Part shown: piece by piece, positions 1 through 64,000 of the stretch
Numbering within the stretch: the first letter of the stretch is position 1
How the letters are laid out: each line of letters starts with the position of its first letter
Assembly: GCF_004345825.1 (NCBI RefSeq)
Contig: NZ_SLXM01000001.1
Coordinates: 372,001 to 436,000, forward strand
Source: Tenacibaculum skagerrakense
GTDB taxonomy: Bacteria > Bacteroidota > Bacteroidia > Flavobacteriales > Flavobacteriaceae
Direction of reading: 5' to 3'
DNA length: 64,000 nucleotides
The notes under the pieces: model-generated
Database searches by the model: none
Told to the model about the DNA's origin: nothing
Seen by the model: only the letters and a program-made list of their open reading frames with translations
Translations under genes and position numbers: made by a program

Positions 1-167
1 TAAAACGACCTAATTTTAGCTTTATTAAGGATAAATTTCCTTCATCAGTACAAATGGCAAAGTTGAGTTATGAGAAGTACAAAAAAAACGACATCGAAGA
101 TGTCGCTTATTTTGAACCTTTTTATTTAAAAGATTTTATTGTTACTCCTGAAAATAAAAAGGTTTAA
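1..167 (+). CDS. tsaB: TsaB, tRNA threonylcarbamoyladenosine biosynthesis protein (3' end only)
   Basis: The gene enters from the left edge and only the last 54 codons are visible. The peptide ends with YFEPFYLKDFIV and a short basic tail, the usual C-terminus of flavobacterial TsaB, the non-catalytic partner of TsaD in making t6A37 of ANN-decoding tRNAs. The stop codon TAA at 165-167 overlaps the end of the convergent MscS gene by 3-4 bases, so there is no spacer between them. The identification rests on the C-terminal segment alone. Confidence 0.75.
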   Translation, partial: KRPNFSFIKDKFPSSVQMAKLSYEKYKKNDIEDVAYFEPFYLKDFIVTPENKKV

Positions 168-970
168 CCTTCTTTTTGTATTTCAACACTATGTGGGTAT
201 GGTATTTCAATACCAGCTTTATCTAAAGCAATTTTAGTGTTTTCTATGATGTGAAAATAAGCATTCCAGTAATCAGAAGAATTTACCCATGTTCTAGTTT
301 TAAAATTAATAGAACTATCTGCTAACTCTGCTAAAACAACTTGAGTTGCCGGTTCTTCTAATGTAAATGGAGTATTGTTAATTACATTATATAACACATC
401 TTTTGTTTCTTTAATATCTGCATCATATGAAACACCAAAAGTAATATCTACTCTTCTTTTATCCTCAGAAGAATAATTGGTGATTGCTCCATTAGAAAGC
501 GCTCCATTAGGCAAAATAACTTCTTTATTATCTGGCGTGTTTAGTTTTGTAGTAAAAATTTGTATTTCTTTTACTGAACCTTGATGTCCTTGCGCTTCTA
601 TGTAATCTCCAACTTTAAAAGGTCTAAAAATCATTATTAAAGCGCCTCCCGCAAAATTAGATAGAGAACCTTGTAAAGCCATTCCAACGGCTAAACCTGC
701 TGCAGCAATAATAGCAGCAAAAGAAGTTGTTTCTAGACCTAACTGTCCAGCAATCGTAACAAACAAGAAAATTTTTAATGTCCAATCCATTAGGCTTATT
801 AGAAATCCTTGTAAAGAGGTTTCAATATTTCTCTTATCCATGACTTTATCAATTGCCCTAGTAATTAATTTTACTACCCATAAACCTATGATTAACAAGA
901 TAAAAGCAGCAATTACCTTAGGTGCATATTGAATTAAGATTTCTTTAAATTCCAGAATGTATTCTTCCAT
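164..970 (-). CDS. MscS-family small-conductance mechanosensitive channel
   Basis: A 268-residue inner-membrane channel that would open on hypo-osmotic shock. Three hydrophobic segments (about 16-36, 58-78, 82-112) precede a soluble beta domain. The third segment has the Gly/Ala-rich pore helix pattern of MscS (AAAGLAVGMALQGSLSNFAGG), followed by FRPFKVGDYIE, the start of the cytoplasmic beta domain. Its length is close to that of E. coli MscS (286). It has no N-terminal extension. The 3' end overlaps tsaB, and a 99-bp gap separates its start from dodecin, so it is probably a single gene. Confidence 0.9.
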   Translation of the reverse strand: MEEYILEFKEILIQYAPKVIAAFILLIIGLWVVKLITRAIDKVMDKRNIETSLQGFLISLMDWTLKIFLFVTIAGQLGLETTSFAAIIAAAGLAVGMALQGSLSNFAGGALIMIFRPFKVGDYIEAQGHQGSVKEIQIFTTKLNTPDNKEVILPNGALSNGAITNYSSEDKRRVDITFGVSYDADIKETKDVLYNVINNTPFTLEEPATQVVLAELADSSINFKTRTWVNSSDYWNAYFHIIENTKIALDKAGIEIPYPHSVEIQKEG

Positions 971-1069
971 TTTTATTTGTATGATTTATTAAATTAATGA
1001 ATTAAAAAAGCGATATGTAACATATCGCAAAAATGTAATTATAGTAGTAGTTAATTTTGTATACAGTAG

Positions 1070-1270
1070 TTATTTTACTTCGAAAGTAATTTTTAGGTTA
1101 ACTCTAAATTCAGCTACTTCATCATTGTTAACAACTACACTTTGAGACTGTACAAATGCAGATTTGATGTTTTTTACTGATTTAGAAGCTTGTTTAATAG
1201 CTTTTTGAGTTGCATCTTCCCAACTTTTTTCTGAGTTCGCTAGAACTTCAATAACTTTCATTACTGCCAT
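1070..1270 (-). CDS. Dodecin family protein
   Basis: A 66-residue protein with the dodecin fold pattern: strand VIEVLA, helix starting KSWEDAT, and two strands ending KITFEV. Dodecins form 12-subunit hollow spheres that bind flavins or CoA. The Trp and Gln that stack and hold flavin in the archaeal and mycobacterial proteins align here with Ser and Arg (my alignment by eye), so flavin binding in the classic way is doubtful. ATG codons exist at residues 1 and 4. The gene is divergent from the MORN-type gene at 1440. Confidence 0.85.
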   Translation of the reverse strand: MAVMKVIEVLANSEKSWEDATQKAIKQASKSVKNIKSAFVQSQSVVVNNDEVAEFRVNLKITFEVK

Positions 1271-1301
1271 AATTGGATATTTAATTGATTAATAATAAAG
1301 T

Positions 1302-1317
1302 ATGGTAAATATACCAT
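1302..1317. promoter_or_regulatory. Inverted repeat ATGGTA-N4-TACCAT
   Basis: A 6-bp arm inverted repeat in the divergent spacer, 32 bp before the dodecin start. It could be an operator or a small hairpin in the dodecin leader. No promoter consensus for dodecin could be placed beside it, so the call is weak. Confidence 0.25.
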
Positions 1318-1349
1318 TATAGGAGTAGATTTCCCAATAATTCTTTCAA

Positions 1350-1367
1350 TGTTAAATTAATGTTACC
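1350..1367 (+). promoter_or_regulatory. 11-bp-period direct repeat (PHO-box-like)
   Basis: TGTTAAA-TTAA-TGTTACC: two 7-bp direct repeats separated by 4 bp, as expected for an OmpR/PhoB-type response regulator. It resembles the repeats in front of the PiT transporter (34312) and the TonB-DUF5689 operon (39650). A degenerate third repeat (AGTTGTA, 1372-1378) would overlap the TTG at 1374. Its distance to the -7 element of the plus-strand gene is 29 bp, not the 20 bp seen at the other two sites, so its target is uncertain. Confidence 0.4.
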
Positions 1368-1373
1368 AAAAAG

Positions 1374-1404
1374 TTGTATAAAAGTAAAATATAAGTTATA
1401 TTTG
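1374..1404 (+). promoter_or_regulatory. Promoter of the MORN-type gene
   Basis: TTG at 1374-1376, 20 bp, then TATATTTG at 1397-1404, an exact match to the Bacteroidota -33/-7 consensus (TTG, TAnnTTTG). It predicts transcription from about 1411, about 30 bases before the chosen ATG. Confidence 0.65.
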
Positions 1405-1439
1405 TAATGTTAATGTAAACAATTAAAATGTTGTCCGAT

Positions 1440-1790
1440 ATGAAAAAAGTACTAGTTTTAGCTTGTATAGCTTTTTTAGGAATAGCTCAAGCACAGGAAG
1501 TAAAGCCAAAATACGAGAAAAATGGAGATTTAATAAAAGTAACTCACTTTTATGATAATGGTAATGTAAAAGAAGAAGGTTTTTACAAGAACAAGCTTTT
1601 ACATGGAGTATGGAATCGTTATGATGAAAAGGGTAACAAAACAGTAATGGCTCACTATAATTTAGGAAAGAAAGTTGGAAAATGGTTTATTTGGACCAAA
1701 GATGAGCTAAAAGAAATTAACTACGGAGATAACAACACTATAGCTAGTGTACAATCTTGGAAAGAAAGTACTAAAATAGCTACAAAATAA
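1440..1790 (+). CDS. Exported MORN/YwqK-type repeat protein
   Basis: A 116-residue protein with a Sec signal peptide (MKKVLVLACIAFLGIAQA). It is followed by about three 22-24 residue repeats of the form G-x-W-x-x-Y-x-x-x-G-x, typical of MORN and YwqK-like proteins (for example NGNVKEEGFYKNKLLHGVW, then KKVGKWFIW). The ATG at 1428 is in frame, but the ATG at 1440 starts directly with the signal peptide and is preferred. No enzymatic function is implied; such proteins are usually periplasmic or outer-membrane associated. It has its own promoter and terminator. Confidence 0.7.
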   Translation: MKKVLVLACIAFLGIAQAQEVKPKYEKNGDLIKVTHFYDNGNVKEEGFYKNKLLHGVWNRYDEKGNKTVMAHYNLGKKVGKWFIWTKDELKEINYGDNNTIASVQSWKESTKIATK

Positions 1791-1814
1791 TTTATTTTAA
1801 TTGTGTAAAAAATA

Positions 1815-1847
1815 AAAACCGAGGTAATTACCTCGGTTTTTTTATTT
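1815..1847. terminator. Bidirectional intrinsic terminator
   Basis: A perfect palindrome AAAACCGAGGTAA / TTACCTCGGTTTT at 1815-1840, with T-runs on both strands, between two convergent genes. Confidence 0.85.
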
Positions 1848-1868
1848 TAAAAGAAAATTATTTTCTTC

Positions 1869-3062
1869 TTATTGTCTAGTCCATCCAGCTCCCCAAGTAG
1901 CAAAATCAGTACCAGTAGCGTTAGCATCTTCAGTTAAGAAATCTGATTCAGAGAAAGTCTCTCCAGTATCATTTTTCATTTTAACGTTAACATCAGCAAA
2001 GATTACTGAATTAACAACTAAATCTCCACTTAAAACTCCTGCACCAGTTGGGTTAGCAGCATCAGCACCATCTAAATCAAAAGCCTCTTCGAAACCTTCA
2101 ATCCAAACGTTGTTAAAAATACCTTGAGTACCAGCTCTTAAACGAACAGCTTCGTTTCCAGTTCCTGAACCTAAACCGATAATAGTTAAGTTAGTTACAG
2201 TAGGCTTAGAGAAATATCCTCCGTTGTTTGCAACGTCAGTGTTAAATCCGTCAGCTTCAATTCCTTTATCGTGAGAAGCTCCGTGCTTAACGTAAGCATC
2301 AGTGATTGTACCAGTATAACCTTCAGTCCAGTCGATAGAATCATCTTGAGCATTTAATACAGCAATATGACTAGCATTTACAGTTCCTCCGAAAAACTCG
2401 AATCCATCATCTTTTCCTTCAAAAACTTGAACATAATCAACGATAGTTCCGTTTCCTACACCGTAGAAAGAAACACCATTGTTTTCAGATTGTCCATCAG
2501 CTTTACCTCCAGAATACTCAACACGAACATAACGTAAAGTACCTGAGTTATCAGCTGGCTCGTTTCCACCATATGGTAAAGAAGCGATTTCAGAAGTAGC
2601 AGTAGTTGTAGTTGTTCCATCTACTGAGTTAATAGGTGCTTTTCCTAAAAGGATTAAACCTCCCCAATCTCCAGCGTTTGGAGTGTTAGAAGCAGAAGTA
2701 AAAACGATTGGTTGAGAAGAAGTACCTTCAGCAACAATTCTTCCACCTTGCTCTACAGCTAAATATACATCAGCACCAGTTGCAGCAGCTTTGATTACCA
2801 TTCCAGCAGGAATTGTTAAAGTAGCTCCATCTTTTACGATAGTTGGTCCAGTAATTGTATAGTTTAATGTAGCATCTAAAGTTATGCTTGAAGCAATATC
2901 TCCTGTTAATTCTACATCAGTGTCAGGGTTTGTAGTACCACCTCCGTTGTTATTATTTGTAACACTATTATCGTTAATAATGATATCAGCAGTATCGTCA
3001 TCTCCACATGAAGTTAAGATCGTCGCAGCAATAGCTAATCCTAGTAAAAAATTATTTTTCAT
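1869..3062 (-). CDS. Right-handed beta-helix outer-membrane/cell-surface lipoprotein
   Basis: A 397-residue lipoprotein: signal with lipobox (AATILTSC), a low-complexity Asn/Gly/Thr linker (about 24-48), then a Gly/Asp-rich parallel beta-helix-like body with repeated short strands. Homologues are often misannotated as multidrug transporters, but no membrane helices are present after the signal. It follows the TonB receptor at 3110-5929 by 47 bp on the same strand, so the two are probably one operon. I infer that it works as a surface partner of that receptor. The ligand is unknown; related receptor-lipoprotein pairs may be linked to phosphate starvation. Confidence 0.7.
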   Translation of the reverse strand: MKNNFLLGLAIAATILTSCGDDDTADIIINDNSVTNNNNGGGTTNPDTDVELTGDIASSITLDATLNYTITGPTIVKDGATLTIPAGMVIKAAATGADVYLAVEQGGRIVAEGTSSQPIVFTSASNTPNAGDWGGLILLGKAPINSVDGTTTTTATSEIASLPYGGNEPADNSGTLRYVRVEYSGGKADGQSENNGVSFYGVGNGTIVDYVQVFEGKDDGFEFFGGTVNASHIAVLNAQDDSIDWTEGYTGTITDAYVKHGASHDKGIEADGFNTDVANNGGYFSKPTVTNLTIIGLGSGTGNEAVRLRAGTQGIFNNVWIEGFEEAFDLDGADAANPTGAGVLSGDLVVNSVIFADVNVKMKNDTGETFSESDFLTEDANATGTDFATWGAGWTRQ

Positions 3063-3109
3063 TTGTTTTAATTTTAATTTTTATATGTTTTGTTATATTA
3101 ATTTTCTGT

Positions 3110-5929
3110 TTAAAATTTATACTTAAGACCTAACCCTAAGTTGATACCTCTATTATATTTTGAAAGGGTAACATCATCAGAGCCTGGAATTTCTCTTACT
3201 CTTTCGATCGCAGGGTCTAATAAATTTTTAGCACTAAAGTTTACTTCGAAGTGTTTACCTATTTCGTTTTTCCAAACAAAATCTAAGGTTGGCACTCCTT
3301 TTTGTACAATGTTTCCAGTACCAGAACCTAATGCGTAAATTCTATCTGAGAAATAAGAAAATACTAAGTTGGCAATAGGTTTAAAGTTTTCAAATTGAGT
3401 AGGAGAATAATCAATATTAGCATTGAAAATGTATGGTGATGCTCCTTGTAACTCATCAGAATCTCTGTTAAATGTAGCAGTAAATAAACCAGTAGTAGAT
3501 TTTAAATCCTGCTGCGTATGCATATAGGTAAAGTTAAATCCAAAACCTAATTGAGTTTGATCATCTTCGTTTTTAATTAAAGCCTTACGAACTTCTAATT
3601 CTGCACCAAACACCTCTGCTTGATCTCCAGTTCTAAAATAACGTTGAGTTCCAGTAGCATCATTAGCAATTACTAAGTTAACAGGGTCGTTTATTTGTTT
3701 GTAGAATCCTGTAAGCGATACTAATTCTCCTCTTGACATAAACCACTCATACTTTAAATCTAAGTTGTGAACTGCAGAAAAAGAAGGATCGTTTAATAAG
3801 TCAGAGTTACCTCCAATACGTTCTGTTACATCTTCGTAAACAAAAGGTGCTACTTCTTTAAATTCAGGAACAGATACCGTTTTAGCATATGATAAACGTA
3901 AGTTAGAATCGTCGGTAACTGAATACTTAACATTTAAATTTGGTAATAAGAATACTTCCTTTACTTTTCTAAATCCTGCATCATTAGGGTTTATGTTAAT
4001 TACATCGTAATCGATTCTTTGATCTAAATATTCTAATCTAACACCAGGAACGATAGTCCATTTATCATTTGGAGTAATGTTAGCCGATACATAAGAAGCA
4101 TGTATTCTTAATTGCCCGTTATATTCGTTTTCATTAGTACCTGGCAAGCTTACGAAATTACTATCAGCATAACCTGGAATCTTGTTGAATACTTCGATAT
4201 TGAATAACTTGTTTTGTTGATTTTGGAAAAATTGTGTGTTCTCTAAGTTAATTACCGAATCAATATTATTAGGGTCTACTTCAATATTATTACTTACAAA
4301 GTTGTAACCGTAACGAATATTTTCAAAATCTCTAGTTTTAATTCTTCCGTTATACCCGAAGTTTAAAGCTAAAACATCCGACGCGTTATACGTTATTTGT
4401 ACACGGCTATTTAATTCTTCGTCAATAATTCTTTGGAAGTAACGTTGGTTATCAAAAACGTTATTGTTGTAGAAAGTTGCGTTAGTAGTTGGATCATTAT
4501 CCAAAGAAAACTGATAATTTTCAATACTTACTCTTCGTCTATCTGGTTCATGAGCAAAAACGTTGTTATAACCGATTCCCCAAGTAACTTCTAATTCAGG
4601 AGTTTTATCACCATCATTTTCATAGAATTTATGATCACCAGTTAATTGATTTACAAAAACTAAATCTTGGTTGAACTGAACGTTCATTTGATAAAAACCT
4701 TCATCAGTATTTAAGATAGCATCTCTGTTTTCACCTAAACCTTTAAATCCATAGTAACCTACTTCATCCGATGAATTGTTTAAGAACATTGAAGTATACT
4801 TCAATTTGTTATTATCGTTGATTTTGTATAATGCTGTACCAAAAACAGTAGTTTTTGTAGAGTATTGATATTCTTTTGAGTTAGGGAACGACTTTTTAAA
4901 TACAGTGATAAAATCTACTGCAGGTCCTTCTCTATATTCGAAACCTCTTTCGAAAGAAGCTGTAGCATATAAACTTAATTTAGAATTATCTTCAAAGTTG
5001 AAGCTTCTACCAGCGCTTATTTCAAAGTTAGCATCAATAGGAGCACCTCCATCTACTGGGTCAATTCCGTGAGATAATACTCTAGCAAAAGGGTTACTTC
5101 CGTATCTTCCGTAAAAACCAAACTGACCAGTACCTTCACTTTTTACAAAGTTTTGTCCAGCAGCGCGAGAATTAACTCCACTTCCCACAGAAACTTCAAA
5201 CATTTCTTTTCCTGTAAATTCTTTTGAAGTAATATTTACATTACCAGCAGCAAAATCTCCATAAAATTCAGAAGCGTAAGCCTTACTAATTGATACGCTT
5301 TGAATAATGTTAGAAGAGAATAAGTTTAAGTCAATATTTTTCTTGTTAACATTGTTAGAAGGTAATGTTAAACCATTCATGGTAGTATTTAAATATCTAT
5401 CTCCTAAACCACGAACATAAACATTGCTATTACCTTCTTCTTTAGATACACCAGAAATTTTAGTAACTGCTCCTGCAGCGTCACTAACCCCTTTTTTAGC
5501 TAATTCTTGTGCTCCAATACTTTCTTTAATTACTGTAGCTTTCTTTTGCTCTAATAATAAAGCTGTTTCTTTATCTTTACTAACAGTAGCATTAATTTGC
5601 ACTTCTTTTAATTGCTCTCCACCACTAGCAGCCATTACTTGGTTGATAATGGTTGTTTTTCCTGCTTCTACTTTAACTGGCTTTTCTACAGTTTGATATC
5701 CCACAAAACTAAATACTAACGTATAATTACCAGGCGCTGCTGAAATAGTATATTTACCATCCATGTCAGTATTACCTCCTATCGAAGTACCTTTAATAAA
5801 TACGTTTGCAAAAGGTAATGGCTCGTTACTCATTTCTTTATCAGTAACTGTACCTGTTATAGTACCTTTATTTTGCGCGAAAATAAATTGAGTGAAGCTT
5901 ATTAAAGCTAATATTAAAATTTTTCTCAT
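3110..5929 (-). CDS. TonB-dependent outer-membrane receptor with carboxypeptidase-regulatory-like domain
   Basis: A 939-residue receptor. It has a signal peptide (ends IFAQ), an N-terminal CarboxypepD_reg-like beta-sandwich (about 22-108, GTITGTVTDKE), a plug domain (about 130-235, with VYVRGLGDRYLNTTMNG) and a large beta-barrel ending in the C-terminal Phe needed for BAM assembly (LGLKYKF). It would import a large or scarce substrate with TonB-ExbBD energy. It sits directly upstream of the beta-helix lipoprotein. A direct repeat at 6035-6052 lies in its upstream region. No SusD partner is present, so a classic polysaccharide locus is unlikely. Confidence 0.88.
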   Translation of the reverse strand: MRKILILALISFTQFIFAQNKGTITGTVTDKEMSNEPLPFANVFIKGTSIGGNTDMDGKYTISAAPGNYTLVFSFVGYQTVEKPVKVEAGKTTIINQVMAASGGEQLKEVQINATVSKDKETALLLEQKKATVIKESIGAQELAKKGVSDAAGAVTKISGVSKEEGNSNVYVRGLGDRYLNTTMNGLTLPSNNVNKKNIDLNLFSSNIIQSVSISKAYASEFYGDFAAGNVNITSKEFTGKEMFEVSVGSGVNSRAAGQNFVKSEGTGQFGFYGRYGSNPFARVLSHGIDPVDGGAPIDANFEISAGRSFNFEDNSKLSLYATASFERGFEYREGPAVDFITVFKKSFPNSKEYQYSTKTTVFGTALYKINDNNKLKYTSMFLNNSSDEVGYYGFKGLGENRDAILNTDEGFYQMNVQFNQDLVFVNQLTGDHKFYENDGDKTPELEVTWGIGYNNVFAHEPDRRRVSIENYQFSLDNDPTTNATFYNNNVFDNQRYFQRIIDEELNSRVQITYNASDVLALNFGYNGRIKTRDFENIRYGYNFVSNNIEVDPNNIDSVINLENTQFFQNQQNKLFNIEVFNKIPGYADSNFVSLPGTNENEYNGQLRIHASYVSANITPNDKWTIVPGVRLEYLDQRIDYDVININPNDAGFRKVKEVFLLPNLNVKYSVTDDSNLRLSYAKTVSVPEFKEVAPFVYEDVTERIGGNSDLLNDPSFSAVHNLDLKYEWFMSRGELVSLTGFYKQINDPVNLVIANDATGTQRYFRTGDQAEVFGAELEVRKALIKNEDDQTQLGFGFNFTYMHTQQDLKSTTGLFTATFNRDSDELQGASPYIFNANIDYSPTQFENFKPIANLVFSYFSDRIYALGSGTGNIVQKGVPTLDFVWKNEIGKHFEVNFSAKNLLDPAIERVREIPGSDDVTLSKYNRGINLGLGLKYKF

Positions 5930-6034
5930 CCTTGGTGATTCTTGTTGGACGCAAAATTGAACAGATTTTGTAAAGTAAAAGTTAGATGTAGATTATAGTT
6001 GCATTACCATAACGTTTATGAATCCTTACCTGAA

Positions 6035-6052
6035 TGTTTCGCGAATGTTAAC
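6035..6052 (+). promoter_or_regulatory. Degenerate 11-bp-period direct repeat
   Basis: TGTTTCG-CGAA-TGTTAAC. GAATGTT occurs at 6032 and again at 6043, upstream of the minus-strand TonB receptor. It resembles the repeats at 34312 and 39650 in layout, but the first half is degenerate and no -7 element lies 20 bp away. It is a weak candidate for the same regulator. Confidence 0.3.
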
Positions 6053-6076
6053 AAGAAAGAAGAAGTACTACATAGT

Positions 6077-8365
6077 TTAGTTATTTAAAAATTTTAAAGA
6101 AAGAAAATAAGTCCTTGGTCTTGAAGGGCCATAAATGTAATTGGCATCTCTATCAGCGCCTTGATCTAAATCATTTTGATAACTATCGAAAATATTTTGT
6201 ACTCCTATGCTAACTCTTAACTGAGAATGATTATGGCTATCTAAAGAAAAATCGTAGGAAGATTTTACATTGAGTTCGAAAAAGTCTTTTGTTTTCTCTA
6301 GTGTATCTTCAGAAATAAAACCAGCTAAGTGCGGCACATACATACTGCCAGTATAAACTGCTGATATATTATTTTGAAATTTTTTAGTTGGAGCAAATGT
6401 AGCAATCAGGTTTCCATAAATATTTGGAGATTTAAAAAAGTTGTCTGCATTTTCTAAGGAAATAGTAGCGTCATCAGACCATTGTACAGGCTTGTCAAAC
6501 TTTCCTTCTTGAATGGTTGCACCAGCTTGTAAAATCCATTTTTCATTTGGAGCGTATTTCGTTTCAATATTAAAACCTTTTACATATGCATTATCTCCAT
6601 TTCTCTTTTCCCAAATGAAATCATTTAATTGTTCTAATATAAATGGATTTACAATTTTTGTGTAAAAAGCTTCAATTGTAAATGATAGCTCTCCTTTTGT
6701 TAAGGATGTATTCCAATCGAATGAGGTAGTAAAACTATGAGAGGTTTCAGACACTAAAGTTGAAGGATCTACACGAACAGTTAGTACTTCTCCAGCAGCT
6801 ATTTGAGCATGTAAATCTTCAGTAAATACTTGTGGAGCTCTAAATCCTTTTGCATAGGAAACTCTAAAACGTGCATTTTCATTGGCAAAATACATGATGT
6901 TTAAACGAGGATTAAAGATTACACTTTCATCTGTTAAGTTGTGAATATCGGCTCTTAATCCTCCTAAAACTTTCCACTGTTTGTTTATAGTCCATTCTTG
7001 TTGTGCATAAATTCCGTAGGTTCTTAAAGTTTGATTAACAAAAGCGTTAAAACCAGGTTTTTCATCCTTCATTTTATCATACTTAAACTCAAAGCCTCCA
7101 GTAAAATTTCCTTTACCTCCCAAGAAATTAGCTAATTTATGTGCGTATTGAGATCCTAGTACCCAGGTCTCATCTCTTGAATTTCCAAAACCTAATACAA
7201 TCCCGTTTTGAGCTACTAAATCTTCACCGCCGCCGTAATAATTTTTATTCTTAGAGCGAGAGGTAGATACATAAGCCGAAAAATGTTGTTTTCCTTCGTT
7301 AATTGACGATTCAAATGTAAGCCCTCCAGTTAATACATCAGAATCAATTTGTTCAGCTACATCACTTTCAAAAGGTTGTAGTCCCAGTTTGTTTCCTCCT
7401 CGTCTGAATTCACTTATAGAGCTAAATTCTGCTGTTAATCTAGCATTGTCTGAAGGCTTTATATATCCTTTAAATCCAAATGTCTGCGATTCTAACTTGG
7501 TTAATTCGGTAAAAGTATCTCCATCATAATCATAAGGGTTTCTATTTCTATACATACCGAAATATGTTAATCCAGAAGAAGCCTCATCATTAACAACGGT
7601 TCCATTTACCGTAGTTGCTATGTCTAATGTTTCACCTTTAATTAAAGATACATTTTGACCAACTTGAAATGTATTATCAACAGGGTCTTTTGTAATAATA
7701 TTGATAGTACCAGCAATAGCGTTGGCACCATATAAAGCAGAACCACCGCCGCGAACTACTTCAATGCGGTCTATACTATTTGCAGGAATTTGATCTAAAC
7801 CATACACACCATTTAAAGCACTAAAAATAGGACGACTATCTACAAGAATTTGTGAATATGCTCCATCTAATCCATTTATACGAACTTGTGAAAAACCGCA
7901 ATTCTGACAATTCGTTTCCATGCGTAAACCAGGTTGAAAGTTTAATCCTTCAGATAAACTAACAGATTGTGTTGCTTCTAGTAGTTTTGCATCGGTAACA
8001 GTAACAATTACTGGAGCTACTTTTCTGTTTAAATAAGATCGTGTAGCACTCACTACAACTTGGTCTAAACCTAGCAAATCTTCTTCGAGTGCAATGTTTA
8101 TGGTGGTTATTTCTGAATTACTTAAGTCAACTTCTTTTTCAACAATTTTAAAACCAATACTTTGAAAAACTAAGGTTACTTTCGTTTGATTGAGCTCTAA
8201 TATGAAGTCTCCATCATCGTTTGTACTAGTTCCTTTTGATTTGTCTTTTGAATACACAGAAACAAATTCCATTGGTTTTCCCTTAAAACTAACTTTTCCT
8301 TTAACAGTTTGAGCGAAAGTAATAACGCTTGTAAATACTAAAAATACGTGTAGAAAAGACTTCAT
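6077..8365 (-). CDS. TonB-dependent receptor, probably for metal or metal chelate
   Basis: A 762-residue receptor. It has a signal peptide (ends TFAQ), a carboxypeptidase-regulatory-like domain (21-95), a plug (about 110-230) and a barrel ending near YFLSLKFLNN. The plug carries a CxxC pair (NCQNCGFSQVRINGL, C153 and C156) and DSRPIFSALNGVYGLDQIP, typical of a Bacteroidota receptor subgroup. The gene is divergent from the DtxR/MntR-type regulator and ZIP transporter, and a DtxR-type inverted repeat lies between them next to its -7 element. I therefore infer uptake of Mn, Fe or Zn (or a chelate) under metal control. The barrel ends without the usual terminal aromatic residue. Confidence 0.85.
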   Translation of the reverse strand: MKSFLHVFLVFTSVITFAQTVKGKVSFKGKPMEFVSVYSKDKSKGTSTNDDGDFILELNQTKVTLVFQSIGFKIVEKEVDLSNSEITTINIALEEDLLGLDQVVVSATRSYLNRKVAPVIVTVTDAKLLEATQSVSLSEGLNFQPGLRMETNCQNCGFSQVRINGLDGAYSQILVDSRPIFSALNGVYGLDQIPANSIDRIEVVRGGGSALYGANAIAGTINIITKDPVDNTFQVGQNVSLIKGETLDIATTVNGTVVNDEASSGLTYFGMYRNRNPYDYDGDTFTELTKLESQTFGFKGYIKPSDNARLTAEFSSISEFRRGGNKLGLQPFESDVAEQIDSDVLTGGLTFESSINEGKQHFSAYVSTSRSKNKNYYGGGEDLVAQNGIVLGFGNSRDETWVLGSQYAHKLANFLGGKGNFTGGFEFKYDKMKDEKPGFNAFVNQTLRTYGIYAQQEWTINKQWKVLGGLRADIHNLTDESVIFNPRLNIMYFANENARFRVSYAKGFRAPQVFTEDLHAQIAAGEVLTVRVDPSTLVSETSHSFTTSFDWNTSLTKGELSFTIEAFYTKIVNPFILEQLNDFIWEKRNGDNAYVKGFNIETKYAPNEKWILQAGATIQEGKFDKPVQWSDDATISLENADNFFKSPNIYGNLIATFAPTKKFQNNISAVYTGSMYVPHLAGFISEDTLEKTKDFFELNVKSSYDFSLDSHNHSQLRVSIGVQNIFDSYQNDLDQGADRDANYIYGPSRPRTYFLSLKFLNN

Positions 8366-8393
8366 TTTTCTTTATTCTAAAATAAAATTCATG

Positions 8394-8401
8394 CAAATAT
8401 A
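8394..8401 (-). promoter_or_regulatory. -7 element of the TonB receptor promoter
   Basis: TATATTTG read on the minus strand, 28 bp before the receptor ATG. The inverted repeat at 8408-8427 begins 6 bp upstream of it, so a bound repressor would cover the -33 region. Confidence 0.5.
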
Positions 8402-8407
8402 AATTAA

Positions 8408-8427
8408 TTTTTAGACAAGACTAAAAA
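8408..8427. promoter_or_regulatory. Candidate DtxR/MntR operator
   Basis: TTTTTAG-N6-CTAAAAA; the arms extend to TTTTTAGAC/GACTAAAAA with one mismatch. This has the TTTAG...CTAAA form and size of DtxR/MntR/TroR-family sites and lies in the 113-bp spacer between the regulator and the TonB receptor, where it could control both. Confidence 0.6.
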
Positions 8428-8452
8428 ATGTATTTGATAAATCAAAATTTTG

Positions 8453-8460
8453 TATGTTTG
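8453..8460 (+). promoter_or_regulatory. -7 element of the mntR-ZIP promoter
   Basis: TATGTTTG, 18 bp before the regulator ATG. The nearest TTG (8434-8436) is 16 bp upstream, slightly short for a -33 element. Confidence 0.45.
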
Positions 8461-8478
8461 TAGGTAAGAAATACAATT

Positions 8479-9135
8479 ATGTTTTCACAGTCTGAAGAGA
8501 ATTATATAAAAACAATATATCATTTAGCAAACAATTCTGAAAAAGGAATAAGTACCAATGCTATTGCAAATCAGCTAGACACCAAAGCTTCTTCTGTTAC
8601 AGATATGATTAAAAAACTATCTGAAAAAGAAGTAGTAGTTTATAAAAAGTATCAGGGTGTTAAATTGACTGACTTTGGTAAAAAAACAGCAACAGGCATT
8701 ATAAGAAAACATCGATTATGGGAAGTTTTTTTAGTTGAGAAATTAAATTTTTCTTGGGATGAAGTGCACGAGGTAGCAGAACAATTAGAACATATAAAAT
8801 CACCTAAACTAATTAATGAATTGGATGCTTTTTTAGGGTATCCAAAACATGATCCTCATGGTGATCCTATTCCAGATGAAGAAGGAAACATTCATCAAAT
8901 AGAAAAAAACTTATTGTCGGTTTTAAAGAAAGGAGTGAAAGGAGTTTGTGTTGGAGTTAATGATAGCTCTTCTGATTTCTTGAAGTTTCTAGACAAACAA
9001 GGAATAGGCTTAGGAGTAGAAATAAAAATCATAGATATTGAACCATTTGACGGTTCGCTAACAATAGAAATTAATAACAAACCGCTGTCTATTTCACATA
9101 AAATAGCAAGCAATTTATACATTAAGAAAATATGA
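8479..9135 (+). CDS. mntR: DtxR/MntR-family metal-dependent transcriptional regulator
   Basis: A 218-residue regulator: N-terminal winged helix (about 7-70, with recognition helix SSVTDMIKKLSEK), a metal-binding dimerisation domain (about 72-140), and a C-terminal FeoA/SH3-like domain (about 148-218). Likely metal ligands are H78, E101, E104 and H105, matching H77, E99, E102 and H103 of B. subtilis MntR. With bound Mn(II) or Fe(II) it would repress uptake genes. Its stop overlaps the ZIP start (ATGA), so the two are translationally coupled. The symbol reflects the family; the true metal is not known. Confidence 0.85.
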   Translation: MFSQSEENYIKTIYHLANNSEKGISTNAIANQLDTKASSVTDMIKKLSEKEVVVYKKYQGVKLTDFGKKTATGIIRKHRLWEVFLVEKLNFSWDEVHEVAEQLEHIKSPKLINELDAFLGYPKHDPHGDPIPDEEGNIHQIEKNLLSVLKKGVKGVCVGVNDSSSDFLKFLDKQGIGLGVEIKIIDIEPFDGSLTIEINNKPLSISHKIASNLYIKKI

Positions 9136-9968
9136 GTTTTTTTGATCAAATAGTTGAGTTTTGTAAAGAACATCCTATTCAAGGAGCTTTGTATGCAACC
9201 TTATTTACATGGGGTTTAACAGCTTTAGGTGCAGCTTTGGTTTTTTTCTTTAAAAAATTAAACAGAGCAGTTTTAGATGGAATGCTTGGGTTTACTGGAG
9301 GAGTTATGGTTGCAGCAAGTTTTTGGAGTTTGTTATCTCCCGCAATAGATAATAGTCCTGGTGAAGGTTTTGTTAAGGTAATACCATCTGCGGTTGGTTT
9401 TGCATTAGGAGCTTTGGCATTATTTGGTATGGATAAATTATTACCACATCTACATATAAATTTTAAAGAGCATGAAGCTGAAGGTGTTAAAACAAGTTGG
9501 CATAAAACTACACTACTGGTTTTAGCAATTACCTTGCATAATATCCCTGAAGGTTTAGCTGTTGGAGTTTTATTTGGAGCGGCTTCTACTTTAGTTGGCG
9601 TAGAGCAAACAGAAATGATTATTGCAGCAATTTCGTTAGCTATTGGAATCGGAATTCAAAATTTTCCAGAGGGATTTGCAGTAGCAATGCCATTAAGAAG
9701 ACAAGGAGTTAGTAGAAGAAAGAGTTTTTGGTATGGACAATTATCGGCAATTGTAGAACCGTTTGCTGGTGTATTAGGAGCGTTGGCAGTTTCGTTTTTT
9801 ACTCCAATTTTACCTTATGCCTTAGCATTTGCAGCAGGAGCAATGATTTTTGTAGTAGTGGAAGAGGTAATTCCCGAAACTCAGAGAGATAAATACACTG
9901 ATATTGCTACACTTGGTTTTATAGGTGGTTTTATAGTAATGATGTCTTTGGATGTTGGATTGGGTTAA
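9132..9968 (+). CDS. ZIP-family metal transporter
   Basis: A 278-residue inner-membrane protein with about eight helices. It carries the two ZIP metal-site motifs: HNIPEG in helix 4 (H136, N137, E140) and NFPEG in helix 5 (N177, E180). ZIP proteins carry Zn, Fe or Mn towards the cytoplasm. It overlaps the regulator by 4 bp and lies opposite the metal-type TonB receptor, which together gives an outer- and inner-membrane route for one metal. It is related to ZupT/GufA; the metal cannot be read from the sequence. Confidence 0.88.
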   Translation: MSFFDQIVEFCKEHPIQGALYATLFTWGLTALGAALVFFFKKLNRAVLDGMLGFTGGVMVAASFWSLLSPAIDNSPGEGFVKVIPSAVGFALGALALFGMDKLLPHLHINFKEHEAEGVKTSWHKTTLLVLAITLHNIPEGLAVGVLFGAASTLVGVEQTEMIIAAISLAIGIGIQNFPEGFAVAMPLRRQGVSRRKSFWYGQLSAIVEPFAGVLGALAVSFFTPILPYALAFAAGAMIFVVVEEVIPETQRDKYTDIATLGFIGGFIVMMSLDVGLG

Positions 9969-9974
9969 ACCTCA

Positions 9975-11120
9975 CTAATTGGTCTTTGAAATTCTATTAA
10001 TTGAAATATAGTTGTCAGAAGGATCATTGGAATCTACTACTCTATATAAAGAAACCATAGTAAGATATTTATTATTTTTGATTATTAATGGAGTAGATGA
10101 ATTTGATAATTCGAAATCAAATCTTTTTTCTGATATCAACTTTCCATCTTTATTTATTTCGAAAATATAAGGAAAGCTTTCACCGTCTTTATAAAGACTA
10201 ACACAAGCTGAGAATAGATAATTATTATCTAGAATAACAAAATTTCCTGCTTCTTCGTAATAATGTTTACTTAGTTCCTTTTTCCATAAAATTTTCCCAT
10301 CACTATTTAGTTTAGCTACTACAATTATTTTTCTGGAGTTTTTTACATATTTCGTTCCAATTAAAATAAAAGAGTTATCCCTTAACTGTTTAATTTGTTT
10401 AGGAACTATAGATTCATTTAAAGTTGATTTCCATAAAATTTCACCATTAATTTTACTCAAGAATAAAGTAAGATAATCGGATTTTTCATCCAATGATGAT
10501 ATTAAAATATTGTTTTCTGAAGTTTTTGTAACAGAATATGGGTTTCCTAATTCTTTATAGAAAATACTTGAAATTAAGTTACCATTAAAATCAAATTGTT
10601 CAAAAATAAGTCCATATTGATTTCCATTATAAGCATCTGAAATTAAAATTATTTTTTTGTCTTCTATATTATAAATAAAGCTATTACCTGCTGGAAACTT
10701 TGTGGTTTTTAATTCTTTTTCCCATATTTTATTCCACTTATTGTCGTACTTACATAAATAATTATGTGTATAACTTTTTCCCATCGTTACACGTAATGTT
10801 TCTATTGTATAAAAACCATCAATAGATTTTACATAATCAGTGAGTGAATTGTTGAAGTTAACTTTGGAATTATTAATGATTTCTCCATCATTTGTTAGGT
10901 CGATGATAGATTCTGTTGTTTCTAAAGTATTATTAGTTGAATAATTGAGAAGAAATTTATTATTATCATTTTCGCTTTTGAAAAGACGAATATGATGATT
11001 ATAACCTAATGAAACAGAGTCTGATGAAATAATTTCGAAAGTAAGTTCTTTAGGTTTAGTTTTTTCTCTTTTACAAGCAAAAGAAATTACTACAATGAGA
11101 ATAAATATAATTCTTTTCAT
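9975..11120 (-). CDS. Lipoprotein of unknown function, beta-propeller-like
   Basis: A 381-residue protein with an N-terminal lipoprotein signal (IVVISFAC). The rest shows repeated blade-like units with W-K-K/W-E-K-E-L segments (KIWEKEL, GEILWKSTL, GKILWKKEL), like the outer strands of PQQ/beta-propeller repeats. I recognise no enzyme motif. Translation should begin at the ATG (11118-11120), not at the TTG just before it. It is convergent with the ZIP gene with only 6 bp between them, and separate from the isochorismatase operon upstream. Confidence 0.6.
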   Translation of the reverse strand: MKRIIFILIVVISFACKREKTKPKELTFEIISSDSVSLGYNHHIRLFKSENDNNKFLLNYSTNNTLETTESIIDLTNDGEIINNSKVNFNNSLTDYVKSIDGFYTIETLRVTMGKSYTHNYLCKYDNKWNKIWEKELKTTKFPAGNSFIYNIEDKKIILISDAYNGNQYGLIFEQFDFNGNLISSIFYKELGNPYSVTKTSENNILISSLDEKSDYLTLFLSKINGEILWKSTLNESIVPKQIKQLRDNSFILIGTKYVKNSRKIIVVAKLNSDGKILWKKELSKHYYEEAGNFVILDNNYLFSACVSLYKDGESFPYIFEINKDGKLISEKRFDFELSNSSTPLIIKNNKYLTMVSLYRVVDSNDPSDNYISINRISKTN

Positions 11121-11140
11121 CAATGTGTTTTAAAAGAATG

Positions 11141-11707
11141 TTAAACTCTACTCAACAATTCAATAGTACTAATTACATCAGCAAATTCTTCATGTAGGTT
11201 TGCTAGGGTAGTTTGATGAATAGTTTCTGATGAAAATATTTTTCCATTCAATCCTTTTCTATCAAAAGTTGCAGTTGCATCGCTAACTAAAATGGTTTCA
11301 AACCCTAAGTTTCCTGCCATTCTTGTTGTAGTAGATATGCAATGATTGGTAGTTAACCCAACAATTACAACGTTTTTGATATTTCTGTCTTTTAAAAGAG
11401 TTTCAAGATTGGTTCCAATAAAGGCACTATTTACATCTTTTATAATTACAGGTTCGTGGGATAATGGTTTTACAACATCTTGAATTTCAAATCCAGGATG
11501 AGATTTATGTAACAATGAATTTGGGTTCTGAGAACTATGTTGAATGTGATAAATAGGTAAATTTAAATTACGCCACTCAGCTAGTATTTGAGCACATTTT
11601 TCTTCTGCATCTTTGTTGTTTCTATTGCCTCCCCAATAGGCTTCATTGTCAAATCCTTTTTGGATATCAACTAATAAAAGCGCGGTGTTTAATTCTCTTA
11701 ATCTCAT
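11141..11707 (-). CDS. Isochorismatase-family cysteine hydrolase
   Basis: A 188-residue alpha/beta hydrolase. The catalytic triad of the family is present: D14 (LLVDIQKGF), K90 and C123 (TTNHCISTT), with the cis-peptide region GLTTNH before the Cys. Members cleave C-N or ether bonds in small molecules (nicotinamide, N-carbamoylsarcosine, isochorismate). It overlaps the nitrilase by 4 bp (ATGA), so both are made from one message and probably act on related nitrogen compounds. The substrate cannot be assigned. Confidence 0.85.
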   Translation of the reverse strand: MRLRELNTALLLVDIQKGFDNEAYWGGNRNNKDAEEKCAQILAEWRNLNLPIYHIQHSSQNPNSLLHKSHPGFEIQDVVKPLSHEPVIIKDVNSAFIGTNLETLLKDRNIKNVVIVGLTTNHCISTTTRMAGNLGFETILVSDATATFDRKGLNGKIFSSETIHQTTLANLHEEFADVISTIELLSRV

Positions 11708-12651
11708 GAAAAATCGATAATTGATTGTCGTTCTCTATTGATAGTTAATTTAGTTATATCTGGTCTAGAATAATGACCAACACAATCAAAATTATGTCGT
11801 TCTTCTAATACTTTTTGATAGTTTACTTCTCCAGTGAACAAACCTTCTTCTCCAACAACTGGCGGAATTACCCATTCTCCATCGGGACCAGCAATACAAG
11901 AACCACCGTTAGCTAAAATTTTTGGAGCATTTTTTATAATAACATCATAATGAGGAGTGTCTTTTGGAAAATCTTCAAAAGTCATAAATCCAGACACAGA
12001 TACTACAAAAGATCGACTTTCTTTTGCAATAAATTTAGTAATGTCAAAGGTGTTTTTTTCGGCTCCTGGCCAAACGGCGATATGTAAGTTTTCTCCTTGT
12101 GCATATAGGGCTGTTCTTGGTAACGGCATCCAATTTTCCCAACAATTTAAACCTCCAACTGTGAAATCTCCTAATGGATGAACTTTAAGTCCATTACCAT
12201 CTCCAGGAGACCAAGTTAAACGTTCTTCATAAGTAGGTTGTAGTTTTCTATGTACCGACTGAATTTCTCCGTTTTTATCAATGTATACTAATGAGCAATA
12301 CAAACTGTGTCCACCTCGATTTTGTGCTCTTTCAATAATACCAAGATATATAGCAATTGAATTTTCTTTTGCGGTTTTGCAAATACTGTTTAAATCACCT
12401 TTTTCAATAGTAATCGCATTTTTTAAATAATGAGCATGTATCTCTTTTTGAATTGGAGAGTTAAACGCTGAGCCATTGGTGATAGATAACCAAAATGGAT
12501 ATCCTGGTAGCAATCCTTCACCAAAAACTACTAAATCGCATGATTCTTTAGCCGCTTTCACTATATAGGAATTCACTTTTTCAATTGTTTTTTCCTTGTT
12601 TAGCCAAACAGGTGCAATTTGCGCCATCCCAATTTTCAAGATACTGCTCAT
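11704..12651 (-). CDS. Nitrilase (carbon-nitrogen hydrolase)
   Basis: A 315-residue enzyme of the nitrilase superfamily, branch 1. The triad is E45 (FGEGLLPGYP), K136 (RKLQPTYEER) and C170 (GGLNCWENWMPLPR). The residues around the Cys (CWEN) match true nitrilases, not amidases or ureidopropionases. It would hydrolyse an organic nitrile to acid and ammonia, or form an amide that the downstream isochorismatase-like enzyme might cleave (inference). It is first in a two-gene operon. Confidence 0.85.
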   Translation of the reverse strand: MSSILKIGMAQIAPVWLNKEKTIEKVNSYIVKAAKESCDLVVFGEGLLPGYPFWLSITNGSAFNSPIQKEIHAHYLKNAITIEKGDLNSICKTAKENSIAIYLGIIERAQNRGGHSLYCSLVYIDKNGEIQSVHRKLQPTYEERLTWSPGDGNGLKVHPLGDFTVGGLNCWENWMPLPRTALYAQGENLHIAVWPGAEKNTFDITKFIAKESRSFVVSVSGFMTFEDFPKDTPHYDVIIKNAPKILANGGSCIAGPDGEWVIPPVVGEEGLFTGEVNYQKVLEERHNFDCVGHYSRPDITKLTINRERQSIIDFS

Positions 12652-12787
12652 TAAATAGTTAAATAGGTTTGTTTGTTAAACGAAGATACTTTAAAACTCG
12701 TGTCATTTTGAAATTACATAAGTATTTAACAGAATAAAGGAAATTGTCGATTCTAAAACAGCCGAGTTTTTTATATAAAATCCTAAA

Positions 12788-15700
12788 TTGCATAAAAATT
12801 CAGTAGTGCACAACATTCCTTCATTTCAAATATTTAACGCATCTGCAGGTAGTGGAAAAACTTTTACGCTAGTTAAAGAGTATTTAAAGGTGTTACTACA
12901 ATCTTCAGATGTGTTTTATTTTCAAAAAGTTTTAGCGATTACATTTACTAACAAGGCTGCTGGAGAAATGAAGGAACGAGTGTTAAAATCTTTTGCAGAT
13001 GTAATAGAAGATGTCCCTAATCAAATTGTCAATCAAGTAGTTCAAGAAACATCTTTAGATAGAGAAACTATTAAAGACAGAAGTACTAAAATATTAGATG
13101 CTATTTTACAGAATTATTCTGCGTTCTCTATTACCACTATTGATAGTTTTACCCATAAAATTATTAAGAACTTTGCACATGATTTAGGATTAACACTCAA
13201 TTTTGAAGTGGAAATGGATGCAGTTTCTTTACTGAATGAAGCTGTAGATATATTAATTTCTAAGATTGGGACTAATAAAGAACTAACAAAATTGTTGATT
13301 GATTTTTCTTTGTCTAAGATAGATGAAGATAAATCGTGGGACATTAGTTATGAGTTAAAAGAATTTTCTAAAGTTTTATTGAATGAAAATGATGTAACAC
13401 ATTTTAGAAATTTAGCAGATAAATCAATTAATGATTTTTTTGGCTTAAAAACGAAACTAGTACAATCAAATACTCATATAGAATCATTGTTTGCAGAAAT
13501 TGCCACAGAAGCATTATCATTGATAAAAAACAACAACCTAGAGTTTTCAGATTTTGCTTATTCAGGAGAGGTTCCTAATCATTTTCAAAAATTACTAAGG
13601 CTTAAGTCTCTAAATGATGGTGATTTAAAATTTGATGGGAGAATCAATAAGAACTTTGAGCAAGACAAAAACTTGTTCGCAGCAAAAGCGAGTAGTGAAG
13701 CGAAAGGTAGCATAAACGATTTGTATGATGATTTTAAACGATTGTACTTGGAATCAAAAAAATTATATGAAGAATATTATGGAGTCTATCTTTTAAATAA
13801 TTTGGCTTTAAAAAGTTTGATTCCTCTTGCAGTACTGAACTCTATAAATTCGGAATTACAAAACTTAAAAGAAGAAAATAACATCCGATTAAATGCTGAA
13901 TTCAACCAATTGATTTCAGACAACATTAAAAATCAACCAACACCTTTTATTTACGAAAGAATTGGTCAACGTTTTATGCATTATTTTATAGACGAAATGC
14001 AAGATACTTCTGTATTGCAATGGGAAAATTTAGTTCCGCTTATTGACAATGCATTAGCGCAGGAAAATAGTAGTCTGTTGTTAGTTGGAGATGCAAAACA
14101 AGCTATTTATCGTTGGAGAGGTGGAAAAGCTGAGCAATTTATTGATTTGAGTAGCGAGGAGCATGTAATTTTTCAAGCTAGTAAAAGTGTAAACATACTA
14201 GATACCAATTACCGAAGTTTTTCTGAAATTGTAAATTTTAACAACCTGTTTTTTCAGCATGTAAGCTCATTCTTCGGAAATCAAAACTATCAACAATTAT
14301 TTGTCGAAGGAAATAAACAGTTACAAAATCATAAAAAAGGAGGATGTGTAACCATTTCTTTTCTCGAAAAAGAAGAAGATAAAGCGGTAGAGGAAGAAAA
14401 GTACCCTAAAAAAGTGTATGATAAAATAGTTCATTTAAAGGAACAGTATGCACTTAATGAAATTGCAGTTTTAGTTAGGAAAAAGAGTGAGGGAATTATA
14501 GTAGCAGATTATTTGTCTGAAAAAGGAATTCCTATCATATCTTCAGAAACGTTACTGCTAAAAAACAATGAGAAAGTAATTTTTATTGTCGATTTAATTC
14601 AGTTTATAATTCAGTCAGATAATGAAGAAAAGAAGTTTGAAATCTTACATTTTTTAAAACATCATCTTTCTATTTCAAAAGAAGCGCATGATTTTTATGA
14701 AGGTCTTATTAAAGAAGAAATTTTTGATTTCTTTGAGAAATTAAAGTTGTTTGGCGTAGATTTTAATTTGAACATTTATTTAGAATTACCAACCTACGAA
14801 AAGATTGAATATATTATTCGAAGTTTTAAACTGATAACAAGGTCTAATGCATATGTGCAGTTTTTTCTAGATGTTGTGTTAGATCAACAAAACAAAGGAA
14901 AAGATATTCATGAATTTATAGAATTCTGGAATCAAAAAAAAGATACATTAAGTATTGTTACTTCTGAAGATGCAGATGCGGTTCATATTATGACCATTCA
15001 TAAATCTAAAGGATTGGAGTTTCCAGTGGTAGTTTTTCCTTACGATTTGGATGTATACAGACAGGTAAAGCCTAAAGTATGGTTTGATGATTTACCTCCA
15101 ACATTTGAGAACTTTAAAGAGCTATTAATCGATTTTAATAAATCGCTAAATACTATTAGTCAGCGTGGTGTTGAAATGTATCAACAACAGATTGAAGAAC
15201 TGGAATTAGATAATTTAAACTTATTATATGTAGCGCTAACTAGAGCAGTAGAACAACTTCATGTAATTACGGAGAATAAAATTTCTAAATCAGGCGAAAA
15301 CACCAACTTCTATTCAGGGATATTTATTTCGTTCTTAAAAAAAGCTGGTTTGTGGGAAGAAGGTAAGTTAGAATATACTTTTGGAGATGTTGCAAGAGTT
15401 AGTGAGAAGGAAAAAAAAGAACAGCAAGTTGAAATTCAAGAAAAATTCATCAGTATACCTTGGCAACATCACAATATAAAATTACTGCCAAGTGATTCTA
15501 AGTTGTGGGATATTAGTCAGGAAAAATCAATTCAGTATGGAAATTTAGTGCATGAAATTCTCTCACAAATTTATGTAGAAGCAGATATAGAAAAAGTAAT
15601 TAGTTATTATGAATTACGAGGAGATTCCTCTGTGAAATTACTAAATCAGATACAAAAGTTACTAAAAAAGGTTGTTCAACACGATTTATTAAGGGGCTAT

Positions 15701-15952
15701 TTTTCTGAAGGAGTTAAGGTGTATAATGAAAAAGAAATAATAACAGTAACGAACGCTTTAATTATCCCAGATAGATTAATTTTTAAGGAAGATAAAATAA
15801 CAATAATTGATTACAAAACTGGAATTGAAAATGATGCACATTTAAACCAGTTAAATTTGTATGCTCAAGAACTTCATAATTTGGGTTTTAAAATCGAGAA
15901 AAAAATATTAGTCTATTTAAACGATACTGTGTTAGTTAAAGAAATTGACTAA
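12788..15952 (+). CDS. UvrD/RecB-like helicase-nuclease (AddA-like)
   Basis: About 1050 residues. It has Walker A ASAGSGKTFTLV, motif II DEMQDTS, motif III GDAKQAIYRWRGG, motif VI YVALTRAVEQLHV, and a C-terminal PD-(D/E)xK nuclease region (IPDRLIF, then IIDYKTG). This is the architecture of RecB and AddA, which process double-strand DNA ends. No in-frame ATG exists before the helicase; the start is TTG at 12788 or, better placed by family alignment, GTG at 12806 (HNIPSFQIFNAS follows). An AddB-like partner is not in this window. Confidence 0.85.
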   Translation: MHKNSVVHNIPSFQIFNASAGSGKTFTLVKEYLKVLLQSSDVFYFQKVLAITFTNKAAGEMKERVLKSFADVIEDVPNQIVNQVVQETSLDRETIKDRSTKILDAILQNYSAFSITTIDSFTHKIIKNFAHDLGLTLNFEVEMDAVSLLNEAVDILISKIGTNKELTKLLIDFSLSKIDEDKSWDISYELKEFSKVLLNENDVTHFRNLADKSINDFFGLKTKLVQSNTHIESLFAEIATEALSLIKNNNLEFSDFAYSGEVPNHFQKLLRLKSLNDGDLKFDGRINKNFEQDKNLFAAKASSEAKGSINDLYDDFKRLYLESKKLYEEYYGVYLLNNLALKSLIPLAVLNSINSELQNLKEENNIRLNAEFNQLISDNIKNQPTPFIYERIGQRFMHYFIDEMQDTSVLQWENLVPLIDNALAQENSSLLLVGDAKQAIYRWRGGKAEQFIDLSSEEHVIFQASKSVNILDTNYRSFSEIVNFNNLFFQHVSSFFGNQNYQQLFVEGNKQLQNHKKGGCVTISFLEKEEDKAVEEEKYPKKVYDKIVHLKEQYALNEIAVLVRKKSEGIIVADYLSEKGIPIISSETLLLKNNEKVIFIVDLIQFIIQSDNEEKKFEILHFLKHHLSISKEAHDFYEGLIKEEIFDFFEKLKLFGVDFNLNIYLELPTYEKIEYIIRSFKLITRSNAYVQFFLDVVLDQQNKGKDIHEFIEFWNQKKDTLSIVTSEDADAVHIMTIHKSKGLEFPVVVFPYDLDVYRQVKPKVWFDDLPPTFENFKELLIDFNKSLNTISQRGVEMYQQQIEELELDNLNLLYVALTRAVEQLHVITENKISKSGENTNFYSGIFISFLKKAGLWEEGKLEYTFGDVARVSEKEKKEQQVEIQEKFISIPWQHHNIKLLPSDSKLWDISQEKSIQYGNLVHEILSQIYVEADIEKVISYYELRGDSSVKLLNQIQKLLKKVVQHDLLRGYFSEGVKVYNEKEIITVTNALIIPDRLIFKEDKITIIDYKTGIENDAHLNQLNLYAQELHNLGFKIEKKILVYLNDTVLVKEID

Positions 15953-15976
15953 TTTTACCCAGCAAACAAACTAAAT

Positions 15977-17170
15977 ATGTACGGAAAAATCAAAGAACAT
16001 TTACAAAAAGAGATTCAGGATATAAAAGATGCTGGATTATATAAAAGTGAAAGAATCATAACATCTTCTCAAGATGCTGTTATTAAAATTTCTACAGGAG
16101 AAGAAGTAATTAACTTTTGCGCAAATAATTATTTAGGTTTATCTAATAACAAAGAGGTTATTCAGGCAGCAAAGGATGTTATGGATACTCATGGTTTTGG
16201 AATGTCTTCAGTTCGTTTTATCTGCGGAACTCAAGATATACACAAACAATTAGAAGCTAAAATTGCAGAGTTTTACCAAACAGAAGATACTATTTTGTAT
16301 GCAGCAGCTTTTGATGCTAACGGAGGAGTATTTGAACCATTATTGTCAAAAGACGATGCAATTATATCAGATAGTTTAAATCATGCTTCTATTATTGATG
16401 GTGTTCGTTTGTGTAAAGCAGCTCGTTATCGATATAATAATAACGATATGAGTTCTTTAGAAGAGCAATTAATCGAAGCAAACAAACAAAATCATAGGTT
16501 CAAAATAATAGTTACAGATGGAGTTTTCTCTATGGATGGTATCGTAGCTAAACTCGATGAGATTTGTGATTTAGCAGAAAAATATGATGCTATGGTTATG
16601 GTAGATGAATGTCATGCAGCTGGTTTTATTGGAGCTACTGGTAGAGGTACTTTAGAGTTAAAAAATGTACTAGGTAGAGTAGATATAGTTACAGGAACTC
16701 TAGGAAAAGCATTAGGAGGAGCGATGGGAGGCTATACCACAGGGAAAAAGGAAATTATAGAAATTTTACGCCAACGTTCAAGACCGTATTTATTTTCGAA
16801 TTCATTAGCCCCAGCAATAGTTGGAGCTTCTTTGAAGGTGTTTGATTTATTGTCGAATGATACATCATTGAGAGATAAACTAGAGTGGAATACAAACTAC
16901 TTTAGGTCAGAAATGGAGAAGGCAGGTTTTGATTTAGTAGGGGCAGATGCTGCAATTGTTCCAGTAATGTTATATGATGCAAAGCTTTCTCAAGTAATGG
17001 CCAATAAATTATTGGAAGAAGGGATTTACGTAATTGGCTTCTTTTACCCAGTAGTTCCTAAAGAACAAGCTAGGATACGAGTGCAATTGTCTGCGGCTCA
17101 CGACAAAGAACATCTTGACAAAGCGATAAAAGCATTCATTAAAGTAGGAAAAGAGTTAAACGTAATTTAG
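15977..17170 (+). CDS. kbl: Glycine C-acetyltransferase (2-amino-3-ketobutyrate CoA ligase)
   Basis: A 397-residue PLP enzyme of the alpha-oxoamine synthase family. It cleaves 2-amino-3-ketobutyrate with CoA to glycine and acetyl-CoA in threonine catabolism. The PLP lysine is K244 in [10 protein letters not shown], and [11 protein letters not shown] holds the Asp/His pair for the cofactor. Length equals E. coli Kbl (398), and the motif spacing separates it from KAS/HemA. It starts 24 bp after the helicase gene. No tdh lies beside it. Confidence 0.92.
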
Positions 17171-17189
17171 TAATTCGGAGGATAAAAAC

Positions 17190-17219
17190 TTGTTTTTTTT
17201 ATAAGTTTTTGTAGATTTG
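17190..17219 (+). promoter_or_regulatory. ompA upstream promoter P1
   Basis: TTG at 17190-17192, a 19-bp spacer and TAGATTTG at 17212-17219, a full Bacteroidota promoter match. Confidence 0.65.
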
Positions 17220-17222
17220 CTT

Positions 17223-17252
17223 TTGTAAATAAGTTTTAAGAACTTACATTTG
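17223..17252 (+). promoter_or_regulatory. ompA proximal promoter P2
   Basis: TTG at 17223-17225, a 19-bp spacer and TACATTTG at 17245-17252. The same spacing as P1 is repeated 33 bp downstream, giving tandem promoters for a gene expected to be very highly expressed. Confidence 0.7.
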
Positions 17253-17291
17253 CGTTATATATAAACGAACTTTTAATTTAAATTTTTGATA

Positions 17292-18686
17292 ATGAAACAA
17301 TTAAAATTAGCTATGTTAGCTATGGTTGCGTTCTTAACGTTTGGTAACGTTAACGCACAAGACGAAAACAACCCTTGGGCTGTAGGTTTCGGTATTAACA
17401 CTGTTGATGTGAGAATTCCATCTGAATTTGGTGACTATATGAAAGATTATATAGGAACTGGAGAGTGGGCAGATAATACTTTACCTTCAATTTCAAGAAT
17501 TAGTATTGATAGATACTTAAATGATGGGTTTTCTTTACAGTTAGCAGGGTCTATAAACAAAGTTAAAACTTACGCTTCAGAAGAAGATATCGATGAGCTT
17601 TACTGGGCTGTTGATTTAATCGCAAAATGGGATTTAAACCACTTATTCGGAGACACTGCATGGTGGGATCCTTATGTATACGTAGGTGGAGGTTTTGTTG
17701 ATTTCGGAAGAATGGAAGCTGGTAACTTTGTTGAAGGTAGTGAAGGTACATTAAACGTAGGTGCTGGTTTCAATGTTTGGTTTAATGATAACATTGGTGT
17801 TAACTTCCAAACTGGAGCTAAGAAAGAATTTGCTGACAAAGTACAAGATCATTTCCAACACTCTCTTGGTTTAGTTTTCCGTTTCGGTGGAAAAGATACT
17901 GATGGAGATGGTGTTTATGATAAGAACGACGCTTGTCCAGAGGTTGCTGGTTTAAAAGAATTCAACGGATGTCCAGATGCTGATGGTGATGGTATCAAAG
18001 ATTCTGATGATGCTTGTCCAAACGAAGCTGGTGTTGCTGCATTAAACGGTTGTCCAGATGCTGATGGTGACGGTATTGCTGATAAAGATGATGCTTGTCC
18101 AAACGAAGCTGGTACTAAAGCTATGAATGGTTGTCCAGATGCTGACGGTGATGGTATCGCTGATAACAAAGATAACTGTCCAAACGAGGCTGGTCCTGCT
18201 GAAAACGGAGGATGTCCTTGGGGAGATAAAGATAACGATGGTGTTAAAGATAACGTAGATAAGTGTCCAGATGTTCCTGGTGTTGCTTCAAGACAAGGAT
18301 GTCCAGAGCCTAAGCCAGTAATTACTGAAGAGGCTAAGAAGAAATTAGACGAGTTCGCTAGAGCTATCTACTTCAACTCTGGTAGAGATTCATTCAGACC
18401 AGGTGTAACTGGAAAGTTAGATTTAATTGCTGGAATCATGAAAGAATATCCAGATGCTAACTTCAACATCGAAGGTCACACTGATAGCCAAGGAGCTGCT
18501 GCTAATAACCAAAAATTATCTGAGAGAAGAGCTAAAGCTGTTTTAGATTATTTAACTGGTAAAGGAGGAATTCCTGCAAGCAGATTAAGTTCAGTTGGAT
18601 TAGGTGAAGATTACCCAATCGCTACTAACAAAACTAGAGCTGGTAGAGCACAAAACAGACGTGTAGAGATTAACTTAAAGAAGTAA
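17292..18686 (+). CDS. OmpA-family protein with thrombospondin type-3 repeats
   Basis: 464 residues starting at the ATG at 17292, not the TTG six bases earlier. It has a signal peptide (ends NVNAQ), an N-terminal eight-stranded barrel-like domain (about 22-200), a calcium-binding TSP type-3 segment with repeated DxDGDGxxD...C.P units (about 203-345), and a C-terminal OmpA peptidoglycan-binding domain (about 355-464, FNIEGHTDSQG and LSERRAKAV). It anchors the outer membrane to the wall. It has tandem promoters and a strong terminator, and its codons look optimised. Confidence 0.92.
   Translation: MKQLKLAMLAMVAFLTFGNVNAQDENNPWAVGFGINTVDVRIPSEFGDYMKDYIGTGEWADNTLPSISRISIDRYLNDGFSLQLAGSINKVKTYASEEDIDELYWAVDLIAKWDLNHLFGDTAWWDPYVYVGGGFVDFGRMEAGNFVEGSEGTLNVGAGFNVWFNDNIGVNFQTGAKKEFADKVQDHFQHSLGLVFRFGGKDTDGDGVYDKNDACPEVAGLKEFNGCPDADGDGIKDSDDACPNEAGVAALNGCPDADGDGIADKDDACPNEAGTKAMNGCPDADGDGIADNKDNCPNEAGPAENGGCPWGDKDNDGVKDNVDKCPDVPGVASRQGCPEPKPVITEEAKKKLDEFARAIYFNSGRDSFRPGVTGKLDLIAGIMKEYPDANFNIEGHTDSQGAAANNQKLSERRAKAVLDYLTGKGGIPASRLSSVGLGEDYPIATNKTRAGRAQNRRVEINLKK
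17971..18213 (+). repeat. Three 81-bp in-frame repeats coding for TSP3 units
   Basis: The phrase GTCCAGATGCTGAYGGTGA begins at about 17971, 18052 and 18133, an exact 81-bp (27-residue) period. Each unit encodes CPDADGDGI...DACPNEAG. Such near-identical units can change copy number by slippage or recombination. Confidence 0.85.
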
Positions 18687-18709
18687 TCGATACCCAAAAA
18701 TAGATTAAA

Positions 18710-18743
18710 GAAAGCCTTGCATTCGCAAGGCTTTCTTCTTTTT
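18710..18743 (+). terminator. Intrinsic terminator after ompA
   Basis: An 11-bp perfect stem GAAAGCCTTGC / GCAAGGCTTTC with a 4-base loop, followed by TTCTTTTTT. Confidence 0.85.
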
Positions 18744-18746
18744 TAA

Positions 18747-20366
<1,620 letters not shown>

Positions 20367-20390
20367 TAATTAATAAAAACAATTTAGATA

Positions 20391-20672
20391 ATGTTTTTAG
20401 AAATCGTAACACCTGAAGCAGTAATCTTTTCTTCTGATGTAACATCAGTAGCAGTGCCTGGTATTAATGGAGAATTCCAAATTTTAAATAATCACGCACC
20501 TATTGTTTCTGTATTGACTTCTGGAAAAGTAAGAGTTGATGCTGCAAATGCTTCAATTGATGAAAAGTTTCAAAATAGATTCAATAAAGAAAATGATGGT
20601 AAGTTAAGTTTTACTATTAACTCAGGAACACTTGAGATGAAAGATAATAAAGCAATTATACTTGCTGACTAA
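20391..20672 (+). CDS. atpC: F1 ATP synthase epsilon subunit, short form
   Basis: 93 residues containing only the N-terminal beta-sandwich (LEIVTPEAVIFSSDV, GEFQILNNHAPIVSVL). The C-terminal two-helix domain, which inhibits ATP hydrolysis in E. coli epsilon (about 138 residues), is absent. No frameshift is seen: the terminator follows at once and short epsilon subunits are usual in Bacteroidota. It lies 24 bp after atpD in the same transcript. Confidence 0.92.
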   Translation: MFLEIVTPEAVIFSSDVTSVAVPGINGEFQILNNHAPIVSVLTSGKVRVDAANASIDEKFQNRFNKENDGKLSFTINSGTLEMKDNKAIILAD

Positions 20673-20696
20673 AAAAATTTTTTTAGATATTAAATG

Positions 20697-20728
20697 AAAG
20701 GCCCGTAAAAATTTTACGGGCCTTTTTA
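20697..20728. terminator. Bidirectional terminator between atpC and pyk
   Basis: A 14-bp perfect stem AAAGGCCCGTAAAA / TTTTACGGGCCTTT with a 1-base centre; T-rich on both strands. Confidence 0.85.
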
Positions 20729-20743
20729 TTTAGTTATTTATTG

Positions 20744-22171
20744 TTAATCTATCTGAGATACTCTAAGAGTGTTAACCATACCTTTTTCTTCTACAGGCAT
20801 TGAACTTAAATTAATAACATACTCACCTGATTTAACAAATCCTTTTTCTTTGATGATTTCATTTAAATCTTTAATAGTGTCGTCTGTGTTCAGTTCTCTA
20901 TCGTAATAGAAGGCTCTTACACCCCACAATAAATTTAGCTTACCTAAAATGCGTCTTTCAGATGAAAATGCAATAACATGGGATTTAGGTCTCCAAGCAG
21001 ATATTTGAAAAGCTGTATAACCACTATTTGTTAACGTAGAAATAGCCGAAGCTTTAATATCATCAGCCATTAAAGCAGCATGGTAACATACAGATTTGGT
21101 GATAAAGCGATTGGTTCTAATATGAGGTGCCTCTATTGGTACTTTAATTAGATCAGAAAACTCAACACTTCCAATAATCTCAGTCATTTTTTGAATAACT
21201 CTTACAGGGTGTTTACCAACTGAAGTTTCTCCAGAAAGCATAACAGCGTCAGCACCATCCATTATAGAATTGGCAACATCATTAACTTCAGCCCTCGTAG
21301 GAACACTGTTTTCAATCATAGTTTCCATCATTTGAGTAGCTATAATTACAGGTATTCTAGCTTTTTTAGCACGTCTAACAAGCATTTTCTGAATCAAAGG
21401 AACATCTTGCATAGGTACTTCAACACCTAAATCTCCTCTTGCAACCATCAAACCATCACAATAAGGAATCAATGCATCAATATTTTCAACAGCTTCAGGT
21501 TTTTCAATTTTTGCTATTACAGGTACTCTGTAACGTGATTTTTGTTTGATTAAATCACGTAACATTCTTAAATCTTCTGGATTTCTCACAAAAGATAGAG
21601 CAATCCAATCTACCTCTTGTTTTAAGGCAAATACAACGTCTTTTTTATCTTTTTCAGTTAATGCAGGTAAAGAAATATTTGTATTAGGTAGATTTACTCC
21701 TTTTTTAGATTTTAAAGGTCCACCAACAATCACTTTTGTAATTACTTCTTTACTTTTATCAGTTGAAATTACTTCAAATTGAAGTTTACCATCATCTACA
21801 AGAATATTCTCACCAGCTTTTACGTCTCTTGGAAATTGTTGGTATGTCATGTATGCTCTTTCCTCAGTTCCAATACATTCTTCAGTAGTGAAAATAAAAG
21901 TGTTTCCAGCTTTAACTTCTACGCCATCCTCCATAACTCCAACGCGTAGCTTTGGACCCTGTAAATCGGCTAAAATCGCAACGTTATAGCCTCTCTCTTC
22001 ATTAATCTCTCTAATCTGACGTATTCTTTCTTTAACAACATCATAGTCTGCATGAGAAAAATTAATCCTAAATACATTTACACCAGCAGCTCCCATTTCG
22101 GCAAGGATTTCTTTGGTGTTAGTTGCAGGACCTAGTGTTGCTACGATCTTTGTTTTTTTGTTATGTGGCAT
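20744..22171 (-). CDS. pyk: Pyruvate kinase
   Basis: 475 residues. It converts phosphoenolpyruvate and ADP to pyruvate and ATP at the end of glycolysis. It has N-terminal KIVATLGPAT, the active-site signature VIAKIEKPEAVENID, the metal-binding MVARGDLGVEVP and the conserved ATQMMETMI. The C-terminal allosteric domain is complete. It ends the acpP-fabF-rnc-IPExxxVDY-pyk strand, 3 bp after the previous gene. Confidence 0.96.
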   Translation of the reverse strand: MPHNKKTKIVATLGPATNTKEILAEMGAAGVNVFRINFSHADYDVVKERIRQIREINEERGYNVAILADLQGPKLRVGVMEDGVEVKAGNTFIFTTEECIGTEERAYMTYQQFPRDVKAGENILVDDGKLQFEVISTDKSKEVITKVIVGGPLKSKKGVNLPNTNISLPALTEKDKKDVVFALKQEVDWIALSFVRNPEDLRMLRDLIKQKSRYRVPVIAKIEKPEAVENIDALIPYCDGLMVARGDLGVEVPMQDVPLIQKMLVRRAKKARIPVIIATQMMETMIENSVPTRAEVNDVANSIMDGADAVMLSGETSVGKHPVRVIQKMTEIIGSVEFSDLIKVPIEAPHIRTNRFITKSVCYHAALMADDIKASAISTLTNSGYTAFQISAWRPKSHVIAFSSERRILGKLNLLWGVRAFYYDRELNTDDTIKDLNEIIKEKGFVKSGEYVINLSSMPVEEKGMVNTLRVSQID

Positions 22172-22174
22172 AGG

Positions 22175-22645
22175 TTAAAAAATTAAAAATTCTTTAGATT
22201 TTAGTGTGTTTGTATCAATATTGTATGAAGTAATTACACCAGGTATTTGATGGATTACTCCTTTTATGTTTTCTATTTTATTCTCAGTAAATTCTCCTTC
22301 TATTTTTAAGAAATAATCTACTTTCTTTTTTTCAGGAATTAAATACGATCGGGTTTCACTTTCGGCAAATAAACCATTAAAAGGATCTTTACTATTTGTT
22401 TTATAAACATTTGAAATTAAATACCAAACGTTATCATTGTAATCATCTGTAAATTCATACAGTGGGAAAAAGGATTCGCTGGTTTTGGTCTTTAAATCAA
22501 TGTCGTTTTCACAGCGTTTAAAATGAACCCTTAAAAACGAATTCAATAGATAAGCCAGTTGATAATCTTCAAGAGCACTATGAATGCCTAAAATATGATA
22601 ATCAGCACAAGAAAAATCCTCTAAACTTACCGTGTGAACTTGCAT
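22175..22645 (-). CDS. IPExxxVDY family protein
   Basis: 156 residues with the name-giving motif IPEKKKVDYFLKI at about 113-125. The family is restricted to Bacteroidota and has no known function. It lies between rnc and pyk, 3 bp before pyk, in the usual conserved position. There is no signal peptide or membrane helix, so it is probably cytoplasmic. Confidence 0.85.
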   Translation of the reverse strand: MQVHTVSLEDFSCADYHILGIHSALEDYQLAYLLNSFLRVHFKRCENDIDLKTKTSESFFPLYEFTDDYNDNVWYLISNVYKTNSKDPFNGLFAESETRSYLIPEKKKVDYFLKIEGEFTENKIENIKGVIHQIPGVITSYNIDTNTLKSKEFLIF

Positions 22646-22729
22646 AAACCGTTTAAATTACTAATATGCTAAGTTAAAGAATGTAATGATAAGATGTTGT
22701 GAAAAAAACGAAAACGATTTCGATTCTAG

Positions 22730-23470
22730 CTATTCAGTATCATTAATTTCATTTTGAAAAGAATAATAGACTCTTTTAGCAGCCATTTCTTCTGCTTTTT
22801 TCTTTGAAGTTGCTCTTCCTTTTGCAATTTTTTGCCCATCAATGTAAACAATTACACTGAAATGTTTTTGAACTTGTCTTCCGGTATCTTCAAAACTCTC
22901 AAAAACATATTTCCTTTTTGTTTTTTGACACCATTCGATAATATAGCCTTTATAGCTAGATATTTTATTTTCAAGCTTTTGTAAATCTACATAAGGTATA
23001 ATTACCTGGTCATATATAAATTGATGACAATAATTATAACCTCTATCTAAATAAATTGCGCCCACTAGTGCTTCAAAAATATTACCATGAATATTTTCTC
23101 CAATTTGATTTTGGTTAATGTTGCTTTGAACAAACCGAATTAAGTCGAGATCTTTTCCTAATTTATTCAAACTTTCTCTACTAACTACCTTAGATCGCAT
23201 TTGGGTTAAGTAGCCTTCATCTCCTTTAGGAGCTTCTTTATACAAAAAAGAAGCAATAACAGAGCCTAGAATTGCATCACCTAAAAACTCTAAACGTTCA
23301 TAATTTATAGGTTTGCCTTTACTGTCCGTCATTTTAAGAGAACGATGAATAAAAGCTTTTTTGTAGTGAAAAAGTTTTATAGGCTTAAAATTAAGCAGTG
23401 CTTTTAAATCGTAATAAAATTCTTCGTCCTCTTTAGTTTTGGGATTAACTATTTTGCGAAGAAAATTCAT
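22730..23470 (-). CDS. rnc: Ribonuclease III
   Basis: 246 residues. The RNase III domain carries ERLEFLGDAILG and the second catalytic region HGNIFEALVGAIYLD. The dsRNA-binding domain covers about 170-240 (ending KGRATSKKKAEEMAAKRVYY). It processes rRNA precursors and structured mRNAs. It is 13 bp downstream of fabF in the conserved acpP-fabF-rnc order. Confidence 0.95.
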   Translation of the reverse strand: MNFLRKIVNPKTKEDEEFYYDLKALLNFKPIKLFHYKKAFIHRSLKMTDSKGKPINYERLEFLGDAILGSVIASFLYKEAPKGDEGYLTQMRSKVVSRESLNKLGKDLDLIRFVQSNINQNQIGENIHGNIFEALVGAIYLDRGYNYCHQFIYDQVIIPYVDLQKLENKISSYKGYIIEWCQKTKRKYVFESFEDTGRQVQKHFSVIVYIDGQKIAKGRATSKKKAEEMAAKRVYYSFQNEINDTE

Positions 23471-23483
23471 ATAATAAGCTTAA

Positions 23484-24734
23484 TTAATCTAACTTTCTAA
23501 AAGCTATACAGGCATTATGGCCTCCAAATCCAAATGTGTTACTCATTGCAACTTTAATATCTCTCTTTTGAGGTTTATTTAGTGTTAAGTTTAAGTCAGG
23601 ATTTATATTTTCATCCTTAGTAGAATGATTAATAGTTGGAGGAACAATTCCATGTTTCATGGCTAAAATAGAAGCAACGGCTTCTATTGCACCAGCAGCA
23701 CCAAGTAAATGGCCTGTCATAGATTTTGTAGAATTGATATTTATGTTTTTAGCATGATCACCAAAAACTTCTGAAATTGCTTTCAACTCAGCAACGTCAC
23801 CTAAAGGTGTAGATGTACCATGCGTGTTAATATGGTCAACTTCTTCAGGTTTAATTCCTGCGTTTTCTAAACAGTTCTTCATTACTGCTATTACTCCTAA
23901 ACCATCAGGGTGAGGAGCAGTCATGTGATGCGCATCAGAAGATAAACCACCACCGATAACCTCAGCATAAATTTTAGCGCCTCTTGCTTTAGCGTGTTCA
24001 TACTCTTCTAAAATTAATGCTCCAGCACCTTCACCTAAAACAAAACCATCTCTTTCAGCATCAAAAGGTCTTGAAGCTACTTCTGGATTATCATTTCTAG
24101 TAGATAAAGCATGCATTGCATTAAAACCACCCATACCAGCAATTGTAACAGCTGCTTCACTACCTCCTGATACGATTACGTCACAATGACCTAGTCGAAT
24201 GTAGTTAAGAGCGTCAATTAAAGCATTGGCAGAAGATGCACAAGCCGATACAGTTGTATAGTTTGGTCCCATAAATCCATGTTTTATAGAAATATGTCCA
24301 GGAGCTATATCAGCAATCATTTTAGGGATAAAGAAAGGATTAAATCTAGGGCTTCCGTCACCTTTTGCATAGTTTAAAACTTCGTCTTGAAAAGTTTCTA
24401 AACCACCAATTCCGGCACCCCAAATTACTCCAACTCTAAGTTTGTCAACAGAATCAAGATTTAATTCAGCGTCTTTAATCGCTTCATCAGAAGCAATTAA
24501 GGCATACTGAGTAAACCTGTCCATTCTTCTAGACTCTTTTCTATCGATGTAATCTTTTACATCGAAGTTTTTCAGTTCACAAGCGAAACGAGTTTTGAAC
24601 TTGGCAGCATCAAAATATGTAATAGGGGCTGCGCCGCTAACTCCGTTAACTAAGCCATTCCAATATTCTTCAATATTATTTCCTATTGGCGTTAATGCGC
24701 CAAGTCCAGTTATAACAACTCGTTTTAATTGCAT
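23484..24734 (-). CDS. fabF: Beta-ketoacyl-ACP synthase II
   Basis: 416 residues. It condenses malonyl-ACP with acyl-ACP in fatty-acid elongation. Nucleophile C165 is in TVSACASSAN; the two active-site histidines are in NTHGTSTPLGD and SMTGHLLGAAG. It lies 6 bp after acpP, its carrier protein, in one operon. Confidence 0.96.
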   Translation of the reverse strand: MQLKRVVITGLGALTPIGNNIEEYWNGLVNGVSGAAPITYFDAAKFKTRFACELKNFDVKDYIDRKESRRMDRFTQYALIASDEAIKDAELNLDSVDKLRVGVIWGAGIGGLETFQDEVLNYAKGDGSPRFNPFFIPKMIADIAPGHISIKHGFMGPNYTTVSACASSANALIDALNYIRLGHCDVIVSGGSEAAVTIAGMGGFNAMHALSTRNDNPEVASRPFDAERDGFVLGEGAGALILEEYEHAKARGAKIYAEVIGGGLSSDAHHMTAPHPDGLGVIAVMKNCLENAGIKPEEVDHINTHGTSTPLGDVAELKAISEVFGDHAKNININSTKSMTGHLLGAAGAIEAVASILAMKHGIVPPTINHSTKDENINPDLNLTLNKPQKRDIKVAMSNTFGFGGHNACIAFRKLD

Positions 24735-24740
24735 ATATCC

Positions 24741-24977
24741 TTACTTTTTAGCTTCTTCAATATAGCTTATTGCTTGACCAACTGTAGCAATGTTCTCCGC
24801 TTGATCGTCTGGGATTTGAATATCGAATTCCTTTTCAAATTCCATGATTAACTCAACAGTGTCTAAAGAATCTGCTCCTAAATCGTTAGTGAAGCTTGCT
24901 TCGTTAGTTACTTCGTTATCGTCTACTCCTAATTTATCAACGATAATTGCTTTTACTCTTGATGCAATGTCTGACAT
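24741..24977 (-). CDS. acpP: Acyl carrier protein
   Basis: 78 residues, acidic, with the phosphopantetheine attachment Ser in [12 protein letters not shown]. It is first gene of the fatty-acid operon. A TATTTTTG -7 element (25009-25016, minus strand) lies upstream. Confidence 0.96.
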
Positions 24978-25008
24978 AATTTTTTAATTTTTAAATTTAA
25001 AATCGAGG

Positions 25009-25016
25009 CAAAAATA
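25009..25016 (-). promoter_or_regulatory. -7 element of the acpP operon
   Basis: TATTTTTG on the minus strand, 31 bp before the ATG. No good TTG is seen at -33. Confidence 0.4.
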
Positions 25017-25145
25017 CAAATCTTAGGTTTTAATTCTAATTTTTGCCCGAAAATGTGGGGTCTAAAATAAAAAAATCTTTTCTTAAGACCACACAGATGT
25101 TAATAATTATTGTTTTTTTGCAGTAACTATATAGTGTTGTAGATT

Positions 25146-25721
25146 ATGAAACGAATTGTAATTTTTGCTTCTGGCTCTGGAAGTAATGCCGAAAATATTA
25201 TAAGGTTTTTTCAAACTAAAAAATCTATTGATGTTACTCATGTGCTTACTAACAACCAGCATGCCAAAGTTTTGGATAGATGTAAAAAACTAAATATCAA
25301 AACATTAGCTTTTGACAGGTCTGAGTTTTCTAAATCAGATGAAGTTTTAAATTTCCTTAAAAATGAAGCAGATTATATTGTCTTAGCAGGTTTTTTATGG
25401 AGGGTTCCTAGTAAAATTGTTGAAGCATTTCCGAATAAAATTATCAATATTCACCCAGCATTGTTACCTAAATATGGTGGAAAAGGCATGTATGGGATGA
25501 ATGTCCATAAGGCTGTAAAAGAGAATTTAGAACTGGAAACAGGGATAACAATTCACTTTGTTAATGAAAATTATGATGAAGGTGCTATTATTTTTCAAGC
25601 AAAAACACCAGTTACTTTCGATGATACACCTGAAGATATTGCAAATAAGGTACATGAGTTGGAATATAAATTCTTTCCAGAGGTTGTTGAAAAAGTTATT
25701 TTAGAAGATAAAATTGGCTAA
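25146..25721 (+). CDS. purN: Phosphoribosylglycinamide formyltransferase
   Basis: 191 residues. It transfers a formyl group from 10-formyl-THF to GAR in purine synthesis. The motifs are ASGSGSNAENII at the start, INIHPALLPKYGGKGMYG (catalytic Asn-His) and YDEGAIIFQ (catalytic Asp). It is divergent from acpP. Its last 8 bases overlap the TTG start of the RNase H gene. Confidence 0.95.
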   Translation: MKRIVIFASGSGSNAENIIRFFQTKKSIDVTHVLTNNQHAKVLDRCKKLNIKTLAFDRSEFSKSDEVLNFLKNEADYIVLAGFLWRVPSKIVEAFPNKIINIHPALLPKYGGKGMYGMNVHKAVKENLELETGITIHFVNENYDEGAIIFQAKTPVTFDDTPEDIANKVHELEYKFFPEVVEKVILEDKIG

Positions 25722-26352
25722 GAAGACTAAATATTACGTCGTCTGGAAAGGAAAAAAGCCAGGTGTTTACACTTCATGGGAAGAATGTAAAAAACAAATT
25801 AATGGTTTTGAAGGAGCTCAGTATAAATCATTTTTAAGTGAAAGTGAGGCTAAAATAGCATTCAAGAAAATGTATAACGACTATAAAGGAGTAAATACCA
25901 AGAAAGAAGTTCTATCAAAAAAAGAGCTTGAAAAATATGGTAAACCTATCCTCACAAGTTTATCAGTTGATGCTGCATGTGCAGGAAATCCTGGTATTAT
26001 GGAGTATAGGGGAGTGGATACCAAATCAAAAAAGCAAATCTTTATACAAGGTCCCTTTAAAAAAGGAACTAATAATATAGGAGAGTTTTTAGCTATTGTT
26101 CATGGATTAGCCTTTTTGAAGCAGAAAAAATTAGATACTTATCCCATTTACACTGATTCAAAAATTGCAATGAGTTGGGTTCAAAAGAAACAGTGTAGAA
26201 CTAATGTTGTTTTTGATAAAGAAAATAGCGATCTCCTTAATCTTATTAAAAGAGCAGAGAAATGGTTACAGGAAAACAAATATTCTAACCCTATTTTAAA
26301 ATGGGAAACCAAAGTTTGGGGTGAAATTCCAGCAGATTTTGGAAGAAAGTAA
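25714..26352 (+). CDS. Ribonuclease H1 with N-terminal viroplasmin (hybrid-binding) domain
   Basis: 212 residues. Residues 5-52 form a viroplasmin/HBD domain (YYVVWKGKKPGVYTSWEEC) that binds RNA-DNA hybrids. The C-terminal RNase H fold has D86, E124, D148 and D208 as metal ligands. It removes RNA from RNA-DNA hybrids. The start must be TTG at 25714, because the conserved N-terminal AKKTKYYVVW follows it directly and no ATG lies before residue 53. It is translationally coupled to purN. Confidence 0.88.
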   Translation: MAKKTKYYVVWKGKKPGVYTSWEECKKQINGFEGAQYKSFLSESEAKIAFKKMYNDYKGVNTKKEVLSKKELEKYGKPILTSLSVDAACAGNPGIMEYRGVDTKSKKQIFIQGPFKKGTNNIGEFLAIVHGLAFLKQKKLDTYPIYTDSKIAMSWVQKKQCRTNVVFDKENSDLLNLIKRAEKWLQENKYSNPILKWETKVWGEIPADFGRK

Positions 26353-26359
26353 ATTCGCT

Positions 26360-26776
26360 TTAATTAACGAATTGTCTAAATAGTTCTATAATTTCTTTTA
26401 ATTCCTTTGGTGGATTATTATCATCGAATTGAGCTGAAATATACGTTGTTTTATCAGTTTTTATACTAAAAGTTGCATGCATAGCTCTGTCGGAAGCTCT
26501 ATTCTCTGAAGAAGCTTTAAATTCAGGAATTTTAGCTAATTGTATTTTTTTTATAAGATCAAATAGTTTATTTGTTTGTTCATTACTTAATACAATAGTT
26601 TTTGTTTCGTTGTATGTTTTATATTCAAGATTTTGATCAACTAATTTAATATTTTCCATTGCTCCTCTTGTTTGAGCACTAAATTCTATTTCTTTAATGG
26701 TCTCATTCTGATTTTTTTTCTGTGAAACACAGCTTAAAGAACTTAAAATAATTACTAAAGTGATAACTGTTTTCAT
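26360..26776 (-). CDS. Small lipoprotein, unknown function
   Basis: 138 residues: signal with lipobox (LSSLSC), then a mixed alpha/beta domain with no family I can name. Several Lys/Glu-rich helices and a Thr/Tyr strand segment (TTYISAQFDDN) are visible. It is convergent with the RNase H gene (7 bp apart). Confidence 0.55.
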   Translation of the reverse strand: MKTVITLVIILSSLSCVSQKKNQNETIKEIEFSAQTRGAMENIKLVDQNLEYKTYNETKTIVLSNEQTNKLFDLIKKIQLAKIPEFKASSENRASDRAMHATFSIKTDKTTYISAQFDDNNPPKELKEIIELFRQFVN

Positions 26777-26785
26777 GTTTTTTTA

Positions 26786-26815
26786 ATTAAAAAAGCGCCA
26801 TGAATTATGGCGCTT
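26786..26815 (-). terminator. Terminator of the first M43 protease gene
   Basis: A 9-bp stem AAGCGCCAT / ATGGCGCTT with a 5-base loop, followed on the minus strand by a T-run. Confidence 0.8.
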
Positions 26816-26843
26816 ATAAATATAATAATTTTCAATTGTGCGA

Positions 26844-27803
26844 TTAATCAGCCATTGTAGCTCTAAATCCACCAGCTGCAAAAACTGCATCCATTCTTGC
26901 TTTTTGACCGTTTGTAAACATATACATACAGCTATCAGAAGAATAATCCATAAAGTTCATAGTCATGTTAGTTGTACCACACTCAACAGTTGGGTAAGTT
27001 GGACAACCTCTACTTGGTCCTGCAGCATCTGGAGTATCAGCAACAAAATCAGAAGCACCACAACCACCGTCACCCCAAATGTGACGTAAGTTTAACCAGT
27101 GACCAACTTCATGAGTAGCTGTTCTATCAGTTCTACCAACAAATCTACTTCCTAATACTACACCGTCAGTAGACCAACTTCCTCCTGGAAATTGAGCATA
27201 TCCTAAGATAGTACCTCCTCTGTAAGGCATGTCGTTAACAATCCAGATGTTTAAGAACTCTTGTGGGTTAACTACATTGCTACCTCCGCTTGAAGTAAAC
27301 TTCATAGAGTCATCTGGTCTCCAGCTTCTTTTTCTGCTGTTAACTCTAATTACATCTTCAATAACAAAGTCAATACCAACATTTGCTTCTACAGCTGCAA
27401 ATTCAGCTGGCATAGCACCTCTGTTTGGATTTTGTAAGTTAAAGTCTTCGTTTAACGCTGCAATCTGATCTTGTAAAACAGATAAAGGTAAATTTTCACT
27501 AGCTCTGTTGTAAATTACATGGAAAACTACAGGAATTTGAATTTTTCCATTAACTAATCTACCTTGAAGATTTTCATTTTCTGAAATGAATTTAAAAGTT
27601 TGTTCTTCAATACTAGCCATTTTTCCTGCTAAACTAGGATCTAGCGCTAAATTTTCATTTAACTTGTCCATTGTAAAACATTGCTTAGCATTTTTTTGAG
27701 CAACAACTTCGTCATTAGTTTCTACTGGTTGTTCAGTTTCGTTGTTTTGGCAACCTATTAATAAAGTTGCAGCTGCTACAATATATAAAACTATTTTTCT
27801 CAT
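26844..27803 (-). CDS. M43 (cytophagalysin/pappalysin-type) zinc metalloprotease lipoprotein
   Basis: 319 residues. It has a lipoprotein signal (TLLIGC), a propeptide-like region (about 20-100), then a metzincin catalytic domain. The zinc motif is HEVGHWLNLRHIWGD (HExxHxxGxxH class, here H-E-V-G-H-W-L-N-L-R-H), and the Met-turn is MNFMDYSSD. Cysteines near the end (C.TY...C) likely form disulfides. It is a close paralogue of the next gene and lies in tandem with it. It should act on surface or extracellular proteins. No type IX C-terminal signal is present. Confidence 0.88.
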   Translation of the reverse strand: MRKIVLYIVAAATLLIGCQNNETEQPVETNDEVVAQKNAKQCFTMDKLNENLALDPSLAGKMASIEEQTFKFISENENLQGRLVNGKIQIPVVFHVIYNRASENLPLSVLQDQIAALNEDFNLQNPNRGAMPAEFAAVEANVGIDFVIEDVIRVNSRKRSWRPDDSMKFTSSGGSNVVNPQEFLNIWIVNDMPYRGGTILGYAQFPGGSWSTDGVVLGSRFVGRTDRTATHEVGHWLNLRHIWGDGGCGASDFVADTPDAAGPSRGCPTYPTVECGTTNMTMNFMDYSSDSCMYMFTNGQKARMDAVFAAGGFRATMAD

Positions 27804-27890
27804 TTGTAAGGGCTTTTTGAGAAGAAGTTCATAAATAATATTTTTACTTATGAACTACTTAGGTTAATATAAATAATAATTGTGTGTTTA

Positions 27891-28949
27891 TTAGTTTAAG
27901 ATCGAAGCTCTACCACCTCCAGATTGGAATGTAGCTCTCATTCTTGCTTTTTGACCTTGAGAGAATAAACTCATACAAGCATCATCAGTATAATCCATAT
28001 AGTTCATAGTCATGTCAGTAGAACGACAATTTACAGTTGGATAGCTAGGACAACCATAGTTAGGTCCGTCTGAAGTTGGAGTATCAGATACGAAATCATC
28101 TTGACGACATCTACCGTCTCCCCAAATGTGACGTAAGTTTAAGTAGTGACCAACTTCGTGAGTCATAGTACGTCCTTTGTTAAATGGAGCTTGTACGTAT
28201 CCAGTAGTACCAAAGTACTGAGGAGAACATACTACACCATCTGTAGAAGAGTTACCTCCAGGGAATTGTGCATATCCTAAAATTCCTCCACCAATGTTAC
28301 ACACCCAAATATTTAAGTGAGTTGAAGGTGAAACTGGAGGGTAAGCAGCTTTAACAGCATCGTTAGTTCCCCATGAACTTCTAGAGTCAGCATATCTGAA
28401 AGTACCTGCTAAAGAAAAAGTAATTTCTGTATCAGCAGCTACAGCAGCAAATTCTGCTGGAGTATTATTTGCATCAGCATTTTGCATTCTAAAATCATCG
28501 TTTAAAACATTCATTTGAGATGCTATTTGAGCATCAGAAATGTTTTGTTGCGAATTAGAATATACAACGTGTACATACACAGGAATATTGATTACTCCTA
28601 AACCATCATCTGTTGGAGGAGTTGTACCTCCACCGCCACCACCGGTGTTTCCACCACCGCCGTTTCCGTTTCCTTTTTTAGCAGCGATAAGTTTTCTAGT
28701 GTTGTACTCTATGTCGTACATTTGTTTGTAAAGTCCAGGATTTTCTTTCAATTGACGGTTTAATACCTTCATTGATTGACATTGAGAATTTACTCCTCTT
28801 CCTGCTGTTTCATCGGTAGTTTGTACATAGAAGTCGCTCATATCTACGACTGCTTCTTGTGTTAATGTAACATCCTCTCTTGAGTTTTCATCTTGACATC
28901 CAGTTAGTAAGCTAGCTACAACAGCGATGCTCAATAAAACTTTTTTCAT
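27891..28949 (-). CDS. M43 zinc metalloprotease lipoprotein, second copy
   Basis: 352 residues. It has a lipoprotein signal (SLLTGC), an N-terminal region, a Gly-rich linker GNGGGGNTGGGGGG at about 95-108, then the M43 domain with HEVGHYLNLRHIWGDGRC and Met-turn MNYMDYTDD. The catalytic part is clearly homologous to the gene 87 bp downstream, but the N-terminal halves differ in length, so the duplication is not recent. Both lack a type IX sorting domain and are expected to remain lipid-anchored. Confidence 0.88.
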   Translation of the reverse strand: MKKVLLSIAVVASLLTGCQDENSREDVTLTQEAVVDMSDFYVQTTDETAGRGVNSQCQSMKVLNRQLKENPGLYKQMYDIEYNTRKLIAAKKGNGNGGGGNTGGGGGGTTPPTDDGLGVINIPVYVHVVYSNSQQNISDAQIASQMNVLNDDFRMQNADANNTPAEFAAVAADTEITFSLAGTFRYADSRSSWGTNDAVKAAYPPVSPSTHLNIWVCNIGGGILGYAQFPGGNSSTDGVVCSPQYFGTTGYVQAPFNKGRTMTHEVGHYLNLRHIWGDGRCRQDDFVSDTPTSDGPNYGCPSYPTVNCRSTDMTMNYMDYTDDACMSLFSQGQKARMRATFQSGGGRASILN

Positions 28950-29315
28950 TTTGTAAAATTTAAAATTTAATAATTGTGAAAAAAACCAAAGGGCATGATT
29001 TTTTTCTCCCCATTTACAAAATTTAACATTAATGTTAAAATAGCTTAAATAAATTAGTAATAATGTTAAAATTTTGTGATGCTAAAAATAACTTTTTTTT
29101 ACATACAAAAGCGAAATCTCTAAAAAAATGTTAATTTTTTTACCAATCCCTTATTATTATTGACTTAAAAGGTGTTTTTATGTAAAAAAAATGTCAGTTT
29201 TCATGTTTTTTTTAAAACAAAAAAAGGCTATTTTGTGTAATTTTAATAAAAAAAGGCATTGAAATTTATAAATTTAACAATGCCTTTTTTTGAATTTTTG
29301 ACTTAAAAGAGAAGC
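28950..29315. other. 366-bp AT-rich intergenic region
   Basis: No credible ORF. It contains a perfect palindrome TTTAACATTAATGTTAAA at 29022-29039, several further ATGTTAA words near 29061 and 29129, and the terminator at 29250-29289. The start-proximal part must hold the promoter of the M43 gene, but I could not place a clear TAnnTTTG there. Confidence 0.6.
29250..29289 (-). terminator. Terminator after sufS
   Basis: Stem AAAAAGGCATTG / CAATGCCTTTTT. The loop contains a second perfect AT palindrome (29262-29275). On the minus strand a run of T follows. Confidence 0.75.
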
Positions 29316-30527
29316 TTAACTTAACATCATTTTTGCCCTATTAACAGCTTTGACTAATACATCAATTTCTTCTTTAGTATTATAAAATGATAAGGATGCT
29401 CTCACAGTACCAGGAATTTTATAAAAGTTCATAATAGGTTGCGCGCAATGATGTCCTGTTCTTACTGCTATTCCTAGTTTATCTAAGATGCTTCCGATGT
29501 CATACGGATGAATATTCTCTATATTAAACGATATAACAGAAGTTTTATTCGCTGTACCGTAAATTTTAAGTCCGTCTATTTTACTCAACTCTTCGGTAGC
29601 GTATATTAAAAGTTCGTTTTCTCTTTGTTGTATAGCTTCAAAACCAATAGAGTTCATATAATCAATAGCAGCACCAAAAGCAATTCCGCCACATATATTT
29701 GGTGTTCCAGCTTCAAATTTATGAGGTAAACCAGCATACGTGGTTTTTTCAAACGTAACAGTTTCTATCATTTCTCCTCCACCTTGGTAAGGAGGTAATA
29801 ATTCTAACAGTTCTTTTTTTCCATATAAAACACCCACACCAGTAGGACCACACATTTTATGAGCAGAAGCAACATAAAAATCAACATCTAATTCTTGAAC
29901 GTCGGGTTTTATATGAGGACATGCCTGAGCGCCATCAATTAGAACATAAGCCCCAAATTTATGAGCTCTATGAATAATTGTTTCAATAGGATTTATGGTT
30001 CCTAAAGCATTCGAAACATGGTTGCAAAACACTAATTTGGTATTACTGTTTAATAGCTCATCAAACAAATCCATTCGTAAAGAACCATCTTCATCCATAG
30101 GTAATACTTTTAAAGTAGCTCCAGTTTTTTCGCACATCATTTGCCAAGGAACGATGTTAGAATGATGTTCTAGAGCAGACACAATTACTTCATCACCTTT
30201 CTTTAAAAGAGAAGAAAATCCTGAGGCAACTATATTAATACTTTCGGTGGTTCCAGCTGTTAAAATCATCTCGTAAGAATGCTTTGCATTAAAATGTTTC
30301 TGAATTTTAATACGAGCTTCTTCATATTTATCTGTGGCTTCTTGGCTTAAGGTGTGTACTCCACGATGAATATTTGCGTTATAGTTAGTATAATAATCAA
30401 CTATGGTATCGATAACTTGTTTAGGCGTTTGTGAGGTAGCCCCGTTATCAAAATATATCAATGGTTTCCCGTGAACCTCTCTTTTTAAGATTGGAAAATC
30501 TTCACGGATTTTATGAATATCAAACAT
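29316..30527 (-). CDS. sufS: SufS-type cysteine desulfurase
   Basis: 403 residues. It takes sulfur from cysteine for Fe-S cluster assembly and leaves alanine. PLP lysine K224 is in SAHKMCGPTG, and the persulfide-carrying C361 is in RTGHHCAQP, the class II signature. Length matches SufS (about 406). Other suf genes are not adjacent on this side. It has its own promoter and terminator. Confidence 0.94.
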   Translation of the reverse strand: MFDIHKIREDFPILKREVHGKPLIYFDNGATSQTPKQVIDTIVDYYTNYNANIHRGVHTLSQEATDKYEEARIKIQKHFNAKHSYEMILTAGTTESINIVASGFSSLLKKGDEVIVSALEHHSNIVPWQMMCEKTGATLKVLPMDEDGSLRMDLFDELLNSNTKLVFCNHVSNALGTINPIETIIHRAHKFGAYVLIDGAQACPHIKPDVQELDVDFYVASAHKMCGPTGVGVLYGKKELLELLPPYQGGGEMIETVTFEKTTYAGLPHKFEAGTPNICGGIAFGAAIDYMNSIGFEAIQQRENELLIYATEELSKIDGLKIYGTANKTSVISFNIENIHPYDIGSILDKLGIAVRTGHHCAQPIMNFYKIPGTVRASLSFYNTKEEIDVLVKAVNRAKMMLS

Positions 30528-30543
30528 GAAAAATAATTTATAA

Positions 30544-30574
30544 CAAAAATAAGGCTATGTTCTTAAACGAACAA
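30544..30574 (-). promoter_or_regulatory. sufS promoter
   Basis: On the minus strand: TTG (30572-30574), 20 bp, TATTTTTG (30544-30551), a full consensus match 17 bp before the ATG. Confidence 0.65.
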
Positions 30575-30591
30575 TCAAACAGTTAAATTCT

Positions 30592-30599
30592 TACATTTG
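30592..30599 (+). promoter_or_regulatory. -7 element of the serine hydrolase gene
   Basis: TACATTTG, 17 bp before the ATG; no clear TTG at -33. Confidence 0.4.
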
Positions 30600-30616
30600 T
30601 TTAAAATCAACTTCAT

Positions 30617-31942
30617 ATGAAAATAGTAAAGAGAAGTTTATTATTACTTTTCACCGTATTACTTTTAATTGTTTTTTACAATTATCCAAAACTTAACATT
30701 ATTGCTGGTTATTCTGCAAAAATGACGGGTTCTTCTGTTTTTTTAGCAAAACGAAATTTGGCTTTTACCGATAGTACCGATACTAATTTTTCTCCTATAC
30801 ATTTAGCGGAAAATAGAATTGATGAAGAAACTAAGATAGCTTATTCATCTGCTTTTGGTTTATTGAATCGTATATCGGTATATAGAGAGGGGTTTGGTAG
30901 TTTGTTGTTAGTTGACGGAGTGCAATTTGATAAAAATAGCATGCCTACACCTAAAAGAACCGAACCAGATATTGTTACAGAGTTTCCTTATGGAAATGCA
31001 GAACCGAAAGATTCTATTTTTTCAAATATAAATTATGATAAGTTAAACGCTTCTGTTAATGAAATGTTTAATGATACTAATAAAACTAGAGCAGTTCTTG
31101 TTATTTATAAAGACAAGATAATTGTAGAAAAGTATGATGAAGGTTTCGATAAAAACTCGTTATTACTTGGTTGGTCTATGACAAAAAGTATTACGAGTAC
31201 CTTATTTGGGATTCTTCATTGTCAAGGGAAATTAAATGTATATGATAGAGCTCCTTTTGAGGAATGGAAAGACGATGAAAGAAAAGCTATTACCATTCAT
31301 AATTTATTACAAATGAATAGCGGATTGGAATGGAATGAAGATTATAACACAATTTCTGATGTTACAAAGATGTTGTTTTTAACTGATGACGTTACCAAGA
31401 TTCAATTAAATAAACCTTTAACTGGGAGCCCTAATGCGTCCTGGAATTACTCTTCAGGAACTACAAATTTATTATCTGGAATTTTAAGAAAGCAGTTTAC
31501 AACGCATCAAGAGTACTTAGATTTTTGGTATAGTGCATTGATTGATAAAATAGGAATGAACTCAATGGTTGTTGAAACGGATATGGCTGGAAACTATGTT
31601 GGTTCTTCGTATGCTTGGGCTACGGCTAGAGATTGGGCTAAGTTTGGACTTTTGTATTTACATAATGGAAACTGGGATGGAGATTTTCTGTTTGATGAAG
31701 ATTGGGTAGAGTATGCAACTACTCCAACACCAACTTCAGATGGATGGTATGGAGCTCAGATTTGGTTAAATGATGGAGGAAGGTATCCTGATGTGCCTAG
31801 AAGTATGTTTTCTTTTAATGGATATCAGGGACAAAATGTTTTTATTCTTCCGGAGCAAGAAATTGTAATAGTTCGTTTAGGACTTACTAAAAATGCAGAT
31901 GTAAATCATTTTTTAAGTGAAGTTTTAAACTCTTTTAAATAG
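30617..31942 (+). CDS. Serine hydrolase of the beta-lactamase/PBP (class C) family
   Basis: 441 residues with an N-terminal membrane anchor (about 7-23) and no Sec cleavage site. The catalytic pair is S187-x-x-K190 (GWSMTKSITS), and YSSGTTNLLSG supplies the YxS/N element. The family includes class C beta-lactamases, esterases and D-peptidases. The long N-terminal extension (about 140 residues) is typical of Bacteroidota 6-aminohexanoate-dimer-hydrolase-like members. Substrate unknown; probably periplasmic. Confidence 0.82.
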   Translation: MKIVKRSLLLLFTVLLLIVFYNYPKLNIIAGYSAKMTGSSVFLAKRNLAFTDSTDTNFSPIHLAENRIDEETKIAYSSAFGLLNRISVYREGFGSLLLVDGVQFDKNSMPTPKRTEPDIVTEFPYGNAEPKDSIFSNINYDKLNASVNEMFNDTNKTRAVLVIYKDKIIVEKYDEGFDKNSLLLGWSMTKSITSTLFGILHCQGKLNVYDRAPFEEWKDDERKAITIHNLLQMNSGLEWNEDYNTISDVTKMLFLTDDVTKIQLNKPLTGSPNASWNYSSGTTNLLSGILRKQFTTHQEYLDFWYSALIDKIGMNSMVVETDMAGNYVGSSYAWATARDWAKFGLLYLHNGNWDGDFLFDEDWVEYATTPTPTSDGWYGAQIWLNDGGRYPDVPRSMFSFNGYQGQNVFILPEQEIVIVRLGLTKNADVNHFLSEVLNSFK

Positions 31943-31960
31943 AAGTGAATTAAGACCAAT

Positions 31961-31995
31961 AAAAAACGCTCGAATTGAATTCGAGCGTTTTTTAT
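31961..31995. terminator. Bidirectional terminator
   Basis: A 16-bp stem AAAAAACGCTCGAATT / AATTCGAGCGTTTTTT with a 1-base centre, between convergent genes. Confidence 0.85.
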
Positions 31996-32012
31996 TTTAT
32001 GTTTCTTGATGA

Positions 32013-34262
32013 CTAAATTGTCATTTTTGTGCTAATATAAAACTCGTTATAGTTTTCTAGTAAGTTAATTAAACCAGAAACTAAATCTTGTGTTTCTAAT
32101 AAAATACTAAAATATAACGTAGTGTTTTTCGGGCTAGTTTCGTACGTACGAATTCTTTCGACTTGTCTTTCAATGGATTCAGATACTTCTTTTAAAAGCT
32201 CTTTTTTACCGATTAAAATTTGATCTAAATTATCAAAGTGTTTAGACTCAAAAGCATCGCTTATGACTTGAAGTAAGTCACTTAATTTGTTATCAATATG
32301 TTTTAAATCTTTTAGCTGTGGCTTTTTAAGATTTTTATGATTATTGTTAACATGGTTGTAAGTAGACTTAGAAATATAGCTAATTGATTGCGCAATATCT
32401 TGAAGATAACCAAGTATTAAAATATAAAATTTACTAGCCTGAACCGAAGTGTCATCCAATGATTTAATGAAGTAAAACACGCCACTTTTTAAACTTTCAA
32501 TTTCACTATTCAATTTAGCAACATGCTTTTCAGTTTTTCTAAGTTTGTTTAAATCGTGCGTAGCTAAATCATTTACAACACTTGAGTATAATTTATTTAC
32601 TCTATCAGCAACATTTGCAATATGCCCAGAACTTTCTTCAATAACTTCATTAATAGAAATTAATTCAGCTCTTTCTACATATTGTTGTTTCTTTTCTTCT
32701 TTTGATTTTTTAGAGTATTGAAGTGTTGTTCTAACCAACATAGCAATTACAACCAACAATAATATTGGAATCATAGCGGTATGCCAATAGATTAAAAAGG
32801 CAATAATACCCGAAGCAGCAAACGCAATAATTGCAGTTAAGAACCAACCACCAATTACGTTAATTACACCTGCAACTCTGTATACAGCACTTTCTCTACC
32901 CCAAGCTCTATCTGCTAATGAAGTTCCCATAGCTACCATAAATGTTACATAGGTAGTAGATAAAGGCAATTTCATTGAAGTAGCAATAGATATTAAGATA
33001 CTAGCCATAATTAAGTTTACGGAAGCACGAACTAAATCAAAAGCTGGTAATTCGTAAGTTTTGTCTTTTGGTAACTTAATTACTGGTTTTTCAAACTTTG
33101 AATTTATATAATCTTGTGTTTTAACTGGAATTAATTTATTTAATCCTAAGTTAGTAAGCATAGCGATTCTAACAACAACTCTAGACGCATTGTTAGGCTG
33201 AAACTTTTCATGTCCGTCTCCTTGACGAGATAGATTGATTCCAGTTTCAATTACAGCACGGGCTTTTTTTGAAGTCCATAAAGTAATCACCATAATTCCT
33301 CCAGCTAAAAATAATAACAACGTGTTAGAAGGAACTTTTTTAGCTAAAATACCCATAGAGAATTCATTTGCAGCGACTCCAGAAACTTCCCAAGCGTTAT
33401 AAGAGTTTAAGGCAGCAATAGGTACACCAATAAAGTTTACCAAGTCATTACCAGCAAATGCCATTGCTAATGAAAATGTTCCTATAGCAATAATAGCAGT
33501 TAGAATATTAATTTTAAAAAATCGAATCAAACTGTAGGATAGTGCAGACCATAAAACAAAACTTCCAGCAATAATATATGAAGTATTAGCTTCTATAACT
33601 CCATTGATATTCTCATAAAAATCTGTTCCTTTTAACCCTTTTATAATAATAAAATAGGTAATAGCAGTGATAGCAAAACCACCAAATAAGGCACTAATAT
33701 AAATAGGTCTAGACTCAAAATTAAAAGAATAAATTAATCTCGAAAAATATTGTACAATCGCTCCAACGGTAAAGGCAACAATTACGGAGAGTACTATTCC
33801 TAATATGATTTTTGTAGCTTGCTCGTTATTGATGTACTTCCAAATTTCATTAATTGATGCATCGGTTGCAGTAATTTTTAATAAAGCTATAGCAACAGCA
33901 GCTCCTAATAATTCAAATACAATAGAAACTGTAGTTGACGTTGGCATTCCAAGAGAATTGAAAATATCAAGTAATAAAATATCGGTTATCATTACTGCCA
34001 TAAATATGTACATAATTTCTTCGAACATGAACATATTAGGATTGAAAATTCCTTTTCTCGCAACTTCCATCATTCCACTAGAGGTTGCGGCTCCAAAGAA
34101 AACACCCACACTAGCAATAATCATGATTGTCTTAATAGGAATGGCCTTTGAACCAATTGCTGAGTTTAAAAAATTTACAGCATCGTTACTAACACCTACT
34201 ACCAGATCAAGAATAGCAAGACCAGCAAGTGCTATTAACATTAAAATATATGGATCTCCCAT
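32013..34262 (-). CDS. PiT-family inorganic phosphate transporter fused to a PhoU-like C-terminal region
   Basis: 749 residues from the ATG at 34260-34262 (MGDPYILML); the TTG upstream overlaps the promoter. About ten helices carry the PiT signatures GVSNDAVNFLNSAIGSKA near the N-terminus and MAFAGNDLVNFIGVPIAAL in the second half. PiT proteins carry metal-phosphate with protons. After about residue 510 the chain becomes soluble and helical (about 240 residues), resembling PhoU/DUF47 regulatory proteins, often encoded separately next to pit. An 11-bp-period direct repeat lies 20 bp upstream of its -7 element. Confidence 0.9.
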   Translation of the reverse strand: MGDPYILMLIALAGLAILDLVVGVSNDAVNFLNSAIGSKAIPIKTIMIIASVGVFFGAATSSGMMEVARKGIFNPNMFMFEEIMYIFMAVMITDILLLDIFNSLGMPTSTTVSIVFELLGAAVAIALLKITATDASINEIWKYINNEQATKIILGIVLSVIVAFTVGAIVQYFSRLIYSFNFESRPIYISALFGGFAITAITYFIIIKGLKGTDFYENINGVIEANTSYIIAGSFVLWSALSYSLIRFFKINILTAIIAIGTFSLAMAFAGNDLVNFIGVPIAALNSYNAWEVSGVAANEFSMGILAKKVPSNTLLLFLAGGIMVITLWTSKKARAVIETGINLSRQGDGHEKFQPNNASRVVVRIAMLTNLGLNKLIPVKTQDYINSKFEKPVIKLPKDKTYELPAFDLVRASVNLIMASILISIATSMKLPLSTTYVTFMVAMGTSLADRAWGRESAVYRVAGVINVIGGWFLTAIIAFAASGIIAFLIYWHTAMIPILLLVVIAMLVRTTLQYSKKSKEEKKQQYVERAELISINEVIEESSGHIANVADRVNKLYSSVVNDLATHDLNKLRKTEKHVAKLNSEIESLKSGVFYFIKSLDDTSVQASKFYILILGYLQDIAQSISYISKSTYNHVNNNHKNLKKPQLKDLKHIDNKLSDLLQVISDAFESKHFDNLDQILIGKKELLKEVSESIERQVERIRTYETSPKNTTLYFSILLETQDLVSGLINLLENYNEFYISTKMTI

Positions 34263-34283
34263 TTTAATACATTTAAAACTTGG

Positions 34284-34291
34284 CAAATGTA
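34284..34291 (-). promoter_or_regulatory. -7 element of the PiT gene
   Basis: TACATTTG on the minus strand, 21 bp before the ATG. No TTG is present at -33; instead the direct repeat at 34312-34329 starts 20 bp upstream, as expected for an activator-dependent promoter. Confidence 0.55.
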
Positions 34292-34311
34292 TAAACGAAT
34301 GTTTTCTGATA

Positions 34312-34329
34312 TGTTACCTTAATGTTATG
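34312..34329. promoter_or_regulatory. PHO-box-like direct repeat before the PiT gene
   Basis: TGTTACC-TTAA-TGTTATG: two 7-bp direct repeats with a 4-bp spacer, an 11-bp period. The E. coli PHO box (CTGTCAT-N4-CTGTCAT) has the same layout and shares TGT-x-A. The same motif with the same 20-bp offset lies before the TonB receptor at 36774-39584. The repeat reads in the opposite direction to the gene, unlike most E. coli PHO boxes. Confidence 0.55.
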
Positions 34330-34341
34330 AAATCATTTTAA

Positions 34342-35229
34342 CTACCGATATTCCTCAATATTTTTAGGGCCTTCAAGAACCGATTTTACTATTTTCATAG
34401 TCCCGTTTTCTTGTGTAATAAAATGCCATTTAATTAAGGTGATTTCGTAATTTTCTATTTCTAATCCAGTTATGCATCTAGGATGCACGCAGCTACCATC
34501 ATTAAAAAAAGGAATTTCATCAGGTTGAGGGAAACGAGGTCGGTGTGTATGCCCTGTAATTACAATTTGATTGTTGTTGTTCTGAATCCAATTTTCAATT
34601 CTGCGTTCTACTTTTATAGATTCTCTAAAGTTTTGCGCAGGACTTGTGGGGTCTTTAATTCCGTGAATTTGTAGTGGTCTCCATAGAAATCGAACTAAAA
34701 ATCGACTTAGTCGCCAAAAACTATAATTGAACCAATCCGCTTGATGGCCGTGCATTAAAAACAAAGATTGGTGTGTAGAATTGTTTTTTAGTATTATAGA
34801 TTCAGAAAAAGAGGCATTTGGCATTAATTCTAAATTTTTTCCGCTAGCTCCTTCATAATAACTAGCCAAGTTTTTCTTTACTTTTTTAGAATTTTTATAA
34901 TCCATGTCATGGTTGCCCCAGATAAAATGCAATCTGTTGTCATCATGGAATTTTTTAAGAAGTAGAAAAACATCTTTATTTTCTCTAAAAATACTACCGA
35001 ACTTATTTTCCCATAGTTCATCACCATCACCTAATTCGATATAGGTAAATCCTTTTGCATAATATTGAGAAAGTGCGAAATTGAAAATATTTCGATTTCT
35101 AGCAAAGTCATCTGCAAAACTATTATCTCCTCTATGAGTATCCGAAAACATAATAAATTTAGAATTTTTATGTAATGGGAGTATTTTTGCTTTTTTAAAA
35201 GCTCTTGATATTCTTCTTTTAGATGGCAT
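34342..35229 (-). CDS. Calcineurin-like metallophosphoesterase
   Basis: 295 residues. All five metallophosphoesterase blocks are visible: FSDTHRGD, ELGDGDELWEN, WGNHDMDY, FLMHGHQADW and ITGHTHRPRF, giving a two-metal site. It resembles bacterial UDP-2,3-diacylglucosamine pyrophosphatase (LpxH-like) and Ser/Thr phosphatase branches, but I cannot pick one. It is on the same strand as the PiT gene and about 80 bp upstream of it. No signal peptide. Confidence 0.85.
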   Translation of the reverse strand: MPSKRRISRAFKKAKILPLHKNSKFIMFSDTHRGDNSFADDFARNRNIFNFALSQYYAKGFTYIELGDGDELWENKFGSIFRENKDVFLLLKKFHDDNRLHFIWGNHDMDYKNSKKVKKNLASYYEGASGKNLELMPNASFSESIILKNNSTHQSLFLMHGHQADWFNYSFWRLSRFLVRFLWRPLQIHGIKDPTSPAQNFRESIKVERRIENWIQNNNNQIVITGHTHRPRFPQPDEIPFFNDGSCVHPRCITGLEIENYEITLIKWHFITQENGTMKIVKSVLEGPKNIEEYR

Positions 35230-35253
35230 TATTTTTCTTTTGATAAATATGCA

Positions 35254-35282
35254 TAAAAAAAGCCGAGTTTTAAAACTCGGCT
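35254..35282 (-). terminator. Terminator of the TonB-DUF5689 operon
   Basis: A perfect palindrome AGCCGAGTTTT / AAAACTCGGCT (35261-35282), followed on the minus strand by seven T. Confidence 0.85.
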
Positions 35283-35307
35283 CTTGTATTTGAAATATAG
35301 GAAAGTA

Positions 35308-36747
35308 TTATTTTCCAGTTACTTTTACATTGTCAATGTGATATCTAGTTTCCATATTGTCAGCAGAACCTAAATATTTGAATGCTACATGCACATCACC
35401 ACTTAAACATGAAATGTTGATTGTAGAAGAAACAAAGTCTCCAAATCCACCATCTCCAGTAGGAATGTTAGCATCAATTTGAATCCATTCTGTAGTAGTA
35501 GGATCACCAGTATAGTTTTCAGTAATATATGCAGTTAACACTTTACCAGTTTCAAAATTTGACGAAATATCAAAAGTTAACACTTCTTCAGTAGTGCTGT
35601 CTAAATTAATAGCTGGAGTTACTAACCAAGCCTCTAATGGATCTTCTCCTGTTCCGAAAGCAGAAATCTTCATATATCTGTTTCCAGAGAAAGAACTATC
35701 TTCATATCTTTCAGTACCACCAGAAACGTTTACGTTTGTCCAACCTAAACCGTCTAATATTGCTTCGTTCGTAATTGTTTGGAAATCTTCTTCGAATACA
35801 GTTACATCAGTAGAAGTAGCACCAGTACATTCTAAAACGATAGGGTCACATCTTTCAGGATCAGAGAAATCTAATTCAGCAGGATTGTTAGTAATTAAAA
35901 CAAAGAATTCAGCTCTAAAGTCTTTTGCTAAAACAGCTGTAGCAGCTCCTTGACCTTCAGGTAACTTATTTGATTTAAAGCTAGAGAAAGTACTAGTTTG
36001 TAAAGCGATTTTAGCTTCAGTTCCACATTCAAAAATGTTTCTAAATCCATCAAATTCATCGTTTACTTCTCCGGCAAAAGTTTTACCTAATTCTTCTTTA
36101 TCAAATTGAGCAGCTTCTAAAGTAATTAATGTATTTACATGCTTTTGCTCTATTTCACCGATTTTAACTGGAGTAGGAACGATAGTAGCTAATTCAGTTG
36201 ATTTAACTACGGCTTTTCTTTGCTCTTCAGATGTATAAGGAATATCATCAACTCTGTTTTCACTTGTTAAAAATCCTAAAGTGAAAACTCCAGGCACATT
36301 ATTAGTTGGGTTGATAAAACTAGAGCTTTCACCATCATCATAAGTTACAGTCAAACCATCTAATTTAATGTAAACTTTTCTACCTACTTCAAAAGATTGG
36401 CTTAAAGAGGCGTTGTTGATTAAAAGTTCGATACCAGCAGTTGGGTTTTCTGCTTTATCTTGAATAACTAAAGTTTTAAAGAAGTTACCAGCTGCGTCAC
36501 TAGAAGCTACATAACCACTAACGTAAGTTGGAGTGTCATTAATTCTATATGTGTACGTTAATTTATTATTGCTGTTATACTCTTGAATTAAATCATTCTG
36601 AACTTTAGCAACTGTAAGATCAGTACTAATGTTTGGTTCCTCAAGTTTTATGTTAGGTGTTTCGAAAGAGTTATCTTCTACACAAGAAATGATTGTGAAA
36701 GCGAAGATAAAAAATGATAATATGCTTAAAATTTTATTAGTTCTCAT
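35308..36747 (-). CDS. DUF5689 lipoprotein with C-terminal choice-of-anchor-like domain
   Basis: 479 residues. It has a lipoprotein signal (FTIISC), a DUF5689 domain (about 35-290; OB-fold-like strands YVSGYVASSDAAGNFFKTLVIQD), then a jelly-roll region (about 310-479) with FEEDFQTITN...GW and CLSGDVHVAFKYLGS, as in choice-of-anchor J domains. DUF5689 proteins are usually encoded next to TonB receptors and secreted endonucleases in Bacteroidota. Here it follows the receptor by 26 bp. I infer a surface-exposed binding partner of that receptor. Confidence 0.82.
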   Translation of the reverse strand: MRTNKILSILSFFIFAFTIISCVEDNSFETPNIKLEEPNISTDLTVAKVQNDLIQEYNSNNKLTYTYRINDTPTYVSGYVASSDAAGNFFKTLVIQDKAENPTAGIELLINNASLSQSFEVGRKVYIKLDGLTVTYDDGESSSFINPTNNVPGVFTLGFLTSENRVDDIPYTSEEQRKAVVKSTELATIVPTPVKIGEIEQKHVNTLITLEAAQFDKEELGKTFAGEVNDEFDGFRNIFECGTEAKIALQTSTFSSFKSNKLPEGQGAATAVLAKDFRAEFFVLITNNPAELDFSDPERCDPIVLECTGATSTDVTVFEEDFQTITNEAILDGLGWTNVNVSGGTERYEDSSFSGNRYMKISAFGTGEDPLEAWLVTPAINLDSTTEEVLTFDISSNFETGKVLTAYITENYTGDPTTTEWIQIDANIPTGDGGFGDFVSSTINISCLSGDVHVAFKYLGSADNMETRYHIDNVKVTGK

Positions 36748-36773
36748 TTTTTCTATTTATTAATAATATTTTA

Positions 36774-39584
36774 TTAAAATCTGTAATTTAAGTTAATGAA
36801 GTAGGTAGTTCCTCTACCAAACCAGTATTTGTTACCGAATACAGGAGTTTCTAATGCTTTATCATCTCTTAACTGACGATAGTTAGCATTTCTTCCTTGT
36901 TCAAAACCACCTGTTCTGTATTCTCTATTGAAGATGTTTCCAATGCTAGCAAATAAACTAATGTATTGATTGTCTCCAATTTTCCAAGATTTACCCCCTA
37001 CAGCATTAACTACCATATAGTCATTAAATCTCTCTTGTCTTAATAATTCTCTTGCGATTGAAGGATCGTAATCTGTAAAAGGAACTCCTCCGTCATCTGC
37101 AAAGTTACTACTTCTTGTTAAAGGAGCGATATCTATATACGTATCATTGAATACGTTAGCTGTTGCTCCGAACCACCAGTAATCTGGATCTCTATATTCG
37201 AAACCGAAAGAGTAAGCCTTTTGAGGTCCGCTTGCTAATCTATAATTTTTAAGATTAGAGGTTCCAAAATCTTTCACTCCAAACTCATTAGCATCAGCAT
37301 CACCAACAAAATCTTCTGAAGCGATGAATAAGTTAGGATTGTTTGCATATGTATACTGACCTATGTTAGCTGCTCCTTTTAAGTTTAATGTAGGAGTAAT
37401 CTTAACGTCAATACCGAATTCAGCACCAATATGTCTTTTCTCGATACCTTGTAATGTTTCTTGTACAAATGCAGTGTTATCACCGCCAATACCATCAGCA
37501 AAGAAGAATGAAGTTTCTACAGCATCTTTAATTCCTGTATAGTAAGCAGTAGCTCTAGCTTGTAAAATTGGTGTTCTTACAATGTAGCTTGCATCAAATG
37601 ATAATACTTTTTCACTAGTTAACCCCTCTACAATAGCATTGTTTTCTCTTGAGTTAGCAAATGTATTTCTTAACGTAGGTGCTTTTGTTAAATACCCACC
37701 ATTAAAGTCTAAGATATGACGACCAGTGATTTTATATGTTAAACCTCCTTTAGCACCCCAGTTAGTAAATTCTTGCTTTTCAGATTTTCCAAAAGAAGTG
37801 TTTATAAAGCCTCCATTTTGAAAATTACCATCGCGTTGGTGAGAAGTTTTAGCAAAACTACCAGCTACATAAAAATCTACTTTATTATATTTAAATTGAG
37901 CTTGAGCGAAACCATTGATAACTTCTGATAATAAATCAAAGTCGTATTTAAAACGGTCTCCTTCACCTGCTAAATGAAGAGGGTTTAATAAGTTGTTTTG
38001 CTTTTCCTCAAAAGTATCAGCAAATGTATCTACATCCAAATATCCATTACCTCCTAATAAATCTATGATTTCAGCAAAGTTCTCTGATTTTTGAGACGTA
38101 TAATTAACAGAAGCATTTAATGTGATATTATCTGTTAATTCGGTGTTGAAAATAGTATTTACAGTAAATCTATCATCTTCATTTCTGTCTTCATATAATA
38201 CGTACGCAGAATTTCCACCTGTAACAGATGCAGCATTAGCAGCGTATAACTGATTCCAATCTAATTGACCATCATTAGCAAAAGCTTGGTACATACCATA
38301 AATATCTGGTAATCCTTGTCTGATACCATAACTTGGTAATTTTTGATAGTAAGTTGGATCAGGATTAGCAGTTGCTAAATTTGTAATAAATGGATTTCCG
38401 TCTCCGTCAAGAACACCATCTTCAACTCTAGCTCCGTTAAAATCAATTCTACTGTTTCCGATTCCTCCAAATTGGTAAGAAACATTTGTAGTTAAAGAAG
38501 TTTTATCATTAATATTCCAGTAGTGGTTTAACATGATAAATGGCTCTTCAACATCTTTAACTCTAGAGTTTCTGATTTTACCGTTTTGATATCCCCAATA
38601 CGGGTTGTACTGAATTCCTTTAATATCGATAACTTCTTGAGTGTTTGGAGCTGCTTTACCTCTTCTGTTAGAGGCAAATACAGACGTAAAGTTTAAGCTA
38701 TGGCTATCATTAATAACTTTTTCGATAGAAGCAAAAGTAGAATATGCATTATAAGATGAACCATCTGCAAAACCTTCATCAGCAATTCTTCTACTTCCTG
38801 AAAAAGCAAATGCCCAACCGTCATCCATTAATCCTGTTGCATAGGTTCCCATAACTCTGTGAACATAACTTCTATTAGATGAAGCATAAGAAACTCTACC
38901 ACCTTTTCTGTATTCAGAAGCTCTAGTACTAATGTTTGTAGAACCTAAAACTCCACCAAAAGTAAAGTTTGAAGGCGCTAAACCGTTGGTAAATTCCTGA
39001 TTACGTAGTACGTCGTTTAAACCTCCCCAGTTAGCCCATTCAGGTCTTCCTGTAGAAAGTTTGTTCATTTCGATACCGTTGATTAATAATTTTGCATTGT
39101 CTGAATCTAATCCGCGAACTCTAAAAAAAGAAGAGCTAAATTCAAAAGCAGCTGTTCTTAAATAGATATCTCTAGATGCTTGTAATAAACCAGAAATATT
39201 ATCAGCAGCAGTTGTGTCATCGTTAAGTTCGTCATCAGTAATTATAATTGTACTTAAATCTTGCTGTTCAGCAAATTCATCCTCGTACATATAAATAATA
39301 CCTAAATCAACGATGCTTCCAGATAACGACACAGGATAGTTTTGTGTTTCATATCCTTCCTTTTTTATTACAATGATGTGTCTTCCGTCAGGTAAGTTTT
39401 CTAAAGTAAAAGAACCAATAACATCTGTAGTAGTACTTATGCTATTTCCTTCAACACTAATAGAAACACCTTGTAATAATCCTTCGGAGCTGCTGTCTTT
39501 CACAACCCCTTTTACAATGTTCTGAGCAGATAATCCTAATGAGAAAATCAAGCTAAACAACACTGTTAGAGTAAATTGTTTCAT
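36774..39584 (-). CDS. TonB-dependent receptor of the nuclease-linked operon
   Basis: 936 residues. It has a signal peptide (ends LGLSAQ), a carboxypeptidase-regulatory-like domain (about 22-100, IVKGVVKDSSSEGLLQGV), a plug (about 115-230, RVRGLDSDNAKLLINGIEMN) and a barrel ending FINLNYRF with the terminal Phe. It forms an operon with the DUF5689 lipoprotein and is divergent from a secreted endonuclease/phosphatase. With that context and the direct repeat shared with the PiT gene, I infer uptake of nucleic-acid or phosphoester breakdown products. Confidence 0.88.
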   Translation of the reverse strand: MKQFTLTVLFSLIFSLGLSAQNIVKGVVKDSSSEGLLQGVSISVEGNSISTTTDVIGSFTLENLPDGRHIIVIKKEGYETQNYPVSLSGSIVDLGIIYMYEDEFAEQQDLSTIIITDDELNDDTTAADNISGLLQASRDIYLRTAAFEFSSSFFRVRGLDSDNAKLLINGIEMNKLSTGRPEWANWGGLNDVLRNQEFTNGLAPSNFTFGGVLGSTNISTRASEYRKGGRVSYASSNRSYVHRVMGTYATGLMDDGWAFAFSGSRRIADEGFADGSSYNAYSTFASIEKVINDSHSLNFTSVFASNRRGKAAPNTQEVIDIKGIQYNPYWGYQNGKIRNSRVKDVEEPFIMLNHYWNINDKTSLTTNVSYQFGGIGNSRIDFNGARVEDGVLDGDGNPFITNLATANPDPTYYQKLPSYGIRQGLPDIYGMYQAFANDGQLDWNQLYAANAASVTGGNSAYVLYEDRNEDDRFTVNTIFNTELTDNITLNASVNYTSQKSENFAEIIDLLGGNGYLDVDTFADTFEEKQNNLLNPLHLAGEGDRFKYDFDLLSEVINGFAQAQFKYNKVDFYVAGSFAKTSHQRDGNFQNGGFINTSFGKSEKQEFTNWGAKGGLTYKITGRHILDFNGGYLTKAPTLRNTFANSRENNAIVEGLTSEKVLSFDASYIVRTPILQARATAYYTGIKDAVETSFFFADGIGGDNTAFVQETLQGIEKRHIGAEFGIDVKITPTLNLKGAANIGQYTYANNPNLFIASEDFVGDADANEFGVKDFGTSNLKNYRLASGPQKAYSFGFEYRDPDYWWFGATANVFNDTYIDIAPLTRSSNFADDGGVPFTDYDPSIARELLRQERFNDYMVVNAVGGKSWKIGDNQYISLFASIGNIFNREYRTGGFEQGRNANYRQLRDDKALETPVFGNKYWFGRGTTYFINLNYRF

Positions 39585-39621
39585 AAAATTGTTTAAATTA
39601 TTTTTTAATAAAAAATGCGCA

Positions 39622-39649
39622 CAAAATTATGTTTTTATGAAAATGCCAA
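39622..39649 (-). promoter_or_regulatory. Promoter of the TonB-DUF5689 operon
   Basis: On the minus strand, TTG (39647-39649), 17 bp, TAATTTTG (39622-39629). The direct repeat at 39650-39667 touches the -33 element, leaving exactly 20 bp between repeat and -7, as at the PiT gene. Confidence 0.6.
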
Positions 39650-39667
39650 TGTTAACTTAATATTAAC
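39650..39667. promoter_or_regulatory. PHO-box-like direct repeat in the divergent spacer
   Basis: TGTTAAC-TTAA-TATTAAC, 7-bp repeats with a 4-bp TTAA spacer, one mismatch between the halves in the core. It could serve both the TonB operon and the divergent nuclease gene. The wider stretch AATGTTAA...TTAACATT is also an inverted repeat, so a dimeric repressor site is an alternative. Confidence 0.5.
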
Positions 39668-39694
39668 ATTTGAGATTGTTAATAACTCGCATAA

Positions 39695-39722
39695 TTGTGG
39701 CTTGGATTTTGTATTATTTTTG
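39695..39722 (+). promoter_or_regulatory. Promoter of the endonuclease gene
   Basis: TTG (39695-39697), 17 bp, TATTTTTG (39715-39722), ending 18 bp before the ATG. Confidence 0.6.
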
Positions 39723-39740
39723 CCGAGTTAAATTTTTATA

Positions 39741-40784
39741 ATGAGAAAAATACTATTGTTTAGTGTGTTGTTAATGAATATCTTATTTGTTAACGCACAA
39801 AAAAAATATAAAATTAGAACCGTAGCGTTTTATAATCTTGAAAATTTGTTTGACACCATCAATGATACTTCTAAAAACGATGAAGCTAGTCCGATTATGG
39901 AGTTAAATACGAATAGGTCTAAAGTTTATTGGGATAAAATTGATAAGCTAGCAGAAGTTATTAGTCAATTAGGAGAAGAAAAAGCAAAAACAGGTCCAGC
40001 TATATTAGGTGTGGCTGAAATAGAAAATAAGCAAGTATTAGAGGATTTAGTAAATTCTGAGCGATTAAAAAAAATGCGTTACGGAATAATTCATTTTGAT
40101 TCACCTGATAATAGAGGTATTGATGTAGCTCTTTTATATCAGCAACGTTACTTTAAGCCTGTTCATTATGAAGCTGTAAATCCTAATATATTTTCTGAGA
40201 ATAAAAAAGTATACACTAGAGATATTTTAAGAGTTTCAGGTTATTTAGATGATGAACTGGTTCATGTTGTTGTAAATCACTGGCCATCAAGAAGAGGAGG
40301 GGAAGCTAAGAGTAGTCCTTTACGAGAAAAAGCAGCTTATAAGGTTACTCAAATAATTGAAAAGATACGCGAGGATGATAAAAACGCAAAAGTGATGATT
40401 ATGGGTGACTTTAATGACGACCCAATGAATAAATCATTTAAAGATGTACTTAAAACAAAATCTGAAGAGGAGGATGTAAAAAAAGGTGATATTTACAATC
40501 CTTATGAAAGCATGTTTGCAAAAGGTTTAAATACTACAGCTTATCGTGATAACTTAAGTTTATTCGATCAAATTTTGTTTACATCTCCACTTTTAAATAA
40601 GAAAGGAAGAAAAGATTTCTCAACCTATAAAATGTTTAAATCAGGAATTTTTAACAAACGTTTTATGGTTCAAAACAAAGGAAGATATAAAGGATACCCT
40701 TTTAGAAGTTTTTCTAATGGACAATATACAGGAGGGTATAGTGATCATTATCCAGTGTATATTTACTTAATTAAAGAACAATAA
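39741..40784 (+). CDS. Secreted endonuclease/exonuclease/phosphatase-family protein
   Basis: 347 residues with a signal peptide (ends LFVNAQ). The EEP fold motifs are FYNLENLFD (metal-binding Asn/Glu), GVAEIENK, VVNHWPSRRGG (catalytic His), MGDFNDDP (Asp/Asn) and YSDHYPVYI (SDHxP). Such enzymes cut DNA, RNA or phosphoesters. No lipobox is seen; it should be periplasmic or released. It is divergent from the TonB-DUF5689 operon, which may import its products. Confidence 0.88.
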   Translation: MRKILLFSVLLMNILFVNAQKKYKIRTVAFYNLENLFDTINDTSKNDEASPIMELNTNRSKVYWDKIDKLAEVISQLGEEKAKTGPAILGVAEIENKQVLEDLVNSERLKKMRYGIIHFDSPDNRGIDVALLYQQRYFKPVHYEAVNPNIFSENKKVYTRDILRVSGYLDDELVHVVVNHWPSRRGGEAKSSPLREKAAYKVTQIIEKIREDDKNAKVMIMGDFNDDPMNKSFKDVLKTKSEEEDVKKGDIYNPYESMFAKGLNTTAYRDNLSLFDQILFTSPLLNKKGRKDFSTYKMFKSGIFNKRFMVQNKGRYKGYPFRSFSNGQYTGGYSDHYPVYIYLIKEQ

Positions 40785-40786
40785 TT

Positions 40787-40815
40787 AAAATCCCAGTTTT
40801 TAAACTGGGATTTTT
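40787..40815. terminator. Bidirectional terminator
   Basis: A 13-bp stem AAAATCCCAGTTT / AAACTGGGATTTT, overlapping the last codons of the convergent gene at 40814. Confidence 0.85.
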
Positions 40816-41158
40816 AGTTTTTACATATTTCGTTCAAATAATTATTCAATCGTATTTGAAATAAAGTCCCTTTAAGTAGTTCTTCTATTTGATTTAATTC
40901 AATAAATGAAACAGCTAAACTTACTTTATTTGATGGAGTTTGTAATAGTAATGATCTGCAATGTTCTCCTAGTTCACATTCACTACATTTATTTTGAGTT
41001 TTAGAATCTACTATTTTATCTAAAAAGAGTTCCAATTCATCTTCAGTTAAATGAAACCCGATGTCTCTAAATATAACTTGAGTTAACAATGAGCTCGAAT
41101 GTTTCCAGCAAAAAGAAATCCCTATTTGATTTTCATATATTTTTATAATTTCTTCCAT
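40814..41158 (-). CDS. Uncharacterised cysteine-containing protein
   Basis: 114 residues, cytoplasmic, family not recognised. It has a CxxCxxxxC cluster at about 59-67 (KCSECELGEHC) and a further Cys at 17 (SFCWKHSS), which could bind a metal or Fe-S cluster. A perfect 29-bp Fur/PerR-like palindrome lies directly upstream of its -7 element, which suggests metal or redox control. It is downstream of recJ but has its own promoter. Confidence 0.6.
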   Translation of the reverse strand: MEEIIKIYENQIGISFCWKHSSSLLTQVIFRDIGFHLTEDELELFLDKIVDSKTQNKCSECELGEHCRSLLLQTPSNKVSLAVSFIELNQIEELLKGTLFQIRLNNYLNEICKN

Positions 41159-41181
41159 AATCTTTTCGATTGATTATAGAA

Positions 41182-41189
41182 CAAATATA
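41182..41189 (-). promoter_or_regulatory. -7 element of the Cys-containing gene
   Basis: TATATTTG on the minus strand, 23 bp before the ATG; the palindrome at 41189-41217 abuts it. Confidence 0.5.
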
Positions 41190-41217
41190 ATTTATTTAGA
41201 ATTATTCTAAATAAATT
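41189..41217. promoter_or_regulatory. Fur/PerR-like 7-1-7 palindrome
   Basis: A perfect 14-1-14 inverted repeat centred on 41203, with core TTAGAAT-T-ATTCTAA. This is the 7-1-7 layout of Fur-superfamily sites (PerR TTATAAT-N-ATTATAA). It abuts the -7 element of the downstream gene and reaches the recJ stop codon, so it is unlikely to be chance or only a terminator. Confidence 0.6.
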
Positions 41218-42901
41218 ATTTCAAATCTTTTAATAATAATTGTAAGGAGGTTTTTCCGTTCCAAGTATTTTCATCTATTTGATATATTACGTCAAAATCA
41301 TTGACTATAGCATCAATTTTATCACCCATACTAAATCCAATTGCGCTAATTGAATTTTGTGGATTTCCTTGAAACAACGTAAGTTTAAGATGAGATTTAT
41401 CTTCTCCAACTTGTTTACCATATCCATTATCTCTAACGGAAGAACTTTTAAAAACAGGTTTTCTGTTTTCTGGACCAAATGGAGCCATTTGGTTTATTAT
41501 TCTATAAAATTTTGGTGAGATATCTGTAAAATCTAACTCAGCATCAATAGTAATTTCAGGAGTTAATAAACTTTCATCGATACTATTTTTTACAACCTCT
41601 TCAAATTTATGTTTAAAAGCTTCATAGTTCTCAGGAGCAATAGTAAGACCAGCTGCATATTTATGACCTCCGAATTGTTCAATAAACTCAGCGCATTCGT
41701 CCAAAGCATTATAAATGTCAAAACCTTTAACTGATCTTGCCGAAGCAGTTAGCTTTCCTTCACTTTCGGTAAAAACCACAGTAGGGCGGTAATAAGTTTC
41801 TGTTAAACGAGAAGCTACAATTCCTATAACACCTTTATGCCATTCTTTGTTGTAAACTACAGTTGTGTATCTATCAACTTCATCATTTTCTATTATTTGA
41901 AGTAAGGCAGCTTCGGTAATATGTTTATCTAATTCCTTTCTATGGATATTAAATTCTTCAATAGAAGTAGCAATTTCTAACGCAATTTCTAAGTCTGACG
42001 AAGTTAGTAACTCAACAGCATAATTGGCATGTTTTATTCTACCTGCGGCATTTATTCTTGGAGCAATAATAAAAACTACATCAGAAATGGTTAATTCCTT
42101 TTTTTCTATGGATTTTATAAGTGCTTTTATTCCAATTCTTGGATTCGTGTTAATAACCTGAAGTCCGTAATAAGCTAAAATTCTATTCTCGCCTGTCATA
42201 GGAACTATATCGGCAGCAATTGCAGTAGCAACTAGATCTAAATACGATACCAAATGACTAGTTTCAATTTCTTTTGTTGAAGCTAATCCTTGAATTAATT
42301 TAAAACCAACTCCACATCCACAAAGTTCTTTGTAAGGATAGTTACAATCTTTTCTTTTCGGATTTAGAACTGCAAAAGCTTTAGGGATTTCATCTCCAGG
42401 TTTATGATGATCGCAAATAATAAAGTCAATACCTTTTTCTGATGCGTAAGCTACTTTATCAATTGCTTTTATACCACAATCCAAAGCAATGATTAGAGAA
42501 AACTCATTATCGCTTGCAAAATCAATTCCTTGAAATGAAATTCCATATCCTTCTTTGTATCGATCAGGAATGTAGGTGGCTAAATTTGAGTATTCTTCAC
42601 TTAAATAATTATAGAGTAAAGCAACAGAAGTAGTTCCATCAACATCGTAATCTCCATAAATTAGAATTCGTTCTTGATCAGCGATTGCGGTTTCAATTCT
42701 AGCTACAGCTTTTTCCATATCCTTCATTAAAAAAGGATCATGTAAATCATCGAGTGATGGTCTAAAAAAATCTTTAGCTTCTTTAAAAGAAGTAATTCCT
42801 CTTTGTACTAGTATTTCTGCAAGTTTTACATTAATGTTTAACGCATTGGCTAAACTAAAAACCAAATCAGGATTTGGTTTTGGTTTTAATTTCCATTTCA
42901 T
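41216..42901 (-). CDS. recJ: Single-stranded-DNA-specific exonuclease RecJ
   Basis: 561 residues. It degrades ssDNA 5' to 3' in recombination and mismatch repair. DHH-family motifs: LIYGDYDVDGTTS, IIALDCGIKA, ICDHHKPGDEIP, and GGHKYAAGLTI in the DHHA1 domain (about 390-410), followed by an OB-fold domain. Length is typical (577 in E. coli). It lies 11 bp after the OsmC gene on the same strand. Confidence 0.95.
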   Translation of the reverse strand: MKWKLKPKPNPDLVFSLANALNINVKLAEILVQRGITSFKEAKDFFRPSLDDLHDPFLMKDMEKAVARIETAIADQERILIYGDYDVDGTTSVALLYNYLSEEYSNLATYIPDRYKEGYGISFQGIDFASDNEFSLIIALDCGIKAIDKVAYASEKGIDFIICDHHKPGDEIPKAFAVLNPKRKDCNYPYKELCGCGVGFKLIQGLASTKEIETSHLVSYLDLVATAIAADIVPMTGENRILAYYGLQVINTNPRIGIKALIKSIEKKELTISDVVFIIAPRINAAGRIKHANYAVELLTSSDLEIALEIATSIEEFNIHRKELDKHITEAALLQIIENDEVDRYTTVVYNKEWHKGVIGIVASRLTETYYRPTVVFTESEGKLTASARSVKGFDIYNALDECAEFIEQFGGHKYAAGLTIAPENYEAFKHKFEEVVKNSIDESLLTPEITIDAELDFTDISPKFYRIINQMAPFGPENRKPVFKSSSVRDNGYGKQVGEDKSHLKLTLFQGNPQNSISAIGFSMGDKIDAIVNDFDVIYQIDENTWNGKTSLQLLLKDLK

Positions 42902-42912
42902 AGCAATTGGTA

Positions 42913-43332
42913 TTAATTAAAAATAATTTCAGTGGTTACGGTAGCAAACTGTCTGAACATTTCCATAACGCCGCAATATTTTTCAACTGATAAATTAACC
43001 ACTTTTGTTAGTTTTTCATGATCTAAGTCTTTTCCGTCAAAAAGATATTTTACATGAACTTTATCATAATATTTAGGATGTTCGTCAGTTAAGTTTGCTT
43101 CAACAATAATTTTTAAGTCTTCAAAAGAAGTTCGCATTTTTTCTGCAATCATAACTACATCTAGTCCAGAACAGCCAGCTAAAGACGAAAGCATTAATGC
43201 TTTGGGTGAAGCCCCAGCTTCATTACCTCCGTTAGCGTATGATGTATCTATTAAAATATTAGCTCCATTAGGATTATCACTTTTAAAAAGTAAATTTTTC
43301 TTCCATTCTGTAGTTACAATATTCGATGCCAT
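42913..43332 (-). CDS. OsmC family peroxiredoxin-like protein
   Basis: 139 residues. The two redox cysteines of the family are in SLAGCSGLDVV (about C54) and VEKYCGVME (about C119). The group is nearer YhfA than classic OsmC/Ohr. It would reduce organic hydroperoxides or another thiol-reactive substrate. It lies upstream of recJ and is divergent from the carboxymuconolactone-type gene. Confidence 0.85.
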   Translation of the reverse strand: MASNIVTTEWKKNLLFKSDNPNGANILIDTSYANGGNEAGASPKALMLSSLAGCSGLDVVMIAEKMRTSFEDLKIIVEANLTDEHPKYYDKVHVKYLFDGKDLDHEKLTKVVNLSVEKYCGVMEMFRQFATVTTEIIFN

Positions 43333-43387
43333 ATTAGATTTTTTTTGTTTCTTGTATGAAAATACAAAACTACTTAAAAAATAAATT

Positions 43388-43978
43388 ATGCCATTAGTAA
43401 CTCCGTTGGATCCTAATCACGATGAGGAAACAAAAAGGTTGTCGGATTTTTATAATGAAACACTTGGTTTTTGCCCTAATTCGGTATTAACCATGCAAAG
43501 AAGACCAGATATATCAAAAGCATTTATCAACTTAAATAAAGCAGTAATGGCCAACCACGGTCGTGTTACTTCTGCTTTAAAAAGAATGATTGCTTGGGTT
43601 AGTAGTAATGCTACTGGCTGTAGATATTGTCAAGCACACGCAATTAGAGCTGCGGAACGTTATGGAGCAGAACAAGAAAAACTAGATAATATTTGGGAAT
43701 ATAAAACGCATCCTGCTTTTTCTGAAGCTGAAAGAGTAGCATTGGATTTCTCTTTGGCGGCTTCTATAGTACCAAACGCTGTTGATGAAACTATTAAAGA
43801 GCGATTGTATGAGTATTGGAATGAAGGAGAAATAGTAGAAATGTTAGGTGTTATTTCTTTGTTTGGTTATTTAAACCGTTGGAATGATTCTATGGGAACC
43901 AGTATTGAAGATGGTGCAGTTGAAAGTGGAGAAGAGTATTTAGGCAAACATGGATGGAACAAAGGAAAACATGTTTAA
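43388..43978 (+). CDS. Carboxymuconolactone decarboxylase/AhpD-family protein
   Basis: 196 residues, all-helical. The AhpD-type redox motif CRYCQAHAIR (CxxCxxxH, about 78-85) is intact, so peroxidase-linked disulfide reduction is more likely than decarboxylation. The N-terminal FYNETLGFCPNSVLTMQRRP is typical of the peroxidase-related branch. It is divergent from OsmC; together they suggest oxidative-stress functions. Confidence 0.85.
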   Translation: MPLVTPLDPNHDEETKRLSDFYNETLGFCPNSVLTMQRRPDISKAFINLNKAVMANHGRVTSALKRMIAWVSSNATGCRYCQAHAIRAAERYGAEQEKLDNIWEYKTHPAFSEAERVALDFSLAASIVPNAVDETIKERLYEYWNEGEIVEMLGVISLFGYLNRWNDSMGTSIEDGAVESGEEYLGKHGWNKGKHV

Positions 43979-44000
43979 AAGTTTGACTTTATAAAAAGAT

Positions 44001-44029
44001 AAAAGCTCGCAAATTGCGAGCTTTTTTTA
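44001..44029. terminator. Terminator between the AhpD-like gene and mscL
   Basis: Stem AAAAGCTCGCAA / TTGCGAGCTTTT with a 1-base centre and a T-run on the plus strand. Confidence 0.85.
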
Positions 44030-44055
44030 TGTAGTAGTTAAAAGAAATAATAAAA

Positions 44056-44466
44056 TTACTTCTTTAATAAGTCTCTAATTTCAGCTAATAACTCTTCTTG
44101 AGTTGGACCTGCTGGAGCAGCTGGAGCAGCTTCCTCCTCTTTTTTCTTCATTGCATTAACACCTTTTACAATCATAAACATTACAAAGGCAACAATGATA
44201 AAATCGATAACATTGGTAATAAATGCACCGTATAATACAGCAACTTCACCACTTACTTTCCCAGATGCATCTGCAACACCTTCTTTTAGTACATATTTTA
44301 AATCGTTAAAATTAGTACCGCCAATCATTCCAATTAGTGGAGAAACAATTCCGCCTGTAAATGAAGAAACTACTTTGTTAAAACCAGCACCCATTACGAA
44401 ACCAACCGCAATGTCTACTAAGTTACCCTTCATAGCGAAGTCTTTAAATTCTTTTAGCATTCCCAT
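44056..44466 (-). CDS. mscL: Large-conductance mechanosensitive channel MscL
   Basis: 136 residues with two helices: TM1 (about 18-45, DIAVGFVMGAGFNKVVSSF) forms the gate, and TM2 (about 75-100) ends in a basic patch (NAMKKKEEE). A C-terminal helix bundle follows (EELLAEIRDLLKK). It opens at near-lytic membrane tension. The window thus holds both channel types (MscS at 164-970). Confidence 0.95.
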   Translation of the reverse strand: MGMLKEFKDFAMKGNLVDIAVGFVMGAGFNKVVSSFTGGIVSPLIGMIGGTNFNDLKYVLKEGVADASGKVSGEVAVLYGAFITNVIDFIIVAFVMFMIVKGVNAMKKKEEEAAPAAPAGPTQEELLAEIRDLLKK

Positions 44467-44513
44467 GTGTTTTAGTTTTTGATTATTAATAAATTGTAAT
44501 TTATAAAAAAATA

Positions 44514-45614
44514 TTAATGTTTTACTAATCTTTTAATTCTTTGAGAGAGTCCAGTTAAAATTTCATAAGGAATAGTTTCACATTTATGAGCCATGTATTC
44601 TATATGTTGCTGATGATTGAAGATTATTACTTCATCTCCTTCTTTACAATCTATTTTAGTAACATCAACCATAATCATGTCCATACAAACATTACCTATA
44701 ATAGGTGCAGGCTGATTGTTAACAATCACAAAACCATTTTTATTACCAAGCTTTCTTGAAATTCCATCAGCATGACCAACTGGTATAGTTGCACTTCTTG
44801 TTGGTTTATTAGCTACAAAAGCTCTGTTGTAGCCAACAGTTTCACCAGGTTGAATATTATGAATCTGTGAAATTATAGATTTTAAGCTATGTGTGTTTTT
44901 AAGCTGTGCAGTTTCATTGGGAGTATTACTAAATCCGTATAACCCAATACCAATTCGAACCATATCAAATTGAGCTTGTGGATAATGAACTACACCAGAT
45001 GTGTTTAAAATATGAATCATTGGTTCGTAACCTAAATGTTCATATATCTGCTTTATGATGTATGCGAAATTATTAATTTGATTGATAGTAAATTCTTGCT
45101 CGTTCAAATCTTCACTAGCAACTAAATGAGAAAAGATAGATTGAACAATAACATTGCTCGATTTTTTCAATCTTGCTATAATATTAGGAACGTCGGTATG
45201 CCAAAAACCTAGCCTGTTTAAACCCGTATTAAATTTTATATGAATTGGGTAATTCATTAAAGGTACTTCTGAAGCATAATTCAGAAAAGCTTCAAAAATT
45301 TTAAAGTTATATAAATTAGGTTCTAATCTATATTTTACAATAGTAGGAATGTTTTGTATTTGTGGATGTAATACTAAAATAGGAGTGTCTATTCCTGCTT
45401 CACGTAAAGCTATCCCTTCATTACAATATGCAACCGCAAAGTAATCGACATTATCTTTTACAATTTTAGCTATTTCTACGGCATCACTACCATATCCAAA
45501 AGCCTTAACAACAGCTAAAATTTTTGTATCGGGTTGTAATCGTTGTTTAAAATAGTTTAGATTGTGTAATACAGCATTTGCATCAATTTCTAAGACAGTT
45601 ACGTGGTTATTCAT
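44514..45614 (-). CDS. alr: Alanine racemase
   Basis: 366 residues. It interconverts L- and D-alanine for peptidoglycan. The PLP lysine is K37 ([10 protein letters not shown]) and the catalytic Tyr is in [10 protein letters not shown]. It overlaps tdk by 4 bp (ATGA), so translation is coupled. Confidence 0.94.
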
Positions 45615-46219
45615 TCTTCTTCCTCTATTTTACGTTTGCTTTGTTCTTGTATGGCTTTGTAATAGGCTGCTCTGCTCAGTGGTTCGTATTCTTGAGTTTC
45701 CCCTAGCATTACGATATTATCTCCTTCGGCTTTTCTAAAGCTATAATGTGCTAAATTTCCAGTTCTTGTACATACAGCATGTACTTTGGTTACATATTCA
45801 GCTGTTGCCATTAATGCGGGCATTGGACCAAAAGGATTTCCTTTAAAATCCATATCTAATCCAGCAACAATTACTCGGATTCCTCTATTTGCTAAATCGT
45901 TACAAACAGCTACTATTTCATCGTCAAAAAACTGGGCTTCATCAATTCCAACAACATCAACATTATTGGCTAATAATCGAATATTTGCAGATGCAGGAAC
46001 AGGTGTAGATCGAATTCTATTATCGTTATGAGAAACTACTTCTTCCTCATCATAACGAACATCAATTGCAGGCTTAAATATTTCAACTTTTTGCTTTGCA
46101 AATTTTGCACGCTTTAAACGTCGGATAAGTTCTTCGGTTTTACCAGAAAACATTGAGCCACAAATTACCTCAATCCACCCAAATTGTTCTGTATGATTTA
46201 CTGTGTTTTCAAGAAACAT
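45611..46219 (-). CDS. tdk: Thymidine kinase (type II)
   Basis: 202 residues. P-loop [12 protein letters not shown], Walker [10 protein letters not shown], and the nucleoside lasso [10 protein letters not shown] near the C-terminus. It phosphorylates thymidine in salvage. Three of the four zinc cysteines known in human and Gram-positive enzymes are missing: the usual CxxC is C-T-R-T here, and the final Cys pair is replaced by RAAYYKAI. It is coupled to alr. Confidence 0.93.
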
Positions 46220-46220
46220 T

Positions 46221-46252
46221 TTGTAATTTTAATGCTCAATTAGTTATTTTTG
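46221..46252 (+). promoter_or_regulatory. Promoter of the acidic conserved gene
   Basis: TTG (46221-46223), 21 bp, TATTTTTG (46245-46252). Confidence 0.55.
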
Positions 46253-46317
46253 CTTCGCTTTTAAAAAAACAAATTTATTAAAATTTATAGGCAAAAATTA
46301 AAACCTAGAAAGAACTT

Positions 46318-47190
46318 ATGCACAAAAAATTGGCTTCTGATTTAACTAGTTTAGCACACAGCATCTTACAAATGAAAAACAAAGAAGATGTTTTGGCGTT
46401 AAAGAAAAAGGCGTATGAGGTTTATGAAAAATTAGCATTACTGGCCTATATAGAAGAGTACATTAATACAACGCCCAATGCAGAAGAAACAAAAGAGGAG
46501 TTAATTCAAAAAGTGGAAGAATCTCTAGTAATTGGAGAAAAAGCAGATTTGGGTGAAGTATTTGATACGATTGAAGAAGTTGTTGAAAGTGAAATTGAAG
46601 GAGCTATAGAAGAAGCTTTTCAAGAGGTTTTAACAAATGAAGTAATAGAAGAAGATTCTGAGATAAGTGATAATGAAAATAAAGAGAAGGTTGAAGCTGA
46701 GGTTCAAGTTGAGAATAATGAAGTAGTTGAAGAAAAAGAAACTCCTGTAATTGCTGAAGAGATTATAGAACAACCTTTTGATGAATTGGAAGGTTTATTA
46801 TTTGGTGAAGAAGAACTACCTACTGAAGCACCAGATTCAAAAAAGATTGAAGAACACACACAACCAACATTGGAAGATGAACTTCAAGACACACTTCCTG
46901 TTGATGTAATGGCGGATTTATTTCAGAAAATAGAACCACAAAAAACAGTAAATGATGTATTGCAAAACACGATTAAAATAGATTTAAACGATCGTATTGC
47001 TTTTGTAAATCATTTATTTAATGGAGATCAAACAGACTTTAACAGAGTAGTTTCGCAATTGAACACTTTTAAAACAGAAAAAGAAGCTAAAAGTTTTATC
47101 AGCAGAATGGTAAAGCCTGATTATGACTGGAGCGACAAAGAAGAATATGAAACACGTTTGCTGGAGATAATTGAACGTCGTTTTGCTTAA
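46318..47190 (+). CDS. Conserved acidic protein of unknown function
   Basis: 290 residues. The N-terminal helical part (1-60) and a conserved C-terminal domain (about 205-290, KIDLNDRIAFVNHLF...MVKPDYDW...RLLEIIERRF) are joined by a long, very acidic Glu-rich linker (about 60-200). Proteins of this design recur in Flavobacteriaceae. No signal or membrane segment. Function unknown. Confidence 0.65.
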   Translation: MHKKLASDLTSLAHSILQMKNKEDVLALKKKAYEVYEKLALLAYIEEYINTTPNAEETKEELIQKVEESLVIGEKADLGEVFDTIEEVVESEIEGAIEEAFQEVLTNEVIEEDSEISDNENKEKVEAEVQVENNEVVEEKETPVIAEEIIEQPFDELEGLLFGEEELPTEAPDSKKIEEHTQPTLEDELQDTLPVDVMADLFQKIEPQKTVNDVLQNTIKIDLNDRIAFVNHLFNGDQTDFNRVVSQLNTFKTEKEAKSFISRMVKPDYDWSDKEEYETRLLEIIERRFA

Positions 47191-47209
47191 ATTTATTACA
47201 AACTAATAT

Positions 47210-47602
47210 ATGAAGATTGAAGTATCAAACGGAGAAATCCTAGATAAATACACTATTTTAGAAATTAAACTTTCTGAAATAAAAGATGAAAATAAACTTA
47301 AAAATGTTCAACATGAATATGATGTTTTATCACCGATAGTAGAGCGTATTTATGAAGAAGTAAGCGATTCATCAAAATTGAAAGAGTTTCACGAAGGTTT
47401 ATTATCCATCAACAAAAAATTATGGAAAATAGAAGATGATATTAGAGAGTGTGAGCGTAATAAAGATTTCGGACAAACATTTATTGATTTAGCTCGTGCG
47501 GTTTATTTTACTAATGATGATCGATCTGTAGTGAAGAAAGATATAAATATTCTTACTGGATCCGATTTAGTTGAAGAAAAATCGTATGAAGATTATAAAT
47601 AA
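47210..47602 (+). CDS. DUF6165-type protein
   Basis: 130 residues, helical, starting MKIEVSNGEILDKYTILEIK, a pattern I associate with DUF6165. Cytoplasmic, unknown role. It is 19 bp after the acidic gene, and its 3' end overlaps the start of the DUF3089 gene by 17 bp, so all three are probably co-transcribed. Confidence 0.6.
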   Translation: MKIEVSNGEILDKYTILEIKLSEIKDENKLKNVQHEYDVLSPIVERIYEEVSDSSKLKEFHEGLLSINKKLWKIEDDIRECERNKDFGQTFIDLARAVYFTNDDRSVVKKDINILTGSDLVEEKSYEDYK

Positions 47603-48617
47603 GTTAAGTTCATTTAAACTATTCTTTTTTTTATTTGCAGTTGTATCTTTTTATAACTGCAAATCTACTTACAAAACTCAAGCTTTTCTCCAAGAAAATA
47701 TTCCACCTAAGCCCGATTACACCAAAGAAAGTTCTTGGGCAGTTTTGCCTGAAAAGTACACGGAAGAGTTTAAGCAGTACGCATCAACCAATATAGATAA
47801 GCTACAAACGGATGTTTTTTATGTGTATCCTACCTTAATTTCAGACAAGAAAGATGTCCGTTGGAATGTTCCAATTACTGATTCCGAGCAGAATGATAAG
47901 GTTTTAAACAAAGCTGTTTTAATGCAAGCTTCTGCTTTTGCAACGGCAGGAAAAGTATATGTTCCTTATTACAGGCAAGCGCATATCCGTTCTTACAGAA
48001 TGTTTAACCAAGGAGGAAAAGAGGCGCAAGAATTAGCGTATTCTGATGTCAAGAATGCATTTGAGATCTATCTTAAAAAATATAATAATGGAAGACCTAT
48101 TATTATAGTGGGTCATAGTCAAGGTACAACACATACTTCTCGATTGTTAAAAGAGTTTTTTGATGGTAAACCATTACAGAGCAAATTAATCGCTGCTTAT
48201 ATTCCAGGAATAAGAATGAAGGCAGATACATATACTTCAATACAACCGATGACAACACCAAATGAAACAGGTGGTTTTGTGTCTTGGAATACGTATAAAA
48301 AGGGGCATTATCCAAAAAAAGATAAAGATTGGTACAAAGGAAGTGTTACAACCAATCCAATTACTTGGGATAATTCTAAAGAAACTACATTAGAAGAACA
48401 TAAAGGATTCTTATATACAAACGGGAAAATTTATGACGAAGCACTTTCAATAAAAATTACAGATGGTTTGGTTTGGAGCTCAAACCCTAAATTTCCGATG
48501 TGTTTTTTTATGTCTTTCCTAAAAAATTATCATGCAGGAGACATTAATTTATTTTGGCAAGATATTAGAGATAATGCTGTATTAAGAGTAAATACTTGGT
48601 TAAAAGAGCATGAATAA
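47586..48617 (+). CDS. DUF3089 alpha/beta-hydrolase lipoprotein
   Basis: 343 residues from the ATG at 47586 (an in-frame TTG lies 15 bases earlier). It has an N-terminal hydrophobic signal with a Cys (SFYNCKS), so it is probably a lipoprotein. The nucleophile elbow GHSQGT (Ser) is in the centre, as in lipases and esterases. DUF3089 proteins are uncharacterised esterase-like enzymes. It overlaps the preceding gene by 17 bp in another frame. Confidence 0.8.
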   Translation: MKIINKLSSFKLFFFLFAVVSFYNCKSTYKTQAFLQENIPPKPDYTKESSWAVLPEKYTEEFKQYASTNIDKLQTDVFYVYPTLISDKKDVRWNVPITDSEQNDKVLNKAVLMQASAFATAGKVYVPYYRQAHIRSYRMFNQGGKEAQELAYSDVKNAFEIYLKKYNNGRPIIIVGHSQGTTHTSRLLKEFFDGKPLQSKLIAAYIPGIRMKADTYTSIQPMTTPNETGGFVSWNTYKKGHYPKKDKDWYKGSVTTNPITWDNSKETTLEEHKGFLYTNGKIYDEALSIKITDGLVWSSNPKFPMCFFMSFLKNYHAGDINLFWQDIRDNAVLRVNTWLKEHE

Positions 48618-48675
48618 ATTTTGTTGCTTGTAACAAAATAAATTACGGCTCGTCTTCATTACAAAACCAAGTATT

Positions 48676-49152
48676 ATGAAGCAATTATTTACAGCAGTAC
48701 TATTATTCGTGACAGTATCTATTACAGCACAAAAAACAGCGTATAACAACTTTTATAACGACCATAAAGAGGAGTCTCAGTTTTCTATGAGTGTTCCTGT
48801 TTCTTTGTCGAATTTAATTTCTGATGAGGCTGATTCAGAAGAAATAGAAGTGTTACTTAAAAAAGCAGAGCATTGTAAAATTACCGTTTTCAATAACAAA
48901 GGAAATGCTATTGAAAAGAGTTTTAGAAAATTTGCAAGATCTAATGGATTAACAACTTTAGTAAAAGTAAAAGATGGAAAAGACAGAGCTGCCATCTATT
49001 TTAAAGAAAAAGGGGATTTAATTAAAGAGATTATCATCAAAGCAAATAGTGATGAAGATAAATTGGTAATGGTAGGATTAAAAATTAGATTAACCAAAGA
49101 TGAATTTGCTGAAATAGTATCTAATTTGAAAAATAAAGAAGCTTCTCGTTAG
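48676..49152 (+). CDS. DUF4252 exported protein
   Basis: 158 residues with a signal peptide (ends SITAQ) and an alpha/beta body of the DUF4252 type. No known function. Its stop codon lies inside the terminator hairpin and overlaps the end of the convergent ArsC-like gene by 4 bp. Confidence 0.7.
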   Translation: MKQLFTAVLLFVTVSITAQKTAYNNFYNDHKEESQFSMSVPVSLSNLISDEADSEEIEVLLKKAEHCKITVFNNKGNAIEKSFRKFARSNGLTTLVKVKDGKDRAAIYFKEKGDLIKEIIIKANSDEDKLVMVGLKIRLTKDEFAEIVSNLKNKEASR

Positions 49153-49168
49153 AGAAGCTTTTCTTTTA
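49139..49168. terminator. Terminator overlapping two stop codons
   Basis: Stem AAGCTTCTC / GAGAAGCTT with a GTTA loop. The loop and arms contain the stop codons of both convergent genes (49149-49152). Confidence 0.75.
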
Positions 49169-49496
49169 GTTGTTGAACAGTTTTTTTACTGTTTCCTACA
49201 AATATCTCTTCATCAACAATAAATACAGGACGCTTTAAAAAGGTGTATTCGTCTAGTATATAATGTTTATAATCTTCTTCCGTTAAATTCTGATTTTTTA
49301 AGTCCATCTCTTTATAAAGTTTAGCTCTTTTATTAAATAAATCTTCATAGCTTTTAGTATAACTGTACAATTCCTCCAATTGTTTAACAGTTATAGGATT
49401 TAACTTTATTTCTTGCTTTTCAAATCCGTCAAGATTTACTTCTCTTAAAATTCTTCTACACGTGTCACAAGTTTGTAAAAAATAGACTTTCTTCAT
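49149..49496 (-). CDS. ArsC/Spx-family thioredoxin-fold protein
   Basis: 115 residues. It begins VYFLQTCDTCRRIL with a CxxC motif. The conserved Arg-Pro region is present as LKRPVFIVDEE, and length fits ArsC/Spx/YffB. Family members are arsenate reductases or redox regulators. No ars genes are adjacent, so arsenate reduction is not supported by context. Confidence 0.8.
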   Translation of the reverse strand: MKKVYFLQTCDTCRRILREVNLDGFEKQEIKLNPITVKQLEELYSYTKSYEDLFNKRAKLYKEMDLKNQNLTEEDYKHYILDEYTFLKRPVFIVDEEIFVGNSKKTVQQLKEKLL

Positions 49497-49536
49497 GTTA
49501 AATAAGTATCTTTATCAACGCTAAAATAAACAGAAA

Positions 49537-49992
49537 ATGGATACACAATTCGATATTTTGAGAAAATCTAGAGAACTTGTTTTAAAAAGAATTGAAGGAT
49601 TATCTCACGAACAATTACATAAAATTCCTGAAGGATTTAATAATAACATTGTATGGAATGTTGCACACTTAGTAGTTACGCAGCAATTATTACATTATAA
49701 ATTATCAGGTTTACAGTGTTTAGTTCCAGATGAATTAATTGAAAATTATAGAAAAGGAACTTCACCTTCTGAAGAAATGAATGAAGAAGATTTTGAAGAG
49801 GTTAAAGAGTTGTTAGCAGGTTTACCAGACACGCTTGAAGAAGATTATAAAGAAGGAATTTTTAAAGAATACACAGAATATCCTACTAGTACAGGATTTG
49901 TGTTAAGTTCGATTGATAATGCAATTACATTCAATAACTTACATGAAGGAATACATTTAGGAACTATTATGGCATTGACCAAATTGGTATAA
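49537..49992 (+). CDS. DinB-family protein
   Basis: 151 residues, four-helix bundle. The three metal-ligand histidines expected in DinB proteins fit NVAHLVV (about H47), FNNLHEGIHLG near the C-terminus. DinB-like proteins are often thiol transferases. It lies 24 bp before the PLP enzyme gene, so a link with sulfur metabolism is possible (inference). Confidence 0.75.
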   Translation: MDTQFDILRKSRELVLKRIEGLSHEQLHKIPEGFNNNIVWNVAHLVVTQQLLHYKLSGLQCLVPDELIENYRKGTSPSEEMNEEDFEEVKELLAGLPDTLEEDYKEGIFKEYTEYPTSTGFVLSSIDNAITFNNLHEGIHLGTIMALTKLV

Positions 49993-50016
49993 TCATTTCG
50001 CTAAAAATGCAAACCA

Positions 50017-51162
50017 ATGAAATTTAGTACGAAAGTTATACATGGAGGTCAGCATCCAGAGGAAGCTACTGGTTCTGTGATTCCTCCGATTTTTCAAACT
50101 TCTACTTATGCACAATCTAGTCCGGGTGTACATAAAGGATATGCGTATTCAAGATCTGCAAATCCAACTAGAACTGCATTAGAAAAAGCGTTGGCTGCTA
50201 TTGAAAATGGAACTCATGGATTTGCATTTGCTTCAGGGTTAGCTGCAATTGATTGTGTTTTACGATTGCTTAAACCTGGAGATGAGGTAATAGCTGGTGA
50301 TGATTTATATGGTGGAACGTATCGAATGTTCACAAATTTATTTGAAAAGTATGGTTTACATTTCAAGTATGTCGATATGGACAATATCCAAAATGTTACA
50401 AATGCAATTACTGCTAATACCAAATTAATTTGGATTGAAACGCCTACAAATCCATTAATGAAAATTGCAGATATAGCTAAAATTGTTACATCTGTAAAGG
50501 CAGTAGATGCACAAATATTAACTGCAGTAGATAATACTTTTGCTACACCTTATTTACAGCAACCATTAAATTTAGGAGTTGATATTGTAATGCATTCAGC
50601 TACAAAATATATAGGAGGGCACTCTGATTTAGTGATGGGAGCTTTAGTTGTAAATAATGAAGAATTGGCTAAAGAAATTCATTTTATTCAATTTGCGGCA
50701 GGTGCTATAGCAGGACCAATGGATTCTTTTTTGGCCTTACGAGGAATAAAAACACTGGATGTTAGAATGCAACGACATTGTGAAAACGGAAAAGCTGTAG
50801 CTGAGTTTTTACAAAATCATCCTAAGGTGGGAGTAGTCTATTATCCTGGTTTTGAAAATCATCCTAATCATTTAATAGCAAAAAAGCAAATGAGTGCTTT
50901 TGGTGGAATGGTTTCTTTTAAATTAAAAGAAGATACTAAAGAAGCGACATTTAAATTTTTAGAAAGCTTACAGTTATTTACACTTGCTGAATCTTTAGGA
51001 GGAGTAGAAAGTCTAGCGAATCATCCTGTTACAATGACGCACGGATCAATACCCGAAGCTGACCGATTGAAGATTGGAATTACCGATTCTTTGGTTCGTT
51101 TAAGTGTAGGAATTGAAAATATTGAGGACTTATTGAATGATTTAAATAAGGCTTTAACTTAG
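50017..51162 (+). CDS. Cystathionine gamma-synthase/lyase (Cys/Met metabolism PLP enzyme)
   Basis: 381 residues. The PLP lysine is in MHSATKYIGGHSD, and SRSANPTRTALEKALAAIENG is the N-terminal signature of the family. It makes or cleaves cystathionine. Active-site motifs do not separate synthase from gamma- or beta-lyase reliably, so no symbol is given. Not part of a visible met cluster. Confidence 0.88.
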   Translation: MKFSTKVIHGGQHPEEATGSVIPPIFQTSTYAQSSPGVHKGYAYSRSANPTRTALEKALAAIENGTHGFAFASGLAAIDCVLRLLKPGDEVIAGDDLYGGTYRMFTNLFEKYGLHFKYVDMDNIQNVTNAITANTKLIWIETPTNPLMKIADIAKIVTSVKAVDAQILTAVDNTFATPYLQQPLNLGVDIVMHSATKYIGGHSDLVMGALVVNNEELAKEIHFIQFAAGAIAGPMDSFLALRGIKTLDVRMQRHCENGKAVAEFLQNHPKVGVVYYPGFENHPNHLIAKKQMSAFGGMVSFKLKEDTKEATFKFLESLQLFTLAESLGGVESLANHPVTMTHGSIPEADRLKIGITDSLVRLSVGIENIEDLLNDLNKALT

Positions 51163-51179
51163 AATAATTAAGCACTTCG

Positions 51180-51201
51180 AAAAAAAAAGCGCTTTTTTTT
51201 G
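51180..51201 (+). terminator. Possible terminator before tetR
   Basis: A perfect 20-bp palindrome AAAAAAAAGC / GCTTTTTTTT at 51181-51200. The GC core is only 4 bp, so it is weak as a terminator. Confidence 0.4.
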
Positions 51202-51210
51202 AATAAAAAA

Positions 51211-51226
51211 TATACCGTTTGGTATA
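51211..51226. promoter_or_regulatory. TetR operator 1
   Basis: TATACC-GTTT-GGTATA in the tetR promoter, 6 bp upstream of its -7 element (TATATTTG, 51233-51240), an ideal place for autorepression. It resembles the NemR box (TAGACC-N4-GGTCTA). Confidence 0.75.
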
Positions 51227-51232
51227 TTTTTA

Positions 51233-51240
51233 TATATTTG
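51233..51240 (+). promoter_or_regulatory. -7 element of tetR
   Basis: TATATTTG, 7 bp before the ATG at 51247, so the mRNA would have almost no leader. Confidence 0.45.
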
Positions 51241-51246
51241 TCAAAC

Positions 51247-51840
51247 ATGTTGAAATCTGAGAAGACGAGATTACATATTTTAGAGACAGTTGCACCGTTA
51301 TTTAATAAAAAAGGGTACTCTGGAATGAGTTTATCTGAAATAACTAGAGCAACAGGTTTAACCAAAGGAGCAATATATGGGCATTTCGAAAATAAAGAAG
51401 AACTGGCCATTGAAGCTTTCCGTTATTCTATACGAACCGTACTCAAAGATTTAAACGCACATGTAGCTAAGGGGAACACAGCGTTAGATAGATTAATTAA
51501 CGTTTCCAGTTTTTACAGAAACTATTATAGTTACAGTAAAAAATTTGGAGGATGTCCAATTTTAAATATTGGAGTAGATTCTGAGTATCAACAAACCTCG
51601 ATTTCAAAATTAGTGAGATCGTATAATGAAAGAATTTTAGAAAAATTTACTAAGTTGATTGATGCAGCAAAGGAATCTAACCAAATTAAAAGTGAAGTAA
51701 ACAGTGAGCTATACGCCAAAAGATTTGCCTATATGATTGAAGGCGCTGCTTATATGTCTCACGTTATGAAAGATGGAAGTTATCTACATGATCTAGCGGA
51801 TGTAATGAAAAGTATGATAACGAATGATTTAAGAGTTTAA
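51247..51840 (+). CDS. TetR-family transcriptional repressor
   Basis: 197 residues from the ATG at 51247; a longer frame from TTG (51199) would run through the operator and promoter. N-terminal HTH about 6-52 (GYSGMSLSEITRATGLTKGAIYGHFENKE, read in parts) and a helical ligand domain. A Cys in FGGCPILN (about residue 102) is placed like reactive Cys in NemR-like regulators, so an electrophile or quinone signal is possible. Two operators of the same design flank it. Confidence 0.88.
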   Translation: MLKSEKTRLHILETVAPLFNKKGYSGMSLSEITRATGLTKGAIYGHFENKEELAIEAFRYSIRTVLKDLNAHVAKGNTALDRLINVSSFYRNYYSYSKKFGGCPILNIGVDSEYQQTSISKLVRSYNERILEKFTKLIDAAKESNQIKSEVNSELYAKRFAYMIEGAAYMSHVMKDGSYLHDLADVMKSMITNDLRV

Positions 51841-51857
51841 ATTTTTTTGACTAAAAA

Positions 51858-51873
51858 TATACCAATTGGTATA
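51858..51873. promoter_or_regulatory. TetR operator 2
   Basis: TATACC-AATT-GGTATA, a perfect 16-bp palindrome of the same form as operator 1, placed 14 bp before the ATG of a small ORF. Confidence 0.75.
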
Positions 51874-51887
51874 AAACAATATAGATA

Positions 51888-52049
51888 ATGAATTTAATAG
51901 TAGAAATAATCCCAAAAGAAACAGAGTTCGGATTCTTCATCCTGACGTTGAGTTCGCTTATGTATTTTAATTTGTTACTATCGTCTTCCATGAAGAATTT
52001 ATTGAAGACACAATCGCTTTTAACTTTTTTGAATAGAAATGTTACTTAA
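51888..52049 (+). CDS. Possible small membrane protein or remnant, 53 residues
   Basis: ATG at 51888, stop TAA at 52047-52049. The product (MNLIVEIIPKETEFGFFILT...) has one hydrophobic stretch at about 14-33. It follows the TetR operator at the distance expected of the regulated gene. It matches nothing I know and may be a non-coding or truncated relic of a lost target. Confidence 0.3.
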   Translation: MNLIVEIIPKETEFGFFILTLSSLMYFNLLLSSSMKNLLKTQSLLTFLNRNVT

Positions 52050-52120
52050 AATATAACAAACAACAAACTTTAAATGAAAGGGTCTAAAAGTTTTGCACTT
52101 TCAAAAACGGTTTAAGCGAC

Positions 52121-52152
52121 AAAAAAAGCACCCAATTTGGGTGCTTTTATTT
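52121..52152 (-). terminator. Terminator after sodA
   Basis: Stem AAAAGCACCCA / TGGGTGCTTTT with a 3-base loop, T-run on both strands. Confidence 0.85.
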
Positions 52153-52174
52153 TTCTAAGTAGTTTTTTAGAGGA

Positions 52175-52783
52175 TTATTTAGCCTCTGCATATCTTCTTT
52201 CAACTTCATTCCAGTTGATAACTTTAAAGAAAGCATCAATATAATCTGGTCTTCTGTTTTGGTAGTTTAAGTAGTAAGCATGTTCCCATACATCTAATCC
52301 TAAAATAGGAGTTCCTCCACAAGTAACACCTGGCATTAAAGGATTATCTTGGTTTGGAGTAGAGCATACTTCAACTTTACCTCCTTTGTGTACACATAAC
52401 CATGCCCATCCAGATCCGAATTGAGTAGCAGCTGCATTTGAAAATGCTTCAATAAAAGCTTCTTTAGATCCAAACGCCGCTTCAATAGCATCTTTTAATT
52501 CACCTGATAAATATCCTCTATCTTCAGGATTCATTACTGTCCAAAATAAAGAGTGATTGTAAAAACCTCCTCCATTATTACGAACAGCACCGTTGCTCAT
52601 ATCTAAATTAGTTAAAATATCTTCAATAGATTTTCCTTCTAAATCAGTTCCTTCAATTGCAGCGTTTAATTTAGCTGTATATCCGTTGTGATGCTTAGTA
52701 TGGTGTATCTCCATTGTTCTTGCATCTATATTTGGTTCTAACGCATCGTAAGCGTATCCTAATTCTGGTAATTCAAAAGCCAT
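52175..52783 (-). CDS. sodA: Superoxide dismutase, Fe/Mn family (Mn-type residues)
   Basis: 202 residues. Metal ligands are H27, H77, D164 and H168 (DVWEHAYY). The second-shell residues favour manganese: Gly at 71-73 ([13 protein letters not shown]), where Fe enzymes have Gln, and Gln145 in PNQDNPLM. It converts superoxide to peroxide and oxygen in the cytoplasm. It has its own promoter and terminator. Confidence 0.92.
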
Positions 52784-52819
52784 ATTATTTTTGTTTATTT
52801 GATTACTAATTTACTTATA

Positions 52820-52850
52820 CAAATTTACTGCAAAAAAATAGGACTAACAA
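52820..52850 (-). promoter_or_regulatory. sodA promoter
   Basis: On the minus strand: TTG (52848-52850), 20 bp, TAAATTTG (52820-52827), 36 bp before the ATG. The -33 element lies in the loop of the fbp terminator. Confidence 0.65.
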
Positions 52851-52864
52851 TTCGTAGTCCTATT
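52831..52864 (-). terminator. Terminator after fbp
   Basis: Stem ATAGGACTA / TAGTCCTAT with an 8-base loop, followed on the minus strand by seven T. Confidence 0.75.
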
Positions 52865-52915
52865 AGATTCTTATATAGTGATAAGTTTTTATTATAACAT
52901 AAAGTTATGGTGTAC

Positions 52916-53923
52916 TTATGAATACTCACGCATAAACTCCTCTGCCTTTTCCACCATGTTTTTACTTCCACATAAAAAAGGAACTCGTTGATGTAATTCG
53001 GTAGGTTGAATGTCCATAATTCTCTCAAAACCATCACTAGCTTTACCATTTGCTTGCTCAGCTAAAAAAGCCATTGGATTACATTCGTATAATAAACGCA
53101 ATTTACCGTTAGAGTTTTTGGAACTTTTAGGATACATATAAATACCTCCTTTGATCATATTTCTATGAAAATCTGATACTAAAGAACCTATATATCTGCT
53201 TGTGTAAGGTCTATCTCCTTCTTCTTCTTGACAGTATTTAATGTATTTTTTTATTCCTAACGGAAAGTGAATGTAATTCCCTTCATTTACAGAATATATT
53301 TTACCATCCTCTGGAAACTCCATATTTGGATGCGAAAGGTAAAAAGTTCCAATTGCTGGATTCAGCGTAAATCCATTTACACCATCACCAGTTGTATAAA
53401 CAATCATTGTTGATGTTCCATACACCACATAACCAGCAGCAACTTGCTCACTTCCTTTTTGTAGGAAATCTTCAATAGTAACAGGAGTTCCTACAGGTGT
53501 TACTCTTCTGTAAACAGAAAAGATAGTACCAACAGAAACGTTTACGTCAATATTAGAAGAACCATCAAGAGGGTCTATTAAAACAACGTATTTATTTTGA
53601 TGATTTTCATCTTGACTATTAACTACTATAAAATCATCTTCTTCTTCACTTGCTATTCCACATACAATATTTCTATTCGTAAGGGTTTGAATAAATTTAT
53701 CATTCGCATAAACATCAAGTTTTTGTTGATCTTCCCCTTGTATATTAGTTTCTCCAGCAGCACCAATAATATCAACTAAACCAGCTTTGTTAACCTCGTG
53801 GTTAACTACTTTAGCAGCAAGTCGTATAGAATTAATTAATCTTGAAAGTTCTCCAGAAGTGTACTTGAAAGAGGATTGGTTTTCAATGATAAACTCACCA
53901 AGAGTTTGATTTTTTTTAGACAT
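52916..53923 (-). CDS. fbp: Fructose-1,6-bisphosphatase, class I
   Basis: 335 residues. It hydrolyses FBP to F6P in gluconeogenesis. Metal and substrate motifs are [24 protein letters not shown] and the C-terminal [15 protein letters not shown]. Length matches E. coli Fbp (332). Confidence 0.95.
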
Positions 53924-54087
53924 AAAGCAGCATACAATGTTTTACAAAGTACAAAGATGACAACTTTTTACAGAACTACAACGTTTTAGCTATGTAATTT
54001 TTTGAAATGAAAATTTGGATAAAAAATCAACAAAAGAATATGATGTGTTGTAAATTGTAATTTTTTTTAACAAGGTATCATAAAAGG

Positions 54088-54095
54088 TATTTTTG
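54088..54095 (+). promoter_or_regulatory. -7 element of the GNAT-aspartate kinase pair
   Basis: TATTTTTG, 16 bp before the ATG; no TTG at a suitable distance. Confidence 0.4.
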
Positions 54096-54111
54096 CATAA
54101 ATTTTTTAAAA

Positions 54112-54597
54112 ATGAGTTTTAAAATTAGAGAAGGAGAGGCAAAGGATGTACAATCAATTCTAGATTTAATTATAGAGTTGGCTGTTTTTGAAAAAGAGCC
54201 AGAAGCTGTCGAAATTACTGTAGAAGATTTGATTAAAGATGGTTTTTCAGAAAATCCAAGATTCAAAACATTTGTTGCTGAGGAATCTGACGGAACCATT
54301 ATTGGAATGGCGTTGTTTTATGAACGATATTCAACATGGAAAGGAAAGGCAATTCATTTAGAAGATTTAATGGTTACTGCTTCTAAAAGAGGTGTAGGAG
54401 CTGGTAAAGAATTATATGGGGCAGTATTAAAATATGCGTACGATAATGGTTACAATCGTGTTGCATGGGAAGTGCTAGATTGGAATACCAATGCTATTGA
54501 CTTTTACGAAAATACAGGAGCAAAAGTATTAAGAGATTGGGATGTAGCACAAATGAATAAACAAAATTTAGAAAAATTTATAAATGAGAATTTTTAA
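54112..54597 (+). CDS. GNAT N-acetyltransferase, SSAT-like
   Basis: 161 residues. The acetyl-CoA site is KRGVGAGKELYG, and FYERYSTWKGKAIHLEDLMV closely follows the spermidine/spermine N1-acetyltransferase pattern. It may acetylate a polyamine or thialysine-type diamine. It overlaps aspartate kinase by 14 bp, so both are co-translated. Confidence 0.82.
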   Translation: MSFKIREGEAKDVQSILDLIIELAVFEKEPEAVEITVEDLIKDGFSENPRFKTFVAEESDGTIIGMALFYERYSTWKGKAIHLEDLMVTASKRGVGAGKELYGAVLKYAYDNGYNRVAWEVLDWNTNAIDFYENTGAKVLRDWDVAQMNKQNLEKFINENF

Positions 54598-55840
54598 GTT
54601 TGGAGGAGCGTCTGTTCAAAATCCAGATGCAGTGAGAAATGTAGCACGTGTGTTACAACATGAAGGAACTGAAAACACATTAGTTGTTATTTCTGCGATG
54701 GGAAAAATGACCAATGCTTTTGAACGATTGATTAAAGCATATGTAGATAATACTGATGATTTAAATGAAGCTTTACAATCCATCAAGGGTTTCCATATCG
54801 AAATGATGGACGGCTTGTTTGATAAAAATGATGAAATTTATACAAAGGTAACCTATCTGTTTGGAGAATTAGCAGGTAGAATGGCTATAAATACCTCTAA
54901 AGATTATAACTATATATACGATCAATTAGTTGGTTTCGGAGAAATATTATCTACAACCATTGTAAGTGCTTACTTCACCAAAATAGGAATTGAAAATAAC
55001 TTTTTGGATGTAAGAGAATACATAAAAACTGACAGTAATTATAGAGATGCTAAAGTAAATTGGGAACTTACGGAGTCTATTATAAAAGAGAAAGTAGATG
55101 TTTCAAAACTGAATATTACTCAAGGTTTCTTAGGTAGTAATGGAGAATATACAACCACTTTAGGAAGAGAAGGTTCAGATTACACTGCTGGGATTTTTGC
55201 GTATTGTTTGAATGCAGATAGCGTAACCATCTGGAAAGATGTAGAAGGTGTGTTAAATGCCGATCCAAGAGTGTTTGAAGAAACAGAATTATTAAGAGAT
55301 ATTTCATATACAGAAGCTATAGAAATGGCATTTTACGGTGCTTCTGTTATTCACCCGAAAACTATTCAGCCATTAGAGCAAAAACAAATTCCACTATTTG
55401 TACGTTCATTTGACGATTTAGATAAAAATGGAACTGCAGTTTCAGCGGGTACAAAAGGTATTGAGCCAGAAGTGCCTTGTTATATTGTTAAAAAGAATCA
55501 GATTTTAGTTTCGGTTTCAGCTAAAGATTTTTCATTTATGGTGGAAGATAATATAAGTGCTGTTTTTAAAAAGTTACATGATTATAAATTGAAGGTAAAC
55601 TTAATTCAGAATTCAGCTATAAGTTTTTCGGTATGTATTGAAGATAAGTTTTTTAACTTCGATAAATTTTATAACGATCTAAAATCAACCTTCACTATTA
55701 AATCCTATAAAGACGTTACTTTATACACTATACGTCATTTTAATGATCAGGCTATTGAGAGTATAAAAGATAAAGGGAAAGCTATTATAAGACAAATTAA
55801 TACAGAAACAGCTCAGTTAGTTATTCAAGAAAACGCCTAA
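54584..55840 (+). CDS. Aspartate kinase, monofunctional
   Basis: 418 residues. It phosphorylates aspartate, the first step to Lys, Thr, Met. Kinase motifs are FKFGGASVQNP and GREGSDYTA; tandem ACT-like regulatory region from about 300. No homoserine dehydrogenase domain is attached. No signs of a leader attenuator, since the start lies in the preceding gene. Confidence 0.92.
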   Translation: MRIFKFGGASVQNPDAVRNVARVLQHEGTENTLVVISAMGKMTNAFERLIKAYVDNTDDLNEALQSIKGFHIEMMDGLFDKNDEIYTKVTYLFGELAGRMAINTSKDYNYIYDQLVGFGEILSTTIVSAYFTKIGIENNFLDVREYIKTDSNYRDAKVNWELTESIIKEKVDVSKLNITQGFLGSNGEYTTTLGREGSDYTAGIFAYCLNADSVTIWKDVEGVLNADPRVFEETELLRDISYTEAIEMAFYGASVIHPKTIQPLEQKQIPLFVRSFDDLDKNGTAVSAGTKGIEPEVPCYIVKKNQILVSVSAKDFSFMVEDNISAVFKKLHDYKLKVNLIQNSAISFSVCIEDKFFNFDKFYNDLKSTFTIKSYKDVTLYTIRHFNDQAIESIKDKGKAIIRQINTETAQLVIQENA

Positions 55841-55857
55841 CACAAACAATTTTCTTA

Positions 55858-55865
55858 TATATTTG
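55858..55865 (+). promoter_or_regulatory. -7 element of the acyltransferase gene
   Basis: TATATTTG, 23 bp before the ATG at 55889; no clear TTG. Confidence 0.4.
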
Positions 55866-55888
55866 CGGTTTAAGTTAACACCAAACTT

Positions 55889-57700
55889 ATGGGTTTAGTT
55901 ACATCTAAAGAAGTTGCAAAAGCTATAAAAGTTGATAAACTTGGTATCGTAGGAACATTTATTGGTTGGTTACTAATGAAAGTATTACGAATTTCTACCG
56001 CAAACAAAGTATATAACAAGCATAAGCATCTTAGCGATTTACCATTTTTAAAAGGGCTATTAGACGAATTTCAAATTGATTTTGAGATTCCGGAGGAAGA
56101 CTTTAAGCGTATTCCTAAAGAAGGACCTTTTATTACGATTTCAAATCATCCACTAGGAGGAATTGATGGTATTTTATTATTACGATTATTAGTAGAGCAT
56201 CGACCAGATTATAAAATAATTGCTAATTTTTTATTACATAGAGTAGATCCTTTAAAACCTTATGTGATGCCTGTAAATCCTTTTGAAGATCATAAGGATG
56301 CTAAATCTAGTGTTGCAGGAATTAAAAGTGCCTTATTACATTTAAGAGAAGGTAAACCTTTAGGAATATTTCCAGCAGGTGAAGTTTCGACGTATCGAGA
56401 TGGAAAATTAATGGTTGATAAAGAGTGGGAAGAAGGAGCTGTTAAGCTTATTAAGAAAGCGAAAGTTCCTGTAATTCCAATTTATTTTCATGCGAAAAAC
56501 AGCCGTTTGTTTTATGTGTTATCAAAAATTAGTGATACGTTACGAACAGCAAAATTACCTTCAGAGCTGTTATCTCAAAAAAACAGGGTAATAAAAGTTA
56601 GAATAGGTAAACCAATCTCGGTTGCAGATCAAGATAGTTACAAAGAAATTCCTGCATTTTATGAATTTTTACGTAAGAAAACCTATATGTTGGCGAATCC
56701 ATTTGAGAAAAATCAGAAACTGATTTCAACTCAAAAACTAAAAATTCCGAAAAAAGTTAGCAAGATTACTTCTCAGAAGAGTCCAGAGTTATTTAAAAAA
56801 GAAATCGACGGATTAAGAGACCACGGTAAAAGAATGTTAGAGAGTAAGAATTATGAAGTGTTTTTTACCGAGGCAAAAGACATTCCAAACATTCTACACG
56901 AAATAGGAAGACTTAGAGAGATAACATTTAGAGAAGTTGGAGAAGGAACAAACAATGCTATTGATTTAGATAAGTTTGATAGATACTATCATCATTTGTT
57001 ATTATGGGACAACACTACAAATCAAGTAGTTGGTGCTTACCGAATGGGATTAGGTTTAGATATTTATAAAAAATATGGAATAAATGGTTTTTACGTTCAA
57101 TCGTTATTCAAGATTGAGCCAGAGTTACATCCAATGATGGAAAAGACCATTGAAATGGGTAGAGCTTTCATTATAAAGCAATATCAACAAAAACCGATGC
57201 CATTATTCTTATTATGGAAAGGTATTGTTCATGTAACACTTCGTTATCCTAGATACAAATATTTAATGGGAGGGGTAAGTATTAGTAACCAATTTTCAGA
57301 ATTTTCAAAATCGTTGATGATTGAATTCATGAAGTCGCATTACTATGATCCTTATGTAGCTCAATATATTCATCCAAAGAAAGAGTTTAAGGTAAAGCTG
57401 AAAGATGGAGATAAAGATTTTGTATTTGACGCTACACAGTCAGATATGAATAAGTTTGATAAAGTAATTGATGAAATTGAACCAGGAGCATTAAGAATTC
57501 CAGTTTTAATTAAGAAATACGTTAAGCAAAATGCTCGTTTAGTAGCTTTTAATGTTGATCCAAAATTTAACAATGCTATCGATGGTTTAATGTACATTAA
57601 AGTAGCCGATTTACCAGAAAGTACAGTAAAACCAGTTTTAGAAGAATTTCAAGCAGAATTAGAATTAAAAGCTCAAGAAAATTTACAGAAAGGAAAATAA
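55889..57700 (+). CDS. OlsF-like bifunctional acyltransferase (PlsC domain + OlsB/GNAT domain)
   Basis: 603 residues. The N-terminal part (about 60-270) is PlsC-like: SNHPLGGIDG for the catalytic His/Asp and FPAGEVSTYRDG for the acceptor-binding motif. The C-terminal part (about 310-560) is of the OlsB N-acyltransferase type (RLREITFREVGEGTNNAIDLD). This is the design of OlsF from F. johnsoniae, which makes ornithine lipids; glycine lipids are an alternative in Bacteroidota. The His-Asp spacing is five residues, not the usual four. Confidence 0.82.
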   Translation: MGLVTSKEVAKAIKVDKLGIVGTFIGWLLMKVLRISTANKVYNKHKHLSDLPFLKGLLDEFQIDFEIPEEDFKRIPKEGPFITISNHPLGGIDGILLLRLLVEHRPDYKIIANFLLHRVDPLKPYVMPVNPFEDHKDAKSSVAGIKSALLHLREGKPLGIFPAGEVSTYRDGKLMVDKEWEEGAVKLIKKAKVPVIPIYFHAKNSRLFYVLSKISDTLRTAKLPSELLSQKNRVIKVRIGKPISVADQDSYKEIPAFYEFLRKKTYMLANPFEKNQKLISTQKLKIPKKVSKITSQKSPELFKKEIDGLRDHGKRMLESKNYEVFFTEAKDIPNILHEIGRLREITFREVGEGTNNAIDLDKFDRYYHHLLLWDNTTNQVVGAYRMGLGLDIYKKYGINGFYVQSLFKIEPELHPMMEKTIEMGRAFIIKQYQQKPMPLFLLWKGIVHVTLRYPRYKYLMGGVSISNQFSEFSKSLMIEFMKSHYYDPYVAQYIHPKKEFKVKLKDGDKDFVFDATQSDMNKFDKVIDEIEPGALRIPVLIKKYVKQNARLVAFNVDPKFNNAIDGLMYIKVADLPESTVKPVLEEFQAELELKAQENLQKGK

Positions 57701-57787
57701 TTTCAATTTCTATAGTAACATTTTGTCATTTTATTGAACGTACTAAAAAATGCTGTTTTAAAGTATTTACGTTTAAATAAATTATAA

Positions 57788-58273
57788 ATGACGAAAGAGT
57801 TAGCTGTAATTATAGTTCAAATTAACAACCAAATAGAAGTCTCTCTAAAAAAGTTAATGACCATTAAACAATTACAGCAGCTTTTTTCACAAGAAGCTAC
57901 TTTTACAACAGATCTTCTAGAAAACTTTATTCTTAGTAATGATAATATTCTTGAAAAAATTTTTCTTCATGTAAATGATTCTTACATTAGTTTAGAAATC
58001 GACTCAATTATTAAATGTGAAGCCTCTGGAAATTACACAAAGTTTTATACTGATGAGGGTAAAGAGTATTTAGTATCAAAGCCATTGAAATATTATGACA
58101 ATTTTTTCTCAAAAAAGTATTTTTTTAGAGCTAGTAGATCTACTCTCGTTAATATGAAATTTGTGCAATCCATTTATAAAAAAGAAGCTATTATTCTATC
58201 AACTGGTGAAAAAATTATTGTCTCTTCTAGAAATAAAAATAAGTTATTGAGTTTTATTCTCGATCGCACTTAA
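57788..58273 (+). CDS. LytTR-family DNA-binding regulator, stand-alone
   Basis: 161 residues. The LytTR domain covers about 62-160: IFLHVNDSYISLEIDSIIKCEASGNYTKFYT, read in parts, and the recognition region FFRASRSTLVNMKFV. The N-terminal 60 residues are not a receiver domain, and no histidine kinase lies nearby. LytTR proteins such as AgrA and ComE commonly control peptide signalling and bacteriocin genes. Two GG-leader peptide genes begin 108 bp downstream on the same strand. Confidence 0.85.
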   Translation: MTKELAVIIVQINNQIEVSLKKLMTIKQLQQLFSQEATFTTDLLENFILSNDNILEKIFLHVNDSYISLEIDSIIKCEASGNYTKFYTDEGKEYLVSKPLKYYDNFFSKKYFFRASRSTLVNMKFVQSIYKKEAIILSTGEKIIVSSRNKNKLLSFILDRT

Positions 58274-58316
58274 AACCTAAAATACATACTTTAAAAAATT
58301 ATTCTCTACGCTTATC

Positions 58317-58336
58317 AATACTATTATAAAATACTA
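58317..58336. promoter_or_regulatory. Short direct repeat before the peptide genes
   Basis: AATACTA at 58317-58323 and 58330-58336, a 13-bp period, about 45 bp before the first peptide gene. It might be a regulator site, but LytTR repeats are usually about 21 bp apart, so the link is weak. Confidence 0.2.
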
Positions 58337-58381
58337 ATAATTATTAAATAGTTTTATTGAAACTTTTAAAAATTCAATAAA

Positions 58382-58648
58382 ATGAAAAAATCAATTTTAA
58401 GCTTAGGAAAGGCTTTAAAAAAAAATGATCAGAAAGAGATTAAAGGGGGAAATCCGTTATTGTTAGAATGCCAATATCAGTGCAATGGAAAAAATTATGA
58501 ATTGATTCCAGGTCAAGGAAGTGAATGTTATTTAAATTATCCTGCAATTATTACTAACCATCCAAATTGTGGAGGTTCAGGAGGCTCAACTGGAACTGGT
58601 GGTGGAGGTATTCGTCCTACTGGAGGAGGAATTGAAGTTTGGGCATAA
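58382..58648 (+). CDS. Double-glycine leader peptide precursor 1
   Basis: 88 residues. Leader of 23 residues, MKKSILSLGKALKKNDQ then KEIKGG, ending in Gly-Gly, as in bacteriocins and pheromones exported by C39-peptidase ABC transporters. The core (24-88) has Cys at 30, 34, 49 and 63 and a Gly-rich tail (about 64-83), so it may be disulfide-bonded or modified. It is 108 bp after the LytTR gene and 32 bp before a paralogue. No transporter or modifying enzyme is within the window. Confidence 0.75.
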   Translation: MKKSILSLGKALKKNDQKEIKGGNPLLLECQYQCNGKNYELIPGQGSECYLNYPAIITNHPNCGGSGGSTGTGGGGIRPTGGGIEVWA

Positions 58649-58680
58649 TTTACGAATTGAAACAATTAAAGCTTAAGAAA

Positions 58681-58869
58681 ATGAAAAAATCAATTTTAAA
58701 TTTAGGAAAAGCTATCAATAAGAATTCTCAAAGAGTAATTAGTGGAGGTTTTGGTTCTTTAAATTACCAATGCCCCAACGGAGGAAGAGCCTTAGTAGGT
58801 TGCATTAACGGAACTTTAATAGGATTTTGTGCTGGCGGGGTTACTGTAGATTTTGGACCTTGCCGATAG
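58681..58869 (+). CDS. Double-glycine leader peptide precursor 2
   Basis: 62 residues from the ATG at 58681, chosen because the family leader begins there (an in-frame TTG lies 42 bases earlier). The 23-residue leader MKKSILNLGKAINKNSQ then RVISGG matches precursor 1 at most positions. The 39-residue core has Cys at 31, 41, 50 and 61 with Gly-rich loops, and is unlike the first core. Conserved leader with variable core is the usual pattern of secreted peptide families. Confidence 0.78.
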   Translation: MKKSILNLGKAINKNSQRVISGGFGSLNYQCPNGGRALVGCINGTLIGFCAGGVTVDFGPCR

Positions 58870-58897
58870 TTTTAATTATTAAAAACCAATAAATAAA

Positions 58898-58930
58898 AAA
58901 ACATCACTTTTATAAGTGGTGTTTTTTTTT
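58898..58930 (+). terminator. Terminator after the peptide genes
   Basis: Stem AACATCACTT / AAGTGGTGTT (one G-T pair) followed by a long T-run. Confidence 0.8.
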
Positions 58931-58989
58931 ACAATAATTTTTGGGTGTATGTCGTTAAGCTAACAACTGATTTAATCAAAAACTATAAA

Positions 58990-59859
58990 ATGAAAAAAAC
59001 CGTAATCCTCCTAAGTTCGTTAGCTATTGTAATGAGTTCATGTGTATCAAAGAAAAAATACGCTGAATTAGAGCAACAATATCAAGACACAAAAGGTAAC
59101 CTTCAAAAGACTACATTAGAAAAGCAAGAATTAGAAGCAAAATTTGCTAAAATTGAAAAAAGAGTTGAAAACTATAACGAGAAAATCAACTCTTTGAAAA
59201 GCTATAATTCTTCATTGAAAGAAGAGAACAATGTAAAATTAGATATGATAGGAAACACTGCTGTTATCTCTAATTCGATGAAAGAAAAAATGAGAGCTAC
59301 ACTTAAAAATGTAGATCTGGCTGAGTTAGCAAACGCAAAAACATTGAAAGATTCAATGAACTTAGCAATTGCTTATAACTTAAAAAAATCAATTGATACT
59401 TCTAAGTTAGAAAACTCTGATGATGTAAATATCGATATTGATCAAACGGTAGTAATGATATCTGTAGCAGATAATTTATTATTTAATACTGCAAGTTACA
59501 ACGTAAAAAGAAAAGCATATAAGTTAATTGAGCAATTAGCTAATGTTATCAATTCGGAACCTAGTATGGATGTTATGATTGAAGGTCATACAGATTCAAG
59601 AACTATTAATAATGAGGTTATTCAAGATAACTGGGATTTAAGTGTAAAGAGAGCTACTTCTATTGTTCGATTACTAGAGAAAAAATATAAAGTTGCACCA
59701 AACAGATTAATTGCTGCAGGAAGAGGAAGTTCAGTTCCTTTAGTAGAAAATAATACAGCAAAGAACAGAGCAAGAAATCGTAGAACTAGAATTGTAATTC
59801 TTCCAAATTTAGACAAGTTTTTTGGCTTAATGGCAGAAGAACAAACGCTTAACCCGTAG
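58990..59859 (+). CDS. OmpA-family lipoprotein with coiled coil
   Basis: 289 residues from the ATG at 58990 (an in-frame GTG lies 45 bases earlier). Lipoprotein signal with VMSSC. A coiled coil (about 22-85) follows, then an OmpA peptidoglycan-binding domain (about 160-280, MIEGHTDSRTINN, NRARNRRTRIV). It would link the outer membrane to the wall in a Pal-like manner. It is separated from the peptide genes by their terminator. Confidence 0.88.
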   Translation: MKKTVILLSSLAIVMSSCVSKKKYAELEQQYQDTKGNLQKTTLEKQELEAKFAKIEKRVENYNEKINSLKSYNSSLKEENNVKLDMIGNTAVISNSMKEKMRATLKNVDLAELANAKTLKDSMNLAIAYNLKKSIDTSKLENSDDVNIDIDQTVVMISVADNLLFNTASYNVKRKAYKLIEQLANVINSEPSMDVMIEGHTDSRTINNEVIQDNWDLSVKRATSIVRLLEKKYKVAPNRLIAAGRGSSVPLVENNTAKNRARNRRTRIVILPNLDKFFGLMAEEQTLNP

Positions 59860-59888
59860 TAAGGTTATTTATAATCCCTCAATAAAAA

Positions 59889-59918
59889 GAAAGCCTATCT
59901 GTAAAAAGATAGGCTTTT
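59889..59918. terminator. Terminator after the OmpA lipoprotein
   Basis: Stem AAAGCCTATCT / AGATAGGCTTT with a 6-base loop. Confidence 0.8.
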
Positions 59919-59922
59919 GAGT

Positions 59923-60423
59923 TTATTTTTTTCCGAAAAGTCTTTGAAAGAATCCTTTGGCTTTTCCTTTTGCTTCTTTTAATTCTTCAGCTGCATCTTC
60001 TGCAAAATCGGCTGCTTTTTCTGCTGCTTCACTTAAAGCTTCTTTAGCATCTTCAGCAAATTCTCCAGCTTTAGCTTTTAATTTTTGAGCTTCTTCACTT
60101 TCTAATAACTTGTTTACTTTCTCTTTTGCATCATTATAAGCCTCTTTCGCATCATCAGCTAAATCAGCTAATTTTTCACCAGCTTCACCAGCAAACTCTG
60201 AGATTTTTTCTTCTGCAACTTTTGCATATTCACCTGCTTTTTCTTTAACTTCTTTCAACGCTTCCTTAGCTTCACCGGCCATCTCTGTAGCTTTATCAGC
60301 TGCTTCATGAAACGCATCTTTAGCAGATTTTGAAGTTTCTTCAGTACTTTCATTTACAGTATCTTCTATATTCTCATGAGTTTCATTGATCTCATCATTT
60401 ACGTTTTTGTTTTCTTCAGACAT
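59923..60423 (-). CDS. LEA-like Ala/Glu/Lys-rich helical protein
   Basis: 166 residues from the ATG at 60421-60423. Almost all is Ala/Glu/Lys/Asp with A-K-E/E-A-G-E patterns repeating about every 11 residues (EKAGEYAKVAEEKISEFAG, EKLADLADDAKEAYNDA), like group 3 LEA proteins or YtxH-like stress proteins. The tail is basic and aromatic (KGFFQRLFGKK). It probably forms amphipathic helices and may protect membranes or proteins under stress (inference). Confidence 0.6.
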   Translation of the reverse strand: MSEENKNVNDEINETHENIEDTVNESTEETSKSAKDAFHEAADKATEMAGEAKEALKEVKEKAGEYAKVAEEKISEFAGEAGEKLADLADDAKEAYNDAKEKVNKLLESEEAQKLKAKAGEFAEDAKEALSEAAEKAADFAEDAAEELKEAKGKAKGFFQRLFGKK

Positions 60424-60451
60424 TTTTTTTGATTTAAAGTTAGTTACCACT

Positions 60452-60482
60452 CAAATTTATAAAATAAAAAGAAACCCAACAA
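60452..60482 (-). promoter_or_regulatory. Promoter of the LEA-like gene
   Basis: On the minus strand: TAAATTTG (60452-60459) with TTG at 17 bp (60477-60479) or 20 bp (60480-60482), the latter inside the upstream terminator stem. Confidence 0.5.
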
Positions 60483-60500
60483 TCTCATATTGTTGGGTTT
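60472..60500 (-). terminator. Terminator after the YiaAB gene
   Basis: Stem AAACCCAACAAT / ATTGTTGGGTTT with a 5-base loop and a T-rich minus-strand tail. Confidence 0.75.
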
Positions 60501-60529
60501 TTTGATTAACTAGTTTGTTAATCGAATTA

Positions 60530-61015
60530 TCAAAACAAATCTTTTGATTTTTGATTTCTTTCGATATACGCAATATCTCTTGTGTTCTTTTGAACTGCAA
60601 TTGCAGCATAAATACTTAACAAAAATGATATTCCATAAAATCCTTTTTCACTTAATTCTAAATCGGCATTCCATAAACCAATAACTAATAGTACTATTGA
60701 AATAATGGTGGTAGCCCAACTTATGCTGTAGTACATTTGTGTAACTTCAATTCCTTCCAATTTATCTCGTACTGCTTTTTGAACAGAAATAACCGAGAAT
60801 AAACCAAATAATAAAATAGTAAAATAGTATCCTTTTTCATTTAGTAACATATCGGCATTCCATAAACCGATACAAAAAGCAATTGTTCCCACAAATAAAC
60901 TAGTCCAAGATGCTCCGACAAATGCGGCTGTTGGCTTTTGGTCGTAAAACTTGTTGTCTTTTTTTTCTTTTTTGCTTGTAGCTTCTTTATTTGAAACTGT
61001 TGTTTGATAATCCAT
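60530..61015 (-). CDS. YiaA/YiaB-type inner-membrane protein
   Basis: 161 residues with two copies of a two-helix unit (about 33-82 and 93-145), each containing IGLWNAD followed by EKGYY/EKGFY. This is the YiaAB domain. The N-terminal 25 residues are charged and cytoplasmic. Function unknown. Confidence 0.82.
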   Translation of the reverse strand: MDYQTTVSNKEATSKKEKKDNKFYDQKPTAAFVGASWTSLFVGTIAFCIGLWNADMLLNEKGYYFTILLFGLFSVISVQKAVRDKLEGIEVTQMYYSISWATTIISIVLLVIGLWNADLELSEKGFYGISFLLSIYAAIAVQKNTRDIAYIERNQKSKDLF

Positions 61016-61090
61016 AATAATTTATTTTAAAAATTATACTTCAAAGATGAGATGATGAAAGTTGCTATGGAAAACAATTTTTGTTTAAAA

Positions 61091-61163
61091 CTGATGATAT
61101 ATTATTTTTTTAATTATGTTTATTTATTTTAATTACTGATGATGTTTTATAAAAACTGATGAT
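61091..61163 (+). repeat. Three CTGATGAT repeats upstream of the TPR-like gene
   Basis: CTGATGAT occurs at 61091, 61136 and 61156; the first and last sit in an identical AAAACTGATGATATA context. The last ends 6 bp before the ATG at 61169. They may be regulator sites or a local duplication. Confidence 0.4.
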
Positions 61164-61168
61164 ATAAA

Positions 61169-62671
61169 ATGAGTTTGAATACGTTAATTTCTTCGTTTTC
61201 TTCGGAAGATGCTTCTAGGTTTATTAGTTTTTTGAATAAAAAAAACAAAAGGTTAGATGTAAAGAATATAGAATTATTTAAGTTGTTGCACACAAATAAA
61301 TTTTCTTCTGAGGAGATTTGTAAAAAGTTGTATTCAGACGGTAAGAAAGATGCTTATCATGCTCTAAGAAAAAGGCTATATGAATCTATAATCGAATTTT
61401 TAGCAACCTTAAATCTAGAAGAGAATTCTGAAAAGGTAGAAGTTATCAAGTTTATTTTGGTTGCACGTTCATTTTTAGAACAACAACAATTTGTTCTGGG
61501 ATATAAATTACTGGAAAAAGCTGCTAAAATAGCCCAGGAACATCAGTTGTACCCTTATCTAAATGAAATTTATCATCTAAGAATTCAATTTGCGCATGCC
61601 AACAATCAAGAAGATTTAGATGAATTGATTCAGGCATTTAATTATTACAGAAAGCAAGCTCGATTAGAAGAAGAGTTGAATATTGTTTATGCTAAAGTAA
61701 GAGCCATATTACACCAGATTACAGCTAAAGGAGAGGTAATCGATTTTCAAAAAATTGTTTTACAAATTCTTCATGAACAAGATATTGATATTAGTGAATC
61801 ATTGTCTTTTAAATCTTTATATCAATTATTAACCATTGCAAGTATTTCCGCATTTGTGTCGAAAGATTATTTACAAGTGGAATCGTTCATGTTAGAAATG
61901 TATCAGATATTGGAAGAACATCCTAATAAAGTGAGGGAACGATTTTTTCATATTCATGTCTTATATATGATTGCCAATACTTTATTTAGAACGAAGCAAT
62001 TCGAGAAATCGATGCGCTTTTTACAATTAATGGACAATGAGATTTTAAAGAATAAGAAAAAGTATGAACGAATTTTCAGGTTAAAGTATGAGTTACTCTA
62101 TACGTTAAATTTAAACTATACGAACAATCAGAATAAAGCAATAGAGCGTTTAGAAGTATTAATAAAAAAGAAACACTCTGATATTGTTGGAGCTTTAGAT
62201 TTACATTTAAGTTTAGTAGTGTTTTATTTTCAAAAAGGTGAAATACAAGCATCTTATAGCTTATTGTCTAAACTTTACCATACCGATAATTGGTATTTAG
62301 AAAAAGTTGGAAAAGAATGGGTTATTAAAAAAAGTTTGATTGAAATTTTATTGCTTGTTGAACTCGATAAATTTGATTTATTTGAAAATAGAATAACCAG
62401 ATTTAGGCGTCAATATGGAGCGTATCTTAAGGAAGTTAATCAGGAACGTGTTTTGATTTTCTTGAAATATGTAGCACAATATTATGATAATCCAAAAGAA
62501 GTAACATCAGAAAGTTTTCTACATACGGTTAAAAATTCTTTTGATTGGATTGGAGCCAAACAAGAAGATATTTTCGTGATGAGTTTTTATGCTTGGTTAA
62601 AAAGCAAAATGATTAAAAAACCGATTTATGATGTTACTTTAGATTTAATTGCACAAGCTCAATCTTTATAA
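61169..62671 (+). CDS. TPR-like helical protein of unknown function
   Basis: 500 residues, almost all helical, with helix pairs reminiscent of tetratricopeptide repeats (about 95-410), for example YKLLEKAAKIAQEH and KSMRFLQLMDNEI. No signal peptide, enzyme motif or DNA-binding domain is clear. It ends 5 bp past the stop of the convergent VOC gene. It has the look of a cytoplasmic scaffold. Confidence 0.6.
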   Translation: MSLNTLISSFSSEDASRFISFLNKKNKRLDVKNIELFKLLHTNKFSSEEICKKLYSDGKKDAYHALRKRLYESIIEFLATLNLEENSEKVEVIKFILVARSFLEQQQFVLGYKLLEKAAKIAQEHQLYPYLNEIYHLRIQFAHANNQEDLDELIQAFNYYRKQARLEEELNIVYAKVRAILHQITAKGEVIDFQKIVLQILHEQDIDISESLSFKSLYQLLTIASISAFVSKDYLQVESFMLEMYQILEEHPNKVRERFFHIHVLYMIANTLFRTKQFEKSMRFLQLMDNEILKNKKKYERIFRLKYELLYTLNLNYTNNQNKAIERLEVLIKKKHSDIVGALDLHLSLVVFYFQKGEIQASYSLLSKLYHTDNWYLEKVGKEWVIKKSLIEILLLVELDKFDLFENRITRFRRQYGAYLKEVNQERVLIFLKYVAQYYDNPKEVTSESFLHTVKNSFDWIGAKQEDIFVMSFYAWLKSKMIKKPIYDVTLDLIAQAQSL

Positions 62672-63055
62672 AAAAGCTTCATCTATAGGTTCCCATAACT
62701 CAATTTTGTTGCCGTCTAAATCAACAATCCAAGCAAATTTACCATAGCTGTACTCTTCAATATCTCCCAAAATAGTTACACCTTCTGCTTTGAGTTGTGC
62801 TAATAATTCTTTTAAATTTTCAACTCTATAATTTACCATAAAATCCTTTTTTGAAGGAAGAAAGTGGTTGGTGTCTTTTTTAAACGGACTCCATTGTGTT
62901 GAGGCTTTATTGTCGTTAGTATCTTTCCACCAAAATGTACAACCCCAATCGTCTGTATTAAAACCTAAATGTTTTTTATACCACTCTTTGGTCTCGTTAA
63001 CATCTTCAGTTTTAAAAAACACACCTCCTATACCTGTTACTTTACCTTTTTTCAT
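62666..63055 (-). CDS. VOC (glyoxalase/bleomycin-resistance) family protein
   Basis: 129 residues with paired beta-alpha-beta-beta-beta units: VFFKTEDVNETKEWYKKHLGF at the N-terminus (read in parts) and IVDLDGNKIELWEP at the C-terminus, where the Glu is the likely metal ligand. Substrate unknown. Confidence 0.85.
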   Translation of the reverse strand: MKKGKVTGIGGVFFKTEDVNETKEWYKKHLGFNTDDWGCTFWWKDTNDNKASTQWSPFKKDTNHFLPSKKDFMVNYRVENLKELLAQLKAEGVTILGDIEEYSYGKFAWIVDLDGNKIELWEPIDEAFL

Positions 63056-63134
63056 TTGTTATAAATTTTTTGTTATTAAATTCTAATTAAATATTCGAAA
63101 CAACTATTTTTTAAATAAATACTTATAAGTAAAC

Positions 63135-63213
63135 GTCAACCTGAATTTATTTCAGGTTCTCATTAATACAGTTAAAATAGCTTTATGAGATTCCGAAATA
63201 AATTCGGAATGAC
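63135..63213. repeat. REP/MITE-like palindromic intergenic element
   Basis: 79 bp. Left arm 63135-63163 and right arm 63185-63213 (29 nt each) are inverted copies, with a 21-nt centre. Each arm holds its own hairpin: CCTGAA-TTTAT-TTCAGG and TTCCGAA-ATAAA-TTCGGAA. The ends are GTCA and TGAC. Differences between arms are compensatory, keeping both hairpins paired. It carries no gene. Confidence 0.8.
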
Positions 63214-63227
63214 AGTAAGTCTTTAAA

Positions 63228-63686
63228 TTACTTCTTTTTTACGTTAGTTTCATAAGTGTTTATCCAATTTTCCACCGAAATTTTAGTGCATAGTTCGGCA
63301 ATTAAATCATAAGGAATATCGTCCATTTTTTTAAATCGGATACAGCTTTTCCCCATGTCTAATTTTCGATTGCTATGCTTTGGATATTCGTTTACAAACC
63401 AATCATGAATTTCAGGATTAGCATAAATTCCGCTATGGTACAAATTCACTGAATTCTTTTGTGAAGCCAAATTCATAAATGGTAACGGAAGCTTTGGGTC
63501 GCAATGATAACCGTCTGGATAAATTGAATGAGGAACATAATACCCTAACATGTTATAATTTATGCCTTCTTCAAAACCTTCAGGAAGATTCTTTTTAATG
63601 ACTGTTCTTATTTTTTCAATTACTGGTTTTCTGTCTTCTGGTAACTGATTAATATATTCTTCTGGTGTCGATGCTTCGTATTTCAT
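63228..63686 (-). CDS. DUF1801 family protein
   Basis: 152 residues. The N-terminal TPEEYINQLPEDRKPVIEKIR and the middle NLYHSGIY region fit DUF1801 (YdhG-like, iron-chaperone-like fold). Cytoplasmic; role unknown. It is 7 bp after the DUF4199 gene on the same strand. Confidence 0.8.
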   Translation of the reverse strand: MKYEASTPEEYINQLPEDRKPVIEKIRTVIKKNLPEGFEEGINYNMLGYYVPHSIYPDGYHCDPKLPLPFMNLASQKNSVNLYHSGIYANPEIHDWFVNEYPKHSNRKLDMGKSCIRFKKMDDIPYDLIAELCTKISVENWINTYETNVKKK

Positions 63687-63693
63687 GTTTAGA

Positions 63694-64000
63694 TTATTTG
63701 CGTTGAAGAAATAATGCTGAAATTAAAGATATAATAAATCCAATAATTAAAACGGTTACAAACATGATAAATGCCATAAAACCAGAACCTCCATATTGTT
63801 CCATTTGTTGGACTAGCTCTTTTCTTTTGATTTCAAATTCTTCCGGACTTAAAGTGTTTTTCATTGTTTCTAAACTTTTCTCCAAATATTCTGAAGCAAA
63901 TTCTGGATTGATTTGCGTGGTATAGATGTAGTCTATAATTCCAAAACCAATTCCAGCGCAAGTAGATATTAGTACACCAATTACTAAAGCTTTGATAAAA
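63694..64000 (-). CDS. DUF4199 membrane protein (5' end outside the window)
   Basis: The reading frame stays open to the right edge; 101 codons are visible. It has a hydrophobic segment (IKALVIGVLISTCAGIGFGI), a soluble loop with the SPEEFEIKRKELVQQ stretch, and a final helix ending LISALFLQRK, the typical DUF4199 C-terminus. Function unknown. The first visible ATG is internal and not the start. Confidence 0.75.
   Translation of the reverse strand, partial: FIKALVIGVLISTCAGIGFGIIDYIYTTQINPEFASEYLEKSLETMKNTLSPEEFEIKRKELVQQMEQYGGSGFMAFIMFVTVLIIGFIISLISALFLQRK

What the first reader, a model, noticed from the sequence alone, without database searches (positions are those of the whole stretch)
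57788..58930. LytTR regulator followed by two tandem double-glycine leader peptides
Two small genes with near-identical 23-residue leaders ending in GG but unrelated Cys-rich cores (four Cys each) follow a kinase-less LytTR protein and end at one terminator. In Firmicutes this combination marks peptide quorum sensing or bacteriocin loci. Here no C39 transporter, immunity gene or modifying enzyme is adjacent, so export must use a distant transporter. The core sequences match no class I recognise, making this the best candidate for an undescribed peptide system.
Basis: partly seen in the sequence, partly recalled or inferred. Interest (0 to 1): 0.75.

Follow-up and report, generated by a model that had tools for sequence, protein, structure and literature searches.

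The report
Outlying pair of exported disulfide peptides
A marine Tenacibaculum carries, behind a small DNA-binding protein, two precursors of probably secreted cysteine-rich peptides whose likely export and disulfide machine lies far away in the genome, and the wider peptide class to which they belong is often preceded by a conserved RNA fold that we did not find in the RNA library searched.

Summary
At 57788-58930 a LytTR-domain protein without receiver or kinase precedes two GG-leader precursors (88 and 62 aa; leaders 16/23 identical; four Cys each) and a strong terminator-like hairpin. The block is syntenic and under purifying selection in three Tenacibaculum genomes.

The peptides are not isolated. 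A leader query finds 17 such precursors in the genome; nine sit on contig 4 with a C39-ABC exporter, an HlyD adaptor and a C39-like/VKOR/thioredoxin fusion, probably a disulfide-forming enzyme. Relatives of both cores lie inside such clusters. Of 381 Cys-containing cores of this class, 356 have an even Cys number, as expected for disulfides. Of 13 genomes with the first core, 12 have the fusion (48 of 166 overall). Likeliest reading: export, GG cleavage and oxidation by the distant machine; activity unknown.

LytTR control is plausible but weak: G160 (and G207 as far as its contig goes) keeps the peptide at this site without LytTR, G218 keeps LytTR without GG peptides.

Many other genes of the class are preceded by an H-type pseudoknot with strong covariation, unmatched in Rfam 15 and absent from the window; 46 of the 48 Tenacibaculum genomes with it also have the fusion. 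Closest known system: bacteroidetocins.

The parts
57788..58273 (+). stand-alone LytTR DNA-binding protein, 161 aa, no receiver and no kinase domain found (LytTR domain at 57980-58249)
   Evidence: PF04397 57.7 bits; G000:C1:429980-430249; orthologues in G279, G246, G218
58274..58381 (+). intergenic region before the first peptide; candidate regulatory region. Contains an AT-rich 9-bp inverted repeat 58353-58361 / 58373-58381 just before the ATG (significance untested)
   Evidence: sequence; alignment with two relatives; no match to the pseudoknot RNA model R1 at E <= 1
58382..58648 (+). GG-leader precursor 1, 88 aa; leader 58382-58450, core 58451-58645 with four Cys and a Gly-rich tail
   Evidence: family alignment A3 of 13 sequences with the four Cys invariant
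58681..58869 (+). GG-leader precursor 2, 62 aa; leader 58681-58749, core 58750-58866 with four Cys
   Evidence: family alignment A4 of 5 sequences with the four Cys invariant
58895..58928 (+). terminator-like hairpin with T run, likely end of the peptide transcript
   Evidence: fold -15.2 kcal/mol, z -5.15

Best explanation
The block is an outlying branch of a Flavobacteriaceae system of secreted, disulfide-bonded peptides. The two genes encode precursors with a 23-residue leader. The leader is recognised and cut after GG by the C39-ABC exporter encoded on contig 4 together with an HlyD adaptor. Each core is oxidised to two disulfides by the C39-like/VKOR/thioredoxin fusion protein of the same cluster. 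The products are most likely narrow-spectrum antibacterial (bacteriocin-like) peptides, comparable to bacteroidetocins. The stand-alone LytTR protein probably sets transcription of the pair from 58274-58381, in place of the RNA element that precedes many other members. Shown here: gene anatomy, conservation, purifying selection, kinship of both cores with peptides inside exporter clusters, co-occurrence with the fusion enzyme, even Cys numbers in the class. Inferred: export by that machine, disulfides, LytTR control, antibacterial activity.
For: 17 leader matches in the genome, nine beside the contig-4 exporter; C39-ABC and HlyD domains, and P0004 with C39-like, VKOR and Thioredoxin_4 domains. 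Core 1 relatives lie inside clusters with fusion, exporter and HlyD in L182-L186 and L188-L190; core 2 relatives in the own cluster and in L189. Core 1 present in 13 of 166 genus genomes, 12 of which have the fusion against 48 of 166 overall (hypergeometric p 1.2e-6, not corrected for kinship). Even Cys number in 356 of 381 Cys-containing cores of 382 distinct peptides (simulated fraction 0.50 +/- 0.03); even modal number in 140 of 147 core families with Cys. Pairwise dN/dS 0.15-0.22 for peptide 1, 0.04-0.21 for peptide 2, 0.08-0.22 for LytTR. The other C39 proteins of the genome lie in different surroundings: contig 5 with precursors of class I lanthipeptide leader type, and a 14-kb region of contig 7 in which no GG precursor of this leader type was found.
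Against: No expression or activity data. No immunity gene recognised. Export by the contig-4 machine rests on leader similarity and co-occurrence. LytTR and peptide come and go independently at this site (G160, G207, G218). LytTR matched in only 5 of 59 named loci of the fusion. Some core families break the even rule: family 9 has five Cys in all 9 members, family 6 in 4 of 10. Relatedness inflates the parity and co-occurrence statistics.
Confidence: 0.6

Rival explanations
1. Signalling: one or both peptides are pheromones sensed outside the cytoplasm by a TPR-histidine kinase that works through LytTR regulators; the window LytTR is an output branch without its own kinase.
For: TPR-kinase plus LytTR response regulator lie in the same locus as the fusion in L099, L100, L119, L121 (strong matches in 4 of 30 family loci, weak ones in L105 and L107) and in L214, L237, L249 (3 of 59 named loci). 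In G218 the orthologous LytTR sits beside such a pair. The LytTRs with a GG peptide within about 1.5 kb (4 of 58 loci) are among those closest to the window one (rank test p 0.0015; 0.006 without the orthologue).
Against: No kinase gene in the window among PF06580 matches or flanking ORFs scanned. LytTR genes are common (22 in this genome); by my rough hand estimate the number near the fusion gene is not clearly above chance. 17 peptides in one genome would be unusual for pheromones (general knowledge).
Confidence: 0.2
2. The LytTR gene is a mere neighbour; the peptides have their own promoter and no regulatory link to it. (Concerns regulation only; compatible with export and disulfides as in the best explanation.)
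For: Core 1 at the same site without LytTR in G160, and in G207 as far as its contig goes; LytTR without GG peptides in G218.
Against: LytTR plus both peptides kept together in three species, same strand, 108 bp apart, all under purifying selection; similar LytTRs beside GG peptides elsewhere.
Confidence: 0.3
3. Lanthipeptide precursors: Cys react with dehydrated Ser/Thr to thioethers by a lanthipeptide enzyme encoded elsewhere in the genome.
For: The genome has a lanthipeptide-type locus, L030, with a class I lanthipeptide leader match.
Against: No lanthipeptide leader family matched P0001 or P0002; even Cys numbers; a VKOR/thioredoxin-type enzyme in the cluster; different leader at the lanthipeptide locus.
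Confidence: 0.05
4. Secreted disulfide-rich peptides with another role (protease inhibitors, defence against predators, effects on a host or alga) rather than killing of bacteria. (Concerns activity only.)
For: Very diverse cores, 148 families among 382 peptides, no immunity genes recognised; two weak EGF-like matches below cut-off in one peptide.
Against: Nothing specific; general resemblance to bacteroidetocins favours antibacterial action (PMC6671954, passages read).
Confidence: 0.3

Closest known systems
Bacteroidetocins A and B (Bacteroides; Nat Commun 2019, PMC6671954, passages read)
   Different: Leader 15 aa against 23 here; one peptide in a four-gene region against 17 precursors in one genome; here an HlyD adaptor and a C39-like/VKOR/thioredoxin fusion; the window pair is remote from all of these. 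Sequence similarity of the cores was not compared.
Class II bacteriocin or pheromone loci with LytTR regulators in Firmicutes (recalled)
   Same: LytTR protein beside GG-leader peptide genes
   Different: No membrane kinase, no receiver domain, no local exporter
NCBIfam NF047798, Chryseobacterium bacteriocin-like leader
   Same: Short GG leader in Flavobacteriia; best match 12.9 bits for the G246 homologue of peptide 1
   Different: Below its cut-off of 23.5 bits; no match for the window peptides
VKOR-thioredoxin fusions (recalled) and DsbA-like enzymes
   Same: VKOR and thioredoxin-type domains with invariant Cys pairs; the model of a homologue resembles ScsC/DsbA proteins
   Different: Extra N-terminal C39-like domain, without any Cys in P0004
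H-type pseudoknot riboswitches such as preQ1-I or SAM-II (recalled)
   Same: Small pseudoknot upstream of coding genes
   Different: No Rfam match to the element; found mainly before GG-leader peptide genes; no ligand known

Membership tests
GG-leader peptides exported by C39-ABC transporters | leader ending in GG with hydrophobic pattern | tested here: met
GG-leader peptides exported by C39-ABC transporters | C39-ABC exporter in the same genome with neighbours of the same leader type | tested here: met
   contig 4
GG-leader peptides exported by C39-ABC transporters | cleavage after GG and export | not testable with these tools
   needs mass spectrometry
Bacteroidetocins | 15-16 residue leader | tested here: not met
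   23 residues; paper passages
Bacteroidetocins | adjacent ABC exporter, thiol oxidoreductase and TM protein | tested here: not met
   none among ten flanking ORFs; exporter and fusion enzyme on contig 4
Bacteroidetocins | core sequence similarity | not tested
   no bacteroidetocin sequence was fetched
Lanthipeptides | lanthipeptide leader family | tested here: not met
   0 NCBIfam matches for P0001, P0002 at E <= 1
Lanthipeptides | LanM or LanB/LanC in the gene neighbourhood | tested here: not met
   none among ten flanking ORFs of the window; contig 4 only looked at by eye
NF047798 bacteriocin-like leader | score over cut-off | tested here: not met
   12.9 against 23.5 bits for the G246 homologue; none for the window peptides
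LytTR regulators | LytTR domain | tested here: met
   57.7 bits, cut-off 22.6
LytTR response regulators of two-component systems | receiver domain | tested here: not met
   only LytTR found
Three-component peptide quorum sensing | adjacent sensor kinase | tested here: not met
   none of the 12 PF06580 matches of the genome lies in the window; none among ten flanking ORFs
Known Rfam RNA families (for the pseudoknot element) | score over gathering threshold | tested here: not met
   no match at the element in L022, L023 or L103, L111, L121 at E <= 1; other loci not scanned

The most novel reading that the evidence does not exclude
A new class of cis-acting RNA, a 5' hairpin followed by an H-type pseudoknot at a nearly fixed distance before the start codon, controls a large and much reshuffled set of secreted disulfide peptides in Flavobacteriaceae. 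The peptides are oxidised by a dedicated enzyme in which a dead C39 domain serves to hold the leader. The window pair is a branch outside this RNA control, under a stand-alone LytTR protein.
Probability: 0.4. Interest if true: 0.85.

Novelty: new variant of a known kind. Interest (0 to 1): 0.66.

Why it matters
It links an apparently orphan peptide pair to a large secretion system: 382 distinct precursors in 148 core families in the loci examined, which the ten full-text searches made here did not find described. It makes two questions testable: how a multi-peptide set is exported and oxidised in Bacteroidota, and what a conserved pseudoknot before many genes of the class reads. The natural contrast between RNA-preceded and LytTR-linked members helps to ask how they are regulated.

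Tried and rejected
A scan of genome contigs with the LytTR protein alone gave no relative. Solved-structure searches by sequence gave nothing for P0004, P0003 or the first peptide family and, for the second, only weak matches (best E 0.07) to one unrelated enzyme. The structure prediction of peptide 1 was uninformative (pLDDT 51.6). Rfam gave only matches below the gathering scores near the window block. I looked for a Bacteroidota promoter pattern (TAnnTTTG, recalled) in the 60 bases before the RNA elements: 7 of 229 against a mean of 6.2 in shuffles, so no support. I considered a DNA operator instead of an RNA: compensatory changes with varying sequence in the second helix argue for RNA, but the 5' palindrome could still be a DNA site. 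Single-strand folding without pseudoknots is not clearly better than shuffles for the four elements folded (z -1.31 to 0.11). A search for any 5+5-pair pseudoknot finds one in 253 of 271 elements but also in 60 of 271 mononucleotide shuffles, so the mere presence of one in a single sequence proves little; the covariation is the argument. A general excess of LytTR genes near the fusion gene is not shown: by hand estimate from 22 LytTR per 3.7 Mb, about 3 expected and 6 seen within 3 kb over 89 loci. The Fisher figure (4 of 9 against 0 of 49) used a cut-off chosen after seeing the data; the rank test is fairer but still rests on the stored best-matching loci only. A first count of 14 of 15 genomes was mended to 12 of 13 after two leader-only matches were recognised. 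On which side of the membrane the C39-like domain of the fusion lies is not settled: hydropathy shows several membrane segments, but by eye charge and Cys positions conflict.

Full report
What is in the window. The LytTR protein (57788-58273, 161 aa) has only a LytTR domain, 57.7 bits. It is followed on the same strand by two precursors of 88 and 62 aa and a hairpin with a T run. The leaders are 23 residues long and share 16 of 23 positions. Neither peptide matches Pfam or NCBIfam at E <= 1. Ten flanking ORFs have other functions.

Conservation. The complete block, LytTR plus both peptides, lies between the same acyltransferase-like and OmpA-like genes in G246 and G279. Pairwise dN/dS is 0.15-0.22 for peptide 1, 0.04-0.21 for peptide 2 and 0.08-0.22 for LytTR (ratios; short sequences, dS partly near saturation). 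The precursor 1 query matches 15 of 166 genomes of the genus at E <= 1e-6; in two of them, G272 and G238, only the leader agrees, so the core is present in 13 (for G207 this rests on 67% identity over residues 3-88, since my ORF filter did not list it). In G160 it lies at the same site without LytTR (L180). In G207 its match lies beside the same OmpA-like gene and the same other neighbours as in G160 as far as the contig goes (L181). In G218 the LytTR orthologue is at the site beside a TPR-kinase and a full LytTR response regulator; no GG peptide of this class was found there, though a 126-aa ORF that a loose first pattern flagged lies nearby. So the two parts are linked but separable.

The exporter. 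The genome has four C39 matches. Two are on contig 4: a C39-ABC transporter and the N-terminal domain of P0004, a fusion of C39-like, VKOR and Thioredoxin_4 domains. An HlyD-family protein and nine precursors lie next to them. A query with the second leader finds 17 places in the genome at E <= 10: the window pair, nine on contig 4 and six single genes elsewhere. Peptide 2 has a paralogue in the cluster, L022:5296-5487, 54% identical. In other Tenacibaculum genomes, relatives of peptide 1 lie inside clusters with fusion, exporter and HlyD matches (L182-L186, L188-L190; not L187) and a relative of peptide 2 in L189. The C39-like domain of P0004 has no Cys, so it cannot be a cysteine peptidase. 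A model of a homologue (pLDDT 77.3, pTM 0.40) resembles DsbA/ScsC proteins, and lower in the list the ComA peptidase domain and PCAT1. That the domain holds the leader is inference.

Distribution. P0004 relatives were found in 21 of 149 genomes of the family, 31 matches, and in 48 of 166 of the genus. I fetched all 31 matches as 30 loci: 28 have at least one GG precursor by a loose pattern and 21 have both exporter and HlyD in range (counted by hand). Of 59 named loci, 52 have a GG precursor by such a pattern, 43 an ABC exporter, 41 HlyD and 5 a LytTR; several of these loci are cut by contig ends. Of the 13 genomes with core 1, 12 have the fusion; the exception, G160, is 67% complete (p 1.2e-6, not corrected for kinship).

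Disulfides. Among 382 distinct GG peptides gathered from the loci, 381 have Cys in the core and 356 of these have an even number (simulation with the same Cys frequency: 0.496 +/- 0.026). Grouped into 148 core families, the commonest Cys number is even in 140 of 147 families with Cys. Cys is nearly absent from leaders (3 of 8816 residues). All 16 own-genome peptides listed are even; the seventeenth, with a variant leader, has eight by eye. Exceptions: family 9 has five Cys in all 9 members, family 6 in 4 of 10. The peptides were chosen by a pattern for the leader, not for Cys, but relatives are counted separately.

LytTR link. In 58 loci around LytTR matches, 4 have a GG precursor in the stored flanks of about 1.5 kb. 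The 58 are the stored best matches, 29 (107 of 149 genomes matched) and 29 (60 of 116 matched), without the window itself. The four lie among the LytTRs most similar to the window one (rank test p 0.0015; 0.006 without the orthologue). Fusion loci have TPR-kinase plus LytTR in 4 of 30 loci with strong matches and 2 with weak ones, and in 3 of 59 named loci. These facts support a connection, not a mechanism.

An RNA element. While comparing upstream regions I found a conserved element before five contig-4 peptides and the single gene L023. A sequence profile from these six gave 271 matches in the loci searched, which overlap in part (229 unique). 238 of the 271 have a GG-precursor ORF within 400 bases downstream, mostly at close spacing; some of the rest precede precursors with variant GG sites. 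The core is an H-type pseudoknot: AGACAC/GTGTCT and, interleaved, CCTTGA/TCAAGG. On all 103 elements of a set thinned to below 86% identity, 95.3% of cells pair, nine of 12 pairs show changes on both sides, and the covariation score is 0.267 against 0.137 +/- 0.007 in shuffles (0 of 500), with all slid versions much lower; all six pairs of the second helix have such changes. A first count on 70 of them, picked by hand, gave 95.6% and 0.329. A 5' hairpin is less sure: 77.8% of cells paired on 63 sequences from which seven with a deviating 5' part had been left out; there four of six second-helix pairs changed on both sides. Pseudoknots of five plus five pairs also occur in 60 of 271 plain shuffles. 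The sequences are related and were collected with a profile, so the controls are not probabilities; but pairing played no part in the collection. Rfam 15 has no match at it in the five loci scanned.

Genome-wide, without reference to the fusion, a covariance model from the 70 sequences finds the element in 48 of 166 Tenacibaculum genomes. 46 of these are among the 48 with the fusion (Fisher 5e-36, not corrected for kinship). In the family sample it is in 23 of 149, 17 shared with the 21 that have the fusion; six have the element without the fusion, four the fusion without the element. Of 60 loci from these searches, 55 have a GG-precursor ORF next by a loose pattern; one of the 55 (L307) is doubtful, in eight loci I examined another copy than the model's match, and the set overlaps the earlier one. 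A start codon of a small ORF lies 68-80 bases after the conserved TCGCG in 206 of 217 elements that have one. 232 of 271 elements follow the stop of a same-strand ORF of at least 40 aa within 100 bases (partly chance), so many may lie inside longer messages. In the own genome the model finds six matches on contig 4 and one at L023, none in the window at E <= 1 and none in the G246 and G279 blocks. GG peptides beside full LytTR regulators in G226 and G160, and beside the LytTR gene in G018, do have it, at E 1e-6 to 5e-4. Five of the own single genes and several inner cluster genes also lack it. The window pair is thus not alone in lacking the element.

Literature. Ten full-text searches listed no paper that by title or abstract start describes this system (one search showed 20 of 46 papers); for all but two papers I saw only the search listing. 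Of PMC6671954 I read twelve passages, of PMC2864571 nine passages including parts of its motif table. Subscription papers and preprints are mostly not in that library, so absence from print is not shown.

Verdict. An ordinary-looking anatomy, correctly observed, that turns out to be an outlying branch of a large, little described system of probably exported disulfide peptides. Export and oxidation by the distant machine are supported by comparison only; LytTR control and biological activity remain open. The most surprising result, the pseudoknot element, lies outside the window and is reported as a candidate.

Noticed in passing
L022:8601-8664 (-), 6228-6291 (-), 5489-5552 (-), 5217-5280 (-), 5747-5811 (-); L023:5104-5168 (-): Conserved H-type pseudoknot element before GG-precursor genes, no Rfam 15 match in the loci scanned; the strongest lead beyond the window.
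   Followed up: yes
L022:11374-11437 (-): A diverged copy of the element after the fusion gene, followed by a very short ORF; in G246 the corresponding slot holds a peptide 1 relative.
   Followed up: partly
L030:332-7651: Lanthipeptide-type locus on contig 5 of the same genome with four short precursor-like ORFs (the one tested matches the class I lanthipeptide leader family), a LanM-like match and a thiopeptide-type enzyme domain.
   Followed up: partly
core family 9, for example L182:6296-6490 (-): A conserved core with five Cys in all 9 members, against the even rule; perhaps a dimer or a further modification.
   Followed up: no
G059 (L100, L111, L112): 19 element matches spread over the genome and three fusion genes, the largest set in the family sample.
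   Followed up: no
L303: Element before a 175-aa ORF that by eye looks like a lipoprotein rather than a GG precursor.
   Followed up: no
L113:8705-8776 (-) and similar: Some elements carry a 5' TGAACA that could pair with TGTTCA, overlapping the second helix: a possible alternative fold.
   Followed up: no
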